In this document: piece by piece, positions 1-64,000 of the stretch
Position numbering within the stretch: the stretch's first letter is position 1
How the letters are laid out: each line of letters starts with the position of its first letter
Assembly (NCBI RefSeq): GCF_014863545.1
Contig: NZ_CP062260.1
Span: 1,426,001 to 1,490,000, forward strand
Reading direction: 5' to 3'
Origin: Paenibacillus sp. JNUCC32
GTDB taxonomy: Bacteria > Bacillota > Bacilli > Paenibacillales > Paenibacillaceae
Length of the DNA stretch: 64,000 nucleotides
The notes under the pieces: model-generated
The model's database searches: none
Told to the model about the DNA's origin: nothing
Seen by the model: only the letters and a program-made list of their open reading frames with translations
Translations under genes and position numbers: made by a program

Positions 1-2
1 AC

Positions 3-788
3 CGCAGGTTCCTGTTTAAACTTACCCATGCATGGATCGGCTGGCTTGTTCCGCTCTTTATCATCATCGCGTGGCAGGCGGCTGGGGCCATGGGTTGGCT
101 CAATCCGATCCTGCTTCCGACTCCGCTCGATATCTGGAAGGAATTCGTTCATTTAACAAGCTCCGGCGAGCTGATTCGCCATTTGGGCATCTCATCCTGG
201 CGAGCGCTGCTCGGGTTTCTGCTCGGCGGCAGCCTCGGTTTGGCCGCGGGGATATGGGTTGGTTTCTCGTACAAGGCCGAGCGGCTTGTCGATCCTACCT
301 TGCAAATGCTGCGGACGCTTCCCCATCTGGCCATTGCGCCGCTGTTCATTCTATGGTTCGGATTCGGGGAAACCTCGAAAATCCTGCTTATTGCCAAGGG
401 CTCGTTCTTTCCGCTCTACGTGAACACATTCCTCGGCATCCGCTCCGTGGACAACAGGCTGTTTGACGTAGCCCGCGTCCTGCAATTCAGCCGTTGGGAT
501 ATGATCCGCAGGCTGATCGTTCCCGCTTCGCTGCCCCATATTTTCCTCGGCATACGCCTCTCGATCGGGGTGGCATGGCTTGGCCTGGTTGTGGCGGAGC
601 TGATGGGTTCCAGCTCCGGCATCGGTTATATCATCAATGATGCGCGTTCCTTCTCCTGGACCACGGTGGTCTTCGTTGGAATTTTGGTGTTTGCGCTCGT
701 CGGGAAGCTGTCGGATTCCCTCGTCAAAGGGCTCGAAGGCAGACTTCTGCGTTGGCAGGACAGCTATAAGGGAGGCGACTCGTCATGA
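3..788 (+). CDS. ssuC: Aliphatic sulfonate ABC transporter permease, 5' truncated
   Basis: Inner-membrane permease of a sulfonate/nitrate/taurine-type importer. The reading frame is open to the left edge of the window (it begins RRFLFKLTHAW), so the true start lies upstream; the internal ATG at 90 is not the start. Several hydrophobic segments are visible, and the EAA-type cytoplasmic loop that contacts the ATPase lies in ELMGSSSGIGYIINDARSFS. It is clearly paralogous to the next gene, which it overlaps by ATGA at 785. The binding protein and ATPase expected in such a system are not in the window and presumably lie upstream. Confidence 0.88.
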   Translation, partial: RRFLFKLTHAWIGWLVPLFIIIAWQAAGAMGWLNPILLPTPLDIWKEFVHLTSSGELIRHLGISSWRALLGFLLGGSLGLAAGIWVGFSYKAERLVDPTLQMLRTLPHLAIAPLFILWFGFGETSKILLIAKGSFFPLYVNTFLGIRSVDNRLFDVARVLQFSRWDMIRRLIVPASLPHIFLGIRLSIGVAWLGLVVAELMGSSSGIGYIINDARSFSWTTVVFVGILVFALVGKLSDSLVKGLEGRLLRWQDSYKGGDSS

Positions 789-1594
789 GAAGTCATGCAG
801 ACACTTCAGAAACAGGGGGGCGGGACTGGCTGAAGGCCATTCCAAAGCCCCTCCATGCCTGGCTTGTGCCCGCAGCGATCTTGGCTTTATGGCAGGCAGC
901 CGGCGGATTTGGCTGGATTTCGGCGTCCCTGCTGCCTACTCCGCTTACGATAGCCAAGCAATTCTCGAGTTTGGGGGCCAACGGCGAGCTGTGGGAGCAT
1001 TTTCGGATCAGTCTCCTTCGAGCGCTATCGGGCTTTTTGCTGGGCGGCTTGACGGGGCTGGCTCTGGGATTGTCCACGGGGCTTGGCAAAATGGCGGAGC
1101 GTACGCTGGACCCTTCATTTCAAATGCTGCGTACCGTACCGTTATTATCGCTGATTCCGCTGTTTATTCTATGGTTCGGCATCGGGGAATTCTCGAAGAT
1201 TCTCATGATCTCCCTCGGAGCCTTTTTCCCGATCTATGTAAATACCTTCCTTGGCATTCGCAGCGTGGATGCAAAGCTATATGAAGTATCGAGGATCTTT
1301 CAATATTCAAAGCTGCAGCTGCTGATCCGGTTGATCGTACCGGCTGCACTGCCGAACATCTTGCTTGGCATCCGCCTGTCGCTCGGCGTTTCCTGGCTTG
1401 TGCTGGTCGTAGCGGAGATGATGGGGACCAGCGCGGGCATCGGATACATGATTCAAGACGCCCGAGCCTATTCCCAAACGGACATTGTGTTTGTAGGCAT
1501 TATTATTTTTGCAGTCGTGGGCAAGCTCTCCGATTCCGTTGTACGCCGGCTGGAATCCAGGCTGCTGGGCTGGAGAGAGACATATAAGGGCTGA
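785..1594 (+). CDS. ssuC: Aliphatic sulfonate ABC transporter permease (second copy)
   Basis: A 269-residue membrane permease of the SsuC/TauC type. The N-terminal cytoplasmic stretch is followed by about six membrane segments. The conserved loop AEMMGTSAGIGYMIQDARAY matches the ATPase-contact motif. Much of its length aligns by eye with the preceding permease, sharing for example YVNTFLGIRSVD and VGKLSDS. The ATGA overlap with that gene implies translational coupling. Most ssu systems use one permease gene as a homodimer, so two adjacent copies may form a heterodimer or serve two binding proteins (inference). Confidence 0.9.
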   Translation: MRSHADTSETGGRDWLKAIPKPLHAWLVPAAILALWQAAGGFGWISASLLPTPLTIAKQFSSLGANGELWEHFRISLLRALSGFLLGGLTGLALGLSTGLGKMAERTLDPSFQMLRTVPLLSLIPLFILWFGIGEFSKILMISLGAFFPIYVNTFLGIRSVDAKLYEVSRIFQYSKLQLLIRLIVPAALPNILLGIRLSLGVSWLVLVVAEMMGTSAGIGYMIQDARAYSQTDIVFVGIIIFAVVGKLSDSVVRRLESRLLGWRETYKG

Positions 1595-1642
1595 TCAAGG
1601 ATGGTTGGCTGACAATTTTATATGAATTGGAGTGGTACGAAG

Positions 1643-3013
1643 ATGGGGACAACCAACCGCAGAGATCATCAGATGCACCTGGGAGCGTTTATCTATTATG
1701 CAGGACATCATCACGCCGGATGGCGTCATCCAACCTCGGACGTGGAGGGCATGTTTGGCATTGAGCTGTATAAGCAGCTGGCAGCCACGGCAGAGCGGGG
1801 AAAGTTCGACATGATGTTTTTTGCCGATTTGCTGTACGTGACCCAGGTCGAAAATTCCGCTTCCGGCATGCTGGACCCGTTAACGCTGTTATCCGCACTC
1901 TCCGCCGTGACGGACAAACTGGGGCTGACCGCCACGGTCTCCACAACGTACAATGAGCCATATAACGTGGCTCGGAAATTTGCTTCTCTCGATTGGATCA
2001 GCGGGGGAAGAGCGGGCTGGAATATCGTGACGTCCCAGCTTGACATCGAAGCCCACAATTACGGCAAGCCGGAGCACCCGGAGCATGGCTTGCGTTACGA
2101 AATGGCACGCGAGTTTGTTGAAGCGGTTACCCGGTTATGGGACAGCTGGGAAGACGATGCCCTTGTGCTGGATCGGGAGTCCGGGAAATTTGCCGATGGA
2201 GCGAAGGTGCGTTCCGTGGACTTTAACGGGCAATGGTATTCCACGAAAGGCCCGCTGAACGTTCCGAGGCCGCCGCAAGGCTACCCCGTCCTGATACAGG
2301 CCGGTTCTTCCGGTCCGGGACAGGACTTTGCCGCTCAATATGGCGAGGTCATCTTTACGGCACAGCAGTCCAAGAAGGCAGCGCAGGCGTTTTACGCCAG
2401 CGTGCACTCGAAGCTGTCCCATTATGGAAGAGCAAGCGGAAGCCTGAAAATCATGCCGGGCCTGTCGCCTGTCATCGGCTCAACCGAGGAGGAGGCACGG
2501 CGCAAAGCGCAAGAACTGCTGGAATTGATTCCGCCAGCTTCGGCGATCGCCGTTCTGTCCGGGTTCCTGAATTACGACCTGAGCGGTTATCCGCCGGACC
2601 AGCCGCTCCCAAGAAACATCCCGGACCCCGTGGCCGCATCCAACGGCATGAAAAGCCGGGTCCAGTTATATATGGACATGGCTTATCAGGATAATCTGTC
2701 GATCTTAGAGTTAGGAAGAAAGATACTGACCTCGAGAGGTCATATGCCATTTGTCGGGACGCCCGAGCAGTTGGCCGACATGATGCAGGATTGGTTCGAA
2801 GGTTATGCCTGCGACGGATTTAATATCATGCCTCCGGTGCTGCCGGGAGATCTGGACGAGTTCGTGGATGCGGTTATCCCGGTGCTCCAAGAACGGGGCC
2901 TGTTCCGTTCCGAATACAGCGGCCATACACTGAGGGAGCATCTGGGCCTAACGCGTCCTGAACCGGGACATTTTCGCCGGGAGGTTCAACAGGCCGCCGC
3001 GGATGCCATATAA
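1643..3013 (+). CDS. LLM-class flavin-dependent monooxygenase (NtaA/SnaA/DszA family)
   Basis: A reduced-flavin-dependent monooxygenase of the bacterial luciferase-like superfamily. Relatives cleave organosulfur, nitrilotriacetate or similar substrates using FMNH2 from a separate reductase. The N-terminal GAFIYYAGHHHAGWRHP and the internal SGGRAGWNIVTS are typical of the NtaA/SnaA subgroup, and the length of about 456 residues fits. I prefer ATG 1643, because GGAGTGG at 1629-1635 sits 7 nt upstream; an in-frame ATG at 1622 has no such site. It lies 48 nt after the sulfonate permeases and ends at a terminator, so it probably desulfonates imported organosulfonates. The substrate cannot be read from the sequence. 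Confidence 0.88.
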   Translation: MGTTNRRDHQMHLGAFIYYAGHHHAGWRHPTSDVEGMFGIELYKQLAATAERGKFDMMFFADLLYVTQVENSASGMLDPLTLLSALSAVTDKLGLTATVSTTYNEPYNVARKFASLDWISGGRAGWNIVTSQLDIEAHNYGKPEHPEHGLRYEMAREFVEAVTRLWDSWEDDALVLDRESGKFADGAKVRSVDFNGQWYSTKGPLNVPRPPQGYPVLIQAGSSGPGQDFAAQYGEVIFTAQQSKKAAQAFYASVHSKLSHYGRASGSLKIMPGLSPVIGSTEEEARRKAQELLELIPPASAIAVLSGFLNYDLSGYPPDQPLPRNIPDPVAASNGMKSRVQLYMDMAYQDNLSILELGRKILTSRGHMPFVGTPEQLADMMQDWFEGYACDGFNIMPPVLPGDLDEFVDAVIPVLQERGLFRSEYSGHTLREHLGLTRPEPGHFRREVQQAAADAI

Positions 3014-3030
3014 GCGTGAAAAGGCGGGGA

Positions 3031-3076
3031 ACGTTCCAAGCGACCGAGGGTTCAGGTCAGCTTGGGACGTTTTTTT
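3031..3076 (+). terminator. Rho-independent terminator of the sulfonate operon
   Basis: ACGTTCCAAGC (3031-3041) pairs with GCTTGGGACGT (3060-3070) and is followed by a run of seven T. It lies 18 nt after the monooxygenase stop. Confidence 0.85.
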
Positions 3077-3187
3077 GGTCGCTTCAAATGCAAAAAAAGC
3101 TATACTATTTCTCGAGTGATATTGTCAGAAATGACGATCTTTTCAGGTCATATAAGTAGTCAACGATACGAAAGAGGGTTCGAGCAA

Positions 3188-4936
3188 TTGGAAACGACAG
3201 CAGACAGTGCGATTCAATGGGATGAGATGGAAGATGACGAGCTGGTGAAATACTCGCAGGCAGGGGAACGGGAAGCATTCGGGGAGCTTGTTCGGCGCCA
3301 TCGCTCCAAGGTGTATGGTTATGCCAGAGCGATAACGCGGGAGTCCTACTTAGCAGAAGACGTGGTGCAAGATGCCCTGATCCGAGCATTCATGCATCTT
3401 GGCAAATTGGTGGATGCCCGGCGCTTCCTTCCATGGATGCACCGCATCGTCCGGAATCAGGCCTATACCCGCCTTAAAGGGAGCTCCGCGTGCAAAGAGC
3501 AGACTTTCACCGAGCTAGAAGGCATGGGAAGAGTTAACGGTTCGGGGAGTCTGGAGCAATGGAACGATCTGGACAGCATTCTGGGCAGGCTCAACCATTC
3601 CGCAAGCGAAGCGGCCTCGGGTTTTAACGTACCGGAGGAGCGCATCGTGCAGCAGGAAACGCTGCGTGCTTTAACCGGCATCATTCAATGCCTGAAGCCG
3701 CGCGAAAGGCTTATTTTCGAATCCCATTTTTTCGATCAGCTGTCCCCGCAGGAAATTGCCGACTTGTTTCAGCTCTCTTCGGCCAATGTGTACCAGATTA
3801 TTTCGAGATCACGGAAAAAAGTGATCCAAGAAAAAATCCGCGTTACCGTTGACTCTTATATTAAGACGAGAAGGGACCTGGGAATTATGAAGAAGAACAT
3901 ATTGCCTTACGAAGGACCGATGAAAGAAACCAAAACCTGGACATCCGCAGCGGATGCCACGTACAAAATGCTTCAGTTTACAGACCGCAAGCTATCGCTT
4001 CCGATGGTCATGGGGCTGACGGGGCATGCATTCCGGATCAATATCATACCGAATGATGTCCATATCGCGGGCCCGACCGCCTATTTTTTCGGCGAATCTT
4101 TATCCCGCGGCCTTCATAATATCGGCTTCCATTCCAAATTCGTCGACGGCATGTCGGACGGCATCGGGACAAACGCCAATCTGCTGGATCCTGCCCTTAT
4201 GGAAAAGGGAGCGATGAATAAACGCAGCATTCATCAAGAGCTGCCAAGAGCCCTTGATTTGATCCATGCCTCATTGGATCGCGGATATCCCGTCCTGGCC
4301 TGGGATATTTTCTTTCCGGAGTTCGGAACGCTGTACGGGTACGATGACGAGACGAGAACCTTATATGCGGAGGAGTGCGGAAGAGTCGATACGCTGCCTT
4401 ACGAAAATCTGGGCAAGAGCGTCTTGGAAGAAATATTCGTCTTGGCGATTGAGGGTTCCGTGGATTTGACGCTTCGGCAGCAGCTGCGACTGGCACTGGA
4501 AACCGCCACCGAGTTATATGAAGGAAAGGAAAACGCGGTGCCGACGGCTGTGAAGGGAATCGCCGCCTACGATGCTTGGATTGAATCGCTGCATGGTCGT
4601 GAAATAGAGCCGAATGGTCATGCTTACAACATCGAAGTGCTGCGGGATGCCCGGTACTATGCCGCCGAGTTCTTCAAGGAACTGGTGAGCGCTTGGCCGA
4701 AAGCCATGGAGGACGGTCCGGATCTGACGGCATCGTTCGAAGATGCCGCCGCGCTGTATACGGAGATCTGTAAGAAGTTCAGTGTCCTGCATGGGATGTT
4801 TCCATTTCCGAAGGGTGGCGAGCCTAATTCGGCAGAACAAGCAGCAACGGCGATATCGCTGGTAGAGGAGATCAAGGCCTTGGAGATCGAAGCAGCTGCG
4901 AAATTGGGCCAGATGTTTTCTACATTGTCCTCCTGA
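3188..4936 (+). CDS. ECF-type sigma-70 factor fused to a BtrH-like C-terminal domain
   Basis: RNA polymerase sigma factor with an unusual C-terminal half. Region 2 lies at about residues 25-100 (YGYARAITRESYLAEDVVQD), followed by a longer than usual linker. Region 4 lies at about 165-225 (LSPQEIADLFQLSSANVYQI). Residues from about 233 to 582 form a second module that resembles the BtrH N-terminal, cysteine-peptidase-like family (LTGHAFRINIIP, then GYPVLAWDIFFPEFGTLYGY). Ordinary ECF factors are about 160-220 residues. I choose TTG 3188, because AGAGGG lies just upstream; the open frame extends further 5' to 3062 but runs through the previous terminator. An in-frame ATG at 3887, right at the junction, could also start the C-terminal module alone. 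The sigma call is secure; the C-terminal family is a motif-level judgement and its function is unknown. Confidence 0.82.
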   Translation: METTADSAIQWDEMEDDELVKYSQAGEREAFGELVRRHRSKVYGYARAITRESYLAEDVVQDALIRAFMHLGKLVDARRFLPWMHRIVRNQAYTRLKGSSACKEQTFTELEGMGRVNGSGSLEQWNDLDSILGRLNHSASEAASGFNVPEERIVQQETLRALTGIIQCLKPRERLIFESHFFDQLSPQEIADLFQLSSANVYQIISRSRKKVIQEKIRVTVDSYIKTRRDLGIMKKNILPYEGPMKETKTWTSAADATYKMLQFTDRKLSLPMVMGLTGHAFRINIIPNDVHIAGPTAYFFGESLSRGLHNIGFHSKFVDGMSDGIGTNANLLDPALMEKGAMNKRSIHQELPRALDLIHASLDRGYPVLAWDIFFPEFGTLYGYDDETRTLYAEECGRVDTLPYENLGKSVLEEIFVLAIEGSVDLTLRQQLRLALETATELYEGKENAVPTAVKGIAAYDAWIESLHGREIEPNGHAYNIEVLRDARYYAAEFFKELVSAWPKAMEDGPDLTASFEDAAALYTEICKKFSVLHGMFPFPKGGEPNSAEQAATAISLVEEIKALEIEAAAKLGQMFSTLSS

Positions 4937-5000
4937 ATCCAGGTTGGTTTAGCGGCTTAATCCTTGCCGCAATGATTGGAATGAATAAGCATAAGATAAA

Positions 5001-5035
5001 GACGCCTGCGACGTTTGTAGTTGCGGCGTCTTTTT
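5001..5035 (+). terminator. Terminator after the sigma-fusion gene
   Basis: GACGCCTGCGAC pairs with GTTGCGGCGTC across a short loop and is followed by TTTTT. Confidence 0.82.
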
Positions 5036-5186
5036 GACGTTATTGCACTAAAGTTGCAGTCGCACCTCAATATCAACTACTATTTAAAGAGGGACAGAAC
5101 TTCTAGAATGTTAGCAACGCGTTTTGTTTTTATTTACTACTCGAGTCGTCACGGCTCTGAATCACACAATCGAAAGGAAGTATCCC

Positions 5187-5930
5187 ATGAATTCTTTGCA
5201 AATCGAACAGCTCAAAATCATTCGGAACGAAATTACCCGATTCATGATGAAATACAAATTCGCCTTAGATGAGATCGAAACCAAGATGGAGATATTAAAA
5301 GAAGAGTTTCAGGCTCTTCATGACTATAGCCCGATCGAGCATACGAAATCCCGCCTGAAATCGCCGGAGAGCATCATGAAGAAGCTGCTTCGCAAGGGCG
5401 GAAACATATCGCTCCGTTCCATAGAAGATAACATTAAGGACATTGCGGGTTTACGAATCACCTGTTCATTCATTACCGACATTTACAAAATCAGCGACAT
5501 GCTGCAGAATCAAAGCGATTTAACGGTCCTGAACGTCAAGGACTACATCAAGAATCCGAAGCCGAACGGATACCAAAGCTTGCATCTGTTAGTGGAAGTG
5601 CCCGTCTTTTTCTCTGACCGGGTGGAGAAGGTATGCGTTGAAGTCCAGATTCGAACGATTGCCATGGATTTCTGGGCGAGTCTGGAGCATAAGATCTTTT
5701 ACAAATATAATAAGTCGGTTCCCCAGCACCTGCTCGAAGAGCTTAAGAAGGCGGCGGATACCGCCAACGCGCTGGACCGTCAGATGGAGCAATTGCATCG
5801 CGAAGTGCAGGCCATTAAGGATTCGGAAAGCGACGATTCGCTTCTTGAGGAATTAAAAAGCATCCAGATCAACAACCGCAAGTATGAGCTCCCGGCGGGC
5901 TTGCTCGAAGTATTGACGGAGGATAATTAA
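5187..5930 (+). CDS. Small alarmone synthetase, RelA/SpoT-domain GTP pyrophosphokinase (RelP/RelQ type)
   Basis: Makes (p)ppGpp by transferring pyrophosphate from ATP to GDP/GTP. It is a stand-alone cytosolic synthetase of 247 residues without the HD hydrolase or ACT/TGS domains of long RelA. The synthetase signatures are present: SIMKKLLRKG, then IKDIAGLRITCSF, YIKNPKPNGYQSLHL and VEVQIRTIAMDFWASLEHKI. A charged, coiled C-terminal tail follows, longer than in the roughly 210-residue Bacillus enzymes. The start is ATG 5187 with AAAGGAAG upstream; an in-frame ATG at 5124 lacks a site. It follows the sigma fusion, but a terminator separates them. Confidence 0.9.
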   Translation: MNSLQIEQLKIIRNEITRFMMKYKFALDEIETKMEILKEEFQALHDYSPIEHTKSRLKSPESIMKKLLRKGGNISLRSIEDNIKDIAGLRITCSFITDIYKISDMLQNQSDLTVLNVKDYIKNPKPNGYQSLHLLVEVPVFFSDRVEKVCVEVQIRTIAMDFWASLEHKIFYKYNKSVPQHLLEELKKAADTANALDRQMEQLHREVQAIKDSESDDSLLEELKSIQINNRKYELPAGLLEVLTEDN

Positions 5931-5968
5931 GACGTACCCGGGCGGCGCAAAAAAGGAATGCCTGACCT

Positions 5969-5993
5969 GTTTCATCGCCCTTGCACCGGGTAT
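5969..5993 (+). promoter_or_regulatory. SigB-like promoter of candidate RNA 1
   Basis: GTTTCA (5969-5974), a 13-nt spacer, and GGGTAT (5988-5993) match the general-stress SigB pattern GTTT..-N12-15-GGGWAW. The arrangement is repeated exactly before candidate RNA 2, including the 17-nt offset from GGGTA to the start of the closing helix. The sigma factor is inferred; many Paenibacillus lack a classical SigB. Confidence 0.6.
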
Positions 5994-6000
5994 ATATATC

Positions 6001-6229
6001 CTAAGTGGGAAGTGGAAACACATCAACACCAGACGGATAACAAGACGTTAAGTCGGAATTACCGAAAGGATTTGATACCCATGTACAACGAAACAAGGAA
6101 TAAGGACGACACAGCCTGAATTATTCCGGCGTACACCTTAAGCTATTAAAGCAATGGAATGATAGCGTCAGAATGGATATAACCGCTTCCCACGAAAAAA
6201 ACTCTGCGAGTGATCTCGCGGAGTTTTTT
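6001..6229 (+). ncRNA. Candidate structured small RNA, copy 1
   Basis: The intergenic stretch between the alarmone synthetase and hemY has the form of an independent RNA gene of about 230 nt. After the promoter at 5969-5993, GTGGGAAGTGG (6005-6015) can pair along all 11 nt with CCGCTTCCCAC (6183-6193, one U-G pair). A terminator follows at once. The same layout, with matching sequence blocks (ACCGGGTA.ATATA, AAGTGGGAAGTGG, CCGAAAGG, TTGAT), recurs at 8524-8748. Inside it is a possible 12-codon ORF (6081-6119) behind AAAGGA. I do not recognise the family; it does not read as tmRNA, RNase P or a known riboswitch, but 6S-like or raiA-like RNA has not been excluded. Confidence 0.55.
6199..6229 (+). 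terminator. Terminator of candidate RNA 1
   Basis: AAACTCTGCGAG pairs with CTCGCGGAGTTT over a 4-nt loop and is followed by a T run. It starts 6 nt after the RNA closing helix. Confidence 0.85.
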
Positions 6230-6392
6230 GCTGTCGACGACCATCCCAGCACCTGGATCATGAGTGCAGCACGAACAATTATAGCTTGTTCAGGGGCGAT
6301 GTCCGGGAAATCGGTGGCTGTGAACGGTTCTGTTCACAATATTGAGGGAATGGCACCCGACGAATGAACGGCCACTATGATATACTTAGGAA

Positions 6393-6421
6393 TTGGATAC
6401 AATGGTAACGTAACATTATAT
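6393..6421 (+). promoter_or_regulatory. Possible SigA promoter of hemY
   Basis: TTGGAT (6393-6398), a 17-nt spacer and TTATAT (6416-6421), about 40 nt before the GTG start. Both boxes are partial matches. Confidence 0.4.
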
Positions 6422-6460
6422 ATTATTGATATAAACCTACATAATAGAGGTGTATGTACA

Positions 6461-7858
6461 GTGACAACTACCGTAGTCATCGGCGGCGGCATTACCGGAC
6501 TTTCGACCTTATATTATCTGCAAAAAGAGCTGAAACAGCATCGACGGGACATGGACTTGGTGCTGGTTGAGGCAAGCGATGTGCTGGGAGGCAAAATCCG
6601 AACCGTCCAGAACGGTGAATTTATTATGGAAACCGGAGCGGATTCGATCGTATCCCGGAAAACGAATGTGGCGCCGCTTCTGGAGGAGCTTCAGATAACG
6701 GACCAGGTTGTGTACAATGCCACGGGGACTTCTTTCATATATACAAACGACGGCCTAAAAAAAATCCCCGAGGAGAGCGTATTCGGCATACCGCTTAGCT
6801 TGAAATCCTTGACCGAAAGCGAGCTGGTATCCGCGGAGGGGAAGGTAGAGGCGCTCAAGGACTATTACACGCCGAATGAGACGTTCACCAAGCATGATTC
6901 CCTGGGAGAATTCCTTGAGTCCTTTCTAGGAAAGGAAATTGTTCAGAACCAGATCGCTCCGGTCATATCGGGCGTCTATTCCGGGGAGCTCCATGACCTG
7001 ACCATTGCGTCCACATTCCCCTATTTGCTGGAGTACAAAAATACCTACGGCAGCATCATGGGCGGTTTGGCCGAGAATAAACAGAAGTTCCTTGGCACCG
7101 GCAATAAGAAATTTATTTCCTTCAAAGACGGTGTCTCGGTTTTGATTGACGCACTGGAACGGAGCCTGACAGAAGCAGGCGCGAAGATCTGCAAGGGCGT
7201 TGCCGCTGAGAAGCTGGAGAGAACGCCTAACGGCTATCGATTGATGCTGGCGAACGGCGAACAGATGGAAGCGGATTTTGTTGTAATAAGCACGCTGGGA
7301 TCAAGCGCGAAAGAGCTGCTGGAAGATCCGCGGCTTCACGAGGATTTTGACCAATTGTATACGAAGTCGCTCATTAGCGTGTATCTGGCCTATGATATTC
7401 GAGATGAAGAGCTTCCTTACGACGGCACGGGATTCATTACGGCCAAGGGGACGAAGCTGAAGTGTGACGCATGCACCTGGACGAGCCGGAAATGGGAGCA
7501 CACCTCCGAGAATAATCGGCTATTGATGCGATTGTTCTACAAAAGCTCCAATCCGTATTATGACCAATTAATCCGATTGTCGGACGAAGAATTGAAGCAT
7601 GTCGGGATGGAGGATATCCGTCAGAGCTTAGGTTTAGAGGCTGAACCCGTGTCCTGCGAAGTTACCAAATGGCATGAGAATATGCCGAACTATCATCTGA
7701 AGCACAGGCAGGTCGTGGAGTCGCTGGAGCTCGCAATGGAAGACCTTTATCCTAACGTGATGCTTGCCGGCTGTTCATATTATGGCGTTGGGATCCCGGA
7801 CTGCATCGCGAACGGCGAGAAGACGGCAGGTATGATCATGGAAAGGATGCTCAAATGA
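6461..7858 (+). CDS. hemY: Coproporphyrinogen III/protoporphyrinogen IX oxidase
   Basis: FAD-dependent oxidase of late haem synthesis. In Firmicutes the HemY/CgoX enzyme oxidises coproporphyrinogen III to coproporphyrin III with O2. The N-terminal dinucleotide-binding motif VVIGGGITGLSTLYYL is followed by EASDVLGGKIRT and METGADSI, all standard for the family. The C-terminal FAD-contact region is VMLAGCSYYGVGIPDCIANG. At 465 residues it is close to B. subtilis HemY. The GTG start at 6461 is favoured by AGAGG 11 nt upstream. The gene stands apart from other hem genes and overlaps the next gene by ATGA. Confidence 0.92.
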   Translation: MTTTVVIGGGITGLSTLYYLQKELKQHRRDMDLVLVEASDVLGGKIRTVQNGEFIMETGADSIVSRKTNVAPLLEELQITDQVVYNATGTSFIYTNDGLKKIPEESVFGIPLSLKSLTESELVSAEGKVEALKDYYTPNETFTKHDSLGEFLESFLGKEIVQNQIAPVISGVYSGELHDLTIASTFPYLLEYKNTYGSIMGGLAENKQKFLGTGNKKFISFKDGVSVLIDALERSLTEAGAKICKGVAAEKLERTPNGYRLMLANGEQMEADFVVISTLGSSAKELLEDPRLHEDFDQLYTKSLISVYLAYDIRDEELPYDGTGFITAKGTKLKCDACTWTSRKWEHTSENNRLLMRLFYKSSNPYYDQLIRLSDEELKHVGMEDIRQSLGLEAEPVSCEVTKWHENMPNYHLKHRQVVESLELAMEDLYPNVMLAGCSYYGVGIPDCIANGEKTAGMIMERMLK

Positions 7859-8427
7859 CCATCTATATCGCTTTGCTTCGAGGAATCAACGTCGGCGGAC
7901 ACAATAAAATCAAAATGGCCGACTTAAGAAAAATGCTTGAAGGCATGGGCCTAGCCCGCGTGCAAACATACATTCAGAGCGGAAACGTGCTCTTCGAATC
8001 TGCGGATTCCAAGGAAACGCTGCAGGTCCAAATGGAGCAAGGAATACAAGAAGCGTTCGGCTTCCCGATAACCGTGATACTCAGAACCTCGCAGGAAATC
8101 GAGGGCATCGTCCGGCATTGTCCTTTTTCGGAAGAAACGATACGTGCGGCGGAGGCAGCATCGGAGTTTGAGAGTCTTTATGTTGCCATGCTGCCGGAAG
8201 CACCGACTCCCGATGACGTTGAGAGATTGAGGCTCTACGTGAACGATAAAGAAACTTTTGAAGCGATCGGAGAAGAAATCTATTTGCTGTTTAAGGAAAG
8301 CGTTCGGAATTCCAAGCTGGCGGCGCAAATGGCAAAGTTCGGCGTACCGATGACGATGCGGAATTGGAAAACCATGAACAAGCTGGTAGAGCTGTCCCGA
8401 ACGATGCAAAATGAACAGCCGCTATAG
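7855..8427 (+). CDS. DUF1697 domain protein
   Basis: A 190-residue cytosolic protein of the widespread DUF1697 family, whose function is unknown. The diagnostic start YIALLRGINVGGHNKIKMADL is visible, followed by IQSGNVLFES near residue 40 and RNWKTMNKL near the C terminus. It overlaps hemY by 4 nt, so the two are co-transcribed. No catalytic residues can be assigned. Confidence 0.85.
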   Translation: MTIYIALLRGINVGGHNKIKMADLRKMLEGMGLARVQTYIQSGNVLFESADSKETLQVQMEQGIQEAFGFPITVILRTSQEIEGIVRHCPFSEETIRAAEAASEFESLYVAMLPEAPTPDDVERLRLYVNDKETFEAIGEEIYLLFKESVRNSKLAAQMAKFGVPMTMRNWKTMNKLVELSRTMQNEQPL

Positions 8428-8491
8428 TGGATTCAAGGTGACGGAGGAGGCATTAGCGGCATCCGATTTCGAAGGAAATTTGGGCCGGCGT

Positions 8492-8516
8492 GTTTCACTT
8501 CCCGTGGACCGGGTAA
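8492..8516 (+). promoter_or_regulatory. SigB-like promoter of candidate RNA 2
   Basis: GTTTCA (8492-8497), a 13-nt spacer and GGGTAA (8511-8516). This is the same boxes and spacing as at 5969-5993. Conservation of promoter-like blocks while the surrounding sequence diverges supports function. Confidence 0.6.
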
Positions 8517-8523
8517 ATATAGA

Positions 8524-8748
8524 ACAAGTGGGAAGTGGTATTGTCAATCGACGGACGGAAGAACATCATGTCATTCCGAAAGGCAGTTGATTCGCCATGA
8601 ACACTCGCAAAAGGAGAAGGAGAGCGAAGTTTCTTCGATTCTTTTCAGGTAAGGCACCCTAGCAATTGGAAAATTGCTGCATAATGAATAATAAAATCGC
8701 TTCCCACTGATAAGGATCCTGCGATATCATTCGCGGGGTCTTTTTTTT
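8524..8748 (+). ncRNA. Candidate structured small RNA, copy 2
   Basis: Diverged partner of the element at 6001-6229. GTGGGAAGTGG (8528-8538) pairs with TCGCTTCCCAC (8697-8707) over 11 nt including U-G wobbles, again followed by a terminator. Shared internal blocks are CCGAAAGG then TTGATTC.CCATG, and a purine-rich AAGGA..AAGGA stretch. A 21-codon ORF at 8597-8662 would give a very basic peptide (MNTRKRRRRAKF...), so the transcript may be dual-function or the ORF may be chance. The retained helix, promoter and total length point to a paralogous RNA gene, not a leader of the surface protein 450 nt downstream. Confidence 0.55.
8714..8748 (+). terminator. Terminator of candidate RNA 2
   Basis: GATCCTGCGA pairs, with wobbles, to TCGCGGGGTC and is followed by eight T. 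It resembles the terminator of copy 1 in position and partly in sequence. Confidence 0.85.
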
Positions 8749-9110
8749 GTGCGGATTAAGCAATAGTTACAGTATGTAAGATACGCCGGAGCGGGAGTTG
8801 TTGCTCAAAGATGAATTGAAAATAAGTCGTTCATAGTGCTGAAGTATCGAACAATAGAGGTTGTTGGATCCCGAAATATGTACCTTGAGAAACGGATGAG
8901 CCATATGCCATGGACAGAAAGACGCGGCGTTAAGTTGTCCTATTGTACTAGAGGTTCAGCGAATATCGGGACCTTTATATCATTTATCAAATTTTACATA
9001 AAGTGGTTTAAAAAACGATCGGAATATGCAATTATTGATCTTGGGAGGTGAAGAGGAAAAGGACCCCTCAAGGGGAAAAGCCTAAGTTGAAATCGCGAGG
9101 GATGTTATGT

Positions 9111-9124
9111 TGAAAACGCTTTAA
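9111..9124 (+). promoter_or_regulatory. Possible cre (CcpA) site upstream of the SLH protein
   Basis: TGAAAACGCTTTAA fits the cre consensus TGWAANCGNTNWCA at 13 of 14 positions. It lies 84 nt before the start codon. A small hairpin CCCC-TCAA-GGGG lies just upstream at 9064-9075. No other intergenic signal was recognised in 8750-9190. Confidence 0.35.
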
Positions 9125-9207
9125 TTATAATTTGGAGATCCCATGGAGACCTGGAGAATTGGGAAACTGAATTGATTGCTCAAAAAATCATTTCTAGGAG
9201 GTTTTCC

Positions 9208-12200
9208 ATGTCTAAGATCGTCCTTAAACGATGTATTTCCTGTTTCTTGATTCTTTGTATCGTTATGTCTGCCTCGTTTACTGCTCTCGCAGGACAAGCT
9301 TCCGCCCAGACACCCACTGCGCTTAACCCAGTGCCCGAGCTGCTGATCACCGAGCTTGTGCCTGATTCCACGAACGTAGGAACCGCCGACGGTTACGAAT
9401 TTATCGAGGTTTACAACAATTCCGATCAAGCCATCGATTTCAGCAATTATAAGATACGCTACCGTTACTTGGAGAGCGACACCCTGTGGGCTCATGTACC
9501 CGACGAGGTGACCATTCCATCCGGAGGCACGCTGGTCTTCTGGATCATAAACGGTCAGAACAGCAAATCCACGATTGCTGATTTTAATCATAATTACGGT
9601 ACCAACCTGAACGAAAACACCGATGTCGTCAAAATATTCTCAGGCGGCATGTCTAATTCGCGCATGCGGGAGCTCGTGGTCGCAACGAACACCGGCCGCC
9701 CGGTCGTGTCCGCGTTTTACAACGACGGTGAAGTTCATAACGGTCCCGATCAGGGAATCTTCTATAAATATCCCGAAGACGGCAGTCTAAAAATGCAGCG
9801 GATCTCCCAGCTGGAGCATAAGGCTACGCCGGGTTCGCTCGCGCATTCGGAAGTGCCCGCGGAGCCGGTACATATCGACGTGACCAAGGAGCCGTCCGTT
9901 GTCAATCGGACGACCACCACGAACGTGGAGCCGGGAGACAATCTGGAAATCGCCGCAGAAGCGCACGATGACCGCATGGTGACATCGCTCGCGTTATCGT
10001 ATCGTGTCGACGGACAGAACGATTACAAGGTCGTACAGCTTCAGGAAGGACAGCAAGGCTATCATCATACGATACCTTATCTGGAGCTGCTGGGACATGC
10101 CAAGCTGGAGTATTTCTTCACGGTGTCCAACACGTTTAAGAAAGTGGAGAGCCCTAAATATGAGGTTGATCTCAAGGGCAGCGGTGCAAGCGCGAGCCTG
10201 AACGTTAAAGATCAACAAACGGTTACGGGCATCACGTATATTCGGGGTGCAGCTGATGGGGCTGGGCCTTCCGATTTGGAGCTTCAAGTGGACGGAACGC
10301 CGGTTCAAGGCACTCCCGCCATGGAGCATTCCGCCTATTTTATATTTGAAGGCGACGGCATTGACGATGGAATCAACACGGTAACCATCGGCAAGGAGGT
10401 TCTATTCGAGACGGAGGCGAACATTGACGGTTATCAAACCATCGTGGTCCCGATCGAACCGCAGTGGCTGACAAGCGGATCGAACGAAATTACCCTTCGG
10501 GCCGGCGATAACGAGAAGACCTACTTCGAAGACGACAAGCCAACGGGCAATATGGATGATTTCAATGCGCGCAACGTGCGGCTGCTCTTGGGCGACGGAA
10601 CGGAAATCCGGGATCCGCAATATAGCGATCCCGCACGGATCCATGACCTTGGCGACGATGGACGTTTCCTGCCTTTCGTAGCTTTTCAATTCGACATTCC
10701 TGCCGAAAAAGTAAATGCATTGTCCTACGCATGGGATACCTCGGCCGTCTCGGACGGAACGTATTCCATTCAGTTGAAGGTCAAAGGTCAGTCTGAAGCA
10801 GCTGCCGATGTTCTGGTAGATAACAACGGACCGGAAATTAGCGCAACCGTTGAAGAGGGCAAGAGTTACAAGGGCGGCATCCCGATCGATGTGACCGTCA
10901 CGGATCGCGTATCGGGCGTGGACCGGGTCGAGGTTACGCTCGATGGACGAGCCATCCAGCTGCCGTACAATACTTCCTCGGCTGAGCTTGAACCAGGCGA
11001 TCATAAGCTGGAAATTCGCGCAGTGGACAAGATCGGCAACCGCTCGGAACGAACCGTGACGTTTAACACGGCTCAGGAGCATCCGAATAAACCTGTGTTG
11101 GTGTCGCCGGCAAATAAGGAGAGCGGCACCGGGCTGTCGCCGGAGCTGAAGGTTCAAGTCAGCGATCCATCGGATGACGAGCTCGAGGTCTCCTTCCATC
11201 AGGCTTATTCGTATCATGCTTTAAGCGGGGATCGGGTGAAATTGTCCAAGAACGCTTCGGACGAAGAACCGCCAAAGGATAGATTCCCTGCGGGCGAAAC
11301 TGTGCTGACCGAAGAGGAATTGAAGCGGGTATCCGAATCCAACGATGAATATGTCACCGTAGATTCAACGTCTCAATTCCCTTACATCCGGTTCGAGGCA
11401 GAGCTGGAGCATGCCGTCGAGCCCGGCGACAGCGTCGAAGTCGCTTGGGAAGGACACACGGTGTCCGGCCGCAAGGTCACGATGTATGCGTGGAACCACA
11501 AGCTGAGCAAATGGACGGAAATAACCAAGCATATTGCCCAGTCTGAAGATGATTTTACGCTTCGAGGCGAACTGACGGCAGCAGACTATGTACAGAATAA
11601 TAAAGTCGATGTGATCGTACAGGATGAAATTCCTTCCCGAGGGGATTATGATTACACCTTTGTATGGGTATCCGATACGCAGTTCTTGACGGAGCTCTAT
11701 CCGCATATTCAGCAAAAGCAGTTCGAATGGATCGTTGATTCCATCGATGAGATGAACATCAAATATTTGTTCCATACCGGTGATATCGTGAATGATCCAA
11801 CAGCCGAATACCAATGGAAACGTGCCGATGCTTACATGAACATGCTGGAGGATGCCAAGCTGCCGCACGGCGTGCTTGCCGGGAATCATGACGTGGGCAG
11901 CTACGATTGGGATTACACGACCTACGGTCAATATTTCGGGGAAGACCGTTATAAGGATCAGCCCTATTACGGAGGCTCCTACAAGAACAACCGGGGACAT
12001 TACGATCTGGTCTCCGTCGAAGGCAACGACTTCATCATGATGTATATGGGATGGGGCGTCGAAGACGAGGATATCAAGTGGATGAACGAGGTTCTGGCTG
12101 AATATCCGGATCGTATCGCTTTCCTGAATTTCCATGATTACATGCTCGCGAACGGAACGCGTTCCGGCGTAGGCAATAAGCTGTACAAGGAAGTAGTCGT

Positions 12201-14418
12201 CCCTAATCCGAACGTGGTTGCCGTATTGAGCGGCCATTACACGGGAGCCAGCCTGCTTAAGAACGAATTGGACGATGACGGTGACGGCAATACGGACCGA
12301 ACCGTGTATCAGATGCTGGCGGACTATCAAGGACATGCGGACGGCGGCAGCGGATATTTGAGACTGCTGCATTTTGATAAGGAAAGCAATCAGATTTACG
12401 TGAATACGTACTCTCCTTACTTGGATAAGTACAATTATTATACGAATCCGGGCGTGGATGAATTTACGATGAACCTGGATCTTGAGCCGAAACTGAAGCG
12501 GGTAGCCACCGATTCGATCCAGGTGAATCATCTGAGAGGAGAGGCCATCGGTACGCCGCAAAAGGCAGCGAGCGGCACGGAGGTTACTCAGCCGTGGGCA
12601 GGACTGTTATCCAATGGAACCTATTCCTGGTATGCCGTCGCCCAAGATGAATTCGGGGGAAGAACGGTATCGGACGTATGGACGTTCACAACGGATGAAG
12701 GGGGTCTCGCGGCCCCAACCAATCTGAAAGCACTTCAGGTCACGTCGTCCTCGGTTCAAATCGGCTGGGATCCTGTGAACCGTCCGGACCAGCAAGTCGT
12801 GAGCTATCATGTGTATCAGGACGGACAGCAAGTGGCCACCGTTACGGACAGCGTATACGAAGCGACAGGGCTTACGCCGGATACGCCGTACGAATTCAAA
12901 GTAACCGCCTCGGATCAGCATGGAGCGGAATCGCCACCAAGCGAGATCTTAACGGTGATCACGAGTGCTGTAGACGTTCCGGGTGCGCCGGTATGGACGC
13001 CCGGGGAGTTGGAATTTTCGGAGATCACATCGAACCGTGTAACCATGAGCTGGCCGGAGGCGGCTGCAAGCGATGGCGTGGAAGGATATCGCGTATATAT
13101 GAAAGGCCGGGAGGAACCGGTGGTGACCGTGACCAGCGATGTGTATTCGCATACCGCAGCCGGGCTTACGCCGGATACGCGTTATCATTTTACCGTCAAA
13201 GCTTATAACGCTGCCGGCGAGAGCCTGGGACTCCATAACTCGGTCACGACTTCGGCTGCAGGAGTGGACAAGAGCGAGTTAATCGGATTAATCGCCTCGG
13301 CGCAGCAAAGGCTCGACGAAACACGGGAAGGCTCATCGCCAGGGCAGTATCCGGCAGGCGCAAGGTCAGCGCTCCGTGACGCGATTGCAAACGCCAGCGC
13401 CATAGCGCAGCAGGATCATGCAACTGCGAAGGATGTCAAGGACGCAATGACCGCACTGCAAGCCGCGATCCGCGCCTATAACGCTTCGGTGATCCCTTCA
13501 TCCGAGAATCCTCCGTCATCGGGATCGGAATCCTCTGGCGGTGGAGTCCCCTTGTCCGGAAACAATCAATTAAAAGCGCTGGAAGTCATCATTGGCGGCG
13601 TAGCGGCTGCATTAACCCCTGCGTTCAACGAAAGCACGACGGAGTACCGGCTTGAAACGGATGCGGAATCCGTGCAGCTCCGCGTTGGGGCTGCGCATGG
13701 CAAGGCCGCTGTCCTTCTGGAAGGAGAGCCTCTGAAGAATGATCAGGTCATCAAGCTGAAGGAAGGGGATAACGTCCTGAAGCTGGTGGTTCGGGCCGAG
13801 AACGGTGCGACCAAAACCTATCAATTAACCATACACCGTAAGGCGAAAGCAGGGACAGAAGAACCGAAGCCGGAACCCCAGCCGGTGCTGTTAACCGACA
13901 TCGGCGGACATTGGGCTTCATCCGCGATTGAGCAGGCGGTTTCGCTCGGCATCGTTGGCGGCTATCCGGATCAGACCTTCAAACCGGACCGTCAGGTCAC
14001 GCGTGCCGAATTTATGGTGATGATGGCAAAAGCACTGAAAGGTCAAGCGGGATCTGAGAAACTGAGCTTCAAAGACAGCTCCTCCATCGGATCCTGGGCG
14101 CTTGAAGCGATTCAATGGGCCGTATCCGAAGGCATCGTGAAAGGATATCAAGACGGGACATTCAAACCGAACGAATCCGTTAACCGTGCGGAAATGGCGG
14201 TGATGATCGTACGCTACCTAGGCCTTACCCAGCCAGGTGCCGGAACGGACTTCCGCGATCAGCAGAATATTCCGGCTTGGGCAGAGAAGGAAATCGCAGC
14301 CGCGGTCGAGGCCGGCATCGTGAACGGACGTTCGGGTAACCGGTTTGCACCTCAGGAATCTGCGACCCGTGCGGAAGCGGTCATGATGATACTTCGGATG
14401 CTGGAGCATGCAGAGTAA
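9208..14418 (+). CDS. SLH-anchored multidomain surface metallophosphoesterase
   Basis: A 1736-residue exported protein. A signal peptide ends near residue 35 (hydrophobic core, then ALAGQASAQ). A lamin-tail-like domain follows (LLITELVPDSTNVGTADGYE, about 45-150), then beta-rich Ig/cadherin-like regions. A calcineurin-type phosphoesterase spans about 813-1090, with VSDTQF, TGDIVND, GNHD, NFHDYM and SGHY as metal ligands. Two fibronectin III domains start near 1168 and 1260, a FIVAR-like helical segment covers about 1353-1428, and a cadherin-like sandwich about 1453-1545. Three SLH repeats from 1561 to the end would bind pyruvylated wall polymer. The start is ATG 9208 after TAGGAGG; frames further upstream lack a site. 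Its substrate (nucleotides, phospholipid or teichoic acid) is unknown. Confidence 0.88.
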   Translation: MSKIVLKRCISCFLILCIVMSASFTALAGQASAQTPTALNPVPELLITELVPDSTNVGTADGYEFIEVYNNSDQAIDFSNYKIRYRYLESDTLWAHVPDEVTIPSGGTLVFWIINGQNSKSTIADFNHNYGTNLNENTDVVKIFSGGMSNSRMRELVVATNTGRPVVSAFYNDGEVHNGPDQGIFYKYPEDGSLKMQRISQLEHKATPGSLAHSEVPAEPVHIDVTKEPSVVNRTTTTNVEPGDNLEIAAEAHDDRMVTSLALSYRVDGQNDYKVVQLQEGQQGYHHTIPYLELLGHAKLEYFFTVSNTFKKVESPKYEVDLKGSGASASLNVKDQQTVTGITYIRGAADGAGPSDLELQVDGTPVQGTPAMEHSAYFIFEGDGIDDGINTVTIGKEVLFETEANIDGYQTIVVPIEPQWLTSGSNEITLRAGDNEKTYFEDDKPTGNMDDFNARNVRLLLGDGTEIRDPQYSDPARIHDLGDDGRFLPFVAFQFDIPAEKVNALSYAWDTSAVSDGTYSIQLKVKGQSEAAADVLVDNNGPEISATVEEGKSYKGGIPIDVTVTDRVSGVDRVEVTLDGRAIQLPYNTSSAELEPGDHKLEIRAVDKIGNRSERTVTFNTAQEHPNKPVLVSPANKESGTGLSPELKVQVSDPSDDELEVSFHQAYSYHALSGDRVKLSKNASDEEPPKDRFPAGETVLTEEELKRVSESNDEYVTVDSTSQFPYIRFEAELEHAVEPGDSVEVAWEGHTVSGRKVTMYAWNHKLSKWTEITKHIAQSEDDFTLRGELTAADYVQNNKVDVIVQDEIPSRGDYDYTFVWVSDTQFLTELYPHIQQKQFEWIVDSIDEMNIKYLFHTGDIVNDPTAEYQWKRADAYMNMLEDAKLPHGVLAGNHDVGSYDWDYTTYGQYFGEDRYKDQPYYGGSYKNNRGHYDLVSVEGNDFIMMYMGWGVEDEDIKWMNEVLAEYPDRIAFLNFHDYMLANGTRSGVGNKLYKEVVVPNPNVVAVLSGHYTGASLLKNELDDDGDGNTDRTVYQMLADYQGHADGGSGYLRLLHFDKESNQIYVNTYSPYLDKYNYYTNPGVDEFTMNLDLEPKLKRVATDSIQVNHLRGEAIGTPQKAASGTEVTQPWAGLLSNGTYSWYAVAQDEFGGRTVSDVWTFTTDEGGLAAPTNLKALQVTSSSVQIGWDPVNRPDQQVVSYHVYQDGQQVATVTDSVYEATGLTPDTPYEFKVTASDQHGAESPPSEILTVITSAVDVPGAPVWTPGELEFSEITSNRVTMSWPEAAASDGVEGYRVYMKGREEPVVTVTSDVYSHTAAGLTPDTRYHFTVKAYNAAGESLGLHNSVTTSAAGVDKSELIGLIASAQQRLDETREGSSPGQYPAGARSALRDAIANASAIAQQDHATAKDVKDAMTALQAAIRAYNASVIPSSENPPSSGSESSGGGVPLSGNNQLKALEVIIGGVAAALTPAFNESTTEYRLETDAESVQLRVGAAHGKAAVLLEGEPLKNDQVIKLKEGDNVLKLVVRAENGATKTYQLTIHRKAKAGTEEPKPEPQPVLLTDIGGHWASSAIEQAVSLGIVGGYPDQTFKPDRQVTRAEFMVMMAKALKGQAGSEKLSFKDSSSIGSWALEAIQWAVSEGIVKGYQDGTFKPNESVNRAEMAVMIVRYLGLTQPGAGTDFRDQQNIPAWAEKEIAAAVEAGIVNGRSGNRFAPQESATRAEAVMMILRMLEHAE

Positions 14419-14445
14419 AGTAACCATACGAATGTAGAACATAGA

Positions 14446-14487
14446 AAAAGGCGGACATGGAGCAATTGCTCCAGTGTCCGCCTTTTT
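14446..14487 (+). terminator. Terminator of the SLH protein gene
   Basis: AAGGCGGACA pairs with TGTCCGCCTT; an inner GGAGCAATTGCTCC extends the hairpin and a T run follows. It may also serve the convergent aminopeptidase gene. Confidence 0.88.
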
Positions 14488-14570
14488 TACAGTTGTAGGC
14501 TTAAAGGGTTGCCCCTGGTCATATGACGCCAAACGGCACGCTAAGGAGCCCCAATTTACCCAAACGAACT

Positions 14571-15800
14571 TTAGACCCACCGTCCACCGCGGAATACGGG
14601 TTCAATCGTACCGTCCGCCAGCACGCCGTCAATGTCCAGTTCAGCGGAACCGATCATGAAATCGACATGCGTCAGACTGACATTGGCTCCGCGAGCCAGC
14701 AGTTCTTCCTTGCTCATCTTGGTGCCGCCTTCGATATTCACGGGATAGGCGCTTCCCAGCGCAAAGTGGCAGGAGGCGTTCTCATCGATGCCGGTGTTAT
14801 AGAAGACTCGGTTTAGCTGCGAGATCGGCGAATCATGCGGCACGAGTGCCATCTCTCCAAGATACGAGGCGCCCTCGTCCGTTTCCAGCAGCGTCGTGAG
14901 ATGCTCCCGTCCGGATTCGGCTTCATATGCAACAACCTTGCCGTCCTTGAACGTGAGCTTTATGCCTTCCACCAGGCGGCCGTTCAGATTCAGCGGAAGG
15001 GTACTGGATACGGTCCCGTTCACGCCCGTGCGATGAGGCATTGTATAGATTTCTTCGGTGGGCATATTCGCTACGAAATACACCCCGGCCTCATTCTCGT
15101 CACCGCCGCCGAGCCAAAGGTAACCTTCCGGCATGTCGACGCGCAGATCCGTTCCCGGCGCACGATAGTGGAAACTCTTGTAGCGTTTGGCATTCATGTG
15201 GTTCTGGCGCAGCTTCAGTCCGGCGATATGATCCCGCCACGCGGCTACCGGATCTTCGCTGCCTACCCGATTCATCAGGAATACGGCATCCCACATCGCT
15301 TGGATGCGCTCTTCTTCGGGGAGGTCCGGGAATACTTTATTGGCCCAGGCTCGGGTAGGCGCCTTAATGAGCGACCAGCTGATCTTATTGTTACGGACGT
15401 ATACCTGATATTTTTCGTTAGCCATGGCAGCAGCCTTAACGGCTGTAGATACTTTTACCGAATCAATGCCGCGGAACAGCTCGGGATCCGGAACCTTAAT
15501 GCGCAGAATGGCTCCTCCGCCTTCAGCGAGCTGCTGCATGGCGTCGGCCTGCCACTGCGGATAATAATGGAAGGAGTCTTCCGGTGCCTTCTCATAGCGA
15601 ATTCGGGTGATTTTTTCGTCTTCCCAGTCGACTTGCACATATTTGGCGCCTGCATCATATGCTTTGGCCACGATGCGGCGTGTCAACTCTACGGTCTCGA
15701 TTGGAGCATTGATGATCAGCACTTGGCCCGGTTGAACGTTTACGCCAACCTTCACGACCAGCTCCGCGTATTTCTCCAGATTTTTCTCGAAATTGTCCAT
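14571..15800 (-). CDS. Aminopeptidase, M29 family (AmpS/PepS type)
   Basis: Cytosolic metal-dependent exopeptidase that trims N-terminal residues from peptides. It has 409 residues, the normal family length. The C-terminal half carries the conserved metal-site regions ANMPTEE, LGEMALVPHDSP, NTGIDENASCHFALG and THVDFMIGS, holding the Glu/His/Asp ligands known from S. aureus AmpS. The start has GGAGG about 10 nt upstream. It lies 39 nt after the MerR gene on the same strand and may be co-transcribed with it. A long open frame on the opposite strand is a codon-bias shadow. Confidence 0.92.
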   Translation of the reverse strand: MDNFEKNLEKYAELVVKVGVNVQPGQVLIINAPIETVELTRRIVAKAYDAGAKYVQVDWEDEKITRIRYEKAPEDSFHYYPQWQADAMQQLAEGGGAILRIKVPDPELFRGIDSVKVSTAVKAAAMANEKYQVYVRNNKISWSLIKAPTRAWANKVFPDLPEEERIQAMWDAVFLMNRVGSEDPVAAWRDHIAGLKLRQNHMNAKRYKSFHYRAPGTDLRVDMPEGYLWLGGGDENEAGVYFVANMPTEEIYTMPHRTGVNGTVSSTLPLNLNGRLVEGIKLTFKDGKVVAYEAESGREHLTTLLETDEGASYLGEMALVPHDSPISQLNRVFYNTGIDENASCHFALGSAYPVNIEGGTKMSKEELLARGANVSLTHVDFMIGSAELDIDGVLADGTIEPVFRGGRWV

Positions 15801-15839
15801 ATGTAGATATCCTCCATTTCAGATGTACACTTCATTCTA

Positions 15840-16223
15840 TCACGTTGCGGAGGGCTGCTGCTGACTCTTCTTTTTGCCAAGGGTCCGGGAGATTTGCCTT
15901 TCCAGCAGGTGTTTCAATTCATGGAGCGCTGCAATCTGACTGTCCACGCTGCTTAATTTGTCCTCATAAAAGGAGAGCATTTCTTCGCAATATTCATAAT
16001 CGTCCGGCGAAGCGACTTCACCGCGAAACAATACGCGAATTTGATCCGTGGTCAAGCCCAGCTTTAAGTACAATTGGATCATTTTGACCCGTTCGATGGC
16101 GGACGCGTTAAAATGGCGGTAATCATTATCGAGTCTATCGGCTTCCAGCAGGCCTTTTTGTTCATAATGCCGGATCGAGCGTGCGCTGACCTGGCTACGC
16201 TGCGATAATTCACTGATCTTCAT
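15840..16223 (-). CDS. MerR family transcriptional regulator
   Basis: A 127-residue DNA-binding regulator. The N-terminal winged helix is ISELSQRSQVSARSIRHYEQ and the second helix pair is FNASAIERVKMIQLYLKLGL, followed by a dimerisation coiled coil (about 75-115). No cysteine cluster for metal sensing is seen, so an organic ligand is more likely. ATG 16223 is chosen because AAGGAGG lies 8-9 nt upstream; the ATG at 16244 lies before that site. It diverges from a drug-efflux MFS gene, a usual MerR target arrangement. Confidence 0.88.
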   Translation of the reverse strand: MKISELSQRSQVSARSIRHYEQKGLLEADRLDNDYRHFNASAIERVKMIQLYLKLGLTTDQIRVLFRGEVASPDDYEYCEEMLSFYEDKLSSVDSQIAALHELKHLLERQISRTLGKKKSQQQPSAT

Positions 16224-16351
16224 ATCACATGACCTCCTTGGCATGAGCTAAGATAAACCGATTATACGCTACCCCGCATGCGAACATAAAGCCATTAGGC
16301 TGCTTGAATAAGAGAGTTTGATAAAAAATAACGGAATCGGGGACAAAAGTG

Positions 16352-16367
16352 TGACAGTCACCTGTCA
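16352..16367. promoter_or_regulatory. Inverted repeat, candidate MerR operator
   Basis: TGACAG-TCAC-CTGTCA is a perfect 6-bp inverted repeat in the 207-nt divergent MerR/MFS intergenic region, 64 nt before the MFS start. The assignment to this MerR protein is by position only. Confidence 0.5.
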
Positions 16368-16430
16368 TACTTTTCGATTTACAATGACTGCAGTACTAAG
16401 GAAACCTACTTAGAAGGAGTGTATGAGAAC

Positions 16431-18023
16431 TTGAAGACACAAACAGCCAACAACAACAAACTGCCCATCGTGCTTGCCGGCCTGCTGCTCGGCATCTTGA
16501 TGGCCTCCATGGACAATACGATCGTAGCGACCGCCATGGGAAACATCGTCGGGGAGCTCGGAGGACTTGATCATTTCGTATGGGTGACCTCCGCGTATAT
16601 GGTTGCCGAGCTTGCGGGGATGCCGATCTTCGGCAAACTGTCCGATATGTATGGACGCAAAAAATTCTTTGTGTTCGGGATGATTGTATTCATGCTGGGC
16701 TCCGTGCTGTGCGGTACGGCAAGCTCCATCACGGAGCTGGCGCTGTATCGGGCCGTGCAAGGCGTAGGGGGCGGAGCGCTCATCCCGATTGCATTCGCGA
16801 TCATGTTCGACACCGTGCCGCTGGAGAAGCGCGGAAAGCTCACCGGTTTGTTCGGAGCCGTCTTTGGATTATCCAGCATTTTCGGGCCGCTCGCAGGCGC
16901 TTATATTACGGATCATATTACCTGGCAATGGATATTCTATATTAATTTGCCGATCGGCATCGTGGCCTTCCTGATGGTGACGGTATTCTATAAGGAATCG
17001 CATGAACGTTCCAAACAGCCGATCGATTGGAAGGGAGCAACCACGCTCCTTGCGGGCGTGATCTGTTTCATGTTCGCGCTTGAGCTTGGAGGGAAGCAAT
17101 GGGCATGGGATTCCTGGGTCATCCTGGCTTTGTTTGGCGCTGCCGCCGTCATGCTTGTGCTCTTCGTGCTTGCCGAGAGAAGGGCGGAGGAGCCGATCAT
17201 CTCGTTTCATTTATTCAAGAATAAACTCTATACCTCAAGCGTGCTGTGCGGCTTGTTTAGCGGAGGATCCTTCATCGTGGCTTCCGTTTACATTCCGATT
17301 TTCATTCAAGGCGTGCTCGGCGGAAGCGCCACGAACTCGGGGCTGGTCCTGCTGCCGATGATGGTGGGCTCGGTCGTCACGGCGACGGTCAGCGGTTTTC
17401 TGATGAGTAAAATCTCGTATCGCAGCATCATGATCCCGACGCTGATCCTGTTTACGGGAGGGATGGTGCTCGCTTCGACGTTAACCGCGGAATCCAGCAG
17501 GTTCATCGTTACCCTGTACATGGTTCTGATCGGGCTTGGCATCGGCGGATCGTTCTCCGTGCTGGGAACGGCGGTCATGCATGGCTTATCCTATAAACAG
17601 CGCGGGATGGCGAGCTCGACCTTCAATTTCACGCGGTCGCTTGGAATGACCATTGGCATTACGGTGTTCGGGTTGATCCAGAGCCGATCCTTCACCGGTT
17701 CCTTAACATCGGGATCGGACGTGATGAACACCGGTGGGCTTCCTGAAGGATTCGATCTTAAGGATCCTCACATCTTATTGGCACCGGAGACGAGATCATG
17801 GATTCCGTCCGACCTGCTCAAGCCGATCTCGGACACGCTCGCTTCCTCCATCGCGGCTACGTTTGCCTGGGCTATCGTTCCTGCAGCGTTAGCGCTTCTG
17901 GCAGCAGCCTTAATGGGACGCAAAAAGCTGGATGAAACGGCAGAACTGAAAAGGGAGGAGACAGCCGATTCAGCAGAAGAGGCAGGGACGAAAGAAAATG
18001 AACAGCTGGTCATGGTGCCGTAG
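16431..18023 (+). CDS. MFS multidrug efflux transporter, DHA2 (EmrB/QacA) family
   Basis: Proton-driven exporter with about 14 membrane segments and about 530 residues. MDNTIVATAMGNIVGELGG near the N terminus is typical of the DHA2 group, as are the loop motif GKLSDMYGRKK and RAVQGVGGGALIPIA. The C terminus is hydrophilic and acidic. TTG 16431 is favoured (GAAGGAG ends 11 nt before it), because GTG 16419 overlaps the ribosome-binding sequence itself. It diverges from the MerR gene, suggesting substrate-responsive control. Confidence 0.9.
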   Translation: MKTQTANNNKLPIVLAGLLLGILMASMDNTIVATAMGNIVGELGGLDHFVWVTSAYMVAELAGMPIFGKLSDMYGRKKFFVFGMIVFMLGSVLCGTASSITELALYRAVQGVGGGALIPIAFAIMFDTVPLEKRGKLTGLFGAVFGLSSIFGPLAGAYITDHITWQWIFYINLPIGIVAFLMVTVFYKESHERSKQPIDWKGATTLLAGVICFMFALELGGKQWAWDSWVILALFGAAAVMLVLFVLAERRAEEPIISFHLFKNKLYTSSVLCGLFSGGSFIVASVYIPIFIQGVLGGSATNSGLVLLPMMVGSVVTATVSGFLMSKISYRSIMIPTLILFTGGMVLASTLTAESSRFIVTLYMVLIGLGIGGSFSVLGTAVMHGLSYKQRGMASSTFNFTRSLGMTIGITVFGLIQSRSFTGSLTSGSDVMNTGGLPEGFDLKDPHILLAPETRSWIPSDLLKPISDTLASSIAATFAWAIVPAALALLAAALMGRKKLDETAELKREETADSAEEAGTKENEQLVMVP

Positions 18024-18049
18024 CGCGTACGTCTTGGACCGGAATATTG

Positions 18050-18094
18050 AAAGGAGCTGCCTGTCAGGCATAACACCTGGAGGCAGCTCCTTTG
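18050..18094. terminator. Bidirectional terminator between MFS and sugar ABC genes
   Basis: AAGGAGCTGCCT (18051-18062) pairs with AGGCAGCTCCTT (18081-18092). It lies between two convergent genes and has T-rich or A-rich flanks. Confidence 0.8.
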
Positions 18095-18097
18095 CCG

Positions 18098-18919
18098 TTA
18101 ACTCTTAATCGCGCCTGCGGCGATATCGGAAATGAATTGCTTGCTGATGAACAAGAACATGACGATCAGCGGGATGACCGCGAGCAGCGTGCCGGCAATG
18201 ACCATCGAATAGTCGGTGGTATATATTCCGTTTAATGATGATAACGCAACCTGCAAGGTGAACTTGTTCTCATCATTTAGAATGATGAGCGGCCACAGAT
18301 AGTCGTTCCATACCCCGATGAACGTGAAGGCGGCCAAGAACGATAAAGCGGGCCGAAGAATCGGCAGCGATATGTTCCAATAGAGGCGGAAGAAACCGCA
18401 GCCGTCGATTTTACCGGCATCGAGAAGCTCCGAAGGCACCGATTCCTGTGCATACTGCCTGATCCAGAAGATTCCGAAAGCGTTGACCATTCCCGGTATG
18501 ATCAGGGCCTTGTAGGTGCCCACCCATCCGAATTCTGCCATAATGACAAACGAAGGCACCAAGGATAATTGTGCGGGCGCCATCATGGTGGCAAGCAGCA
18601 GCACAAACAGCCATTTTTTGCCCGGGAACTGGAATTTGGCGAACGTGAATCCGGCCAGGGAATCGAAGAATAAGACCAGCAGCGTACAAGCGGAAGCGAC
18701 GAACAGGGTATTCCAGAAGGCGCCGAAGAAGTCGATGCTGCTCAGCACCCTCGACACGTTATCCAGCAAGTGCGGACCGAACCATAGTTTCGGAGGAAAG
18801 CTGTAGATATCCGAAGTGGTGCGCGTCGCCATCACAAGCAGCCAGTAGAAGGGAAAAATGGATAAGATCAATCCGGCGATCAACCCGGTGTGCAGCAGAA
18901 TGGATTTCCATTTGAACAT
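18098..18919 (-). CDS. Carbohydrate ABC transporter permease (MalG type)
   Basis: Inner-membrane permease with about six membrane helices. The cytoplasmic EAA-type loop appears as SELLDAGKIDGCGFFRLYWNI, as in MalG/AraQ proteins. I choose ATG 18919, with GGGGGTG 6 nt upstream; ATG 18934 lies only 2 nt after the previous stop and has no site. It is the last gene of a three-gene importer transcribed leftward. The ATPase is absent, as is common in Paenibacillus, where one MsmX-like ATPase serves many importers. Confidence 0.92.
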   Translation of the reverse strand: MFKWKSILLHTGLIAGLILSIFPFYWLLVMATRTTSDIYSFPPKLWFGPHLLDNVSRVLSSIDFFGAFWNTLFVASACTLLVLFFDSLAGFTFAKFQFPGKKWLFVLLLATMMAPAQLSLVPSFVIMAEFGWVGTYKALIIPGMVNAFGIFWIRQYAQESVPSELLDAGKIDGCGFFRLYWNISLPILRPALSFLAAFTFIGVWNDYLWPLIILNDENKFTLQVALSSLNGIYTTDYSMVIAGTLLAVIPLIVMFLFISKQFISDIAAGAIKS

Positions 18920-18936
18920 ACGATTCACCCCCATTT

Positions 18937-19896
18937 TCAGTCATTGGAAGGACTGCCCTGCACCATTTTCCAGTTCACGATGGAAAAGAGGGCGATGAGC
19001 AGGAACATGCCCCAGCCGACGGCAGCGCCATATCCGAAATAGTTGTTCACGAAGGCTTCGCGGTACAGGTAGAGGACGATGGTCATCCCGCCGCCGCTTA
19101 CGCCGCCGTCATTGCCGACCAGCACTTGCGGCTCGGTGAAGATCTGCATGCCGCCGATGGTTGACGTAATGACCGTAAAGAGAATGATGGGCCTTAGATT
19201 GGGAATGGTGATTCTGAAAAAGGATTGAATGCCGGTGGCTCCGTCGATCTTGGCTGCCTCGTACAGAACCGTCGGGATGCTCTGCAGCCCGGCAAGATAG
19301 ATGATGGCGTTATATCCCGCCCATCTCCATATAACCATGACCGAAATGGCTAACTGAATGCCCCACGTCTTATTCAACCATTCGACGGAGTTGAGGCCGA
19401 GCAAGGACAACATATAGTTGAGGAGACCGTAGTTGTTCGAGAAGACCGTGCCGAACACGATGGCAACCGCAACAAGCGAGGTGACGTTGGGCAGGAAATA
19501 ACCGATGCGAAAGAAGGTGCGGAAACGGACGAACGATGCATTTAGCAGGAAAGCCACGACCAGCGCGATGAACAGCATCGGTATCGTGGAGTAAATCCAG
19601 ATCAGCAGTGTATTGCCGACGGCTCTCCAAAATTCCGGATCGGTCAGCATGAATTGATAGTTATTGAGACCGTTATAGGTCATCTCGCCGATGCCGTCCC
19701 ATTTTTGAAAGGACAGGAACATGGAAAAGGCGATCGGGAACAGCCCGAAGATGGCAAATAGAATGTAAAAAGGGGATATCGCCAAATATTCTTTGCGGTG
19801 CTTCCAGATCTGTGCAGACAGTCGGTCTTGGGATTTCGGATGCTTGGGAACAGGCTTCTGTTCCACGGGCGTGCGATTCAGCATTGGATTATCCAT
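18937..19896 (-). CDS. Carbohydrate ABC transporter permease (MalF type)
   Basis: A 319-residue partner permease. The N-terminal cytoplasmic segment is followed by six helices, beginning ISPFYILFAIFGLFPIAFSM. The ATPase-contact loop is YEAAKIDGATGIQSFFRITI, the standard family motif. AGGAGG lies 9 nt before the start. It sits between the binding protein and the MalG-type permease. Confidence 0.93.
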   Translation of the reverse strand: MDNPMLNRTPVEQKPVPKHPKSQDRLSAQIWKHRKEYLAISPFYILFAIFGLFPIAFSMFLSFQKWDGIGEMTYNGLNNYQFMLTDPEFWRAVGNTLLIWIYSTIPMLFIALVVAFLLNASFVRFRTFFRIGYFLPNVTSLVAVAIVFGTVFSNNYGLLNYMLSLLGLNSVEWLNKTWGIQLAISVMVIWRWAGYNAIIYLAGLQSIPTVLYEAAKIDGATGIQSFFRITIPNLRPIILFTVITSTIGGMQIFTEPQVLVGNDGGVSGGGMTIVLYLYREAFVNNYFGYGAAVGWGMFLLIALFSIVNWKMVQGSPSND

Positions 19897-19977
19897 CGTA
19901 CTGTACCTCCTGTAGCGGTTGGTATTTAAGTACTCCTAACAATCGGAAAGCCATACCTCGCAAAACAAGAACCTTGG

Positions 19978-21234
19978 TCAGCGCAGCAGTTCTTTTTTGA
20001 CCCTGGCCAGCGCGTCGGCCCAGGCTTTATCGGGATTTTTGCCCTGAAGGGCAACCGAGGACAGCTCTCGATTGACAATGCCGTTGACATTCGCGAACTT
20101 CCCGCCGAAATAAGCCGGCTTAACGTTTCGTGCAGATTCCGAGAACACCTCGCCGGTCGCCTGATTTCCGAAAAATTCTTCGGGTTCCTTCATGACGGGT
20201 GCATCCAGCGCGTCCTTGGCGGAAGGGAAGAGGTTGATCTTCTTAAAGGACTGAACCTGATTTTCCGGGTTCTGAATGTATTTCATGACATCAAATGCTT
20301 CCTGCGGATATTTACTTGTCTTCATAATGGCAAGGAAGGAACCGCCGTTGTTGCCGTCACCGCCAGGTGCACGGGCTACCCTCCATTTGCCGGTGGTGTC
20401 CGGCGCCGCCTGCATGAGTATTTCCTTCATCCAGACCGCACCGACAAAGGAAGCGACCCGCCCGTTGTTCATGGCGGCATTCCACTCTGAGGAAGAAGTG
20501 TTGACGTTGGCGCTCAGCTTCATTTGGGAGGCCTTTACCGCCGTATCCCAGGCCGTTTTCATCGAGGATTCCGCAGACTCGCCGATGAACGTTCCATCCT
20601 CGGCAAAATAGATGCGATCGGATTGGGCGTTGATTTGGGTATAAATGTTCGTGATGTTATCGAGCATTTTCACTTTTTGATCAAAATGCTCCTGCAGCTT
20701 CTGTCCCGCCTCGAAATATTGAACCCAGGAGCCGAGCTGCTCGTGGACATCTTCCGGTTCGGTCGGAAGTCCGGCTTCCTCGAACAAATCCGCTCTGTAG
20801 TATAAAGCCGTTGGCCCCGTATCGATCGGCAGGGCGATCATGGCGCCTTCCGGCGTAACGCCGAGCTTCCATTTCCAATCCAGGAAATCCGGTTCGATTT
20901 CTTTGGCGCCAAGCTCATACAGATCGTAGAAGCGATCCGAACTCGTAAACAGCTCCGCCACCCAGTCGTTAAATGCGACGATGTCCGGCCCTCCGGAGCC
21001 GGCGGCCAGCGTTGTTTTTAATTTCGATTTGAAGTCGCCTCCGATTTTTTGCGCGTCGATGCGGATACCCGGAAACTCCTTTTCAACAGACTTAATCAGC
21101 TCATCGTCCAGGCTTCGGTTCCAATACCAAAGTGTAAGCGTTTTCGTTTTTTCGGTTGAAGCATTTCCCGTACAACCGCTGATGATCAAGACAAGAATCA
21201 GTAACCCTAAGCTAACCATCCTGCGTGTATTCAC
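19978..21234 (-). CDS. Sugar ABC transporter substrate-binding lipoprotein
   Basis: An extracellular solute-binding protein (family 1) of 418 residues. The lipoprotein signal LLILVLIISGC places the lipidated Cys near residue 21. TLWYWNRSLDDELIKSVEK begins the mature fold, and the C-terminal lobe contains the usual WADALARVKKEL. The start is GTG 21234 with TAGGAGG upstream. It is first gene of the importer operon. The sugar is not predictable; no catabolic gene or regulator is adjacent. Confidence 0.92.
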   Translation of the reverse strand: MNTRRMVSLGLLILVLIISGCTGNASTEKTKTLTLWYWNRSLDDELIKSVEKEFPGIRIDAQKIGGDFKSKLKTTLAAGSGGPDIVAFNDWVAELFTSSDRFYDLYELGAKEIEPDFLDWKWKLGVTPEGAMIALPIDTGPTALYYRADLFEEAGLPTEPEDVHEQLGSWVQYFEAGQKLQEHFDQKVKMLDNITNIYTQINAQSDRIYFAEDGTFIGESAESSMKTAWDTAVKASQMKLSANVNTSSSEWNAAMNNGRVASFVGAVWMKEILMQAAPDTTGKWRVARAPGGDGNNGGSFLAIMKTSKYPQEAFDVMKYIQNPENQVQSFKKINLFPSAKDALDAPVMKEPEEFFGNQATGEVFSESARNVKPAYFGGKFANVNGIVNRELSSVALQGKNPDKAWADALARVKKELLR

Positions 21235-21715
21235 TATCGTCAGCCTCCTAACGTGGTGAAGTCGGTGATGCTTAAATCTTATTCAGTTACCAAGCTTGCG
21301 TGAGTAAAAATATATGATTACCTTAATACAATAGACTAAAAATTAAAACATCCAAAATAAGGATTTGGCACGTTCCGGCGTATAATTGCCTCCTTCCAAT
21401 GCACGTTATGTACTGCGGATGTAGTTGAAACACGCATCGCGTGCCCGAACGCTTCCGGACGGCAATGCATGGAACGGCAAAACCTCCTTCCTTTGACTTT
21501 CTTATAGAATAGCTTCAAACTATTTTCATTATAAGTTAATATTGTATGGAAAATGAAGTGCTGGATTGGTAAATCCAAAGACCTGATTTTGGGGCACGGC
21601 GTGAATCGCTGAACCGGTTCATCCCTGGCTAAAAAGAGACATAGGATGAATATACGAAAAGCAACTCCGCCATAACCATAGCAAACCGAAATAAACGAAG
21701 TTTGGAGGCCGGCTG
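21235..21715. other. Divergent intergenic region with one weak small ORF
   Basis: This 480-nt gap separates the sugar importer from the metallophosphoesterase. On the minus strand a 44-codon ORF (21470 down to 21336) follows GGAGG at an 11-nt spacing, and TATAAT lies further upstream. The peptide has no recognisable motif, so I do not call it a gene. The TATAAT may instead be the importer promoter. Nothing else was recognised. Confidence 0.3.
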
Positions 21716-22447
21716 ATGGCGCAATTTGCATTAATCTCCGACATACACGGAAATATCCCTGCACTGGAGGCAGTTCTTAGGGATATCCAACGCCGCGGAA
21801 TAGAAACCATCTATTGCCTGGGCGACTTGATCGGCAAGGGCCCGCACGGCGATGTGGCGGTGGATATGGTACGAACCCATTGCCAGCAGGTCATTAAGGG
21901 GAATTGGGACGACTTTATTGGCAATGAGACCGATGATCCGTCGCTGCTATGGCATCAGCATAGACTCGGAAGCGAGAGGCTGCAATATCTTGCCGGCCTC
22001 CCTTATGTCATAGAATTCATGATGAGCGGTAAATGGGTCCGGCTGTTTCATGCTTCGCCGCGAAGCGTGTACGAACGGATCCAGCCCTGGGATGACCAGG
22101 AGAAGCGGGCTACCTTGTTTCACAGCTCCCCGCTGTGCGGCAGCCCGAGAATCGCGGACGTCGCCGGTTACGGCGATATCCATAATGCCTATCACCAGCA
22201 TCTGGACGGGAGAACGCTGTTTAATACCGGCAGCGTCGGCAATCCACTTGAAATGCCCGAGGCGTCTTACGTCGTTCTGGAGGGAGTCTATGGAAGCGAA
22301 GATCCCGCGCCGTTAAACATTCAATGCATCCGTGTGCCGTATCCGATCGAACAAGCCGTGCAGGATGCGTTGGAGTCCGGCATGCCCCACCCTGAATCGT
22401 ATATTCTCGAGATTCGAACAGGGCGGTATCAAGCGCGAAAAGACTAA
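21716..22447 (+). CDS. Calcineurin-like metallophosphoesterase (YfcE/DiaA-like fold)
   Basis: A 243-residue cytosolic phosphoesterase. The metal-site motifs are in order: ISDIHGNIPAL (DxH), CLGDLIGKGPHG (GD), KGNWDDF (GN), then GYGDIHNAYHQ and NTGSVGNPLEMPEASY. The DIHG, GDxxxxGP and NTGSVGNP signatures place it with serine/threonine-phosphatase-like and phosphodiesterase relatives. TTTGGAGG lies upstream of the start. It appears to be a single-gene unit; its substrate is unknown. Confidence 0.88.
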   Translation: MAQFALISDIHGNIPALEAVLRDIQRRGIETIYCLGDLIGKGPHGDVAVDMVRTHCQQVIKGNWDDFIGNETDDPSLLWHQHRLGSERLQYLAGLPYVIEFMMSGKWVRLFHASPRSVYERIQPWDDQEKRATLFHSSPLCGSPRIADVAGYGDIHNAYHQHLDGRTLFNTGSVGNPLEMPEASYVVLEGVYGSEDPAPLNIQCIRVPYPIEQAVQDALESGMPHPESYILEIRTGRYQARKD

Positions 22448-22758
22448 CGGCATCGGAGACAAAAGGGATAAGCGAACGCCGGAGGCGATCTTTAAGTCCG
22501 CATTGCGCGCGTTCGTCTACTCCTGGATGATAGCAAATTTCGAAGAACCGGCTAAGCCGGCTCTTTTTTATTTTAACGGCAGCATAGTATTACAATATGT
22601 TCCATTTAAGGAGGAGGATGATGGATTAAATAGGAATGGGTGTTCTTAAATAGGTCTTTAGAAGGGTAGGGAGCAGGGCGAAGATTCGATATGATTAAAC
22701 GTAATGGATATTATTGCTGTTTATTGAACGCAGCGATTTGATTTAGGAGGGTATGAGT
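22448..22758 (+). other. Leader region of the MoxR-VWA operon
   Basis: A terminator lies at 22544-22567. Downstream, AAGGAGGAGG at 22608-22617 precedes ATGATGGATTAA, a two- or three-codon mini-ORF, and another mini-ORF (MGVLK) follows at about 22635. These may be chance or upstream ORFs in the operon leader. No riboswitch was recognised. Confidence 0.3.
22544..22567 (+). terminator. Terminator after the metallophosphoesterase
   Basis: CCGGC-TAA-GCCGG hairpin followed by CTCTTTTTTATTTTA. Confidence 0.65.
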
Positions 22759-24189
22759 TTGGTCGAGATTACAGAGACATGGATCGATTCGCAGGCACCG
22801 AATAGCGCCGCCATTAAGAACGGGCAAGGTCTGGTAAAAAAAGGACGTTTCCTCAAGCTGCATCATTCCGAGGATCAAGCCGTGTTGTTCGGCACTTGTG
22901 CCGGCAGCGGAAGTTCCGATTACCAGCCGTCCGCCGATTTTGCGGTGCCGGAGAAGCCGGTCATGCGGTGCACCTGCCCGAGCCGGCAGTTTCCGTGCAA
23001 ACATGTGCTTGGACTGCTATATGCTTATGCAGGCGGAGCGTCGTTCACCCCCGCCGAGGTGCCGGAGGATTTGGCCGCCAAGCGGGAGAAGGCGGAGAAG
23101 CGGGAAGAGCGCAAGCTCAAAGAAGCAGCCGAAGGAGCAGCACCCAAACCGAAGAAGGTTAACAAATCGGCGTTAAAAAAGAAACTCCAAGCGCAGCTGG
23201 AAGGCTTGGACGTATTGGAAAAGCTTATACACTCGTTGATCCGGAACGGTCTCGGGACATTGGACAAAAAAGAACATAAGCGGATCCAGGAGCATGTGAA
23301 GCAGATGGGCAATTATTACTTATCGGGTGCTCAGACGGAACTCCGCCGCCTGGCGCTGGTTCTGTCATCCGAAGACCAGGAGAAAGCTTATACATATGCG
23401 GTGGGGCAGCTTGCCGTCATGAACGCAATGATCAAGAAGGGCAAACAGTACCTGACCACAAAACTTGAGGATCCGGATATGAGGCTGGACCACGAGTCGA
23501 CGATAGAGGAATGGCTGGGGCATGCATGGCAGCTGACCGAGCTGCAGAGCTATGGGTTAGTGAACGAAGGAGCAGAGCTGGTGCAGCTTTCATTTCTGAG
23601 TTATGCCGACGATGCGCGGCTGGAGCATGTGGATACCGGATATTGGATCCAGAAGGACAGCGGCGAAATCCACCGAACGATCCAATACCGTCCTTATAAA
23701 GCCGCCAAGCTGATGCGGGAAGAAGACAGCTTCTTTGATAAAGCCCATGTCCCTGTACTGTATCGCTACCCGGGAGATATGAACCGGCGTGTTCGCTTTG
23801 AAGAAATGACCTCAAGTCCGGTAACGGAAGAGGATCTGGAATGGATTCGCAACCATGCGGCAGGTTCTTATGCTGAAGCCGTTAAAAAGGTGAAGAACCA
23901 GCTCAAGAATCCGCTAAGCGACAGCAACCCCGTCATGCTGCTGCATGTATCCGGGATCGGCCGGAACGCTGAAGGGCAATATGCCATTACGGATGAATCC
24001 GGGCAGTCGATCGGGCTGGCCGATGTGTATATGGAACCAACCGTGCCGATGCTGCGGTATTTGCCGGAGGAGAAGCTGAGCGGCGTATCCATGCTGGTTA
24101 TGTTTGAGCACAACCTTGCGACGGGCCGTCTCTGGGCACAGCCGCTAAGCATCATTACGACGAACGAAATCATCCGGCTATTGTACTAA
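22759..24189 (+). CDS. SWIM zinc-finger protein of a MoxR-VWA system (YehQ-like)
   Basis: A 476-residue protein with a SWIM zinc finger near residues 75-95: CTCPSRQFPCKH gives the Cys-x-Cys...Cys-x-His ligands. A charged Lys/Glu stretch follows (about 110-150), then a long C-terminal region. SWIM fingers bind DNA or proteins. TTG 22759 is preferred, since AGGAGG is 8 nt upstream; ATG 22753 would be only 2 nt from it. It is the first gene of five tightly packed genes. A similar SWIM protein, YehQ, accompanies YehL (MoxR), YehM (DUF5682) and YehP (VWA) in E. coli. Confidence 0.82.
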   Translation: MVEITETWIDSQAPNSAAIKNGQGLVKKGRFLKLHHSEDQAVLFGTCAGSGSSDYQPSADFAVPEKPVMRCTCPSRQFPCKHVLGLLYAYAGGASFTPAEVPEDLAAKREKAEKREERKLKEAAEGAAPKPKKVNKSALKKKLQAQLEGLDVLEKLIHSLIRNGLGTLDKKEHKRIQEHVKQMGNYYLSGAQTELRRLALVLSSEDQEKAYTYAVGQLAVMNAMIKKGKQYLTTKLEDPDMRLDHESTIEEWLGHAWQLTELQSYGLVNEGAELVQLSFLSYADDARLEHVDTGYWIQKDSGEIHRTIQYRPYKAAKLMREEDSFFDKAHVPVLYRYPGDMNRRVRFEEMTSSPVTEEDLEWIRNHAAGSYAEAVKKVKNQLKNPLSDSNPVMLLHVSGIGRNAEGQYAITDESGQSIGLADVYMEPTVPMLRYLPEEKLSGVSMLVMFEHNLATGRLWAQPLSIITTNEIIRLLY

Positions 24190-24216
24190 GCAGGGTAACG
24201 AAGGAGGAAAGCGAAC

Positions 24217-26073
24217 ATGAGTACGGCATTACTGCAGGAGCTTAACCAAGAGGTTAGGCGTTTATATATCGCCGGCAGCGAGCTCGCGGCAGGCGATTTC
24301 CGCCTGAAGCGGCTGCTGCCGCAGTTTCAACAACTGGGAGAACGCGCTCCCGTGTTCAAACGATTGGGCGAAGGAATCCTTGCCTTGATCGAGCCGGATT
24401 CCGGGAAGGAAAACCAGTCCGCACAGTTGCTTCAGGATTTAAACCAGCTGCTGAGCTCCGTGCTGCATACGCAAGGAACGACAGCACCCGAGGGAGAACT
24501 GTTTCAGGCAGACCATCATCCGGTTTCGCTGTCATCCCATTTATCCTACCGCAAGCTTTCAGCAGTACAGACCGCCCTGACCACGACGGGCAGCGGCCGT
24601 TACGAGATCATAGAAGAAGCGTGGAAGGAAGGGGTGTTCCAAGATTTCCGTCTGGTATACCTTGCAATCGAAGCGTTGAATGACCCCTACGTCGAGATTG
24701 GCGAGCTCGCGGCCAATGAGATACTGCCGGCGTACGGCCCGGAAATCGTTCCGTTTCTGATGGAAAGCTTTAATCCGGCGGGCGGAAAGCCGGAATCACG
24801 CAAGCTGAAGGTGATGGCGGCAGCAGGCGGGAAGGAAGCGCTGGAGCTGATCCGCCAAGCAGCCGAGATCGGCAGCGACGAGGTGCGGTGCATGGCGATC
24901 AAATTGCTTGCGCCGTACGAAGAGTTTGAAGCGGATCTGATGGAATGGAGCAGGAGCAAGAAGAAGGTCATCCGCGAGGCGGCCTACGGCGCGCTGGCCG
25001 AGAACGGTTCCGATCAAGCCGTGGGGCGGTTGTATGAAGCCGCTCAAGGAAAAGACAAAGAGCTGGTGAATCCTGCCTTAGGCAGATGCCGTTCCGCCCT
25101 GTTGACGGATTGGCTTGTACGAGACTTGTCGGCGGAGCTTCAATCGGTTTCCGAATCCCTGGGCGACAAGCAAAAGCTGGAGGAAAGCTGGATCAAGGTG
25201 AAACGCTGTTTGTGGGCCCTGCACGACAAACAAAATCCGGAGCTCGAGGAGCTGTACCGGAACGTGCTTCAGCAGTATGCCTTATACATCAAGTCTCTGG
25301 GATGGACCTATCTGATGAATGAAGCGGTCATCTACATGAATCGCGTGGATTCCGGGGAAGCCAGGGAACTGATGCGCCAAAATGCGGAGAATGATATAGA
25401 GCAATATAGACACAGCGGCTCTTATGTCCGCGAGGTATTCCAAAAAGCAACGCGCGTGCTGCCGCCTGAACGCGTATATGAACAATACAAGGACGTTCTG
25501 TTGCAAGGCTTCGCCTCGTCGCCGCTCAGCAACGCGGCCAAAGAGCGGAAAAAGCTTTTGGATACCCTATCTGATCTGGTAATCCGCAGGCAGTATAAGC
25601 CTTATGAGGAAGTAATGCCGTTTGCGGGCAAGGAGAGCTACACGTATTACGTGGAGATGCTCCCGCAAGAGCAGCTGCTGGCGTGCTGGGATGACAGATG
25701 GCTGGAGTTGTTGATCGAGCAGGATGAGCTGGCGCTGGTCAGCGCGTTCGCCCGCCGGGGACATCGGAAAGCCGAATCGTATTTGCTGGCAAAGCTGCAG
25801 AATTCGCCGGAATTCCGCAACCGGTTTGCCAATCTGATTATTATGGGTCTTGTTCGTACCGGCATAAAGGATGAAGAGCTGTTTGAAGCTGTTGTGGCCG
25901 CTCTTGAGGATAAGCGCAATCAGGACTGCTACATGATCGAGCCTTTTACATTCTCGCAGCTGTGCCGGTTGCCTGCAGATTATCATGACCGCGTTCATGC
26001 GGTCCTGGGCAACTACAAGGACAACGCCGAGGATCAGCTTCGATATATCCTTCGCAAGATGAAAGAACAATAA
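24217..26073 (+). CDS. HEAT-repeat-like helical protein of the MoxR-VWA operon
   Basis: A 618-residue, almost entirely helical protein. Repeats resembling HEAT units are visible around residues 150-290 (EIGELAANEILPAYGPEIVP, then KLKVMAAAGGKEALELI and VRCMAIKLLAPYEEF). No catalytic motif or membrane segment was found. It starts 27 nt after the SWIM gene and ends 18 nt before the ATPase gene. A scaffold or target-binding role within the complex is inferred from position. I do not recognise a named family for the C-terminal 300 residues. Confidence 0.75.
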   Translation: MSTALLQELNQEVRRLYIAGSELAAGDFRLKRLLPQFQQLGERAPVFKRLGEGILALIEPDSGKENQSAQLLQDLNQLLSSVLHTQGTTAPEGELFQADHHPVSLSSHLSYRKLSAVQTALTTTGSGRYEIIEEAWKEGVFQDFRLVYLAIEALNDPYVEIGELAANEILPAYGPEIVPFLMESFNPAGGKPESRKLKVMAAAGGKEALELIRQAAEIGSDEVRCMAIKLLAPYEEFEADLMEWSRSKKKVIREAAYGALAENGSDQAVGRLYEAAQGKDKELVNPALGRCRSALLTDWLVRDLSAELQSVSESLGDKQKLEESWIKVKRCLWALHDKQNPELEELYRNVLQQYALYIKSLGWTYLMNEAVIYMNRVDSGEARELMRQNAENDIEQYRHSGSYVREVFQKATRVLPPERVYEQYKDVLLQGFASSPLSNAAKERKKLLDTLSDLVIRRQYKPYEEVMPFAGKESYTYYVEMLPQEQLLACWDDRWLELLIEQDELALVSAFARRGHRKAESYLLAKLQNSPEFRNRFANLIIMGLVRTGIKDEELFEAVVAALEDKRNQDCYMIEPFTFSQLCRLPADYHDRVHAVLGNYKDNAEDQLRYILRKMKEQ

Positions 26074-26091
26074 ATATTAAGGAGTGGAACC

Positions 26092-27195
26092 ATGGGAGCA
26101 GGTCAAGAGCAATTGGAAGATATCATGCGTCAGCCCGCGGAAATACTGTTTCGTCATGAGCTGGAAGCGCTGCGCAAGGAGGATACCGGGAAAATTCCTG
26201 CCGGATGGCAGATGTCCCCTCAATCCGTACTCAAATTCATCGTTGGCGGCAAGGCCGGCAAGACGGAAATCACGCCTAAATATATCGGAAACCAACGACT
26301 GATCGAGATGGCGGTCGCTACCCTGGTAACCGACCGCGCCCTGTTATTGATCGGGGAACCGGGCACGGCCAAATCCTGGCTGTCCGAAAATCTGGCGGCA
26401 GCAATCTATGGAAATTCCGGATTGGTCGTACAGGGCACGGCTGGAACAAGCGAAGAACACGTGCGGTATTCCTGGAACTACGCCATGCTGCTTGCCCAAG
26501 GCCCTACCCCCGAAGCGCTGGTGCAGAGCCCGATCATGCGGGCGATGGAAGCGGGCGGGATCGCCCGGTTCGAAGAGATTTCCCGCTGCGCCTCGGAGGT
26601 ACAGGATGCCCTCATCTCCATTTTGTCCGAAAAGACGATATCGGTGCCTGAACTCGGAAAAGAAATGAATGCCCGAAAAGGCTTCTCGATTATCGCTACA
26701 GCGAATACGAGAGACCGCGGGGTCAATGAGATGTCGACCGCGCTGAAGCGCCGTTTCAACATCATCGTGCTTCCGGCTCCTGCGGATCTGGAAACCGAAA
26801 TCGAAATCGTGAAGAAACGGGTGTCGGAGATTGCTTCCTCTTACGATCTTCAGGCTGCTGCTCCTGCAGATGAAGCACTGCTTAAGGTAGTTACCATCTT
26901 TCGCGAGCTGCGCAGCGGCATGACCCTGGATAAAAAGGAAAAAGTGAAGTCTCCTGCCGGGGTAATCTCGACGGCTGAAGCGATTTCGCTCCTGACCAAC
27001 AGCATGGCGCTGGCAGCCAGCTTTGGCAGCGGGGAGCTCACCGACGAGGATTTGGCAGCAGGACTTCAAGGCGCGATCGTGAAGGATGATGATAAGGACC
27101 GGCTCGTGTGGAAGGAATATCTCGACAACGTGATGAAAAAGCGCGGTGCCGAGTGGCGGGGCTTATATCAAGCATGTAAGGAGATAAACAAGTGA
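26092..27195 (+). CDS. MoxR-family AAA+ ATPase (YehL-like)
   Basis: A 367-residue AAA+ ATPase. Walker A is LLIGEPGTAKSWL (about residue 85), Walker B is GGIARFEEISRC, sensor 1 is IATANTRDRG, and the arginine region is STALKRRFN. MoxR ATPases work with VWA proteins to remodel or load metal into partner proteins, and one lies two genes downstream. The GTG of the next gene overlaps its TGA stop. The start has AAGGAGTGG 5 nt upstream. Confidence 0.92.
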   Translation: MGAGQEQLEDIMRQPAEILFRHELEALRKEDTGKIPAGWQMSPQSVLKFIVGGKAGKTEITPKYIGNQRLIEMAVATLVTDRALLLIGEPGTAKSWLSENLAAAIYGNSGLVVQGTAGTSEEHVRYSWNYAMLLAQGPTPEALVQSPIMRAMEAGGIARFEEISRCASEVQDALISILSEKTISVPELGKEMNARKGFSIIATANTRDRGVNEMSTALKRRFNIIVLPAPADLETEIEIVKKRVSEIASSYDLQAAAPADEALLKVVTIFRELRSGMTLDKKEKVKSPAGVISTAEAISLLTNSMALAASFGSGELTDEDLAAGLQGAIVKDDDKDRLVWKEYLDNVMKKRGAEWRGLYQACKEINK

Positions 27196-29546
27196 ATGCC
27201 GCCGGCATCCATGTTTTTGGCGTTCGGCATTTGTCACCCGCCGGTGCGAAGCATTTAGTAGATTTTCTGGATGAGATTGATCCCACCGCCGTCCTCATTG
27301 AAGGACCGTCTGACGCTAGCGGGGAAATCCGGCATCTGGCCCTTGCCACGACAAAGCCGCCGGTTGCCATATTGGCATTTACCGAAGAAGTGCCGGTACA
27401 AACCGTACTTTGGCCTTTTGCGGTATATTCTCCGGAATATCAGGCGATGAAATGGGCGCAGAAGCATGGAGCCTACGCCGCATTTATCGATCTGCCGTCG
27501 TCCTCTGCCGTATGCCTTCAGGAGCTCCGCCGCAGCCCGGTAGGCGGTTCTGGCGGGGAAGAGTCCGAAGCCGGGAAGCCGGAAAGCGTTTCAGGTGCAG
27601 CAGAGCCGTCGGATGATAGCCTGCCGGCCGGAAAATCCGTATATGAGCGGATAGCCGAGCTTGCTGGCGAATACGATTACGATATGTACTGGGAGCGGAG
27701 TTATGAACATAATTTAAACGCGGGGTCTTACCGGCAATCCATAACGGCTTTTTCCGGGCATATGCGAGAGCTTTCGGAGGAGAGAGAACGGCTTGAGGAT
27801 ACAGTGGAGTACGCCTACAATGCCGTTCGGGAGTCTTACATGCGCCGTCAGATTGTTGAAGCGATTGCGGCGGGGCATGAGCCCGAACGCATTGTAGTCG
27901 TCTGCGGGGCATACCATGCCCCTGCCCTTAGCGATTTGTCTAACCCGATGAGCGACGAGGAATTAACTCAGCTGCCTTCCCGGGCAACCAAACTGACCCT
28001 GATGCCATACTCTTACTATAAACTGTCGTCTATTTCCGGCTATGGCGCAGGAAATGCAGCTCCCCATTATTTTGAAATGATGTGGGAACGGATGCTGAAG
28101 GGCGCGCTAACGGAATTGCCGCATCAGTATTTATCCTTGGTGGCGGGCTCGATGAGAAAGAAAGGGACCCACCGGTCAACGGCAGAAGTGATCGAAGCCG
28201 TCCGGCTGGCGGAGTCGCTCGCCGCGCTCCATGGGGGCGGCATCCCCACCTTGCGGGATTTGCGGGATGCGGCCCAGACGCTGCTTGGGCGCGGTGAGCT
28301 TGCCGTCGTGGCAGAGGAGCTTGCCCGAACGGATATCGGCACGGCGATCGGCGAGCTGGCCGAAGGCGTCAGCCAGACGCCGATCCAGGACGACCTGAAC
28401 CGCCAGCTCAAAAGGTTGAAGCTGGAGAAATATAAATCGGTTGTGGCCAACGATGTAATTCTGGATTTGCGCGAAAACCGGAGGGTTGCTTCGAAAGAAT
28501 CCGCCTATCTGGATTTGAACCGTTCCTTCTTGTTTCACCGCTTGAAGCTGCTGGGGATTGACTTCGTCAGCGCGAGGCCGAGCGGGCAGGAGCAGGCGGC
28601 GTGGGCGGAGCACTGGGTTGTGAAATGGACGCCTGAGGTTGAAATCCAGGTCGTGGAGTCTACGCTGCTGGGAGAGACGGTAGAAGTAGCCGCCGCTTAT
28701 ATGCTCCAACAGAAGCTGGCGGACTGCAGCTCGATTGCCGAAGCCTCTTCGCTTATCCGAATCGCCTATGAGTGCGGGATGATTCACCAGATGGAAGCAG
28801 GCAGGCAGACCCTGCAGAAGCTGGCTGTGGACAGCCGTGATGTCGTACAGATCGCGGCCGCTTCCCGGTCGTTATCCGTGATGATCCGTTATGGCGGGGT
28901 CCGGCGAATGGATACGGAGCCGTTAGTGCCGCTGCTTCAGCAGCTGTTTATGCGCGCTTGCTTGTTCCTGCTTGATGGCAGCCAGTGCAGCGATGAGGTG
29001 TCCGGCTCGATGATCACCGCTATGAATGAGCTGAACAGCGTTGCGATGGAGCATGCCGAGCAGGTAGACGAGGAACTTTGGCTGCAAGAGCTTCGGCATT
29101 TGTCGGAAAGGGATGATCTCAATGCCCGTCTGTCGGGGTATGCCTGCGCGGTCTTAATGGAGCGGAACGCGATTTCCGCGCAGCAGTGCGCCGAAGAAGT
29201 TTCGCGCAGACTCTCCCCCGGCATTCCGGCCGATTTGGGGGCTGGATGGTTCGAGGGCTTATCGATGCGGAACCGTTATGCCCTGCTATCACGGTTAAGC
29301 TTGTGGGAGCAGCTGAATGAATACATCCTGTCCCTGGACGATGAGGAGTTCGCGCGCGCCCTTGTTTTTCTGCGCAGGGCGTTCAGCAGCTTCTCGCCCA
29401 AGGAAAAGACGATGATAGCCGAGCTGCTTGGTGAACTTTGGGGCGTGAACGCAGAGCAGGCCGCCGAGATTTTGACCGGTGACTTGAAGGAGGAAGAAGC
29501 AAAAATGCTGGACGAATTGAATGATTTTGATTTTGAGGATTTTTAG
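27192..29546 (+). CDS. DUF5682 protein (YehM-like)
   Basis: A 784-residue protein. The N-terminal domain carries HVFGVRHLSPAGAKHL and later VVVCGAYHAPAL, the paired His signatures seen in the ChaN/EreA/TraB-like fold. This suggests a metal-dependent hydrolase-like core (inference). A long helical C-terminal region ends in a very acidic tail (LNDFDFEDF). It starts on GTG 27192, overlapping the ATPase stop, and ends 3 nt before the VWA gene, so the three are translationally linked. Confidence 0.85.
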   Translation: MNAAGIHVFGVRHLSPAGAKHLVDFLDEIDPTAVLIEGPSDASGEIRHLALATTKPPVAILAFTEEVPVQTVLWPFAVYSPEYQAMKWAQKHGAYAAFIDLPSSSAVCLQELRRSPVGGSGGEESEAGKPESVSGAAEPSDDSLPAGKSVYERIAELAGEYDYDMYWERSYEHNLNAGSYRQSITAFSGHMRELSEERERLEDTVEYAYNAVRESYMRRQIVEAIAAGHEPERIVVVCGAYHAPALSDLSNPMSDEELTQLPSRATKLTLMPYSYYKLSSISGYGAGNAAPHYFEMMWERMLKGALTELPHQYLSLVAGSMRKKGTHRSTAEVIEAVRLAESLAALHGGGIPTLRDLRDAAQTLLGRGELAVVAEELARTDIGTAIGELAEGVSQTPIQDDLNRQLKRLKLEKYKSVVANDVILDLRENRRVASKESAYLDLNRSFLFHRLKLLGIDFVSARPSGQEQAAWAEHWVVKWTPEVEIQVVESTLLGETVEVAAAYMLQQKLADCSSIAEASSLIRIAYECGMIHQMEAGRQTLQKLAVDSRDVVQIAAASRSLSVMIRYGGVRRMDTEPLVPLLQQLFMRACLFLLDGSQCSDEVSGSMITAMNELNSVAMEHAEQVDEELWLQELRHLSERDDLNARLSGYACAVLMERNAISAQQCAEEVSRRLSPGIPADLGAGWFEGLSMRNRYALLSRLSLWEQLNEYILSLDDEEFARALVFLRRAFSSFSPKEKTMIAELLGELWGVNAEQAAEILTGDLKEEEAKMLDELNDFDFEDF

Positions 29547-29549
29547 GCT

Positions 29550-30761
29550 ATGAGCAGTATGCAAGAATCCAACCAAGTATCGCGATGGCGGCTCATTCTG
29601 GGCCAGTCGGCAGAGTCTCAGCTCGCGGGCTTCAGCCCCGACGGGAGCATTCAGCTGTCGGAGGAAGAACGCATCATGGACCGCGCGCTTGCTGCAATAT
29701 ACGATAATACGGACGGCGGGACGGATGCAGGCAGCGCGCCCTCGGGACAGCGGGGAGCCGGACAGGGGAAGTCGGCCCCTCGGCTCGCGCAGTGGCTGGG
29801 TGACGTCCGCTCCTTTTTTCCGGAAGACGTGGTGTCAATTATCCAGAATGATGCCATGGAACGAAAAGGCTGGAAGCAGCTGCTTTTTGAGCCCGAGGTG
29901 CTGGCTACGGTCAAGCCGGATATACAGCTGGTCGGCACGCTGCTGTCCCTGAAGGGGAAAATCCCCGAGAAAACGAAGGAAACGGCACGCCAGCTGGTGA
30001 AGGCGGTTGTGGATGAGCTGGTTCAGCGCCTTCACGAGGATATCCGCCGGGCGGTGACCGGGGCCTTGAACCGCAGGCAGCATACGCCGCTCCCTTCGCT
30101 CAGCGGGATCGACTGGAAGCGGACGATACAGCGCAATCTGAAAAACTATGATGCGGACCGCAAACAGATCGTGCCGGAGCGTTTTTACTATTTTGACAGA
30201 GCCAAACGGAGCAAAGAATGGACCGTCATCGTGGATATCGACCAAAGCGGTTCCATGGCGGAATCCGTGATCTGGGCTTCGGTTGTAGGATCCATATTTG
30301 CCAGCATTCCCTCGCTGGACACCCGCGTGGTGGTTTTCGATACGGAAGTCGTTGATCTGACCGAGCAGTGTGCCCATGACCCGGTGGATATGCTGTTCGG
30401 GATCCAGCTCGGCGGCGGGACGGATATTCATAAATCGGTCGCTTATTGCGAGCAGTTTATCGAGGAGCCGAAAAAGACGCTGTTCATCATCATTTCAGAC
30501 CTGTATGAAGGCGGCAATCAGGCCGGACTGATCCGGCGCATGCGCGAATTGCGGGAAGCGGGGGTCAAGACGATGTGTCTTCTCGCTTTATCCGACGAGG
30601 GTAAACCCTTCTATGACGAGCAGGTAGCCAAACAGCTGTCCCGGGACGGCACCCCTTGCTTCGCATGCACTCCTGCGCTTCTTCCGCAGCTGGTGGAGGG
30701 CGCCCTCAAAGGGCAGGATTTGGCGGAGCTCGCGAAGCGGATTGGCACCAAAGGGATATAA
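29550..30761 (+). CDS. VWA domain protein of the MoxR-VWA operon (YehP-like)
   Basis: A 403-residue protein with a von Willebrand A domain in the C-terminal half. The complete MIDAS metal site is visible as DIDQSGSMAES, with GGGTDIHKS and IISDLYEGG. The N-terminal half is helical and charged. VWA proteins dock the metal-dependent target and the MoxR ring. It is the last gene of the operon and is followed by a terminator. Confidence 0.9.
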   Translation: MSSMQESNQVSRWRLILGQSAESQLAGFSPDGSIQLSEEERIMDRALAAIYDNTDGGTDAGSAPSGQRGAGQGKSAPRLAQWLGDVRSFFPEDVVSIIQNDAMERKGWKQLLFEPEVLATVKPDIQLVGTLLSLKGKIPEKTKETARQLVKAVVDELVQRLHEDIRRAVTGALNRRQHTPLPSLSGIDWKRTIQRNLKNYDADRKQIVPERFYYFDRAKRSKEWTVIVDIDQSGSMAESVIWASVVGSIFASIPSLDTRVVVFDTEVVDLTEQCAHDPVDMLFGIQLGGGTDIHKSVAYCEQFIEEPKKTLFIIISDLYEGGNQAGLIRRMRELREAGVKTMCLLALSDEGKPFYDEQVAKQLSRDGTPCFACTPALLPQLVEGALKGQDLAELAKRIGTKGI

Positions 30762-30825
30762 ACACTGATCCAGGGCGGGGTGCTTTAAGCCGCAAATCCG
30801 GTTCGCTTGTTAGATGACCGACTAA

Positions 30826-30873
30826 AAAGACCTCACCGTGATCCCGTAAAACGGATCATACGTGAGGTCTTCT
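30826..30873. terminator. Bidirectional terminator
   Basis: AAGACCTCAC (30828-30837) pairs with GTGAGGTCTT (30862-30871), with an inner GATCC/GGATC extension. It separates the VWA operon from the convergent small genes. Confidence 0.8.
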
Positions 30874-30881
30874 GCATGTTA

Positions 30882-31058
30882 TTATGATTGGTTATCGGTG
30901 TTTTGACCCGCGTTAGGCTGCTGCTGTTCAAACACCTCGGCTGCTTCTTCGGCAGAGAACTCGGTGTCAAATTCACCTGGAACCGGCATTTTGTTCAATT
31001 TCGTAGTCTGGACTTCCGCTTTTGTCGGTTCGTTGCCGTTACGGTTTTGTTCGCTCAT
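30882..31058 (-). CDS. Small acidic protein, 58 residues, unknown function
   Basis: Short ORF with a perfect AAGGAGGTG site 6 nt before the ATG and two tandem stop codons. The peptide begins MSEQNRNGNEPTKAEVQTTK and is hydrophilic and Gln/Asn/Glu-rich, with MPVPGEFDTEFSAEEAAE in the middle. It has no cysteine, signal peptide or membrane segment. It begins 12 nt after the stop of the next small gene upstream on the same strand, so the two form an operon. The composition recalls small spore-associated proteins, but no motif supports that firmly. Confidence 0.65.
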   Translation of the reverse strand: MSEQNRNGNEPTKAEVQTTKLNKMPVPGEFDTEFSAEEAAEVFEQQQPNAGQNTDNQS

Positions 31059-31070
31059 AGTGGCACCTCC

Positions 31071-31235
31071 TTATGCTAGTACGACTTCTGTATTTTGCCA
31101 AGGATGCCTAAATTTTATGCAAAAAGGGCAGCAACAGCATCCGGCGGCATGTTCGGCACGAAGCTGACCGTTTCTCATGCTCATCGATGATAATAGAATT
31201 TCGTATTCAACGAATGCCTGTTTCTCTGCTATCAT
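31071..31235 (-). CDS. Small Cys-rich protein, 54 residues, unknown function
   Basis: ORF starting at ATG 31235, with AAAGGA 8 nt upstream; an upstream in-frame ATG (31304) has no site. The striking feature is AAGCCCCPFC near residues 33-42, five cysteines in seven residues, suited to metal or cluster binding. It is the first gene of a two-gene minus-strand unit and diverges from pxpB, sharing a 60-nt intergenic region. Function unknown. Confidence 0.55.
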   Translation of the reverse strand: MIAEKQAFVEYEILLSSMSMRNGQLRAEHAAGCCCCPFCIKFRHPWQNTEVVLA

Positions 31236-31296
31236 AGGGATAATCCTTTCAGGATAGACGGAGATCAGGCAGTACATACAGAACGGAGGATGTACG

Positions 31297-32016
31297 ATGA
31301 GCAAGTCCTATACGTTCTACCCCCTTGGGGATTCGGCCGTCCTCATTCAATTTGCGGACTTCGTGAGCGAGAAGGTGCATAGTCAGGTCACAGACATGAC
31401 GATGCGATTGGAACGGGAGCCATTTATGGGCTGGATCGAATGTATCCCGTCGTTTACGAGCATCGCGGTTTACTACGATTATCATAAGATCGAAAAGCCT
31501 GACGGATTCGATACGGTATTTGCATATGTATGCTCGATGCTGGAACAGCGGATGGAGGCGAACACGGCAGCCGAGAACCGGAAGCCTTACGAGGTTGTCG
31601 ATATTCCGGTTTGTTACGGAGGCGAATTCGGGCCCGATTTGGACGAGGTGGCCCGGAAGAATCATCTGTCGCCCTTGGATGTCGTCAAGATTCATTCTGG
31701 GCAGGATTACTTGATCTATGCCATCGGTTTCGCCCCCGGGTTTCCGTATGTAGGAGGAATCCCGGAGCAAATCGCAACCCAGAGGAGAAAGACGCCCAGA
31801 CTGCGAATACCGGCTGGTTCCGTTGGAATCGCCGGGACGCAAACCGGCATCTATCCGATTGAAACGCCGGGCGGCTGGCAGATTATCGGCCGGACGCCGC
31901 TCGCATTGTTTCGTCCCGGCGCCGAGCCGCCAACGCTGTTGAAAAGCGGGCAGTATATTCGGTTCCGGCCCATTCAAGCCGAGGAATACGAGCGGTTAAG
32001 GGAAGTGAGACTATGA
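31297..32016 (+). CDS. pxpB: 5-oxoprolinase subunit PxpB (KipI family)
   Basis: Part of the three-subunit ATP-dependent 5-oxoprolinase that converts pyroglutamate to glutamate. It has 239 residues. The family block GFAPGFPYVGGIPEQIA is followed by RKTPRLRIPAGSVGIAG and TPGGWQIIGRTP. In B. subtilis the homologue KipI also inhibits the sporulation kinase KinA. It overlaps pxpC by ATGA at 32013. The start has ACGGAGGATG just upstream. Confidence 0.93.
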   Translation: MSKSYTFYPLGDSAVLIQFADFVSEKVHSQVTDMTMRLEREPFMGWIECIPSFTSIAVYYDYHKIEKPDGFDTVFAYVCSMLEQRMEANTAAENRKPYEVVDIPVCYGGEFGPDLDEVARKNHLSPLDVVKIHSGQDYLIYAIGFAPGFPYVGGIPEQIATQRRKTPRLRIPAGSVGIAGTQTGIYPIETPGGWQIIGRTPLALFRPGAEPPTLLKSGQYIRFRPIQAEEYERLREVRL

Positions 32017-33020
32017 GCATGACCGTCATCAAGCCGGGTCTGCTGGCGACTCTTCAGGATTCAGGGAGACGGGGTTACGGCAGGTACGGTATCATTACGG
32101 CTGGAGCCATGGACGACTATGCCTATCGGCTTGCCAACCGACTTGTCGGCAATGAGGGCGAACACGCCGTTCTGGAGATCACATGGTCAGGATTGGCCGT
32201 TGAATTTCACGACAATTGTTGGATTGCCCTTACAGGCGGGGATTTATCGCCGCTAATCGATGGCGTAAAGGTGCCCATGTGGCGCCCGGTGCTGGTCAAA
32301 GCGGGGCGTGTGCTGAGCTTTCAACAGCCGGCAGCGGGGTGCCGCGCTTATATGTCCGTATCCGGCGGATTTGATGTCCCGCCGGTCATGGGCAGCCTCA
32401 GCACGTATTTAAGGGCAGGTATCGGCGGATATGAGGGAAGAGCGCTCAAGCAAGGGGATACGCTGCATGCCCATCCTTCCCGGCTTCCGGTGGATTCGTC
32501 TGAACGAAACCTTCATGTTGATGATTCCGGCGGCTTTCTCACCGCGAAATGGTCCGTTTCTGCTTCAGGGTATGACTTCACCGGGCAAGATGCGGTGGTG
32601 CGCGTGCTGAACGGACGTCAATTCGATGATTTTGACGACGACAGCCAGCAAGCGTTGTTCCGGGATCGGTTCACCGTTACTCCGCAATCGGATCGTATGG
32701 GCTACCGATTGTCCGGTCCGCCGCTGACATTAAGGCAAGCAAAGGAATACATATCCGAGCCGGTTGCTTTGGGAACGGTACAGGTTCCCTCCGATGGCCA
32801 GCTGATTATTCTGATGGCGGATCGGCAGACGCTTGGCGGCTATCCCAAAATCGCGCAGGTGGCTTCGGTCGATATTCCGCTGATCGCCCAGCTGCCGCCA
32901 GGCGCCAGCATCCGTTTTGCGGAAATTTCCTTGGCGGAAGCGGAACGGCTATACGCGGCCCGCGCCCGGGAGCTTCGAATGATGGAAGTGATGATCAAGC
33001 ATAAATTAAAGGAGTGGTGA
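32013..33020 (+). CDS. pxpC: 5-oxoprolinase subunit PxpC (KipA family)
   Basis: A 335-residue partner of PxpB with a biotin-dependent carboxyltransferase-like fold. Typical blocks are [20 protein letters not shown] at the start, [12 protein letters not shown], and [13 protein letters not shown] with [14 protein letters not shown] in the C-terminal half. It is cytosolic. Its start overlaps pxpB, and its stop lies 7 nt before the pxpA start. Confidence 0.93.
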
Positions 33021-33027
33021 TTTCGCC

Positions 33028-33789
33028 ATGGTTCGAGTGGACCTGAACTGCGATATGGGAGAGAGCTACGGAGCTTACAAGCTGGGCAACGATAAGGAGC
33101 TGCTTCGAAGCATCACCTCGGCTAACATCGCTTGCGGATTCCATGCAGGCGATCCGGCCGTCATGCGGGCAACGGTGCGTCAGGCGGTCGAGAGCGGCGC
33201 CGCCATCGGCGCGCATCCGGGCTTGCCCGATTTGGCCGGTTTCGGAAGAAGAAGGATGGACATTACGCCCGTTGAGGCTTATGACATGGTCACCTATCAG
33301 GTGGGGGCCTTGATGGCTTTTGCGATACAGGAAGGAGCCGGGCTTCAGCATGTAAAGCCGCATGGAGCCCTTTATAATATGGCAGCAGCCTCCAGGCCCC
33401 TGGCAGACGCGATTGCCTCCGCCATCAAACAAATCGATCCGACCCTCATTCTGTTTGGATTGGCGGGCAGCGAGCTGATCGCGGCAGGGGAAGCAGCAGG
33501 GCTTCGAACAGCCAGTGAAGTGTTTGCGGACCGCACGTACCAGGACGACGGCTCCCTCACGCCGAGGAATCGGCCGGATGCCGTCATCACCGATCCCGAA
33601 GCTTCCGTCGCGCAGGTGGTGAGGATGGTTAAGGAAAACGTGGTGGTATCCTTGACCGGCAAGCTGATCCCGATAACAGCGGACACCGTTTGCATACATG
33701 GAGACGGTGCGCACACATCGCTATTCGCCACCACCTTGCGATCCCGGCTTGAAGCCGAGGGCGTCAACGTACAAGCGATCCAATCGTAA
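33028..33789 (+). CDS. pxpA: 5-oxoprolinase subunit PxpA (LamB/YcsF family)
   Basis: A 253-residue subunit of the ATP-dependent oxoprolinase. [18 protein letters not shown] and [12 protein letters not shown] at the N terminus, then VKPHGALYN and [14 protein letters not shown], are diagnostic. AAGGAGTGG precedes the ATG. It completes the pxpBCA set. Confidence 0.95.
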
Positions 33790-33854
33790 TGATCAGTTAA
33801 ATATTTACGAATGACCCAGGCTTGCTTACATAACGAGTACAGGAGATATGCCAT

Positions 33855-34493
33855 ATGTTAAAAATATTAATTTCAGGCTTTGAGCCCTTTGGCGGGAGTT
33901 CCGTCAATCCTACGGAGAGACTGGTTGAGGAGATCCGGCAAGAGGTCTTTCCTGGGGCCGAGATCCGGACGCTGCTTCTTCCCGTGCATTACGACGAATG
34001 CGCGGACATTCTGCTGCAGGAGATGAAGGCATGCGAACCCGATGCGGTCATCGCTTGCGGTGTGGCGGGGGGGCGGACCGCCATTACGCCGGAACGGATC
34101 GCGATTAACATCAAGGACATACCGCCGGATTCGACGATGACGGATAACCGAGGTGCACGGCCCCAAGACGAGCCTATAGACGTTGACGGACCGGACGGAT
34201 TATTCTCATCCCTTCCGATCCGTTTGATGGTCGACCGGCTGAAGGAAGCAGGGATACCGGCGGCGGTATCCAATACAGCCGGAACGTATATTTGCAACAA
34301 TACGATGTATGCGATTCTGAATGAAATCTGGCGCGAGCAACGGTCTGCTATTGCCGGCTTCGTGCATTTTCCGGCTTCGACGGAGATGGCCGTGGAGAAG
34401 CCGTCCCTGCCGACCCTATCGCATGAAACGATGCTGAAGGGCCTGCGGATCATCGTTCAAGCAACGATCGATGAATTGAATGGACGTGCTTAA
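33855..34493 (+). CDS. pcp: Pyroglutamyl-peptidase I
   Basis: Cysteine peptidase (family C15) that removes N-terminal pyroglutamate from peptides. It has 212 residues. The N terminus is ILISGFEPFGGSSVNPTERL. The catalytic Cys is in NTAGTYICNNTMYA, the His in GFVHFPAS, and the Glu follows in the ERIAINIKD region. It lies 65 nt after pxpA on the same strand, with its own AGGAG site. Pcp releases 5-oxoproline, which PxpABC turns into glutamate, so the four genes form one salvage route. Confidence 0.95.
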   Translation: MLKILISGFEPFGGSSVNPTERLVEEIRQEVFPGAEIRTLLLPVHYDECADILLQEMKACEPDAVIACGVAGGRTAITPERIAINIKDIPPDSTMTDNRGARPQDEPIDVDGPDGLFSSLPIRLMVDRLKEAGIPAAVSNTAGTYICNNTMYAILNEIWREQRSAIAGFVHFPASTEMAVEKPSLPTLSHETMLKGLRIIVQATIDELNGRA

Positions 34494-34556
34494 GGGCTTT
34501 TTAAAAGCTCGTTCGACAAGTGTTACATCGAACCAGGCCATATTCAGATAAACCAG

Positions 34557-34612
34557 AAATCCCGCACCCCGTCTTCCATGGAAACATGGCATGAAGGGAT
34601 GCGGGATTTTTT
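34557..34612. terminator. Terminator after pcp (convergent with the Imm7 gene)
   Basis: AAATCCCGCA (34557-34566) pairs with TGCGGGATTT (34600-34609), followed by further T. The A/T flanks on both sides allow function in both directions. Confidence 0.85.
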
Positions 34613-34662
34613 AAGACAACGAAACGCATAGATTCGAAGCAAGGACCCTGCGGATATCGTCG

Positions 34663-35064
34663 TTAGTCGACTTGATCTTCGATAACCGGCACGCAAGGAG
34701 AGAGGAACGCGTCGCGCTGCTCCTGTAATTGTCCGCGTGCCAGCACTTGAACACGGAACTCGTTATCGTAGCCTTCCAAGTTCTCATCGTCCCGGGTGTA
34801 CAGCAAACCGTATGAACCGGGAGCGATTTCGCCAATCAATTGGTACAACGCTACAATCTCGGCAGCTTCGGCTCCCTTGCGGTTGGTAAACCCGCCGACA
34901 TGAAGATAATATGAGCCGTTGGCCGCATTTAAGGATAACAAGCCGCTGCCCCATGCGAATTCGGTAATTTTAAGCTGTATTTTCTGAATGATCATATCGA
35001 GCTGCCCGGCATCCGCTTCCGCAGGACTCTCTTGAATGGTAGCCCAGCCGTGAAATTCGTACAT
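34663..35064 (-). CDS. Imm7-type immunity protein
   Basis: A 133-residue cytosolic protein starting MYEFHGWATIQESPAEADAG, which resembles the Imm7 immunity family of polymorphic toxin systems. A mid-protein region, NGSYYLHVGGFTNRKGAEAA, also fits. It lies 19 nt downstream of the toxin gene on the same strand, with GAGGAG before its ATG. It presumably binds the C-terminal nuclease-like domain of the upstream protein. The family call is by motif; the pairing is inferred from position. Confidence 0.75.
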   Translation of the reverse strand: MYEFHGWATIQESPAEADAGQLDMIIQKIQLKITEFAWGSGLLSLNAANGSYYLHVGGFTNRKGAEAAEIVALYQLIGEIAPGSYGLLYTRDDENLEGYDNEFRVQVLARGQLQEQRDAFLSPCVPVIEDQVD

Positions 35065-35083
35065 GAAAGCTCACTCCTCGTCG

Positions 35084-37240
35084 TTATAGTGGATCGGTAT
35101 CGATGTGGACTTCTATTCCATATCTTTGGCTGTATTCATGCAGTTTGTCAATAACCGATTGGGCAGGCTCCCCTTCAAAATGATAATAGACCTTTCTGCC
35201 GGTTTGCTCGGCAGCTTCGAAGGTCGCTTTCATTTGATCGCGCACCTTTTTGTTCACCTGCTGGAGAGCAGGCTTGGTCTGGGCGATGTATTCATCGCTA
35301 ATCGCGTCGAATTCCCGGCCGATGGGATCGGAATCAAACTTCATCCTTGATTCTCCGCCAAGCCGCTCCGCCAGCGCATCGGCGGCCGCGTCCGGCTTGT
35401 TGACCTTCTGCAGCTCCCCGGAATATCTCGGTGCCTCTTGGGGGGTGTCGTTTGATTCGTCCGGCTTTTCGTTATCGGGTTTGTCACTCGGCTTATCTTC
35501 ATCGGGCTTTTCGTTATCCGGTTTATCTTGATTCGGTTTGTCTTCGTCCGGCTTATTATGCTCATGGTCATCGTCATGCTTCCGTGGATTCTCTCGCGGT
35601 TGTTCATGGGGCCCATCCGGCTTTTCGCGCGTCTTCGAGCCGAATTTATCGGTGAGCGAATCCAACCATCTTCTTGCCCGTGGGCCCAGTTTATTGGACA
35701 GCCACGAGAGGCCTTTGCCGACCGGGATCCGGCTGAGGATCACGGCTAACACGGCAGCGGCCGCATTTTGAGGTGAAAGCAGTTTCTTCGGATCGCGGAT
35801 GTATCCAGCGATTTCGTGTCCCCCTGCGGCAATGCCGGCACCTGTCATGGCAATGCCGAGTGCTGGCCAGAAGCTGACAAACAGCAGGGACAGGGCAAAG
35901 GCACCCAATATGATTCCCACTTGTTCCCAGCCGCTAAGTCGATCCCACCAATTCTGGAGGGAGTCGAACAGGCACGCAAAGCAGGAGGCGTCCGCTGCCG
36001 TCATGAAGTCGCCAACGCTGGCTAGGATCCCGGCAGCTAGCATGAGGATTCCGATGGCTCCCAGAACGGCAGAATACTTTCTTACATTGTCCTGGACCTG
36101 ATCCCTTTGGCCCGCGGCTTCGAGATTGCCGTACAGCAGCGAGTATCCGAGCTCGCGCCGCTCACGGTAGAAACCGATCAAGTAGCCCAGGCGTTTCCGG
36201 TCCGTAAACAAAGCCCGCGTCATCTGCCAAAGCTCCGTTAACGGATTGATGAGGGCTTCCCCCTTAAGCACAGGCAGTCGGTCGCGTATTCGATGCAGGT
36301 CCCAGTAGTCGATGAACAAGCCGAGAACAAGCAGGGTCAGGAAGAATCCTTCGGTTCGGTAGCCCTCCCCGGTCCACTCATGAAGGGCAAGTATCCAATC
36401 CGGCAGCCGATTCTGGCCATTCCAGGCCGCGTGATTCAGGATAGCCCAGAGCAGCAGGATCGCCGGAAAAGCGTAGGCCCAGCGTGTGAGGCGTTTGGAG
36501 AAACGAAAAGCGAGGCCGATGCCGAGCGCGATCATGGCACTATGTACAGGATGCGTAACATTCATCATGGTAGGAATAAAGCTTTCCTCGAAGTAGCCGG
36601 GAAACCAATCGAAGAACTCCCAATGCAGCGTTTTGCCGCCAAGAAAAGAAACTCCGTAATTGCTTTGGACCAGCCGTCTAGACAGCTCCTCCATAAATTG
36701 AAAGCCAATGCCGGGAGCAGCGCCCAATAATACGTAATCGCCGAGGCTCAATGAAGTGGCTCTTCTTGAAAAAAACAAATATACTGCCAGCGGCAGCAGC
36801 TTGTAAATTTCCTCGATGATGGGGGTCATGACGGCAAATGACCATGTGTCGGTCGTCCGTCCTCCGAATATCATATGCAGACCCTGCATGGTCCCGTTGG
36901 TCAAGGGAATGACCAAGAGAACGCCCGAGAGAACAAATAAGCTGACCTGCTTCCAGGCGACCGTTTTGCTCCGGCTTAACAGCCAAAATTGAAACAGCAC
37001 GTAGAAGGACCATAAATATTGAACAAGCATGGTACGCGATTCTTCGATCAGAACCAGACTTACAACGAGCACCGCCAAGGAAATCCAGGAAAATAAGTGA
37101 TATATCTTGGAAAGGATAGGATATTTTCCGATCCATTCCCTCAAGACCCCGTATATCCGTTCCATGGTGTCCCTGACTCTCGTCCGAATAACCGCTATTG
37201 ACGATGTAATGGAATTCACCCCCCGCTGAATCAACCACAA
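35084..37240 (-). CDS. PrsW-type intramembrane protease fused to a REase-fold-like polymorphic toxin
   Basis: A protein of up to 718 residues. The N-terminal half has about eight membrane segments and the PrsW glutamic protease motifs: IIEEIYKLLPL (EExxK) near 144, GIGFQFMEE near 183, HPVHSAMIALGIG near 231 and NHAAWNG near 270. Further hydrophobic segments follow (about 385-480). A Lys/Pro/Asp/Glu-rich repeat linker (about 545-600) leads to a C-terminal domain (about 613-718) with GREFDAISDEYIAQTKP, resembling the E/D...QxK site of restriction-endonuclease-fold toxins. The start is uncertain: TTG 37240 or ATG 37165, neither with a strong site. Self-release of the toxin by the protease domain is inference. 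Confidence 0.72.
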   Translation of the reverse strand: MWLIQRGVNSITSSIAVIRTRVRDTMERIYGVLREWIGKYPILSKIYHLFSWISLAVLVVSLVLIEESRTMLVQYLWSFYVLFQFWLLSRSKTVAWKQVSLFVLSGVLLVIPLTNGTMQGLHMIFGGRTTDTWSFAVMTPIIEEIYKLLPLAVYLFFSRRATSLSLGDYVLLGAAPGIGFQFMEELSRRLVQSNYGVSFLGGKTLHWEFFDWFPGYFEESFIPTMMNVTHPVHSAMIALGIGLAFRFSKRLTRWAYAFPAILLLWAILNHAAWNGQNRLPDWILALHEWTGEGYRTEGFFLTLLVLGLFIDYWDLHRIRDRLPVLKGEALINPLTELWQMTRALFTDRKRLGYLIGFYRERRELGYSLLYGNLEAAGQRDQVQDNVRKYSAVLGAIGILMLAAGILASVGDFMTAADASCFACLFDSLQNWWDRLSGWEQVGIILGAFALSLLFVSFWPALGIAMTGAGIAAGGHEIAGYIRDPKKLLSPQNAAAAVLAVILSRIPVGKGLSWLSNKLGPRARRWLDSLTDKFGSKTREKPDGPHEQPRENPRKHDDDHEHNKPDEDKPNQDKPDNEKPDEDKPSDKPDNEKPDESNDTPQEAPRYSGELQKVNKPDAAADALAERLGGESRMKFDSDPIGREFDAISDEYIAQTKPALQQVNKKVRDQMKATFEAAEQTGRKVYYHFEGEPAQSVIDKLHEYSQRYGIEVHIDTDPL

Positions 37241-37354
37241 ACTATCCCATGGCTCCCGATAGACAGTTTGCTATATATTTACACAAATGGTCCTCATAGT
37301 GAAACATTTCTTTGATCAGCATATGCGGTTCGAGACGGAGGTAGTGCTGCTCAT

Positions 37355-37402
37355 AAAATAAAACACCTCTGGCGGCCGGCGGAAGATCCGGTTAACCAGA
37401 GG
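37355..37402 (-). terminator. Terminator of the phosphodiester glycosidase gene
   Basis: Read on the minus strand, CCTCTGG (37402-37396) pairs with CCAGAGG (37372-37366), followed by TGTTTTATTTTA. Confidence 0.75.
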
Positions 37403-37412
37403 AGAGGGTTCA

Positions 37413-38546
37413 TTATTTATATTTTACGACGATGGCATTGCTGATCTGACGGCCTGGCGTCGTTAAGTAAGAGCCGTTATAATACAATCCGCTGGAGGCC
37501 CCGCCATCTAGATTCATCGCTTGGTAGGCACCTGCCTGCTTCATGATTTCCGCCAGTTGGGGAATGGTAGCGCCGCCTGTCGTCAACAAAATCAGCTTGT
37601 GGTCCTTCGTGATGCCGAGCGCGCTTCGCGCACCGCCGCCCGTCAGTATCTTCGGATCCTTGAATCCTTCCTTCTTGACGTCCAGCGTCACCTTGCCATT
37701 GGTCAACAGACGCGGACCCGCTTGAAGTGCTCCTTCCATACGGCCTGTTTCATATACGGATTTGAAGTCGAGTCCCGGCATCATCGTCGCCAGATTGTTG
37801 CTGTCATAGGTGAAGATCGTCCGGTTATCTCCCGAGGCCTTGTGAAAAATATTGCCTTTGCTGACCAAATAACCGTACGGTGCTTTGTACGCTCCCGAAG
37901 TATAGGCGTCAAAGAACGTCCCGTTGATGGCAACCACGGCATTGCTGCGCTTCGCTATGCTCCGCAAGTCTTCGACTTTGCCTGCTTTATTGCCTGCCAA
38001 AACAACGTCCAGCTCCACCTTCGGATGGAGCAGCGAAACGGTGACGACCTGGGCGCTGAAGGAACGCGCTCCTACTTTAAATGTTTTTCTGGCCGACGTC
38101 ACGGCCTTGGATGAACCGGTCATCATGTTCCCCGAAAGAACGGGGAGGGTGTTTGACACGCTGCCGTCCGTAATGTTCAGGGTGGATCTGTTATTGCTCC
38201 AGGACAGCTTAAGGCCAAGATGCTGGCTGACAAATTGCAGCGGTACATATGTGGTGCCGTTCTCGGAGAACGGGGCTGCTTTTGCCTGCACCTTTTTGCC
38301 GTTTACATAAGCATTTCGGCTGCCCAGGTACAGCGTGAGGGCTGTATCGTCTCGTGTGATGTTGAGTTTCTTCTCTGCAGCTGTATAAGCTACCTTTACA
38401 CCGTCATAGGTCTTGAGTACCCCGACCGAGATGAAAGATTGGCTGTTCTTGTCCACGTAGGCCAAATTTTTGGGGGCGGATGCGGCATAAAGCGGCGTGA
38501 TGACCGTCAGCATGGCCAGTACAACGATTGCAATGATTCTTTTCAT
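37413..38546 (-). CDS. Exported phosphodiester glycosidase (NAGPA domain) with copper-amine-oxidase-like N-terminal domain
   Basis: A 377-residue secreted protein. The signal peptide is MKRIIAIVVLAMLTVITPL, ending near AASA. Residues of about 35-130 form a stalk-like domain of the copper amine oxidase N1 type (TTYVPLQFVSQHLGLKLSW). The C-terminal NAGPA domain has NAVVAINGTFFDAYTSG, RSALGITKDHKL and the diagnostic AMNLDGGASSGLYYNG. Related enzymes cleave GlcNAc-phosphodiesters, and a wall glycopolymer substrate is likely. ATG 38546 is preferred; upstream frames begin within the ribosome-binding sequence. Confidence 0.88.
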   Translation of the reverse strand: MKRIIAIVVLAMLTVITPLYAASAPKNLAYVDKNSQSFISVGVLKTYDGVKVAYTAAEKKLNITRDDTALTLYLGSRNAYVNGKKVQAKAAPFSENGTTYVPLQFVSQHLGLKLSWSNNRSTLNITDGSVSNTLPVLSGNMMTGSSKAVTSARKTFKVGARSFSAQVVTVSLLHPKVELDVVLAGNKAGKVEDLRSIAKRSNAVVAINGTFFDAYTSGAYKAPYGYLVSKGNIFHKASGDNRTIFTYDSNNLATMMPGLDFKSVYETGRMEGALQAGPRLLTNGKVTLDVKKEGFKDPKILTGGGARSALGITKDHKLILLTTGGATIPQLAEIMKQAGAYQAMNLDGGASSGLYYNGSYLTTPGRQISNAIVVKYK

Positions 38547-38688
38547 GTTTCCTCTCAAGCTCCTTTGTCTCTATATCTGTATTGGACGTAGTATTAGTGC
38601 CTATATTTTATCGGCTTGCAGGGACTATTTGTTTAGGACAAAAGTCCATGTTCATGGCACGGCGTTGTAAAAAAATTCCGATCACCCA

Positions 38689-38717
38689 TTGACAAAGAAG
38701 CTCATCTCTTATATGGT
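38689..38717 (+). promoter_or_regulatory. SigA promoter of the GntR-ABC operon
   Basis: TTGACA (38689-38694), a 17-nt spacer, TATGGT (38712-38717). The -35 box is perfect, and an operator-like repeat follows directly. Confidence 0.65.
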
Positions 38718-38720
38718 TAA

Positions 38721-38748
38721 TTACATGAGTAACTAACCAATTATGTAA
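38721..38748. promoter_or_regulatory. Candidate GntR (YtrA-type) operator
   Basis: TTACAT (38721-38726) and ATGTAA (38743-38748) form an inverted repeat around the expected transcription start, 31 nt before the regulator gene. Autoregulation is inferred. Confidence 0.5.
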
Positions 38749-38778
38749 CGAGGTTATAAACGAAAGTTGGTGAGGTAA

Positions 38779-39147
38779 ATGGCATTTCAGATTGATGACA
38801 GCAGACCGATATTCATGCAAATTGCCGACAAAATTGAAGACGACATCATCGAAGCACGACTGCCTGAGGAAACGCAGGTTCCATCAACGAATCAGTTTGC
38901 AGCCTTTTACCAGATCAATCCGGCTACAGCTGCCAAAGGGGTTAATCTGCTGGTCGATCAAGGAATTTTGTACAAGAAACGGGGGATTGGCATGTTTGTA
39001 GCTTCTGGAGCTCGTGAACTGCTGATGGAGAAGCGCAAGACGGAGTTTTATGAACAGTATGTGGTCGCCATGGTTAAGGAAGCGGCCAAACTTGGCATTA
39101 CCAAAGATCAATTGTCGGAAATGATTCGCAGAGGGGAGCAAGACTGA
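38779..39147 (+). CDS. GntR family regulator, YtrA subfamily
   Basis: A 122-residue repressor-like protein. The winged helix spans about residues 10-70, with the signature PIFMQIADKIEDDIIEARLP, then TNQFAAFYQINPATAAKGVN and LYKKRGIGMFV. The effector domain is very short, as in YtrA proteins, which control adjacent ABC transporters and often respond to cell-wall-active drugs. Its stop overlaps the ATPase gene start. Confidence 0.9.
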   Translation: MAFQIDDSRPIFMQIADKIEDDIIEARLPEETQVPSTNQFAAFYQINPATAAKGVNLLVDQGILYKKRGIGMFVASGARELLMEKRKTEFYEQYVVAMVKEAAKLGITKDQLSEMIRRGEQD

Positions 39148-40037
39148 TGAGCCAAACCGTGATCGAAGTTAAGAATTTGAGCAAGGCATACAAGGATGCG
39201 ACGGCTGTCGATAATGTAAGCTTTACCATCGAGGCGAATAAGATCTATGGATTGTTGGGCAGGAACGGCGCGGGCAAAACGACCATCATGCAGATGATAA
39301 CGGCGCAGCTGTTCCCGAGCCAAGGGGAGATTCGCGTATTCGGAGAACATCCATACGAAAATCATAAGGTGATCCGGCAGGTATGCTTCATTAAGGAAGG
39401 CCAGAAATATCCGGATATCTTTACGGTCAAGGACGTTATGGGAATTGCCGCCAACGTTTATCCGAATTGGGATGCGGCATATGCGAATAAACTGATCGAG
39501 GTTTTCCGGCTGCCTATGAAACGACTCGTAAAGAGATTGTCCCGCGGCATGCTCTCATCGGTAGGCATCATCGTCGGACTCGCCAGCCGCGCGCCCATAA
39601 CGATCTTTGATGAACCTTATCTTGGACTGGACGCCGTGGCCAGGGAGCTGTTCTATGATCATCTGATCGAGGATTACACGAATCATCCGCGCACGATTAT
39701 TCTGTCCACGCATTTGATTGATGAGGTCAGCAGATTGCTGGAGCATATTATCGTCATTGATTCCGGCCGAATCTTACTTGATGATACTACGGATGACTTG
39801 CGGGGGCGTGCGTTTAAGATCGTCGGTCCTTCCGGAACGGTTGAATCGTTTATTCAAGGGCACGAAGTGATACATCGGGAATCGTTCGCTTCCATGTTGT
39901 CCGTCACGGTGATGGGAAGCGCGACAACGAGGCTGCAAAAAGAGGCGGAGGAATTGGGCTTGGAAACAACCCCCGTTTCCCTTCAACAATTGATCGTATA
40001 TTTAACTAAGCGCGAAAAGGTGGGGGTCCAACCATGA
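39147..40037 (+). CDS. ABC transporter ATP-binding protein (YtrB-like)
   Basis: A 296-residue ATPase. Walker A is GLLGRNGAGKTTIMQM. The signature is the divergent LSRGM and Walker B is ITIFDEPYLGLD. The D-loop region and the switch His (STHLIDEV) are present. LSRGM instead of LSGGQ is frequent in ABC-2 exporter ATPases. It is coupled on both sides, to the GntR gene (ATGA overlap) and to the permease gene. Confidence 0.92.
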   Translation: MSQTVIEVKNLSKAYKDATAVDNVSFTIEANKIYGLLGRNGAGKTTIMQMITAQLFPSQGEIRVFGEHPYENHKVIRQVCFIKEGQKYPDIFTVKDVMGIAANVYPNWDAAYANKLIEVFRLPMKRLVKRLSRGMLSSVGIIVGLASRAPITIFDEPYLGLDAVARELFYDHLIEDYTNHPRTIILSTHLIDEVSRLLEHIIVIDSGRILLDDTTDDLRGRAFKIVGPSGTVESFIQGHEVIHRESFASMLSVTVMGSATTRLQKEAEELGLETTPVSLQQLIVYLTKREKVGVQP

Positions 40038-40717
40038 ACGGAATTCCTGGCGTAATCCATATTTATTCGAGACAGAAACTATCCTGGTTTTACTTGCCCT
40101 GGGCCATCACGGCATTCAGCTTTCTGGTCAATTACATTATTAGCGTAATGGTTAATGGTGAAGCGATCTATGCCGGGGGTTTGGCAACGATCTTTATCTA
40201 TGTGTTTATCGCGGCTCTGGTATCGGTGCTCCAGCTGTTTCCCTTCTCCCTCGGATTCAGCATTCGAAGAACGGACTTCTATCTGGGCTCTGTTCTGATG
40301 GTGGTATCGTACAGCGTCTTAACGTCGATTATATTATTGGCATTAGCCGAAATAGAAAGCTTAACGAGCTCTTGGGGAGAACGGTTATCGTTCTTCAAAC
40401 TGCCGTATTTGAATGACGGCACGTTATTCGAACAATTCATCATTTATTTCATTTTGCTGCTTACCTTTGCCTTTATCGGGATAGGAATCGGCGTGTTCTA
40501 TCTTCGTCATCGCGGCATCAAGACCTTTGTTATGTTCGCGGCCTATTTCATTCTATTGTCGGGGGCCAGCGTTCTGGTCACCCACTACGGCTGGTGGGGG
40601 CAAGTGATTGACTGGGTTGTCAGATACACTGCCTTTGAATTGTCCCTGTGGCTCATTCCCATCTCGGTTATCCTCGCACTCTCCAGCTACCGCTCGATTC
40701 GTAAAAGCTCGGTGTAA
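40034..40717 (+). CDS. ABC-2-type transporter permease
   Basis: A 227-residue integral membrane protein with six hydrophobic segments, starting at WFYLPWAITAFSFLVNYIIS. A longer extracytoplasmic loop lies around residues 115-135. It has no sequence motif beyond topology. Its overlap with the ATPase gene and the GntR gene upstream identify it as the channel of a small ABC exporter. Confidence 0.82.
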   Translation: MNGIPGVIHIYSRQKLSWFYLPWAITAFSFLVNYIISVMVNGEAIYAGGLATIFIYVFIAALVSVLQLFPFSLGFSIRRTDFYLGSVLMVVSYSVLTSIILLALAEIESLTSSWGERLSFFKLPYLNDGTLFEQFIIYFILLLTFAFIGIGIGVFYLRHRGIKTFVMFAAYFILLSGASVLVTHYGWWGQVIDWVVRYTAFELSLWLIPISVILALSSYRSIRKSSV

Positions 40718-40722
40718 AGGCA

Positions 40723-40754
40723 AAAGACGTCCGATTACTCGGACGTCTTTTTGT
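40723..40754. terminator. Bidirectional terminator overlapping the CLC gene end
   Basis: AAAGACGTCCGA pairs with TCGGACGTCTTT, followed by TTG and T-rich sequence. The hairpin includes the last codons of the convergent CLC gene. Confidence 0.82.
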
Positions 40755-42060
40755 TGTCTTTGTGTTTGTTAAACGCCTTCGATCCGGCAAGGGTCGTGCC
40801 CGGCGGGTACGAAAGCTGCGGGTGTTTGGAAGTGCCTATAAGTTGCGATGTGTATATGCCGGAGTGACCGGAAAAGAGGTAGCTGATGACGCAGGCCATA
40901 AACATATACACCGCGCCTTCACCGCCGAACAGCTCGATTCCCATAATAAAGCAAGCAATCGGGGTGTTTGTCGCTCCGCAAAATACCGCGATGAAACCTA
41001 AAGCAGCCAAGAAAGGGGCATGCAATCCGATCCACTCCGACAATGCGCTGCCCAGCGTTGCCCCGATAGCAAATAACGGGGTGACTTCGCCTCCCTGGAA
41101 CCCTGCTCCGAGCGTCAGCGAGGTAAAGATAATTTTGCCTAGAAAAGCAAAAGGCGAAACTTCGCCAGCGAAGGCCGCTTCAATCAGCGGGATGCCCAGC
41201 CCCAGATAATCGCGGGTTCCGAGCAGGTAGACCAGCCCAATGATGATGACGCCTCCTGCAGCGCTTTTGACCATCGGATTGTGAAAAACATAACCGTACC
41301 ACCGCTTGAGCGAATGGGTTAGCTCACTGAACAGCCGGCTTGTCAGACCGAATAGCAATGAGGCGAAGACGACCTTCATGATCACCATAAAACCCAATGC
41401 CGGAATATCTCCGATCGGATAATGCAGATGGCTGACGCCCCATAAAGAGGTAGCGGTCAGGTTTCCGACCATACTGGCAGCGAATGCAGGCAGGAGAGCC
41501 TGATGCGAGACCAGCCCGATGGCAAGGACTTCAAGCCCGAACAGCGTGCCGGCCAGCGGCGTGCCGAAGATCGATCCGAAACCGCCGCTGATTCCGCAGA
41601 TCAACAGTATTTTTCGATCCGCCGGCGTTACGCGGATAAGTTTGCCGAGCCACTCCGACAAGCTGCCCCCCATCTGAACGGCGGTGCCTTCACGACCTGC
41701 CGACCCCCCGAATAGATGGGTGATTAAAGTACCGATCAGCACCAACGGCGCCATTCGCGATGGAATGCTTTCGGTTCCGCCATGAATTTGTTCCAAAATA
41801 AGATTATTTCCCTTGGCACTGCTCTTGCCGAACTTATAATAAAGGAAGCTGACTGCGGCACCTCCCAAGGGAAGAAGGTATAACAGCCATGGATTTCCCA
41901 AGCGAAGGGAGGTTACGTAGTCCAGACTGTAGAGAAAGAAGGCGGAGGCACTGCCCGTCATCAATCCCACGAGGCTTCCCAGAACGACCCATTTGATGAA
42001 GTAACCGGATAACAAGGCTAATGACCGTTTCCCGGCGCTTTCAATCCATTTTTTCTTCAT
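40735..42060 (-). CDS. CLC-F type fluoride/proton antiporter
   Basis: A 441-residue CLC-family membrane protein with at least ten hydrophobic segments. The usual GREGP motif is replaced by GREGT (HLFGGSAGREGTAVQMGGSL). The anion-site loop, normally GSGIP, reads GNNLILEQI. Both changes are typical of the fluoride-specific CLC-F branch. SGGFGSIFGTPLAGTLFGLE is intact. A fluoride riboswitch lies directly upstream, which makes fluoride export the best-supported function. The cytoplasmic CBS domains of larger CLCs are absent. Confidence 0.9.
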   Translation of the reverse strand: MKKKWIESAGKRSLALLSGYFIKWVVLGSLVGLMTGSASAFFLYSLDYVTSLRLGNPWLLYLLPLGGAAVSFLYYKFGKSSAKGNNLILEQIHGGTESIPSRMAPLVLIGTLITHLFGGSAGREGTAVQMGGSLSEWLGKLIRVTPADRKILLICGISGGFGSIFGTPLAGTLFGLEVLAIGLVSHQALLPAFAASMVGNLTATSLWGVSHLHYPIGDIPALGFMVIMKVVFASLLFGLTSRLFSELTHSLKRWYGYVFHNPMVKSAAGGVIIIGLVYLLGTRDYLGLGIPLIEAAFAGEVSPFAFLGKIIFTSLTLGAGFQGGEVTPLFAIGATLGSALSEWIGLHAPFLAALGFIAVFCGATNTPIACFIMGIELFGGEGAVYMFMACVISYLFSGHSGIYTSQLIGTSKHPQLSYPPGTTLAGSKAFNKHKDNKKTSE

Positions 42061-42112
42061 GCAAGCTCACCCGTTTCTATAGATTCGCCGCTAACCCCCC
42101 TATACACAAACA

Positions 42113-42192
42113 GACTCCTACCAGGAAAGCGACCTCTGGTAGGAGTCATTAGCTATGGAAGCGGTTATGGCGAACTCCATCGCCTCATTCAA
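42113..42192 (-). promoter_or_regulatory. Fluoride (crcB) riboswitch with terminator
   Basis: Read on the minus strand, GGCGATGGAGTTCGCC (42184-42169) is the hallmark first hairpin. It is followed by ATAACCGCT, then AGCTAATGACTCCTACC (42155 downward), the conserved pseudoknot-forming 3' block of the fluoride aptamer. The 3' part is shared with a 12-bp hairpin, GACTCCTACCAG/CTGGTAGGAGTC (42147-42113), followed by TGTTTGTG. Fluoride binding would therefore prevent termination and turn the CLC gene on. The CLC start lies 53 nt downstream. Confidence 0.9.
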
Positions 42193-42382
42193 TTAGCATT
42201 TATTGTAATGGACCGGCGGCTTATATGTCAACAGACAACAAATCAGGGTTTAAACGAACGCTTAATTCGGATTGCTGCGATAGACCTGGAAAAAAGTGCT
42301 TGACTTGGACATGGACTTTTTTCCAAGGAGAAATTCAAATTGTCCATGGACGAAGAAAGGTGTCTATTTTATAGTTACCAAT

Positions 42383-42401
42383 GATAATGATAATCAATAT
42401 C
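42383..42401. promoter_or_regulatory. Fur box
   Basis: GATAATGATAATCAATATC matches the 19-bp Fur consensus GATAATGATAATCATTATC at 18 positions. It lies 18 nt before the first permease start, so iron-repressed control of the downstream cluster is very likely. Confidence 0.88.
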
Positions 42402-42418
42402 ATAAAATTGAGGGGAAA

Positions 42419-43477
42419 ATGATGTCATCAAACACGTCCAATCCAAGTATTACGGATGCCAAGACCCACGCCAATATCAAAGGGCGCCCATGGGCTGCGA
42501 CCCTGATTCTTACCGGGGGCGTGGCAGCATTGGTGCTTGGCATAGCTTTATCCATATCGCTCGGCGCGGCCGACATCGATCTGCGAAACGTATGGGAAGC
42601 GGTGTTCTTCTTTAATCCCGATGTGACGGAGCATCAGATTATTCAGGAGCTTCGGCTGCCGAGGGTCCTCGGCGGAGCGATGGTGGGTGCCTGCTTTGCC
42701 GTATCGGGTGCGATCATGCAGGGCATGACCCGAAATCCGCTCGCTGATTCGGGTCTGCTCGGATTAAATGCGGGAGCCGGATTTGTCATTGCGATCTGCT
42801 TTGCATTTTTTCCGGGATTGCCGTATATGTACCTGATTCTGTTCTCGTTCCTGGGGGCTGGCCTGGGTGCCGTGCTCGTGTACGGAGTCAGTTCCATGGC
42901 AAAAGGCGGTCTCACACCGGTTCGTCTCGTTCTGGCGGGTGCGGCGCTGAGCGCTCTGCTAAGCGCGCTCAGCGAAGGCATCGCATTGTATTTTCAGGTC
43001 GGACAGGACATGGCGTTCTGGTATGCCGGCGGTACCGCGGGAATTAAGTGGGTTCATTTGAAAATTATGCTGCCTTGGATAGCTGCTGCTATATTGGGCG
43101 CTATTGCATTGTCGCGTTCTATTACCATGCTCAGCCTCGGCGACGATATCGCCAAGGGACTCGGTCAGCGAACGGGACTTGTCAAGCTGGGCGGTACGGT
43201 AATCGTGCTGGTGCTGGCGGGGGCTGCCGTCTCGGTTGTCGGTGCGGTAGGCTTCGTCGGTCTGATGATTCCGCACCTTACCCGGAAGCTTGTCGGCGTC
43301 GACTACCGACTCATCATTCCCTGCTCGGCCGTACTGGGAAGCTTGCTGGTCGTCATAGCCGACCTGGCGGCAAGAATGGTGAATCCCCCATACGAGACGC
43401 CTGTGGGCTCGATCATCGCACTGATCGGTGTGCCCTTCTTCCTTTACTTGGCACGCAAAGAAAGGAGGGAGCTGTAG
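42419..43477 (+). CDS. Iron-siderophore ABC transporter permease (FecCD family)
   Basis: A membrane permease of about 352 residues. Hydrophobic helices begin at ATLILTGGVAALVLGIALSI. The family motifs are RLPRVLGGAMVGACFAVSGA, the cytoplasmic ATPase-contact GDDIAKGLGQRTG, and VGAVGFVGLMIPHLTRKLVG. ATG 42419 follows GAGGGG; the open frame extends upstream to 42296, but those codons run through the Fur box. Its stop sits directly before the ATG of the second permease. Confidence 0.93.
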   Translation: MMSSNTSNPSITDAKTHANIKGRPWAATLILTGGVAALVLGIALSISLGAADIDLRNVWEAVFFFNPDVTEHQIIQELRLPRVLGGAMVGACFAVSGAIMQGMTRNPLADSGLLGLNAGAGFVIAICFAFFPGLPYMYLILFSFLGAGLGAVLVYGVSSMAKGGLTPVRLVLAGAALSALLSALSEGIALYFQVGQDMAFWYAGGTAGIKWVHLKIMLPWIAAAILGAIALSRSITMLSLGDDIAKGLGQRTGLVKLGGTVIVLVLAGAAVSVVGAVGFVGLMIPHLTRKLVGVDYRLIIPCSAVLGSLLVVIADLAARMVNPPYETPVGSIIALIGVPFFLYLARKERREL

Positions 43478-44512
43478 ATGGATGCCGTTACCCATACCAT
43501 GCACGAGCGTAAAGGCAGGAAGCGCAAGATTATGACGCTATCTGTCCTGGGTGCATTAATCATTCTGGTATTTCTGATCAGCATGAACACGGGGGTCATT
43601 CGCTTATCGCCGCTTGAGGTCATAAAAACCTTGTTTGGCGGCGGGACGGACAAGCAGGAGCTGGTGCTGTTCGAATTCCGCTTGCCGCGGATCGTCATTT
43701 CGCTTCTGATTGGTGCCGGGTTGGCGATATCCGGCTGCGTTATGCAGGGCATTTCCCGTAATGAGCTGGCGGACCCCGGCATTTTGGGGATCAATGCGGG
43801 AGCCGGATTAATGGTTATGCTGTTCATTTCATTTTTCCCGAGCACGGCCGCTGCCCCGGTCTTTCTGCTGCCGGTACTCGCCCTGATTGGAGCGGGCGGC
43901 ACCGCCGCATTGATATGCGTACTGGCTTACAAGAAGAATCAGGGCTTTAAGCCGACGGGCCTTCTGTTGACGGGAATCGCCGTAGCGGCCGGCATCAGTG
44001 CGGCTATGATCGTGCTGACGCTGCGTTTAAGCCCGGAAAAATATCAGTTTGTTGCCACCTGGCTAGCAGGCAGCATCTGGGGCTCGAGCTGGAAGTTCGT
44101 CCTGGCATTGCTCCCATGGATGCTTGTGCTGCTGCCCTTCGTGATGTACAAAGCGCAGGTGATGAACGTTCTCAATCTTGGAGAGCCGACGGCGACCGGA
44201 CTGGGAGCCTCCGTTACAAGGGAGCAATTGAAGCTGCTGGCAGCGGCGGTCGGACTGGCTGCCTCCTGCGTCGCGGTGAGCGGCGGCATCGGATTCGTCG
44301 GGCTTATAGCGCCGCATCTGGCCAGGCGATTGGTCGGTGCGAAGCATCAAATGCTGCTTCCGGTAACGGCGCTAGTCGGAGCCTTGCTGGTCATCACTGC
44401 CGACACTTTGGGCCGCTGGATCATTCAACCGTCCGAGATTCCGACCGGGATCGTGGTTGCCGTGATTGGCGCTCCGTACTTCCTGTACCTGCTTTCCAGG
44501 ACAAAAGCTTAG
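43478..44512 (+). CDS. Iron-siderophore ABC transporter permease (FecCD family, second subunit)
   Basis: A 344-residue partner permease. The motifs FRLPRIVISLLIGAGLAISG and GINAGAGLMVMLF, the contact loop LGEPTATGLGASV, and GGIGFVGLIAPHLARRLVG match FecD/FhuG-type subunits. It would form a heterodimer with the preceding permease. No FecE/FhuC ATPase follows, unlike complete fec operons. Confidence 0.93.
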   Translation: MDAVTHTMHERKGRKRKIMTLSVLGALIILVFLISMNTGVIRLSPLEVIKTLFGGGTDKQELVLFEFRLPRIVISLLIGAGLAISGCVMQGISRNELADPGILGINAGAGLMVMLFISFFPSTAAAPVFLLPVLALIGAGGTAALICVLAYKKNQGFKPTGLLLTGIAVAAGISAAMIVLTLRLSPEKYQFVATWLAGSIWGSSWKFVLALLPWMLVLLPFVMYKAQVMNVLNLGEPTATGLGASVTREQLKLLAAAVGLAASCVAVSGGIGFVGLIAPHLARRLVGAKHQMLLPVTALVGALLVITADTLGRWIIQPSEIPTGIVVAVIGAPYFLYLLSRTKA

Positions 44513-44601
44513 CTGCCAAGATCGCTGGGATCTAGCGCAATCTTGCGACGGGTAAGGGCTTGCATATTTTTTAACGCCATTACGGATTTAAGGAGGTCCT
44601 T

Positions 44602-46317
44602 ATGCTGCGCCGATTTTTTTCCTATTACAAGCCTTATAAAGGGCTATTCATATTGGATTTTTGCTGCGCTATCTTTGCCGCTTTGCTGGAATTGATATTC
44701 CCGGTAGCCGTCAACCGCGTGATCGACGACTTGCTGCCAAGCGGGAACTGGAAGTGGATTTTATACGCTTGCCTAGGGCTTCTCGGCATTTATGTCGTCA
44801 GTTCTTTCCTGCATTACGTAGTTACGTATTGGGGTCATAAACTCGGCATCAACATTGAAACGGATATGCGCAAAAAGCTGTTCGATCGGGTTCAGAAGCA
44901 ATCCTTCCGTTTTTTTGACAACAACAAGACGGGACATCTTGTCTCGAGAATGACCAACGACCTGATGGATATCGGGGAGATTGCCCACCATGGTCCGGAA
45001 GACCTGTTCATCGCCGTCATGACGCTTGCCGGAGCGCTGGGCATCATGCTCGGGATCAACTGGCAGCTTGCCGTGATGACGTTTGTGATCGTTCCTTTGA
45101 TGATCTATTTATCGCTGTATTTCAGCGGGAAAATGTCGGCGGCGTTCAAGCGCATGTTCTCCGATATTGCCGATTACAATGCACGCGTGGAGAACAACGT
45201 CAGCGGGATCCGCGTGGTTCAAGCCTTCTCGAATGAGGAGCATGAAATCGCGCGTTTCGCCGAGAACAACAACCGCTTTCGCGTGACGAAGCTGATTGCT
45301 TACCGCATCATGGCCTGGAACTCGTCGATCAGCTTTATCCTGATGAAATTCATTTCGCTGTTCGTGCTGGTATGCGGCACCTGGTTCGTGATTGAGGGCC
45401 GGATGACCAACGGGGAATTTATCGCTTTTGTCATGCTGTCTAACGTGTTCCTCGGTCCGATTAAACAAATCAATGCGGTCATTGAGATGTATCCGAAGGG
45501 AATCGCCGGCTTTAAGCGGTATTTGGAGCTTCTGGAAAGCGAACCCGACGTCGCGGATATGCCGGGTGCCAAGCCGGTCGGCCATGTGCGTGGTGACATT
45601 GCCTTTCATGGCGTAACCTTCGGGTACGAGAACAAAGACCACGTCCTGGAGGATGTCCATTTGTCTATTCGCGCAGGCGAAACTGTCGCGCTTGTAGGGC
45701 CGTCCGGAGCGGGCAAGACCACGTTGTGCTCATTGCTGCCTCGTTTCTATGACACGGAAGCCGGAAAGATAACGATAGACGGGATCGATATTCGCGACAT
45801 GACGCTGCAATCCCTTCGTTCCCATATTGGCATCGTCCAGCAGGACGTGTTCCTGTTTGATGGCAGCATCCGCGAAAATATCGCCTATGGCAGGTTAGAT
45901 GCTGACGACAGTGACATCATGAAAGCGGTGGGCCGTGCCCAGCTTGAAGAGCTGGTTGCTTCGCTTCCGGATGGGCTGGACACCTTGATTGGCGAGCGGG
46001 GCGTGAAGCTGTCCGGCGGACAGAAGCAGCGACTGTCGATAGCCCGGATGTTCCTCAAGAACCCGCCGATCCTCATTCTCGACGAGGCGACGTCCGCGCT
46101 TGATGCGGAAACCGAAGCGGCGATTCAACAGGCGCTTGCCGAGCTCTCGGAAGGACGAACGACGCTGGTGATTGCCCACCGGCTCGCAACCATCAAGAAC
46201 GCGGATCGCATCGTGGTCGTTGCGGACAAAGGCATCGCCGAACAAGGAGCCCATGAGGATCTGCTCGCGGCGCACGGCATATACAGCCGTTTGCATCGAG
46301 CTCAATTCGGGGCTTGA
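44602..46317 (+). CDS. ABC transporter with fused membrane and ATPase domains (exporter type)
   Basis: A 571-residue half-transporter. A six-helix type IV membrane domain (about 15-300) is followed by the nucleotide-binding domain. Walker A is GPSGAGKTTLC (about 367), the signature is LSGGQKQRLSIAR, Walker B is ILILDEATSALD and the switch is IAHRLATIKN. It presumably works as a homodimer. It lies between the FecCD permeases and the binding lipoprotein, 89 nt after the former, so it is probably in the Fur regulon. A siderophore exporter or an IrtAB-like importer are both possible. It cannot substitute structurally for the missing FecE ATPase. Confidence 0.88.
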   Translation: MLRRFFSYYKPYKGLFILDFCCAIFAALLELIFPVAVNRVIDDLLPSGNWKWILYACLGLLGIYVVSSFLHYVVTYWGHKLGINIETDMRKKLFDRVQKQSFRFFDNNKTGHLVSRMTNDLMDIGEIAHHGPEDLFIAVMTLAGALGIMLGINWQLAVMTFVIVPLMIYLSLYFSGKMSAAFKRMFSDIADYNARVENNVSGIRVVQAFSNEEHEIARFAENNNRFRVTKLIAYRIMAWNSSISFILMKFISLFVLVCGTWFVIEGRMTNGEFIAFVMLSNVFLGPIKQINAVIEMYPKGIAGFKRYLELLESEPDVADMPGAKPVGHVRGDIAFHGVTFGYENKDHVLEDVHLSIRAGETVALVGPSGAGKTTLCSLLPRFYDTEAGKITIDGIDIRDMTLQSLRSHIGIVQQDVFLFDGSIRENIAYGRLDADDSDIMKAVGRAQLEELVASLPDGLDTLIGERGVKLSGGQKQRLSIARMFLKNPPILILDEATSALDAETEAAIQQALAELSEGRTTLVIAHRLATIKNADRIVVVADKGIAEQGAHEDLLAAHGIYSRLHRAQFGA

Positions 46318-46351
46318 TTCAACCAACACCATAATTAGGAGGCTGTAAAAT

Positions 46352-47350
46352 ATGTTCAAGTCAAAATTACGCGTCATGCTCACCATCCTTGTCTTATGCT
46401 CGATCTTCATCTCGGCATGCGGCGCAAATGGAAATACGGCGAATCAAGCCGGTTCCGCAGGCGAAACAGCAACAGGGAAGGATACTCCGAAGACCGAAGC
46501 CTCAGCCCCAACAACCAAAAAGGTGCCGACAATTAACGGAGACATCGAAATTCCGACGGATCCTCAGCGAATTGTAGTGGATGCCTACTTGCCAACACTG
46601 CTGCTGCTCGGAGAAAAGCCGGTAGGCGCCACCGCGAAGGATTTGGAGAACGTCCATATCCAGGACCAGATCGATGGCATAGAGAACACCGGGGAAAGCT
46701 CTGCGGAGAAGATAGTGGAACTTAACCCCGATCTGATTATCAGCGCAAACTCGGACCCGGAGCTATACGAGAAATTGTCCAAAATCGCACCGACCATCAT
46801 TCTTCCTTATGAAACCTATCGAGGCGTGCACGAAGAAGTAGAGGGGCTCGGCGCAATCCTTGGCAAGGAAGAAGAAGCAAAAGAATGGCTTGCCGGTTTT
46901 GATGAAAAAATTGAAGCGCTGCGCACAAAAGTGAACGGTGTGTTGGAAGAAGGTGAGACGTTCTCGATCTTCGGCGCATTCGGCAAAACCTTCTACCTCT
47001 ACGGTGACGGCATTTATCGCGGGGGCTTGGCCATCTATAAGGAACTCCAGCTAACGCCTCCGGCAGCGATCCAAAAGGAATTGATTGATGCCAACGTGAC
47101 TTACAAGGAGGTTTCCTTGGAAGTGCTCAAAGATTATGCAGGCGATTATATTTTCTTTGATGAGTCCAACGGGGCCGAGATGGATAAGAAGGATAAGGTG
47201 TGGACTTCGATTGAAGCGGTGAAGCAGGATCGCGTGTTTTATCTGGATGCCAAGCGATTCTGGCCGTTTGATCCCATTGCGGTCCTGGCTCAGGCCGAGG
47301 AAGTGACGGACATGATCGTTAGCCAAAAAGAGAAGGAGAAAACGAAATAA
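46352..47350 (+). CDS. Iron-siderophore substrate-binding lipoprotein
   Basis: A 332-residue class III binding protein tethered to the membrane. The lipobox is SIFISAC near residue 23, followed by a Gly/Ala/Thr-rich linker. The fold motifs are PQRIVVDAYLPTLLLLGEKP, VELNPDLIISANSD and a C-terminal FWPFDPIAVLAQAEEVTDMI. It resembles FeuA/YfmC-type siderophore receptors. It completes the uptake set with the two FecCD permeases. GGAGG lies upstream of its ATG. Confidence 0.92.
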   Translation: MFKSKLRVMLTILVLCSIFISACGANGNTANQAGSAGETATGKDTPKTEASAPTTKKVPTINGDIEIPTDPQRIVVDAYLPTLLLLGEKPVGATAKDLENVHIQDQIDGIENTGESSAEKIVELNPDLIISANSDPELYEKLSKIAPTIILPYETYRGVHEEVEGLGAILGKEEEAKEWLAGFDEKIEALRTKVNGVLEEGETFSIFGAFGKTFYLYGDGIYRGGLAIYKELQLTPPAAIQKELIDANVTYKEVSLEVLKDYAGDYIFFDESNGAEMDKKDKVWTSIEAVKQDRVFYLDAKRFWPFDPIAVLAQAEEVTDMIVSQKEKEKTK

Positions 47351-47427
47351 ACCGCGGTATCGGTGCTCCACGGATAGAAATGCCGGCGGCATGGAGGTGA
47401 CGTTGATCCTCTCTTCAAGCAGCAGCG

Positions 47428-47461
47428 AAATGGCAGACCCTGAGGAAGAGGGCTGCCATTT
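47428..47461 (+). terminator. Possible terminator after the siderophore cluster
   Basis: AAATGGCAG pairs with CTGCCATTT, with an inner CCC/GGG extension, 78 nt after the stop. It lacks a clean T run, so it may be weak. Confidence 0.4.
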
Positions 47462-47505
47462 GCATTGGCCGTGGAAATGACGAAACGCAAGCCATGCAGA
47501 AACCA

Positions 47506-48132
47506 TCAAGCATTGGCGCGGTGAATAAGACGGTACCTCAGATGCGTAACCCCGGGAGATTCGATGATGGTTGTACGAACGAATTCGATATCGGAGGGGA
47601 GATGTTCGAACAATTTCTGACCGTTGCCTAGAAGGATCGGCACCAGCGTGATCAAGAGCTCATCCAGCAGGCCTGCTCCCATATATTGTTGTATGACGTT
47701 GGCTCCTCCGGCGATTTTGACGTCTTTGTTCCCCGCCGCAGCTTTTGCTAGTTCCAATGCCCGTTCGATCCCATCCGTGACAAAGGTATAAGTCGTACCG
47801 CCATCCTTCGTTTCTGCCTGCCGTTCTTCATGAGTCAGAATAAATACCGGCATATGAAAAGGGGGCGTATCTCCCCAAAAAGGTTGTCCATGATCAAACA
47901 TCGTGCGGCCAAGAACGACAGCGCCGGTTCTGCGATTGGATTCGGCTATCAGCTCCGCGTCCTGGTTAAACCGGCCCCCGGTCAGGCCATGCATTTCGCG
48001 CCAGCTCGTGAGTTCATAAATCCATTCATGAAGCCGCTCGCCGCCTTTGCCAAGGGGCAAGCGGGCGCTATGGTTCGGACCTGTGATAAATCCGTCCAAT
48101 GACATCGACATTTCAGCGATAACTTGTGACAT
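47506..48132 (-). CDS. Dihydrofolate reductase family protein (RibD C-terminal-like)
   Basis: A 208-residue cytosolic reductase-fold protein. The N-terminal block is VIAEMSMSLDGFITGPNHSA. The NADPH-site regions are VVLGRTMFDHGQPFWGD and VKIAGGANVIQQYMGAGLLD. It belongs to the YyaP/YwjB-like group, whose members are mostly of unknown physiological role and are distinct from folate-pathway DHFR. ATG 48132 follows AGGTG; a GTG 12 nt upstream is less likely. Confidence 0.88.
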   Translation of the reverse strand: MSQVIAEMSMSLDGFITGPNHSARLPLGKGGERLHEWIYELTSWREMHGLTGGRFNQDAELIAESNRRTGAVVLGRTMFDHGQPFWGDTPPFHMPVFILTHEERQAETKDGGTTYTFVTDGIERALELAKAAAGNKDVKIAGGANVIQQYMGAGLLDELLITLVPILLGNGQKLFEHLPSDIEFVRTTIIESPGVTHLRYRLIHRANA

Positions 48133-48259
48133 AGATCGGTACACCTTTCATCTGAATTATCTTTATGGAAAGCTTTCTGTTGTATCAGAAAACGGTTTTC
48201 CAGGATCAGTATAGCACCCGCGTTATGATTAAATTTCTTATCATTTGCTAGGATGTAAC

Positions 48260-48293
48260 AAGGGCAAGGTCCGCGCAGGCGGTCCTTGCCCTT
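48260..48293 (-). terminator. Hairpin after the HxlR gene
   Basis: AAGGGCAAGG (48260-48269) pairs with CCTTGCCCTT (48284-48293), with an inner CCGC/GCGG. T content is moderate on either side. Its position fits a terminator for the leftward HxlR gene. Confidence 0.5.
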
Positions 48294-48384
48294 GGTTTAT
48301 TACTGTTAAGGAGAAAAGAAATTCACTTGGTGTTGGCTCAATCAATCACAAGATCACGTTAAAATCGCGGCATGCGAACCGGAT

Positions 48385-48783
48385 TTAGCGTGCATCCGCC
48401 GGCTCGTCCACGGCTTTCAGCTTATCGTTCAGGATGCTGTCCTCAAGCACGCTGAATTTGTCCCCGTATACTTTCGTAATATGTTTTTCGCCCCATGCAC
48501 AGAGCATATCCAGAATTCCGCTCAAACTTCTGCCGTACTCGCTAAGCTCATATTCCACTTTAGGCGGCACTTGATTATGAATGATGCGATTGATTACGCC
48601 ATCTTCCTCCAGCTCTCGCAGCTGCTGCGTCAGCATTTTTTGGGTGATGTGCGGCATGAGGCGCTTCAGCTCGTTGGTCCGTTTACGGCCATGGGTCAGA
48701 TGGCAGAGGATCACGCATTTCCACTTGCCCCCGATCACTTCCAATGTTGCTTCGACGGCTATATTGTATTTCTTCGTTTGCAT
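48385..48783 (-). CDS. HxlR family regulator (YtcD-like)
   Basis: A 132-residue winged-helix regulator. EATLEVIGGKWKCVILCHLT is the classic HxlR opening, followed by ELKRLMPHITQKMLTQQLRE and VEYELSEYGRSL. HxlR proteins sense reactive electrophiles through a cysteine; one (CVILCHL) lies at the usual position. ATG 48783 follows AGGAGG by 6 nt. It diverges from an MFS gene and an aldo/keto reductase, the same set as B. subtilis ytcD-ytbD-ytbE. Confidence 0.9.
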   Translation of the reverse strand: MQTKKYNIAVEATLEVIGGKWKCVILCHLTHGRKRTNELKRLMPHITQKMLTQQLRELEEDGVINRIIHNQVPPKVEYELSEYGRSLSGILDMLCAWGEKHITKVYGDKFSVLEDSILNDKLKAVDEPADAR

Positions 48784-48803
48784 ATGGAGCCTCCTATTCT
48801 TGA

Positions 48804-48840
48804 TAGGCACCAAAAAGTGCCTAGGGTACTGTCAGGTACC
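48804..48840. promoter_or_regulatory. Candidate HxlR operators
   Basis: Two adjacent inverted repeats lie in the divergent region: TAGGCAC-CAAAAA-GTGCCTA (48804-48823) and GGTAC-TGTCAG-GTACC (48825-48840). The first closely resembles the GGTACC/AAAAAGTACC-type sites reported for HxlR regulators. Confidence 0.6.
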
Positions 48841-48975
48841 TACATTACAAAAAAGTACGTTCTTCACACAAGTGATGATATGAATCATAATAGCATTTGC
48901 CGGCTGGATTACACCATACGTCATATTTTTACAATATACAAGCAAGAGAATAGGATAGGGGGAAATAGGAACATC

Positions 48976-50199
48976 ATGATTATAGATAAAAAAAGAAGTT
49001 TGCTTGCGCTTATAGCGCTTGCCGTCAGTGCCTTCGCCATCGGAACAACGGAATTCATCAGCGTAGGGCTGCTGCCGTTGATTGCGGAGGATATGAATAT
49101 CTCCGTGACGACAGCCGGATTAACCGTGTCGATGTATGCGCTGGGCGTTACCTTCGGTGCGCCGATTCTCACGTCGCTCACGTCCAGAATGTCCAGGAAA
49201 ACTTTGCTGCTCTGGATTATGATCATTTTTATTATCGGTAACAGCTTGGCAGCGAGCTCAGCTTCCATTGGCGTCCTGCTTGCAGCACGGGTCCTGTCGG
49301 CCTTTTCACATGGCGTATTCATGTCGATCGGCTCGATTATCGCCGCAAGCGTGGTGCCTGAGAACCGCAGGGCATCGGCGATCTCCATTATGTTCACGGG
49401 CCTTACCGTAGCCACGGTCACCGGCGTTCCGCTCGGAACGTTTATCGGTCAGCAGTTGGGCTGGAGGCTTGCTTTTGTCGCGATTGTGGCGGTCGGCATC
49501 GTTGCGCTGATTGCGAATAGTATCCTGGTCCCTTCGGACCTGCCTAAAGGAGAACGCACTTCATTCCGCGACCAGGCTAAATTGATGACGAACGGAAGAC
49601 TGCTGCTCATGCTTCTGATTACGGCTCTCGGTTATGGCGGGACCTTTGTTGTCTTCACTTATTTATCCCCATTGCTTCAGGATATAACAGGCTTCAATGA
49701 AAATACGGTGGCCGTCATCCTGCTTGTCTATGGGATAGCCATTGCAGTCGGTAACGTGATCGGCGGGAAAGCGGCCAATCGCAACCCGCTGAAAGCCCTG
49801 CTCTACATGTTTATAGCCCAAGCCTTGGTGCTGGTTACACTTACGTTTACCGCACCGTTTCAAACGGCGGGACTCATCACGATTATTCTTATGGGATTCC
49901 TGGCGTTCATGAACGTGCCGGGTTTGCAGGTTTACGTTGTGATGCTGGCCGAGCGCTTTGCGCCCGGAGCCGTGAATATGGCGTCCGCGCTGAACATTGC
50001 CGCATTTAATGCCGGTATCGCCATCGGCGCTTTTTTAGGCGGCTTGATCACGAATTCCATGGGCCTGATTCATACGGCGTGGATCGGATCCCTGATGGTG
50101 GCCGGTGCGGTCGTGCTCACCGGATGGAGCTTGAAGCTGGAACGAAAGGATTCGGAAAATCCGGATAAATCGGATAAGCCGGATATGCCAGCGGCATGA
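48976..50199 (+). CDS. ytbD: MFS transporter, DHA1 family (YtbD/AraJ-like)
   Basis: A 407-residue efflux protein with 12 membrane segments. ALIALAVSAFAIGTTEFISV at the N terminus is typical of the AraJ/YdhP/PbuE group. The acidic C-terminal tail carries D/K/P repeats. The start is taken at ATG 48976; the open frame extends far upstream through the divergent regulator gene and is not coding there. Its partner aldo/keto reductase follows at 50311. Control by the divergent HxlR protein is expected. Confidence 0.88.
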   Translation: MIIDKKRSLLALIALAVSAFAIGTTEFISVGLLPLIAEDMNISVTTAGLTVSMYALGVTFGAPILTSLTSRMSRKTLLLWIMIIFIIGNSLAASSASIGVLLAARVLSAFSHGVFMSIGSIIAASVVPENRRASAISIMFTGLTVATVTGVPLGTFIGQQLGWRLAFVAIVAVGIVALIANSILVPSDLPKGERTSFRDQAKLMTNGRLLLMLLITALGYGGTFVVFTYLSPLLQDITGFNENTVAVILLVYGIAIAVGNVIGGKAANRNPLKALLYMFIAQALVLVTLTFTAPFQTAGLITIILMGFLAFMNVPGLQVYVVMLAERFAPGAVNMASALNIAAFNAGIAIGAFLGGLITNSMGLIHTAWIGSLMVAGAVVLTGWSLKLERKDSENPDKSDKPDMPAA

Positions 50200-50310
50200 A
50201 ACAACAATTTAGGATGAAGGGAGGTGATGGCGGAGCGGATCATGGGAGATACTGCACAATAGGTACATCAATTTTTTTCACAATCCAAAAAAATTCGGAG
50301 GTTTATCAAC

Positions 50311-51156
50311 ATGACAGCAAAACACTTACAAGATACAACCACTTTATATAATGGCGTTAACATGCCTTGGTTTGGACTAGGCGTATTTAAAGTTGAAGAA
50401 GGACCGGAGCTGGTGAATGCCGTTCGTACGGCCATTCAGCACGGCTATCGGAGCGTGGACACCGCCGCCATATACGGCAATGAAGAAGGTGTCGGGCAGG
50501 GCATTCGCGAAGGCTTGGCAGCTGCCGGATTAAAAAGAGAAGATCTGTTCGTCACATCCAAGGTGTGGAATGCCGACCTGGGTTACGAATCGACTTTGAA
50601 GGCTTATGAGGAAAGCTTGCGAAAGCTGGAATTGGAGTATTTGGACTTATACCTTATACACTGGCCGGTTGAAGGGAAATATATAGAGGCGTGGAAGGCG
50701 CTCGAAACGTTGTACAAGCAAGGGCGCGTAAAAGCCATTGGCGTGAGCAATTTCCAAATCCATCATCTGGAGAAGTTAATGAAGGAAACCGACATCAAAC
50801 CGATGGTGAACCAGGTGGAATATCATCCCCGATTAACGCAAAAAGAATTGCAGGCGTACTGCCAGGCGAACGGTATTCAGCTAGAAGCTTGGTCTCCCTT
50901 AATGCAGGGTCAGCTGCTGGATCAGGAGGACCTTCAGATCATCGCGAAGAAGCATCATAAATCCATCGCGCAGATCATTCTTCGTTGGGATCTACAGAAC
51001 GGGGTGGTGACGATTCCGAAATCGACCAAAGAGCATCGGATCACCGAGAACTCCGATCTATTTGATTTTGAATTGTCCATGGAGGATATGCAGCGCATCG
51101 ACAGCTTGAATCAGGATCACCGTGTGGGACCGGACCCGGACAATTTTGATTTCTAA
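50311..51156 (+). CDS. ytbE: Aldo/keto reductase (YtbE-like)
   Basis: A 281-residue NADPH-dependent TIM-barrel reductase of aldehydes such as methylglyoxal. The catalytic tetrad is visible: Asp in YRSVDTAAIYGNEE, which also holds the Tyr, then Lys in FVTSKVWN, and His in LYLIHWPV. The cofactor block IPKSTKEHRITEN is near the C terminus. The start has CGGAGG upstream. With the HxlR regulator and MFS gene it forms an electrophile-response locus. Confidence 0.93.
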   Translation: MTAKHLQDTTTLYNGVNMPWFGLGVFKVEEGPELVNAVRTAIQHGYRSVDTAAIYGNEEGVGQGIREGLAAAGLKREDLFVTSKVWNADLGYESTLKAYEESLRKLELEYLDLYLIHWPVEGKYIEAWKALETLYKQGRVKAIGVSNFQIHHLEKLMKETDIKPMVNQVEYHPRLTQKELQAYCQANGIQLEAWSPLMQGQLLDQEDLQIIAKKHHKSIAQIILRWDLQNGVVTIPKSTKEHRITENSDLFDFELSMEDMQRIDSLNQDHRVGPDPDNFDF

Positions 51157-51275
51157 AAAAATCGGCGTTTACCGCAAGCATATAAGTGTAATGAATAGTG
51201 CGACTCTCCTGAGCTTCTCCACCCTGGTGGGGATCGGGAGGGTCCATTCCTACATAACGAAAAGGAGCGAGGATC

Positions 51276-52070
51276 ATGAACTTGGATTTACAGGGTAAAG
51301 TTGCATTGGTCACAGGCTCGACATCGGGCATCGGCAAAGCGATCGCCATGTCGCTGGCAGCCGAAGGAGCGTCGGTCATTATCAATGGAAGACACGAGGA
51401 TAAGGTGAAGCAGACGATCCATGACATTCGCGCCGTCCATCCGGATGCCGAGCTGCGTTATGCCGTGGCGGATCTCGGAACCGAGGAGGGCTGCCATCAG
51501 GTCAGGGAAGCCGCCCCGGTCGTTGATATTCTGATCAACAATTTAGGCATCTTCGAGCCTGCCGAATTTTTCGATATTTCGGATGCGGATTGGTTCAGGT
51601 TCTTCGAGACGAATATTATGAGCGGCGTCCGTTTAACCCGACACTATTTGCAGAACATGATCAGCCGCAATGAAGGCCGAATTATTTTTATCGCGAGCGA
51701 AGCAGCCGTCATGCCTTCCCAGGAGATGGCGCATTACAGCGCAACGAAGACGATGCAGCTGTCCCTTTCCCGGAGCTTGGCCGAATTGACGACAGGAACC
51801 CGCGTCACGGTGAATACCGTTATGCCCGGCTCCACCCTTACGGAAGGCGTTGAAACGATGCTGGATACGCTGTATCCCGATGAGAATCTTACCATCGAAG
51901 AAGCCGAACAGCGGTTTATGAAGGAAAATCGGCCGACTTCCATTATTCAGCGGCTGATTCGTCCGGAGGAAATTGCCGATTTCGTCGCCTACCTGAGCAG
52001 TCCCAAATCCTCCGCGATCAACGGTTCGGCACTCCGGATTGACGGCGGCTTGGTACGAAGCGTATTCTGA
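51276..52070 (+). CDS. SDR family oxidoreductase
   Basis: A 264-residue Rossmann-fold enzyme. The cofactor motif is VTGSTSGIGKAIA, then INNLGIF (NNxG). The active site includes HYSATKTMQLSLSRSLAEL (YxxxK), with the catalytic Ser replaced or shifted to the IASEA region. It lies 119 nt after the aldo/keto reductase and has AAGGAG before its ATG. It may belong to the same stress locus; its substrate is unknown. Confidence 0.9.
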   Translation: MNLDLQGKVALVTGSTSGIGKAIAMSLAAEGASVIINGRHEDKVKQTIHDIRAVHPDAELRYAVADLGTEEGCHQVREAAPVVDILINNLGIFEPAEFFDISDADWFRFFETNIMSGVRLTRHYLQNMISRNEGRIIFIASEAAVMPSQEMAHYSATKTMQLSLSRSLAELTTGTRVTVNTVMPGSTLTEGVETMLDTLYPDENLTIEEAEQRFMKENRPTSIIQRLIRPEEIADFVAYLSSPKSSAINGSALRIDGGLVRSVF

Positions 52071-52103
52071 GCAAGCCCATGGCCTAACGCATTCGATGGC
52101 ATG

Positions 52104-52970
52104 CTATCGGGATGAACGGTACTTTAGCCTGAAAGAGTTGGGTTTAAACCCGGTATAACGAACAAAGCAGCGAATGAAATACGGAAACGAGCCGAACCCG
52201 GATTCCTCGGCTATGCGTCCGATCGGCTCGTTGGTGTGGATCAGCAAGCGTTTTGCTTGCTCGATCCGATGCCGCGTCAGAAACTCCAGGGGTGTGCAGC
52301 CGAACGTTTTTTTCATGCAAATGGAAATATAATTCTGGTGAAAGTGCATGGCATCGGACAATTGCTGGTAGCTGACCGGCTCTTTGTAATGTGCTCTTAA
52401 ATAGTTGGCCGTTCGTTCGGCAATGGCATAATGAGGATGCATCTGCTGGATTCCTTCTTCTTCGGCTTGGAACAGCAGCAGCAGCTCATGCATCAGCTGC
52501 TGCTGTTTCCAGCGTGCCGCGGAAGATGGCGATTGATGAAGCAGCTGCAGCTGTTCAATCAGACGTGCGGCCTGCTCTTTCGAAGACAGTTCTCCGTACT
52601 TGGGAATATAGAAAGAGAAATTATCGAACTGCACATAAGGGTGATCCGATTGCGATAAGGCAAACGGGATCCGTTCTTCCGCTTCAACCCACGGTGCGAC
52701 CGTCTGAAAATGCAGCCAATAAAAATGGGTTTCCTCCTGACAGGGCAGGTACGTACGGTGTGCGCCATCGGGTCTTAGAATCAGGTGATACCCTGCCTTT
52801 ATGCTGTAAGATACTCCGTTCTCTTCCAGGAATAACTCCCCTCTGGTCACGAGAATCAGATCAAAGACACCGATGTTATACCGATCCGGATGTCGATCTC
52901 CCTCCTGGTAGGTATCTTCTCCGCAAATCATATAATGCGGCAATGGCGGAGCCGTAAACTGGAAAATCAT
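52104..52970 (-). CDS. AraC family regulator
   Basis: A 288-residue regulator. The N-terminal cupin-like sugar-sensing domain spans about 20-150 (ELFLEENGVSYSIKAGYHLI). The C-terminal double helix-turn-helix includes VSYQQLSDAMHFHQNYISIC and RIAEESGFGSFPYFIRCFVR. ATG 52970 follows AAGGAGG by 11 nt; the ORF opens further upstream without a site. It diverges from a glycosidase gene and probably activates it. Confidence 0.92.
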   Translation of the reverse strand: MIFQFTAPPLPHYMICGEDTYQEGDRHPDRYNIGVFDLILVTRGELFLEENGVSYSIKAGYHLILRPDGAHRTYLPCQEETHFYWLHFQTVAPWVEAEERIPFALSQSDHPYVQFDNFSFYIPKYGELSSKEQAARLIEQLQLLHQSPSSAARWKQQQLMHELLLLFQAEEEGIQQMHPHYAIAERTANYLRAHYKEPVSYQQLSDAMHFHQNYISICMKKTFGCTPLEFLTRHRIEQAKRLLIHTNEPIGRIAEESGFGSFPYFIRCFVRYTGFKPNSFRLKYRSSR

Positions 52971-53160
52971 CTTCGGCCGGTCCTCCTTCTCCAACTAGCT
53001 TTTCTTCATGATAATCGTTTTGTTGCTCCGGATTCAATCCATCATGATGTTGTAATCGGATAAAAAGATGTTGTTTCTGTGTATAGGGAAACGCCGGTTG
53101 AGATGATATATTTCTACCTGAGTAAGCACCTATAAGACAGAACAAGGAGCGTGGAAGTCT

Positions 53161-55041
<1,881 letters not shown>

Positions 55042-55064
55042 GCAGGTATGTTAACACATTCGAA

Positions 55065-55088
55065 AACCGCGGATATCGCGGTTTTTTT
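55065..55088 (+). terminator. Terminator of the glycosidase gene
   Basis: AACCGCG pairs with CGCGGTT over a short loop and is followed by a T run. From here to 55416 (about 330 nt) I see no gene or recognisable signal. Confidence 0.82.
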
Positions 55089-55416
55089 GTTGTACGGATC
55101 TATGTCCAAATCACCAAAAGGAATGAGCAGAAATATTGCGATTACCTCTGAAAGATGTCGCAACCCTTGTTCCGTAGTGCATGAACAATGCGAACAAGCG
55201 GTAAGCACCGCAGGTATTCATGAATGAGGGATATGTATCCATTGCGGGCCGGGCCAATATTTAGCTTTTACAGCCAGTGCGGAGAATCGAATCAAGATAG
55301 ACGACCATTGTGGGGTGCACTATACGGGCTATTTTTAGATCGCTGTTTTCATTTTGTCACATAATCAGCCTCCTTCCTGTCTTGTTTAATGACAACGCAT
55401 GAAGGAGGTTTCTTCG

Positions 55417-55640
55417 ATGGATTGCAAAGCATGATGTGGCCATTGTGGGTGGAGGTATTGCCGGACTGACCGCAGCTCATTATTTAGCAAGAGGAGGAAA
55501 ACGCGTCGGCGTATCGCTGGCGTGTACTATTTGAAGAAAGGCTGGGGAGCCCTGATCGAGGAGATGTGTTCGGAAGCACGTCGGCTAGGCGTAGTCTTGA
55601 TTACAGGCAGGAAAGTCAATGCTGTTGAGCATGGTAACGG
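55417..55640 (+). pseudogene. Remnant of an FAD-dependent oxidoreductase
   Basis: After AAGGAGG, ATGGATTGCAAAGCATGA stops in frame, but a one-base shift continues as HDVAIVGGGIAGLTAAHYLA, the FAD-binding start of an amine-oxidase-like enzyme. The frame then breaks again, and YYLKKGWGALIEEMCSEARR resembles a mid-protein piece. Most of a roughly 450-residue protein is therefore missing between the two pieces. This is a decayed gene with at least two frame changes and a large deletion. Confidence 0.72.
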
Positions 55641-55956
55641 GAGTGCAGCGAGTTCGACTCCTGACGCCGTCCATTATACAGATGGAGGCGGCAAAGCGCC
55701 GGCCGCGAAGCAGCCCGTCGTCGGAGCGACGCGAGTCATTCCGTTTTTTATGCAATGGATGGATTGGTTCGGGCGTCCCGACAGCCATTATTCCTATATC
55801 ATCACTACGGTCAACGGAAGCCCGGGAATCGTCATGATGATCGGCGGACGCGTTGCTTACGTTTACTCGTTTGAGGCTTCGAACAGTCGGATTCGTTCCA
55901 TTTATACAGTTGCAAATCCTGACAAACTCAAATATCTGGAGGAGGTAGTGAGATGA
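55641..55956 (+). pseudogene. C-terminal remnant of an ECF41 (SigJ-like) sigma factor
   Basis: The open frame from GTG 55522 continues from oxidoreductase sequence into a SnoaL-like domain typical of ECF41 sigma factors: YTDGGGKAPAAKQPVVGATR, VNGSPGIVMMIGGRVAYV and IYTVANPDKLKYLEEV. Sigma regions 2 and 4 are absent, so it cannot act as a sigma factor. ECF41 factors are often encoded next to oxidoreductases, which fits a collapsed two-gene locus. It overlaps the start of the following VOC gene by ATGA. Confidence 0.7.
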
Positions 55957-56675
55957 GAATCATCGAATTGGAACTGAGAACCGCCCGGTTAGCCGAACTG
56001 AAGGAGTTCTACACAGAAAGACTTGGATTTGCTCTAGCAGATATGACGGAACATTCCATCACGATCGTTGCCGGTGAAACGAGGTTGACTTTCGTTCGCG
56101 AGGAGGAGGAAGGGGTACGGCCGTCCTACCATTTGGCAATGAACATCCCCGAGAACCAAATTCGCGAAGCGAAAAGCTGGCTCCTGGCCAAAGGCTGTCA
56201 GGTGCTTTCCGCTGCACCGCTTCCGTTCGCTGGAATCCAGGCAAACGAAGATATCGCCTATTTCGAAGGAACGGATGCGCATGCCTTCTATTTCGAGGAT
56301 CCTTCGGGGAATCTGGTGGAGTTCATTGCGCGGCATCGAATGGATAATGCCTTATCAGAGCCTTTCGATCATGAATCCATTCTGAATGTCAGCGAGATCG
56401 GCTTTCCGCTCCGCGGAAGCGTATCCGAGGCCGTTCAGCGCCTAGATTCTCGATTTGACGTCACGCGTTATATCGGGGACGGAAAGACGTTTCAGATGCT
56501 CGGTGACGAGTACGGAATGTTCATCCTGGGGGATATGGCCATCGGCTGGTATCCTTCGATGAAGATTCCGGAAGTTCATCCTATCGGAATGACGATTCTC
56601 GATTCCAAAGAAGGGGAGTTTCAGTTGGATCCGTACCCATACACCATTCGTGCGGTGTCCGAAAGGTTAGTCTAA
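55953..56675 (+). CDS. VOC (glyoxalase/dioxygenase fold) protein
   Basis: A 240-residue protein. The first VOC unit is complete: LRTARLAELKEFYTERLGFA at the start, then DAHAFYFEDPSGNLVEFIAR with the Glu metal-ligand position. The second half is a weaker repeat ending LDPYPYTIRAV. It resembles CatE/ring-cleavage and glyoxalase-like proteins of unknown substrate. GGAGG precedes the ATG, which overlaps the pseudogene upstream. It may be co-transcribed with the membrane protein downstream. Confidence 0.82.
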   Translation: MRIIELELRTARLAELKEFYTERLGFALADMTEHSITIVAGETRLTFVREEEEGVRPSYHLAMNIPENQIREAKSWLLAKGCQVLSAAPLPFAGIQANEDIAYFEGTDAHAFYFEDPSGNLVEFIARHRMDNALSEPFDHESILNVSEIGFPLRGSVSEAVQRLDSRFDVTRYIGDGKTFQMLGDEYGMFILGDMAIGWYPSMKIPEVHPIGMTILDSKEGEFQLDPYPYTIRAVSERLV

Positions 56676-56689
56676 GGGAGGAATTAACG

Positions 56690-57097
56690 ATGGAAGTACA
56701 AAAAATAACCGCTACCCGCTCTTCGCTGCCGGCTGCCGCTCAATATGCGCGGCTAGGTTTTAGTATATTGAACGTGCTTTTTGCGATCTGCATCGCGTTA
56801 CAGGTGTTCTTGGCTGGATTCGCGCTGTTCGTGGATTCGTCTCAATGGGGGATGCATGGTAATTTCGCCATGTACTTCGCGCCTATCCCCGTATTGTTGT
56901 TTATATTGTCTTTTCCGGCGAGACTGCCCAAGGGCATGAAAGTTAAGAGTTTGGTGCTGATCGGCCTAATCCTTTTGATCTTCGCGACGGCTGTCTTTTC
57001 GGAAAAAATCGGATTTGCGGCAGCGGCACATCCCGTCATCTCGCTGGGCTTATTCTTGAACGCGTTGTTGATTATGAGGGAGATGACGAAAGGATAG
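56690..57097 (+). CDS. Small membrane protein, DUF6220-like
   Basis: A 135-residue protein with four hydrophobic segments. LFAICIALQVFLAGFALFVD, the single His in WGMHGNFAMY and the C-terminal AAHPVISLGLFLNAL match the pattern I associate with DUF6220. Function unknown. It starts 14 nt after the VOC gene, with GGGAGG upstream. Confidence 0.72.
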   Translation: MEVQKITATRSSLPAAAQYARLGFSILNVLFAICIALQVFLAGFALFVDSSQWGMHGNFAMYFAPIPVLLFILSFPARLPKGMKVKSLVLIGLILLIFATAVFSEKIGFAAAAHPVISLGLFLNALLIMREMTKG

Positions 57098-57336
57098 ATG
57101 AGAGAAAGAAGCCTATAGATTTGCCATAAACAATGGTAAAGCAAAAGCTGGAAAACACGAAGTCACGTATATATACCTGTTTCCCAATCGTCTTTATGAA
57201 TAGTGTGAAAACGAATTTATATATAATTGTATAAAAGTAAAACTATGGTATTCTGAGAGTATAAGGATGAGGTTGTTCCTCGAACGGGACCATTGTTGAG
57301 TAAAAATTTGATATCAAAACTTTAGGAGGATGAAAA

Positions 57337-57687
57337 ATGAAGGTCAAACGAATTGTTACAAATGTTGCGACGCAGGAGATTTCCAAAGCTTCGTATTTTT
57401 ACGGGGAAGTACTTGGACTTGATCAACTAATGGATATGGGATTTATTGCAACATACGGTTCGCATGAGAAAATGGGCACTCAGGTTAGTTTCCTATCAGA
57501 GGGAGGCTCCGGAGCACCTGTGCCTGATCTGTCGATTGAGGTTGATGATCTTGATGAAGCGTTAACTCGGATAAAAGAAGCAGGAATTCCAATTGAGTAT
57601 GGACCAACCGAGGAGCCATGGGGGGTTCGGCGTTTTTTTGTTAGGGACCCATTCGGGAAACTTATCAATATTCTTATCCATCTTTAA
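57337..57687 (+). CDS. VOC family protein
   Basis: A 116-residue single-domain glyoxalase-fold protein. ISKASYFYGEVLGLDQLMDM at the N terminus and FVRDPFGKLINILIHL at the C terminus are standard. TAGGAGG precedes the ATG. A Glu/His metal set is not complete by eye, so it may be a binding protein and not an enzyme. Confidence 0.85.
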   Translation: MKVKRIVTNVATQEISKASYFYGEVLGLDQLMDMGFIATYGSHEKMGTQVSFLSEGGSGAPVPDLSIEVDDLDEALTRIKEAGIPIEYGPTEEPWGVRRFFVRDPFGKLINILIHL

Positions 57688-57864
57688 ATAATAAATGGAG
57701 CAAATCGTTGCATGGGCAGCGATAGCCCGGAAATGGAACTCGTCCAACCAATGGGCAGACGTATGGAGAACTTCATCGTTACGGGCCCCTTTATGAAGTA
57801 TATTCATGCTGGCAACGGACAACGCTTAAGGTTAAGTAAATCTTATGTGGGAGGTCATAATTTC

Positions 57865-58113
57865 TTGAAATTTGAACTAGGACGTTGCTTACTGAATGAA
57901 CGATTGGTGGAATCCGGGAAGTCAGCGGAATGGTTGGCAAAAGACTTGCTTATTAAACCGGAACGAGTATACGACTTTATTGAGAACAAAAGAGTGATGC
58001 CACTCAAAATTGCCGTATCGATCGCCGATTCCATCGGTTGTGACGTTCGTGCCTTATATGAATTAATTCCGCACCATAATGAAGCAAAGGGAGATTCGCG
58101 GAATAATGGGTAG
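57865..58113 (+). CDS. Small XRE-family DNA-binding protein
   Basis: An 82-residue helix-turn-helix protein. The HTH spans SGKSAEWLAKDLLIKPERVY and MPLKIAVSIADSIGCDVRAL, with a short tail. TTG 57865 is chosen because GGGAGG lies 10 nt upstream; the open frame extends back to 57712, but those codons do not look like a family N terminus. Its target is unknown; it may act on its neighbours. Confidence 0.78.
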   Translation: MKFELGRCLLNERLVESGKSAEWLAKDLLIKPERVYDFIENKRVMPLKIAVSIADSIGCDVRALYELIPHHNEAKGDSRNNG

Positions 58114-58183
58114 GCTGCACTAAGGCTACAAATGTGATTCATTGATCTAAGTTCACGGGAATCGATAGCTCTATCAAAATAAG

Positions 58184-58217
58184 AAGGCAGCTGATCATTT
58201 GTGATCGGCTGCCTTTT
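58184..58217 (+). terminator. Terminator after the XRE gene
   Basis: AAGGCAGCTGATCA pairs with TGATCGGCTGCCTT, followed by TTTT. Confidence 0.88.
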
Positions 58218-58357
58218 TTAAACTCTCTGCAATTCATGAACCGGTTAGATAAGCGTTTAGCTATATTTCACTGCACCTAGCATTAAGTTAACGGGCAGGA
58301 TTACTCAATAAAATCATAGAATACCTAATATGGGATTTGATCTTAGGAGGGCGGAAA

Positions 58358-58870
58358 ATGGAATTCACATTTATTCGGCACGGTCATGGAGAACATCTCA
58401 ACGATTATCCGAATCGGTTGAATACGCTGCATCCTAGTCTTACAGAGTACGGCAAATTTCAAGTAACGCAGCTACGAAATGAAATTAAAATGGATCCTGA
58501 TGATTTAGTTCTTGTAAGTCCCACTAAACGTACAATTGAGACGGCAATGATTATAAAAAATGGCATGGACTTCATTATTTCTCCATTGGTTGGTCCGAGA
58601 ATGTTTCCTCAGAACCCCGAACTTCCTTTTTTAGCTTGCGATCACATCCTTTCTAAAACGGAAATTACCCATCTGTATGGAGATATTGAAATTCTTGATT
58701 TCAATTTGGATTGCTGGAAAGAAGGGATCAATAGGATCGAACAAGATATTTTCGAACGATATGCTGCGCGGTTGTTAGAGTGGATCGGGGAAAGTTATAA
58801 AAAAATATTCTTTATTTCACATGATGGTACGATAACGAATTATCGGATATTGCTTGGAGAAAAAGATTGA
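58358..58870 (+). CDS. Histidine phosphatase family protein
   Basis: A 170-residue phosphoglycerate-mutase-like enzyme. The catalytic FTFIRHGHGEHLN carries the RHG motif. VLVSPTKRTIETAMI is the second Arg block, and FFISHDGTITNYRIL holds the C-terminal His. The start is ATG 58358 after TTAGGAGG. It is shorter than glycolytic mutases, so a small-molecule phosphatase is likelier. Its base composition is more AT-rich than that of its neighbours, which may indicate recent acquisition. Confidence 0.88.
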   Translation: MEFTFIRHGHGEHLNDYPNRLNTLHPSLTEYGKFQVTQLRNEIKMDPDDLVLVSPTKRTIETAMIIKNGMDFIISPLVGPRMFPQNPELPFLACDHILSKTEITHLYGDIEILDFNLDCWKEGINRIEQDIFERYAARLLEWIGESYKKIFFISHDGTITNYRILLGEKD

Positions 58871-58966
58871 CCAGGAAAGATTTTCTCGGGGAGGCTGGGG
58901 TATACCGAATGAACTTGTAAGCTGTTGGACACTAAGCGCTAAGCTAACATCCCTTGAAAGGCTGTG

Positions 58967-59833
58967 ATGAACATCGGAAACCCATTGCGGGAAATCAATT
59001 GGGTGGAGAAAAGCAATACCCTTGAAGTTTTGCTCGAGCATGAAGGTTCATTTCATACCGTCTCCTTGGATTCGGGGCTGGAGGCAGAGGTAATGAAAAT
59101 CGCCGCGCCAACGGCAGACTACGTACTGAAAGTGTGGAACAAAGCGTCCAAGCCGAATGTACACGCTCAATATCAGATTTTGAATGCTTTATTCACGCAT
59201 GGATGTTCGGTCTCTGAGCCCGTGGGCTGGGGAACGGACCGAAATGGCGATTCAACATTGCTGACCAGTTATGACGGAACGCCCGTGCAAACGGTCGATC
59301 AGCGTAAACTAACGAAGCTGGTGAAAATTTTAGCGGATATACATAAGCTCCCGCTTGAAGATTTTATTGGTGACCGGTTACCCCGATATGAGTTCATTAA
59401 TTATTTCTTTCCTCGCATCGAGAACCACCCCGATGTCCGAATTCTTCTGGAAGAGCTTCTTCAGCGTGCGGATATGAAACAGTCATGTTTGATCCATGGC
59501 GATTACCACCTGGGCAATATTCTTGAGACTAAAGACAAGCTGACGGTGATCGATTGGACAAATGCTCAACGGGGGGATCCCAGATATGATGTTGCTTGGT
59601 CGATTATCGTAATGTGGGTATTTGCAAGCGAAAAGCAAGCCGCCATCTATCGTACCGCATGTTGTGCCGAGTATCGTTACGAAGAACAAGAGCTTGAATT
59701 ATTTGAAGCCATAGCCTGTCTGAGAGGAATCATGCTGTTTAAGGCGAATGATGTACCTATCGGTCATCGTACCATCTCAAGGTTTAGGTCCATATTGTCG
59801 AAAAACGAATATTTAAACGACCAATTGCTCTAA
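58967..59833 (+). CDS. Aminoglycoside phosphotransferase-family kinase
   Basis: A 288-residue APH/choline-kinase-fold protein. The catalytic loop is LIHGDYHLGNIL and the metal-binding loop is VIDWTNAQRGDPRYDVAW. The N-terminal lobe has YVLKVWNKASKPN at the ATP Lys position. The natural substrate is unknown; relatives phosphorylate antibiotics, sugars or amino alcohols. GAAAGG lies 5 nt before the ATG. Confidence 0.87.
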   Translation: MNIGNPLREINWVEKSNTLEVLLEHEGSFHTVSLDSGLEAEVMKIAAPTADYVLKVWNKASKPNVHAQYQILNALFTHGCSVSEPVGWGTDRNGDSTLLTSYDGTPVQTVDQRKLTKLVKILADIHKLPLEDFIGDRLPRYEFINYFFPRIENHPDVRILLEELLQRADMKQSCLIHGDYHLGNILETKDKLTVIDWTNAQRGDPRYDVAWSIIVMWVFASEKQAAIYRTACCAEYRYEEQELELFEAIACLRGIMLFKANDVPIGHRTISRFRSILSKNEYLNDQLL

Positions 59834-59995
59834 AGCACTCCTAGATGAATATCACGCAGAAATGTGCAGCAGTATCAGGTTATGCTTAAACGTTTGCTAA
59901 AGAGCATTAGAAGAGATTACGCAGGAATGGCATTTGGGGAAACTCCCGTATGTCGGTTGCACCGCATTTAATGGATAAAGGAGAGTTGATGCCCA

Positions 59996-60718
59996 TTGGA
60001 AACAATCGCTTGCGTCACGGGAGCCGATCGGGGTTTAGGATTGAGCTTGGCGAAATGGCTTCTTGAAAACGGATACACCGTGTTTGCCGGACGCTATATG
60101 GAGGATTGGGACGCGCTGGATCGATTGCTGGAGGATTATCCGGACCAGCTGGAACTGATTCCGCTTGATATCGGCGACGATGCCAGCGTGCAGCAGGCAG
60201 CCAAGCTGATCCGGGATAAGGCGCCGCATCTGGATCTGCTCATAAACAATGCCGGCATCACGAAACGGTCCGATCTGGCGAACATTCAGGGCGAACTGGA
60301 TTTTGCCGACATGGCCCAAATCTACAACGTCAATACCCTCGGACCTCTTCGGGTAAGTCATGCACTTATCGATCTGCTGCTCCAAGGAAACAACAAGCTC
60401 GTGGTCAATATCTCTTCCGAAGCCGGCAGCGTCAGCAGAAATAAACGTAAGGAGATGTACGGCTACTGTATGTCGAAATCCGCGCTCAATATGCAATCCT
60501 CGATACTGCATCAGCATCTGTCAGCCGATGGAGGACAGGTCATGGTGTTCTATCCCGGGTGGCTGCAATCCTACATGAGCGGCGAACTGAATCAAGAAGC
60601 GGCCGTGCCGCCGGACGTGTCTGCCGATCGCATCATGAAACTTGTGATGGACCATAAGGCATACACTGGCGAACAGCCGATTTTTCTGGATTATGAAGGA
60701 CAAGTGTGGCCCTGGTGA
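59996..60718 (+). CDS. SDR family oxidoreductase
   Basis: A 240-residue Rossmann-fold dehydrogenase. The cofactor motif is CVTGADRGLGLSLA, then LLINNAGITKRSD, VVNISSEAGSVS (catalytic Ser) and YGYCMSKSALNMQ (YxxxK). The start is TTG 59996 with AAAGGAGAG 11 nt upstream; no in-frame ATG is available. It is followed 27 nt later by the ThuA gene and precedes a fucose isomerase locus, so it may be a sugar dehydrogenase. Confidence 0.9.
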   Translation: METIACVTGADRGLGLSLAKWLLENGYTVFAGRYMEDWDALDRLLEDYPDQLELIPLDIGDDASVQQAAKLIRDKAPHLDLLINNAGITKRSDLANIQGELDFADMAQIYNVNTLGPLRVSHALIDLLLQGNNKLVVNISSEAGSVSRNKRKEMYGYCMSKSALNMQSSILHQHLSADGGQVMVFYPGWLQSYMSGELNQEAAVPPDVSADRIMKLVMDHKAYTGEQPIFLDYEGQVWPW

Positions 60719-60745
60719 AAGGGCGGGAGAGGAGACTGCAAATCA

Positions 60746-61378
60746 ATGAAAGCCATTGCGCTGGGACAATACGAGGGAGCGAAATATCATCCGTTTACGC
60801 AGATTGACCGCGAACTGCAAACCATTTTCGAACCTGCGATGGACGTGGAATGCACGGATGATTACGCCGTACTGCAAAAGGATAAGCTGGAGGGATATGA
60901 TCTGTTCATATCGTACGCAGAGTTTTCGGATGGGGAGATACCTGAAGAGCAGGTACAAGCGCTCATATCCTATGTGCGCAACGGCGGGGGGCTCTTAGTT
61001 ATCCACAACGGCATCTCGCTGCAGCGGAGTACGGAGCTGGAAAAGTTAATCGGCGGGCGATTTACGGGACATCCGGCATATACGTCGCTGCCCGTTCGAT
61101 ATCAATCGGGGAGCCATCCGATCGTGGAGAGCTTAACCGATTTTACGATCGATGAAGAACCCTATCGGTTCGAATTGAGTCCGCATGAAACAACGGTCGT
61201 CTTTGCGGAATACGAGCATGACGGCCAGCGCTGGCCTGCGGCGTGGGCACATCACTACGGCTCCGGCCGGGTGGTATATCTGATGCCAGGTCATCATTTG
61301 CCGTCTTTTCGGATAGAATCCGTGCGTCATCTGATTCGGGAGAGCGGACTGTGGGCTGCCCGGAAGTGCGTAGACTAG
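60746..61378 (+). CDS. ThuA-domain protein
   Basis: A 210-residue class I glutamine-amidotransferase-like fold protein of the ThuA family, associated with sugar metabolism. GGGLLVIHNGISLQ and LIGGRFTGHPAYTSLPV are the characteristic blocks, and AWAHHYGSGRVVYLMPGHH is near the C terminus. No complete catalytic triad can be assigned. It is co-directional with the SDR gene upstream. Confidence 0.88.
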   Translation: MKAIALGQYEGAKYHPFTQIDRELQTIFEPAMDVECTDDYAVLQKDKLEGYDLFISYAEFSDGEIPEEQVQALISYVRNGGGLLVIHNGISLQRSTELEKLIGGRFTGHPAYTSLPVRYQSGSHPIVESLTDFTIDEEPYRFELSPHETTVVFAEYEHDGQRWPAAWAHHYGSGRVVYLMPGHHLPSFRIESVRHLIRESGLWAARKCVD

Positions 61379-61513
61379 AAAATCGGCACTCATCATAGGC
61401 ATTCCATCACCGCCATCGAAGGCGGTGATTTTTAATTTGCGCGGAATAGTTCCTGCTGCCAAACGCATTCGTTCCGCCCGGATCTGGTTTTCCGGAAAAA
61501 TCTAAAAAGAGGG

Positions 61514-61543
61514 TTGACAGCAGCATGTCCCTTCCTTTAATCT
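61514..61543 (+). promoter_or_regulatory. SigA promoter of the lacI-fucI operon
   Basis: TTGACA (61514-61519), an 18-nt spacer, TAATCT (61538-61543). The operator repeats start 3 nt downstream. Confidence 0.6.
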
Positions 61544-61545
61544 GT

Positions 61546-61577
61546 GTATGTAATCGTTTACGTAATCGATTACATAC
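61546..61577. promoter_or_regulatory. LacI-family operator
   Basis: GTATGTAATCG (61546-61556) and CGATTACATAC (61567-61577) form an 11-bp perfect inverted repeat. A second palindrome, GTAATCGATTAC (61562-61573), lies within it. TGTAATCGTTTACG also fits the CcpA/LacI half-site style. The site covers the expected transcription start, 35 nt before the regulator gene, so autorepression is likely. Confidence 0.8.
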
Positions 61578-61611
61578 AGGAATCAGGATGATATTTTGAG
61601 GTGAACGATGA

Positions 61612-62619
61612 TTGGCAAAAGCAACGATTAAACAAGTAGCAGCGGCAGCAGAAGTATCTACGGCAACCGTTTCAAGAGTGCTTAACAACAGCGATTATGT
61701 AAGCGATGAAATTAAAGAGCGGGTGATGGCGGCCGTGAACCGGTTGAATTATCGTCCGAGCGCCATAGCCCGAAGCCTGAAGCAGGACCGCACGTACATG
61801 ATCGGCGTGATCGTGCCCGATATTTCAAATCCCTATTTCATGGGCATATCCCGAGGCATTGAGGATATTGTAGGTAAAGAGGGCTTTCAGTTAATATTTT
61901 GCAGCTCGGACGAGAACCCGGAGAAGGAGAGACGATTGCTAAAGCTTCTGCAGGAAAAGCGCGTGGATGCCGTCGTATTGGCAACGTCGGGCGGGAACGA
62001 CCCGGCGATCAAGCAGATTGCGGATTCCAACATGCCGATCGTGCTTGTGGACAGGAAGCTGGACTCGCCGGAAACAGGATCGAAGCTCGATCTGGTGGCC
62101 GAGGACAATACCGAGGGAGCCTTGCGCCTAACCCGGAAGCTGCTCGAGGAAGGACATACGGCTATCGGCGTAGTTAACGGGCCAACGAGATCAAGCACGG
62201 GGAGGGAACGTCTCGAAGGCGTCATGAACGCGATGAAGGCATTTGGGCTGAACGAGGGCCCCCTGGTGTATAACGGAGATTTTTCCACGGAGGACGGAAT
62301 CCGGGCAGTTCAGCAATTTCTGAACGCGGAACGCAGGCCAACCGCCATCATTTCCCTGAATAACCGCATGAGCCTGGGCGTCCTGCTCGAGATTGTGCGC
62401 AGCGGCCTGAAAATTCCTGCCGACATGGCAGTTGCTTCTTTCGGCGAGGTGGAAGCCGGGCCTTTACTCAAGGAATCGGGACTCTACTACATGGAGCAGC
62501 ATCCCTACGATATGGGAATCAAGGCCGGAGAAATCCTTCTAAGCCGAATACGGGAAGAAGCCCGGCAGGATCCACCGGCTTATGAAATATACAGCAATGA
62601 AGTCAAACAGTTGAACTGA
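61612..62619 (+). CDS. LacI family repressor
   Basis: A 335-residue regulator. The headpiece [20 protein letters not shown] is followed by [16 protein letters not shown] and [10 protein letters not shown]. The periplasmic-binding-like ligand domain covers the rest ([17 protein letters not shown]). The start is TTG 61612 with GAGGTGA 8 nt upstream. It is followed directly by the fucose isomerase gene, so fucose or a derivative is the probable inducer. Confidence 0.92.
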
Positions 62620-62660
62620 TCGTACATGCCGCCGCTCTAAAAACAGAGAGGATGATGGAG

Positions 62661-64000
62661 ATGCATAATCAATCAAACATCTGCAATCGATTGCAGAACG
62701 AATTGCCTAAAATCGGCATTCGCCCTATCGTGGATGGCCGGCGGGGTGGTATCCGGGAATCGTTAGAGGATGTCACCATGGATATGGCGAAACGAACCGC
62801 TCGCTTGCTCACCGAACGGCTAAGGCACAGCAACGGGCTTCCAGTGGAATGCGTGATTGCCGACACCTGTATCGGAGGGGTAGCTGAGGCCGCACGAACC
62901 GAAGAGAAATTTGCCAGGGAGAATGTAGGTCTTACCATTTCGGTGACACCATCCTGGTGCTATCCGACGGAAACGATGGATACCCACCCGACCAGGCCAA
63001 AAGCAATTTGGGGTTTCAACGGGACGGAACGTCCCGGGGCCGTATATCTGGCGGCGGCGCTGGGAGCGCATAATCAGAAGGGTCTGCCGGCCTTCTCCAT
63101 CTATGGACGCGATGTACAGGATATCGGGGATACCGAAATAACGGCGGATGTTCAGGAGAAGCTTCTGCAATTTGCCAAGGCAGGCCTTGCCGTAGCGACC
63201 ATGAAGGGGACCTCCTACTTATCGATGGGCACCGTATCCATGGGCATCGCGGGCTGCATCGTCGACGAAAACTTTTTTCAGAGGTATCTGGGGATGCGCA
63301 ACGAATATGTGGATATGACCGAATTCGTAAGGCGGATCGAGCTGGAAATTTACGATCATGACGAATATGAGCGGGCACTGGCCTGGATTAAACAGAATTG
63401 CAAGCCGGGAACGGACGTTAATCCGGAGCATTTAAAGCGGTCCGAAGAACAGAAGGAACAGGATTGGGAAACCGTCGCGAAGATGGCGCTGATTGCACGC
63501 GATTTGATGGTAGGCAATCCGAAGCTGGCGGCCATGGGATATGGAGAAGAAGCGCTCGGCCGACATGCACTGGCTGCAGGATTCCAAGGACAGCGTGCCT
63601 GGACGGATTACTTCCCGACGGGGGATTTCATGGAGGCGATATTGAATTCCTCTTTTGATTGGAACGGTCTGAGGGAGCCGTATATCGTCGCAACGGAGAA
63701 TGACAATCTGAATGGAATCACGATGCTGTTCGGTCATCTCCTGACGAATGCGGCCCAGGTGTTTGCAGACGTTCGTACATATTGGAGTCCGGATGCCGTG
63801 AAGCGAGTGACGGGATACGAGCTGGAGGGCATTGCGGCCAACGGCGTGATCCACCTGATCAATTCAGGACCGGCAGCACTAGACGGAACGGGAAGGCAAT
63901 CGAAAGACGGCAAGCCGGCCATGAAGCCGTTCTGGGATATCACGCAGGAGGAAGTCCAGGATTGTCTGGATGCAGTCAAGTGGTGTCCGGCTATTGATTT
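62661..64000 (+). CDS. fucI: L-fucose isomerase, 3' truncated by the window
   Basis: Converts L-fucose to L-fuculose (some members also isomerise D-arabinose). The frame is open to the right edge: about 446 of the usual roughly 590 residues are present. [20 protein letters not shown] is the diagnostic N terminus, with [13 protein letters not shown] and [17 protein letters not shown] further on. ATG 62661 is preferred, 9 nt after AGAGAGG; ATGs at 62652 and 62655 are in the same frame. It lies 41 nt after the LacI gene. Confidence 0.92.

Follow-up and report, generated by a model that had tools for sequence, protein, structure and literature searches.

Staphylococcus aureus SbrA and SbrB are described as SigB-dependent small RNAs with putative basic peptides of 26 and 38 amino acids, and a dual role has been proposed for SbrB (PMC3861533). 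Short peptide-coding mRNAs with compact structured transcripts are also found among type I toxin mRNAs, such as Helicobacter aapA1 (PMC6733600), and Bacillus subtilis SR1 is described as a small RNA that doubles as the message for a small protein, SR1P (PMC8152036), by which description we liken it to the genes below. RNA sequencing of Paenibacillus riograndensis has reported, among intergenic transcripts, 27 small RNAs as well as 34 small proteins (PMC5670726).

We analysed a 64,000-nucleotide stretch of the Paenibacillus sp. JNUCC32 genome (hereafter, the window), in which two homologous, unlabelled RNA genes with SigB-like promoters had been predicted to flank hemY. The closest analogue of these genes, copy A and copy B, is probably the SbrA/SbrB pair: as described, SbrA and SbrB share with copy B a small intergenic gene, a SigB-type promoter, a terminator and a putative basic peptide (PMC3861533). 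The closing helix, inner helices and adjacent peptide-free paralogue found here go unmentioned for SbrA and SbrB in the available part of that account (PMC3861533). The locus is probably best explained as a structured mRNA with a gene of its own, driven by SigB and encoding a cationic microprotein, together with a paralogue that has retained the RNA. SR1P is larger and is not known to be SigB-driven. The outer features of the two copies are as follows.

5969–5992, forward strand: SigB-type promoter of copy A, GTTTCA-N13-GGGTA (GTTTCA at 5969–5974, GGGTA at 5988–5992), read directly and conserved in the family
6003–6231, forward strand: predicted transcript of copy A, with ends placed from promoter and terminator (fold z −6.5; covariance family)
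6005–6015, forward strand: 5′ arm of the closing helix P1 of copy A, GTGGGAAGTGG (fold, covariation and reading)
6183–6193, forward strand: 3′ arm of P1 of copy A, CCGCTTCCCAC (fold, covariation and reading)
6196–6231, forward strand: intrinsic terminator of copy A (fold; family)
8492–8515, forward strand: SigB-type promoter of copy B, GTTTCA-N13-GGGTA (GTTTCA at 8492–8497, GGGTA at 8511–8515), read directly and conserved in the family
8526–8750, forward strand: predicted transcript of copy B, with ends placed likewise (fold z −4.4; covariance family)
8528–8538, forward strand: 5′ arm of P1 of copy B, GTGGGAAGTGG (fold, covariation and reading)
8697–8707, forward strand: 3′ arm of P1 of copy B, TCGCTTCCCAC (fold, covariation and reading)
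8712–8750, forward strand: intrinsic terminator and T run of copy B (fold; family)

The predicted promoter motif is present at both copies with exact 13-nt spacers, and the 17 nt from GGGTA to the helix arm are exact in both when counted from the first G. Both promoters nearly match the reported SigB regulon consensus KTTTW-N12-17-GGGWAW (PMC9847131), with C instead of W as the fifth −35 base. Two or more matches to the promoter pattern occurred in 21 of 100 shuffled windows; the pattern by itself is not rare, and the evidence lies in where it sits and in its being conserved among relatives. Among 111 distinct regions upstream of relatives, G[TA]TT stands 13–15 nt before the −10 in 103, compared with a mean of 7.7 and a maximum of 18 in mononucleotide-shuffled regions, and the −35 pattern is missing from the other 8 (L153 and L154 omitted; locus L073:7486 is without a recognised −10). 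The search models included the −10 and excluded the −35. Profile scores identify in the genome a cassette of an anti-sigma antagonist, RsbW (above the NF003144 cut-off, 161.4 versus 145 bits; below that of TIGR01924, 137.9 versus 155.05) and a SigB/F/G-type sigma factor, whose best match was SigB, under the curated cut-off (206 of 315 bits), and which also fell under that of the curated SigB/F/G model (203.1 of 234.35 bits). Since 99 of 100 same-genus genomes carry an orthologue of the sigma factor, its co-occurrence with the RNA is little informative; the orthologue was also found in 50 of 50 RNA-positive genomes from other genera and in 53 of 61 hand-picked RNA-negative genomes (the run of covariance model R2 being unconfirmed for G041, G048, G053 and G056). 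The conserved −35 bears out the SigB-like promoters of the original prediction, and we infer that both genes depend on SigB in the cell.

The fold held up with some correction. The 5′ arm is identical in the two copies, as predicted, and P1 has the expected 11 bp in copy A, whereas the eleventh pair in copy B is G–U; the terminators are present, although their stems start approximately 2 nt (A) and 4 nt (B) past the arm rather than 6–8 nt. Each RNA outfolded 200 of 200 shuffles, and a terminator-like hairpin follows in 106 of 111 distinct downstream regions versus 9 of 111 when shuffled (L153 and L154 omitted). P1, which the covariance models contain, is paired in 95.4% of cells of the family alignment—that is, the RNA pairs end to end—and its covariation is slight because its arms are almost invariant. 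The helices covary in relatives, with the compensatory changes expected of the homologous structured RNAs that had been proposed.

Comparison shows a family in which promoter, helices and terminator are kept. Covariance models pick up relatives in 54 of 100 genomes from the genus, in 84 of 394 from the family and in 58 of 296 sampled across the order; a sample of 398 genomes from the class, among which S. aureus possibly was not included, yielded nothing convincing beyond the order. From the 394-genome family and 296-genome order searches, part of the matches entered the comparison, and 51 of 60 match rows were carried forward after five near-copies (L131, L138, L162, L163 and L165) and four weak opposite-strand rows had been dropped. 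The 5′ pattern occurs at 80 or more genome loci; of those listed, 35 hold 36 full-length R2 matches (E < 1e-13), every one from a record of Paenibacillus, Fontibacillus or Paenibacillaceae, and the best other match among the listed loci spans 49 nt of a record from Acidobacterium (E 5.3e-4). The best R2 match in 17 viral contigs had an E value of 0.099, and copy B, the only query used, found no DNA match in plasmid and phage records. An Rfam 15 covariance search, with 6S and raiA included, matched neither copy, in keeping with their description as unlabelled: at the gathering score, the 64-kb window yielded only a fluoride riboswitch away from both copies, positions 5900–8800 gave no match up to E 5, and the RNA of five relatives gave none. 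The folded-RNA family is apparently undescribed; most members seem to encode a peptide of approximately 21 amino acids, and some close relatives seem to have the fold without the peptide.

The gene between the copies is hemY, as predicted (NF009081, 793 bits versus a cut-off of 702), and a DUF1697 gene (PF08002) also sits there. Clustering the genes next to 116 loci (L153 and L154 omitted) gave 58 clusters of nearest neighbours upstream and 59 downstream; the hemY cluster is nearest at 17 of the 116, in two genera. A riboswitch or leader of hemY is unlikely because each copy ends in a terminator and its neighbours are so diverse. Neighbours are conserved within the species group of the window; in the related g32/g42 genomes, the gene lies at unrelated sites within a common repeat unit.

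Inside P1, the two copies have the following features.

6062–6076, forward strand: copy A, CCGAAAGG (Shine–Dalgarno) to TTGAT, 3′ strands of the inner helices P3 and P2
6081–6119, forward strand: copy A, 12-codon frame MYNETRNKDDTA, coding selection not detected
6097–6127, forward strand: copy A, conserved hairpin GGAATAA...TTATTCC, overlapping the end of the frame
8576–8591, forward strand: copy B, CCGAAAGG (Shine–Dalgarno) to TTGAT, 3′ strands of P3 and P2
8597–8662, forward strand: copy B, predicted microprotein gene MNTRKRRRRAKFLRFFSGKAP, 21 amino acids, net charge +9 (coding selection in class B)
8662–8677, forward strand: copy B, hairpin P4 GCAATTGGAAAATTGC, which overlaps the stop codon by one base

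The interior had been taken to drift around short conserved blocks. The blocks CCGAAAGG and TTGAT are indeed conserved, also as 3′ strands of two inner helices, but their role in the initiation region had been missed, and the interior of copy B, rather than merely drifting, forms a short coding sequence that is preceded by a conserved Shine–Dalgarno sequence and subject to strong purifying selection. A Lys/Arg-rich peptide of 17–32 residues follows CCGAAAGG...TTGAT in 94 of the 118 relatives examined, among them copy B. Changed codons in such sequences (class B) comprise 84 synonymous and 47 non-synonymous changes over 30 independent pairs, a synonymous fraction of 0.641 versus 0.244 expected (reached in 0 of 2,000 randomisations). 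The other two frames gave 0.103 and 0.104, confining selection to the peptide frame; by this codon comparison, the class B peptide is under purifying selection. The 64 distinct class B peptides contain 36% Lys/Arg, with a median net charge of +8. A Pfam/NCBIfam search with ten of them gave a single Pfam hit, which was below threshold (DUF7068, 15.7 versus 27 bits), and a PDB search found no match. The Shine–Dalgarno sequence is 0.62 unpaired versus 0.38 for the entire RNA (115 sequences; L153 and L154 omitted). Its duplex energy with the 16S tail averages −13.9 in relatives versus −5.3 when shuffled; a ribosome sponge with a long Shine–Dalgarno sequence was rejected, the site being good, not extraordinary, against 50 long frames of the window (best of up to 25 starts each: mean −12.0, extreme −18.2).

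Copy A retains the scaffold and an ATG. Coding selection is apparently absent from class A, a small sample: 4 independent pairs gave 2 synonymous to 9 non-synonymous changes, and 19 overlapping pairs gave 18 to 84, neither with a synonymous excess. The class A hairpin largely covaries (0 of 500 shuffles), with one measure of five pointing the opposite way (5 further pair types versus 6.7 on shuffling; 500 of 500) and no more than 70.5% of cells paired in its inner helix. Copy A therefore looks like a paralogue with a retained scaffold and no sign of a selected peptide; given that its interior is now a conserved hairpin, it probably works as an RNA.

We propose that each copy is transcribed from its own SigB-type promoter into a short folded RNA, in which P1 would pair the two ends next to the terminator and probably shield the transcript, with P2 and P3 flanking a fairly accessible Shine–Dalgarno sequence. 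From copy B and most relatives, ribosomes would make a strongly cationic microprotein of approximately 21 residues under stress. Its most likely target would be a polyanion, RNA or the ribosome first and a membrane second, which we suggest tentatively from charge alone. In copy A, the promoter, the scaffold and the start codon would have been retained while the peptide escaped detectable selection and the interior became the conserved hairpin. That the class B microprotein binds the shared scaffold, in its own mRNA and in the adjacent class A RNA, as a self-regulating ribonucleoprotein perhaps acting on ribosomes under stress, is distinctly doubtful.

Both copies might instead be regulatory RNAs first, base-pairing in trans (for example, through a C-rich CUUCCC arm exposed when P1 opens), with the class B peptide as a minor second product. 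The arms are kept more strictly than base pairing by itself would need (5 of the 11 core P1 pairs show little or no variation), class A has the scaffold without peptide selection, and the 58 upstream and 59 downstream neighbour clusters argue against a leader of any single gene. We nevertheless consider this account rather unlikely, given the strong constraint on class B codons and the predicted burial of the C-rich arm (the 5′ arm is just 0.03 unpaired).

A type I toxin mRNA, in which a closed fold silences the message for a harmful peptide and an antisense RNA controls it, is suggested by the short peptide, end-to-end helix and terminator, which resemble the folding control described for toxin mRNAs (PMC6733600). 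Such an identity is highly improbable here, and was rejected on the expected hydrophobic peptide: the 64 class B peptides are basic, with 36% Lys/Arg and no amphipathic excess (mean z 0.03), on which score an amphipathic helix was rejected too. Unlike in type I toxin mRNAs, the Shine–Dalgarno sequence is open with and without the 3′ arm (0.62 and 0.64 unpaired), and antisense promoters of the sigma-A-like type, the kind scanned for, show no enrichment (1.7% of 116 sequences score ≥10, versus 4.1% in shuffles).

A small mobile repeat whose conservation reflects recent copying would suit the repeat unit at unrelated sites in the g32/g42 genomes but is hardly credible, as the promoter, terminator, helices and codons have stayed alike in different genera despite clear divergence, neighbours are kept in the species group of the window and the codon test already contradicts it.

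If the mRNA-and-paralogue reading is correct, the locus represents an unannotated, probably SigB-driven gene family across at least two families of one order, whose product gene finders skip because it is so short. The neighbouring pair, one with constrained and the other with apparently unconstrained codons, could then separate the role of the RNA from that of the peptide, a separation that is hard to make in most dual-function RNAs.

Two elements of the same design flank hemY, as the original prediction held. In both copies GTTTCA-N13-GGGTA is followed by GTGGGAAGTGG, which begins 17 nt past the first G of GGGTA, and a complementary 3′ arm has a terminator immediately behind it. The predicted transcripts of copies A and B fold better than 200 of 200 shuffles (z = −6.5 and −4.4, respectively). 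The features concerned are as follows.

Features of the window
5124–5930, RelA/SpoT-domain gene directly upstream of copy A
6003–6231, predicted transcript of copy A
6081–6119, 12-codon frame of copy A, MYNETRNKDDTA
between copies A and B, hemY
between copies A and B, DUF1697 gene
8526–8750, predicted transcript of copy B
8597–8662, predicted peptide gene of copy B, a member of class B (the cationic-peptide type)
42133–42193, (−) strand, fluoride riboswitch (Rfam, 60.1 bits)

The small RelA/SpoT-domain protein has a YjbM-type GTP diphosphokinase as its top named model (194 bits, below the cut-off of 320). A protein with sigma-70 regions 2 and 4 (3062–4936) carries a C-terminal extension of about 370 residues outside all Pfam models.

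The copies had been described as unlabelled, and Rfam bears this out: at gathering scores the riboswitch was the sole match in the whole window, and no match was obtained for 5900–8800 at E values up to 5 or for the RNA of five relatives. A covariance model built from 8 sequences (R1) matched 54 of 100 genus genomes and 67 times in the fetched loci, always at full model length. A second model (R2; 29 non-redundant rows, four helices) matched 84 of 394 genomes of the bacterial family (7 of 19 genera) and, at the level of the order, 58 of the 296 genomes sampled (11 of 48 genera, a second family included). In the class sample 8 of 398 genomes matched, six of them from the same genus as the window; the remaining two were a short, weak match within the family (E = 4.8e-4) and one, also weak, from outside the order (E = 0.0025), E values from these home-made models being rough, and the latter is not counted as a family member. 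Carriers include Paenibacillus glucanolyticus, P. lactis, P. solani, P. jilunlii, P. zanthoxyli, P. forsythiae and Fontibacillus phaseoli. All evidence on the RNA family is comparative, and its sequences are mutually related, so that counts are not counts of independent events.

Across 29 sequences, the cells paired amount to 95.4% for P1 (the helix closing the RNA end to end), 88.8% for P2 (ATCAA/TTGAT), 85.5% for P3 (CGGAA/TTCCG) and 68.4% for P4 (the hairpin at the stop codon). The compensatory changes expected of a structured RNA were found: 9 of 29 pairs show both-sided changes, a count reached by 17 of 500 shuffles, and no shuffle matches the covariation score or the cells paired. Further pair types were unremarkable (61 of 500 shuffles), and the 21 cells changed on both sides were equalled by one slid version. 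With more distant loci (60 rows, including four opposite-strand and two weak or partial ones, in an alignment fitted to, and thus biased towards, the model), both-sided changes occur in 18 of 29 pairs and no shuffle equals any measure. The P1 arms are nearly invariant, more so than pairing demands, and support for P1 is therefore mainly the strict conservation of two complementary arms.

Most members carry a short frame. An ATG soon after the GAAAGG-type block, opening a frame of at least 8 codons, was called by script in 114 of 118 sequences, and 92 of these frames (63 distinct) encode peptides with a net charge of +6 or more; L049, whose start the script misassigned, and L180, beyond its range, encode such peptides too on direct reading, giving 94 of 118. 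Among the 64 distinct class B peptides, length has a median of 22 and net charge a median of +8, and Lys/Arg make up 36%; the consensus of 22 sequences is about MxxLKRxxRxRxxRxFSGKxP. Over 30 non-overlapping pairs, 84 changed codons were synonymous and 47 non-synonymous (0.641), against 0.244 (s.d. 0.034) for random placement, with none of 2,000 placements reaching the observed value; the two other frames gave 0.103 and 0.104, under their nulls, and an all-pairs test agrees (0.361 versus 0.205; 186 non-independent pairs). Judged by these codon-change tests, class B is protein-coding. A frameshift breaks one copy (L099, genome G119). Ten class B peptides had no match in NCBIfam and one weak sub-threshold line in Pfam, and comparison with PDB chains gave no match.

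The interior had been read as drifting. This reading fails for class B, in which codons are constrained; the class A frame lacks excess synonymous change, and the same stretch forms a largely covarying hairpin. Four independent class A pairs hold 2 synonymous and 9 non-synonymous changes (chance of at most 2 of 11 under class B selection, 0.0025, in a small sample), and 19 overlapping pairs hold 18 and 84 (0.176 versus a null of 0.192). The hairpin, GGAATAA...TTATTCC, is 97.4% paired in its outer and 70.5% in its inner helix, with both-sided changes in 4 of 11 pairs (3 of 500 shuffles as high), a covariation score above 500 of 500 shuffles and fewer further pair types than every shuffle. Class A retains the Shine–Dalgarno sequence and ATG; on sequence grounds, promoter, scaffold and start have been kept and the peptide apparently has not.

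Additional peptide types with few members are MDDLRLEKSEDFFKD and a TN-R/H-PRD type in the second family (f6), whose core occurs on the same scaffold in L168, L171, L173, L176 and L179; some of its differences are synonymous by eye in these few sequences, and genome G442 holds one such copy and a cationic one.

hemY usually lies directly downstream of class A loci, and class B co-occurs in most class A genomes. In another genus, five class B loci (L125, L127, L128, L132 and L135) have the hemY cluster immediately ahead of them; the association recurs, though it is absent from most loci. In 22 of 116 loci the closest gene downstream belongs to one protein cluster, by eye a GGDEF-type membrane sensor (L051, L053, L055–L062, L101–L103 and others; class B, MYY type). 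At L160–L165, L144, L145 and L147 (G462, G476, G493, G444, G387, G376 and G370; two copies each in G462, G476 and G387) the RNA gene stands at unrelated genomic sites within a unit that these loci share, its left flank being common over about 90 nt and its right flank common in most of them, much as though a small dispersed repeat carried it. L154 (G062; 1852–2033 plus upstream flank), a weak match (E = 0.001), has three tandem Shine–Dalgarno-plus-ATG modules (GAAAGGAT.TGATTCC.ATG), then one 3′ arm and terminator, and may be a rearranged member.

G[TA]TT stands 13–15 nt ahead of the −10 element in 103 of 111 distinct upstream regions (mononucleotide shuffles: mean 7.7, maximum 18); the −10 element lies inside the search models and is hence partly built in, whereas the −35 element and terminator lie outside them. 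Downstream, 111 distinct regions were compared: 106 of them have a terminator-like hairpin, and after shuffling 9 of 111 do. The promoter pattern resembles the Bacillales SigB consensus in one account, KTTTW-N12-17-GGGWAW (PMC9847131), from which both window copies differ by a C at position five of the −35 element. An anti-sigma antagonist, RsbW (161.4 bits, cut-off 145; 137.9 by a second model, below its 155.05) and a SigB/F/G-type sigma factor (206 bits, under the curated SigB cut-off of 315) stand in a row in this genome. The sigma-factor orthologue occurs in 99 of 100 genus genomes, the exception (G074) having only distant paralogues and also no RNA match, and in 50 of 50 RNA-positive genomes from other genera versus 53 of 61 hand-picked RNA-negative ones. 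Restricted to the 57 that were R2-searched, as judged by handle numbering, the latter figure is 50 of 57 (one-sided p = 0.010, uncorrected for kinship), a split that is weak support for a SigB link.

The nearest published analogue found, likened by description and not by sequence, is the S. aureus pair SbrA/SbrB as outlined in PMC3861533: small intergenic RNA genes with a SigB-type promoter, a terminator and putative basic peptides of 26 and 38 aa, with a dual role proposed for SbrB. Top-ranked open-access results on Paenibacillus SigB RNAs, structured RNAs and microproteins contained no report of the family. By its own account, an RNA-seq study of P. riograndensis tabulated 27 small RNAs, together with 34 small proteins, in supplements (PMC5670726), and the raw transcript of a family member may already be in those tables.

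The Shine–Dalgarno sequence is predicted to be unpaired at 0.62, versus 0.38 for the whole RNA (115 sequences; copy A, 0.50; copy B, 0.59), and the 5′ arm of P1 at just 0.03. The Shine–Dalgarno duplex was computed with a presumed 16S tail, two patterns for which had no match in this genome. Removal of the 3′ end barely alters Shine–Dalgarno openness (0.64), so P1 is no obvious silencer of translation and in this folding model would more likely guard the transcript ends. Because neighbours vary, the product is suggested to act in trans; peptide charge points to RNA, the ribosome or the membrane as candidate targets, and the 64 distinct peptides gave no amphipathic signal. The finding is a small RNA gene of SigB type in which a conserved, closed RNA scaffold houses the frame for a basic peptide, accompanied by an apparently peptide-free paralogue; made under SigB, the transcript of this gene would give a burst of cationic peptide during stress.
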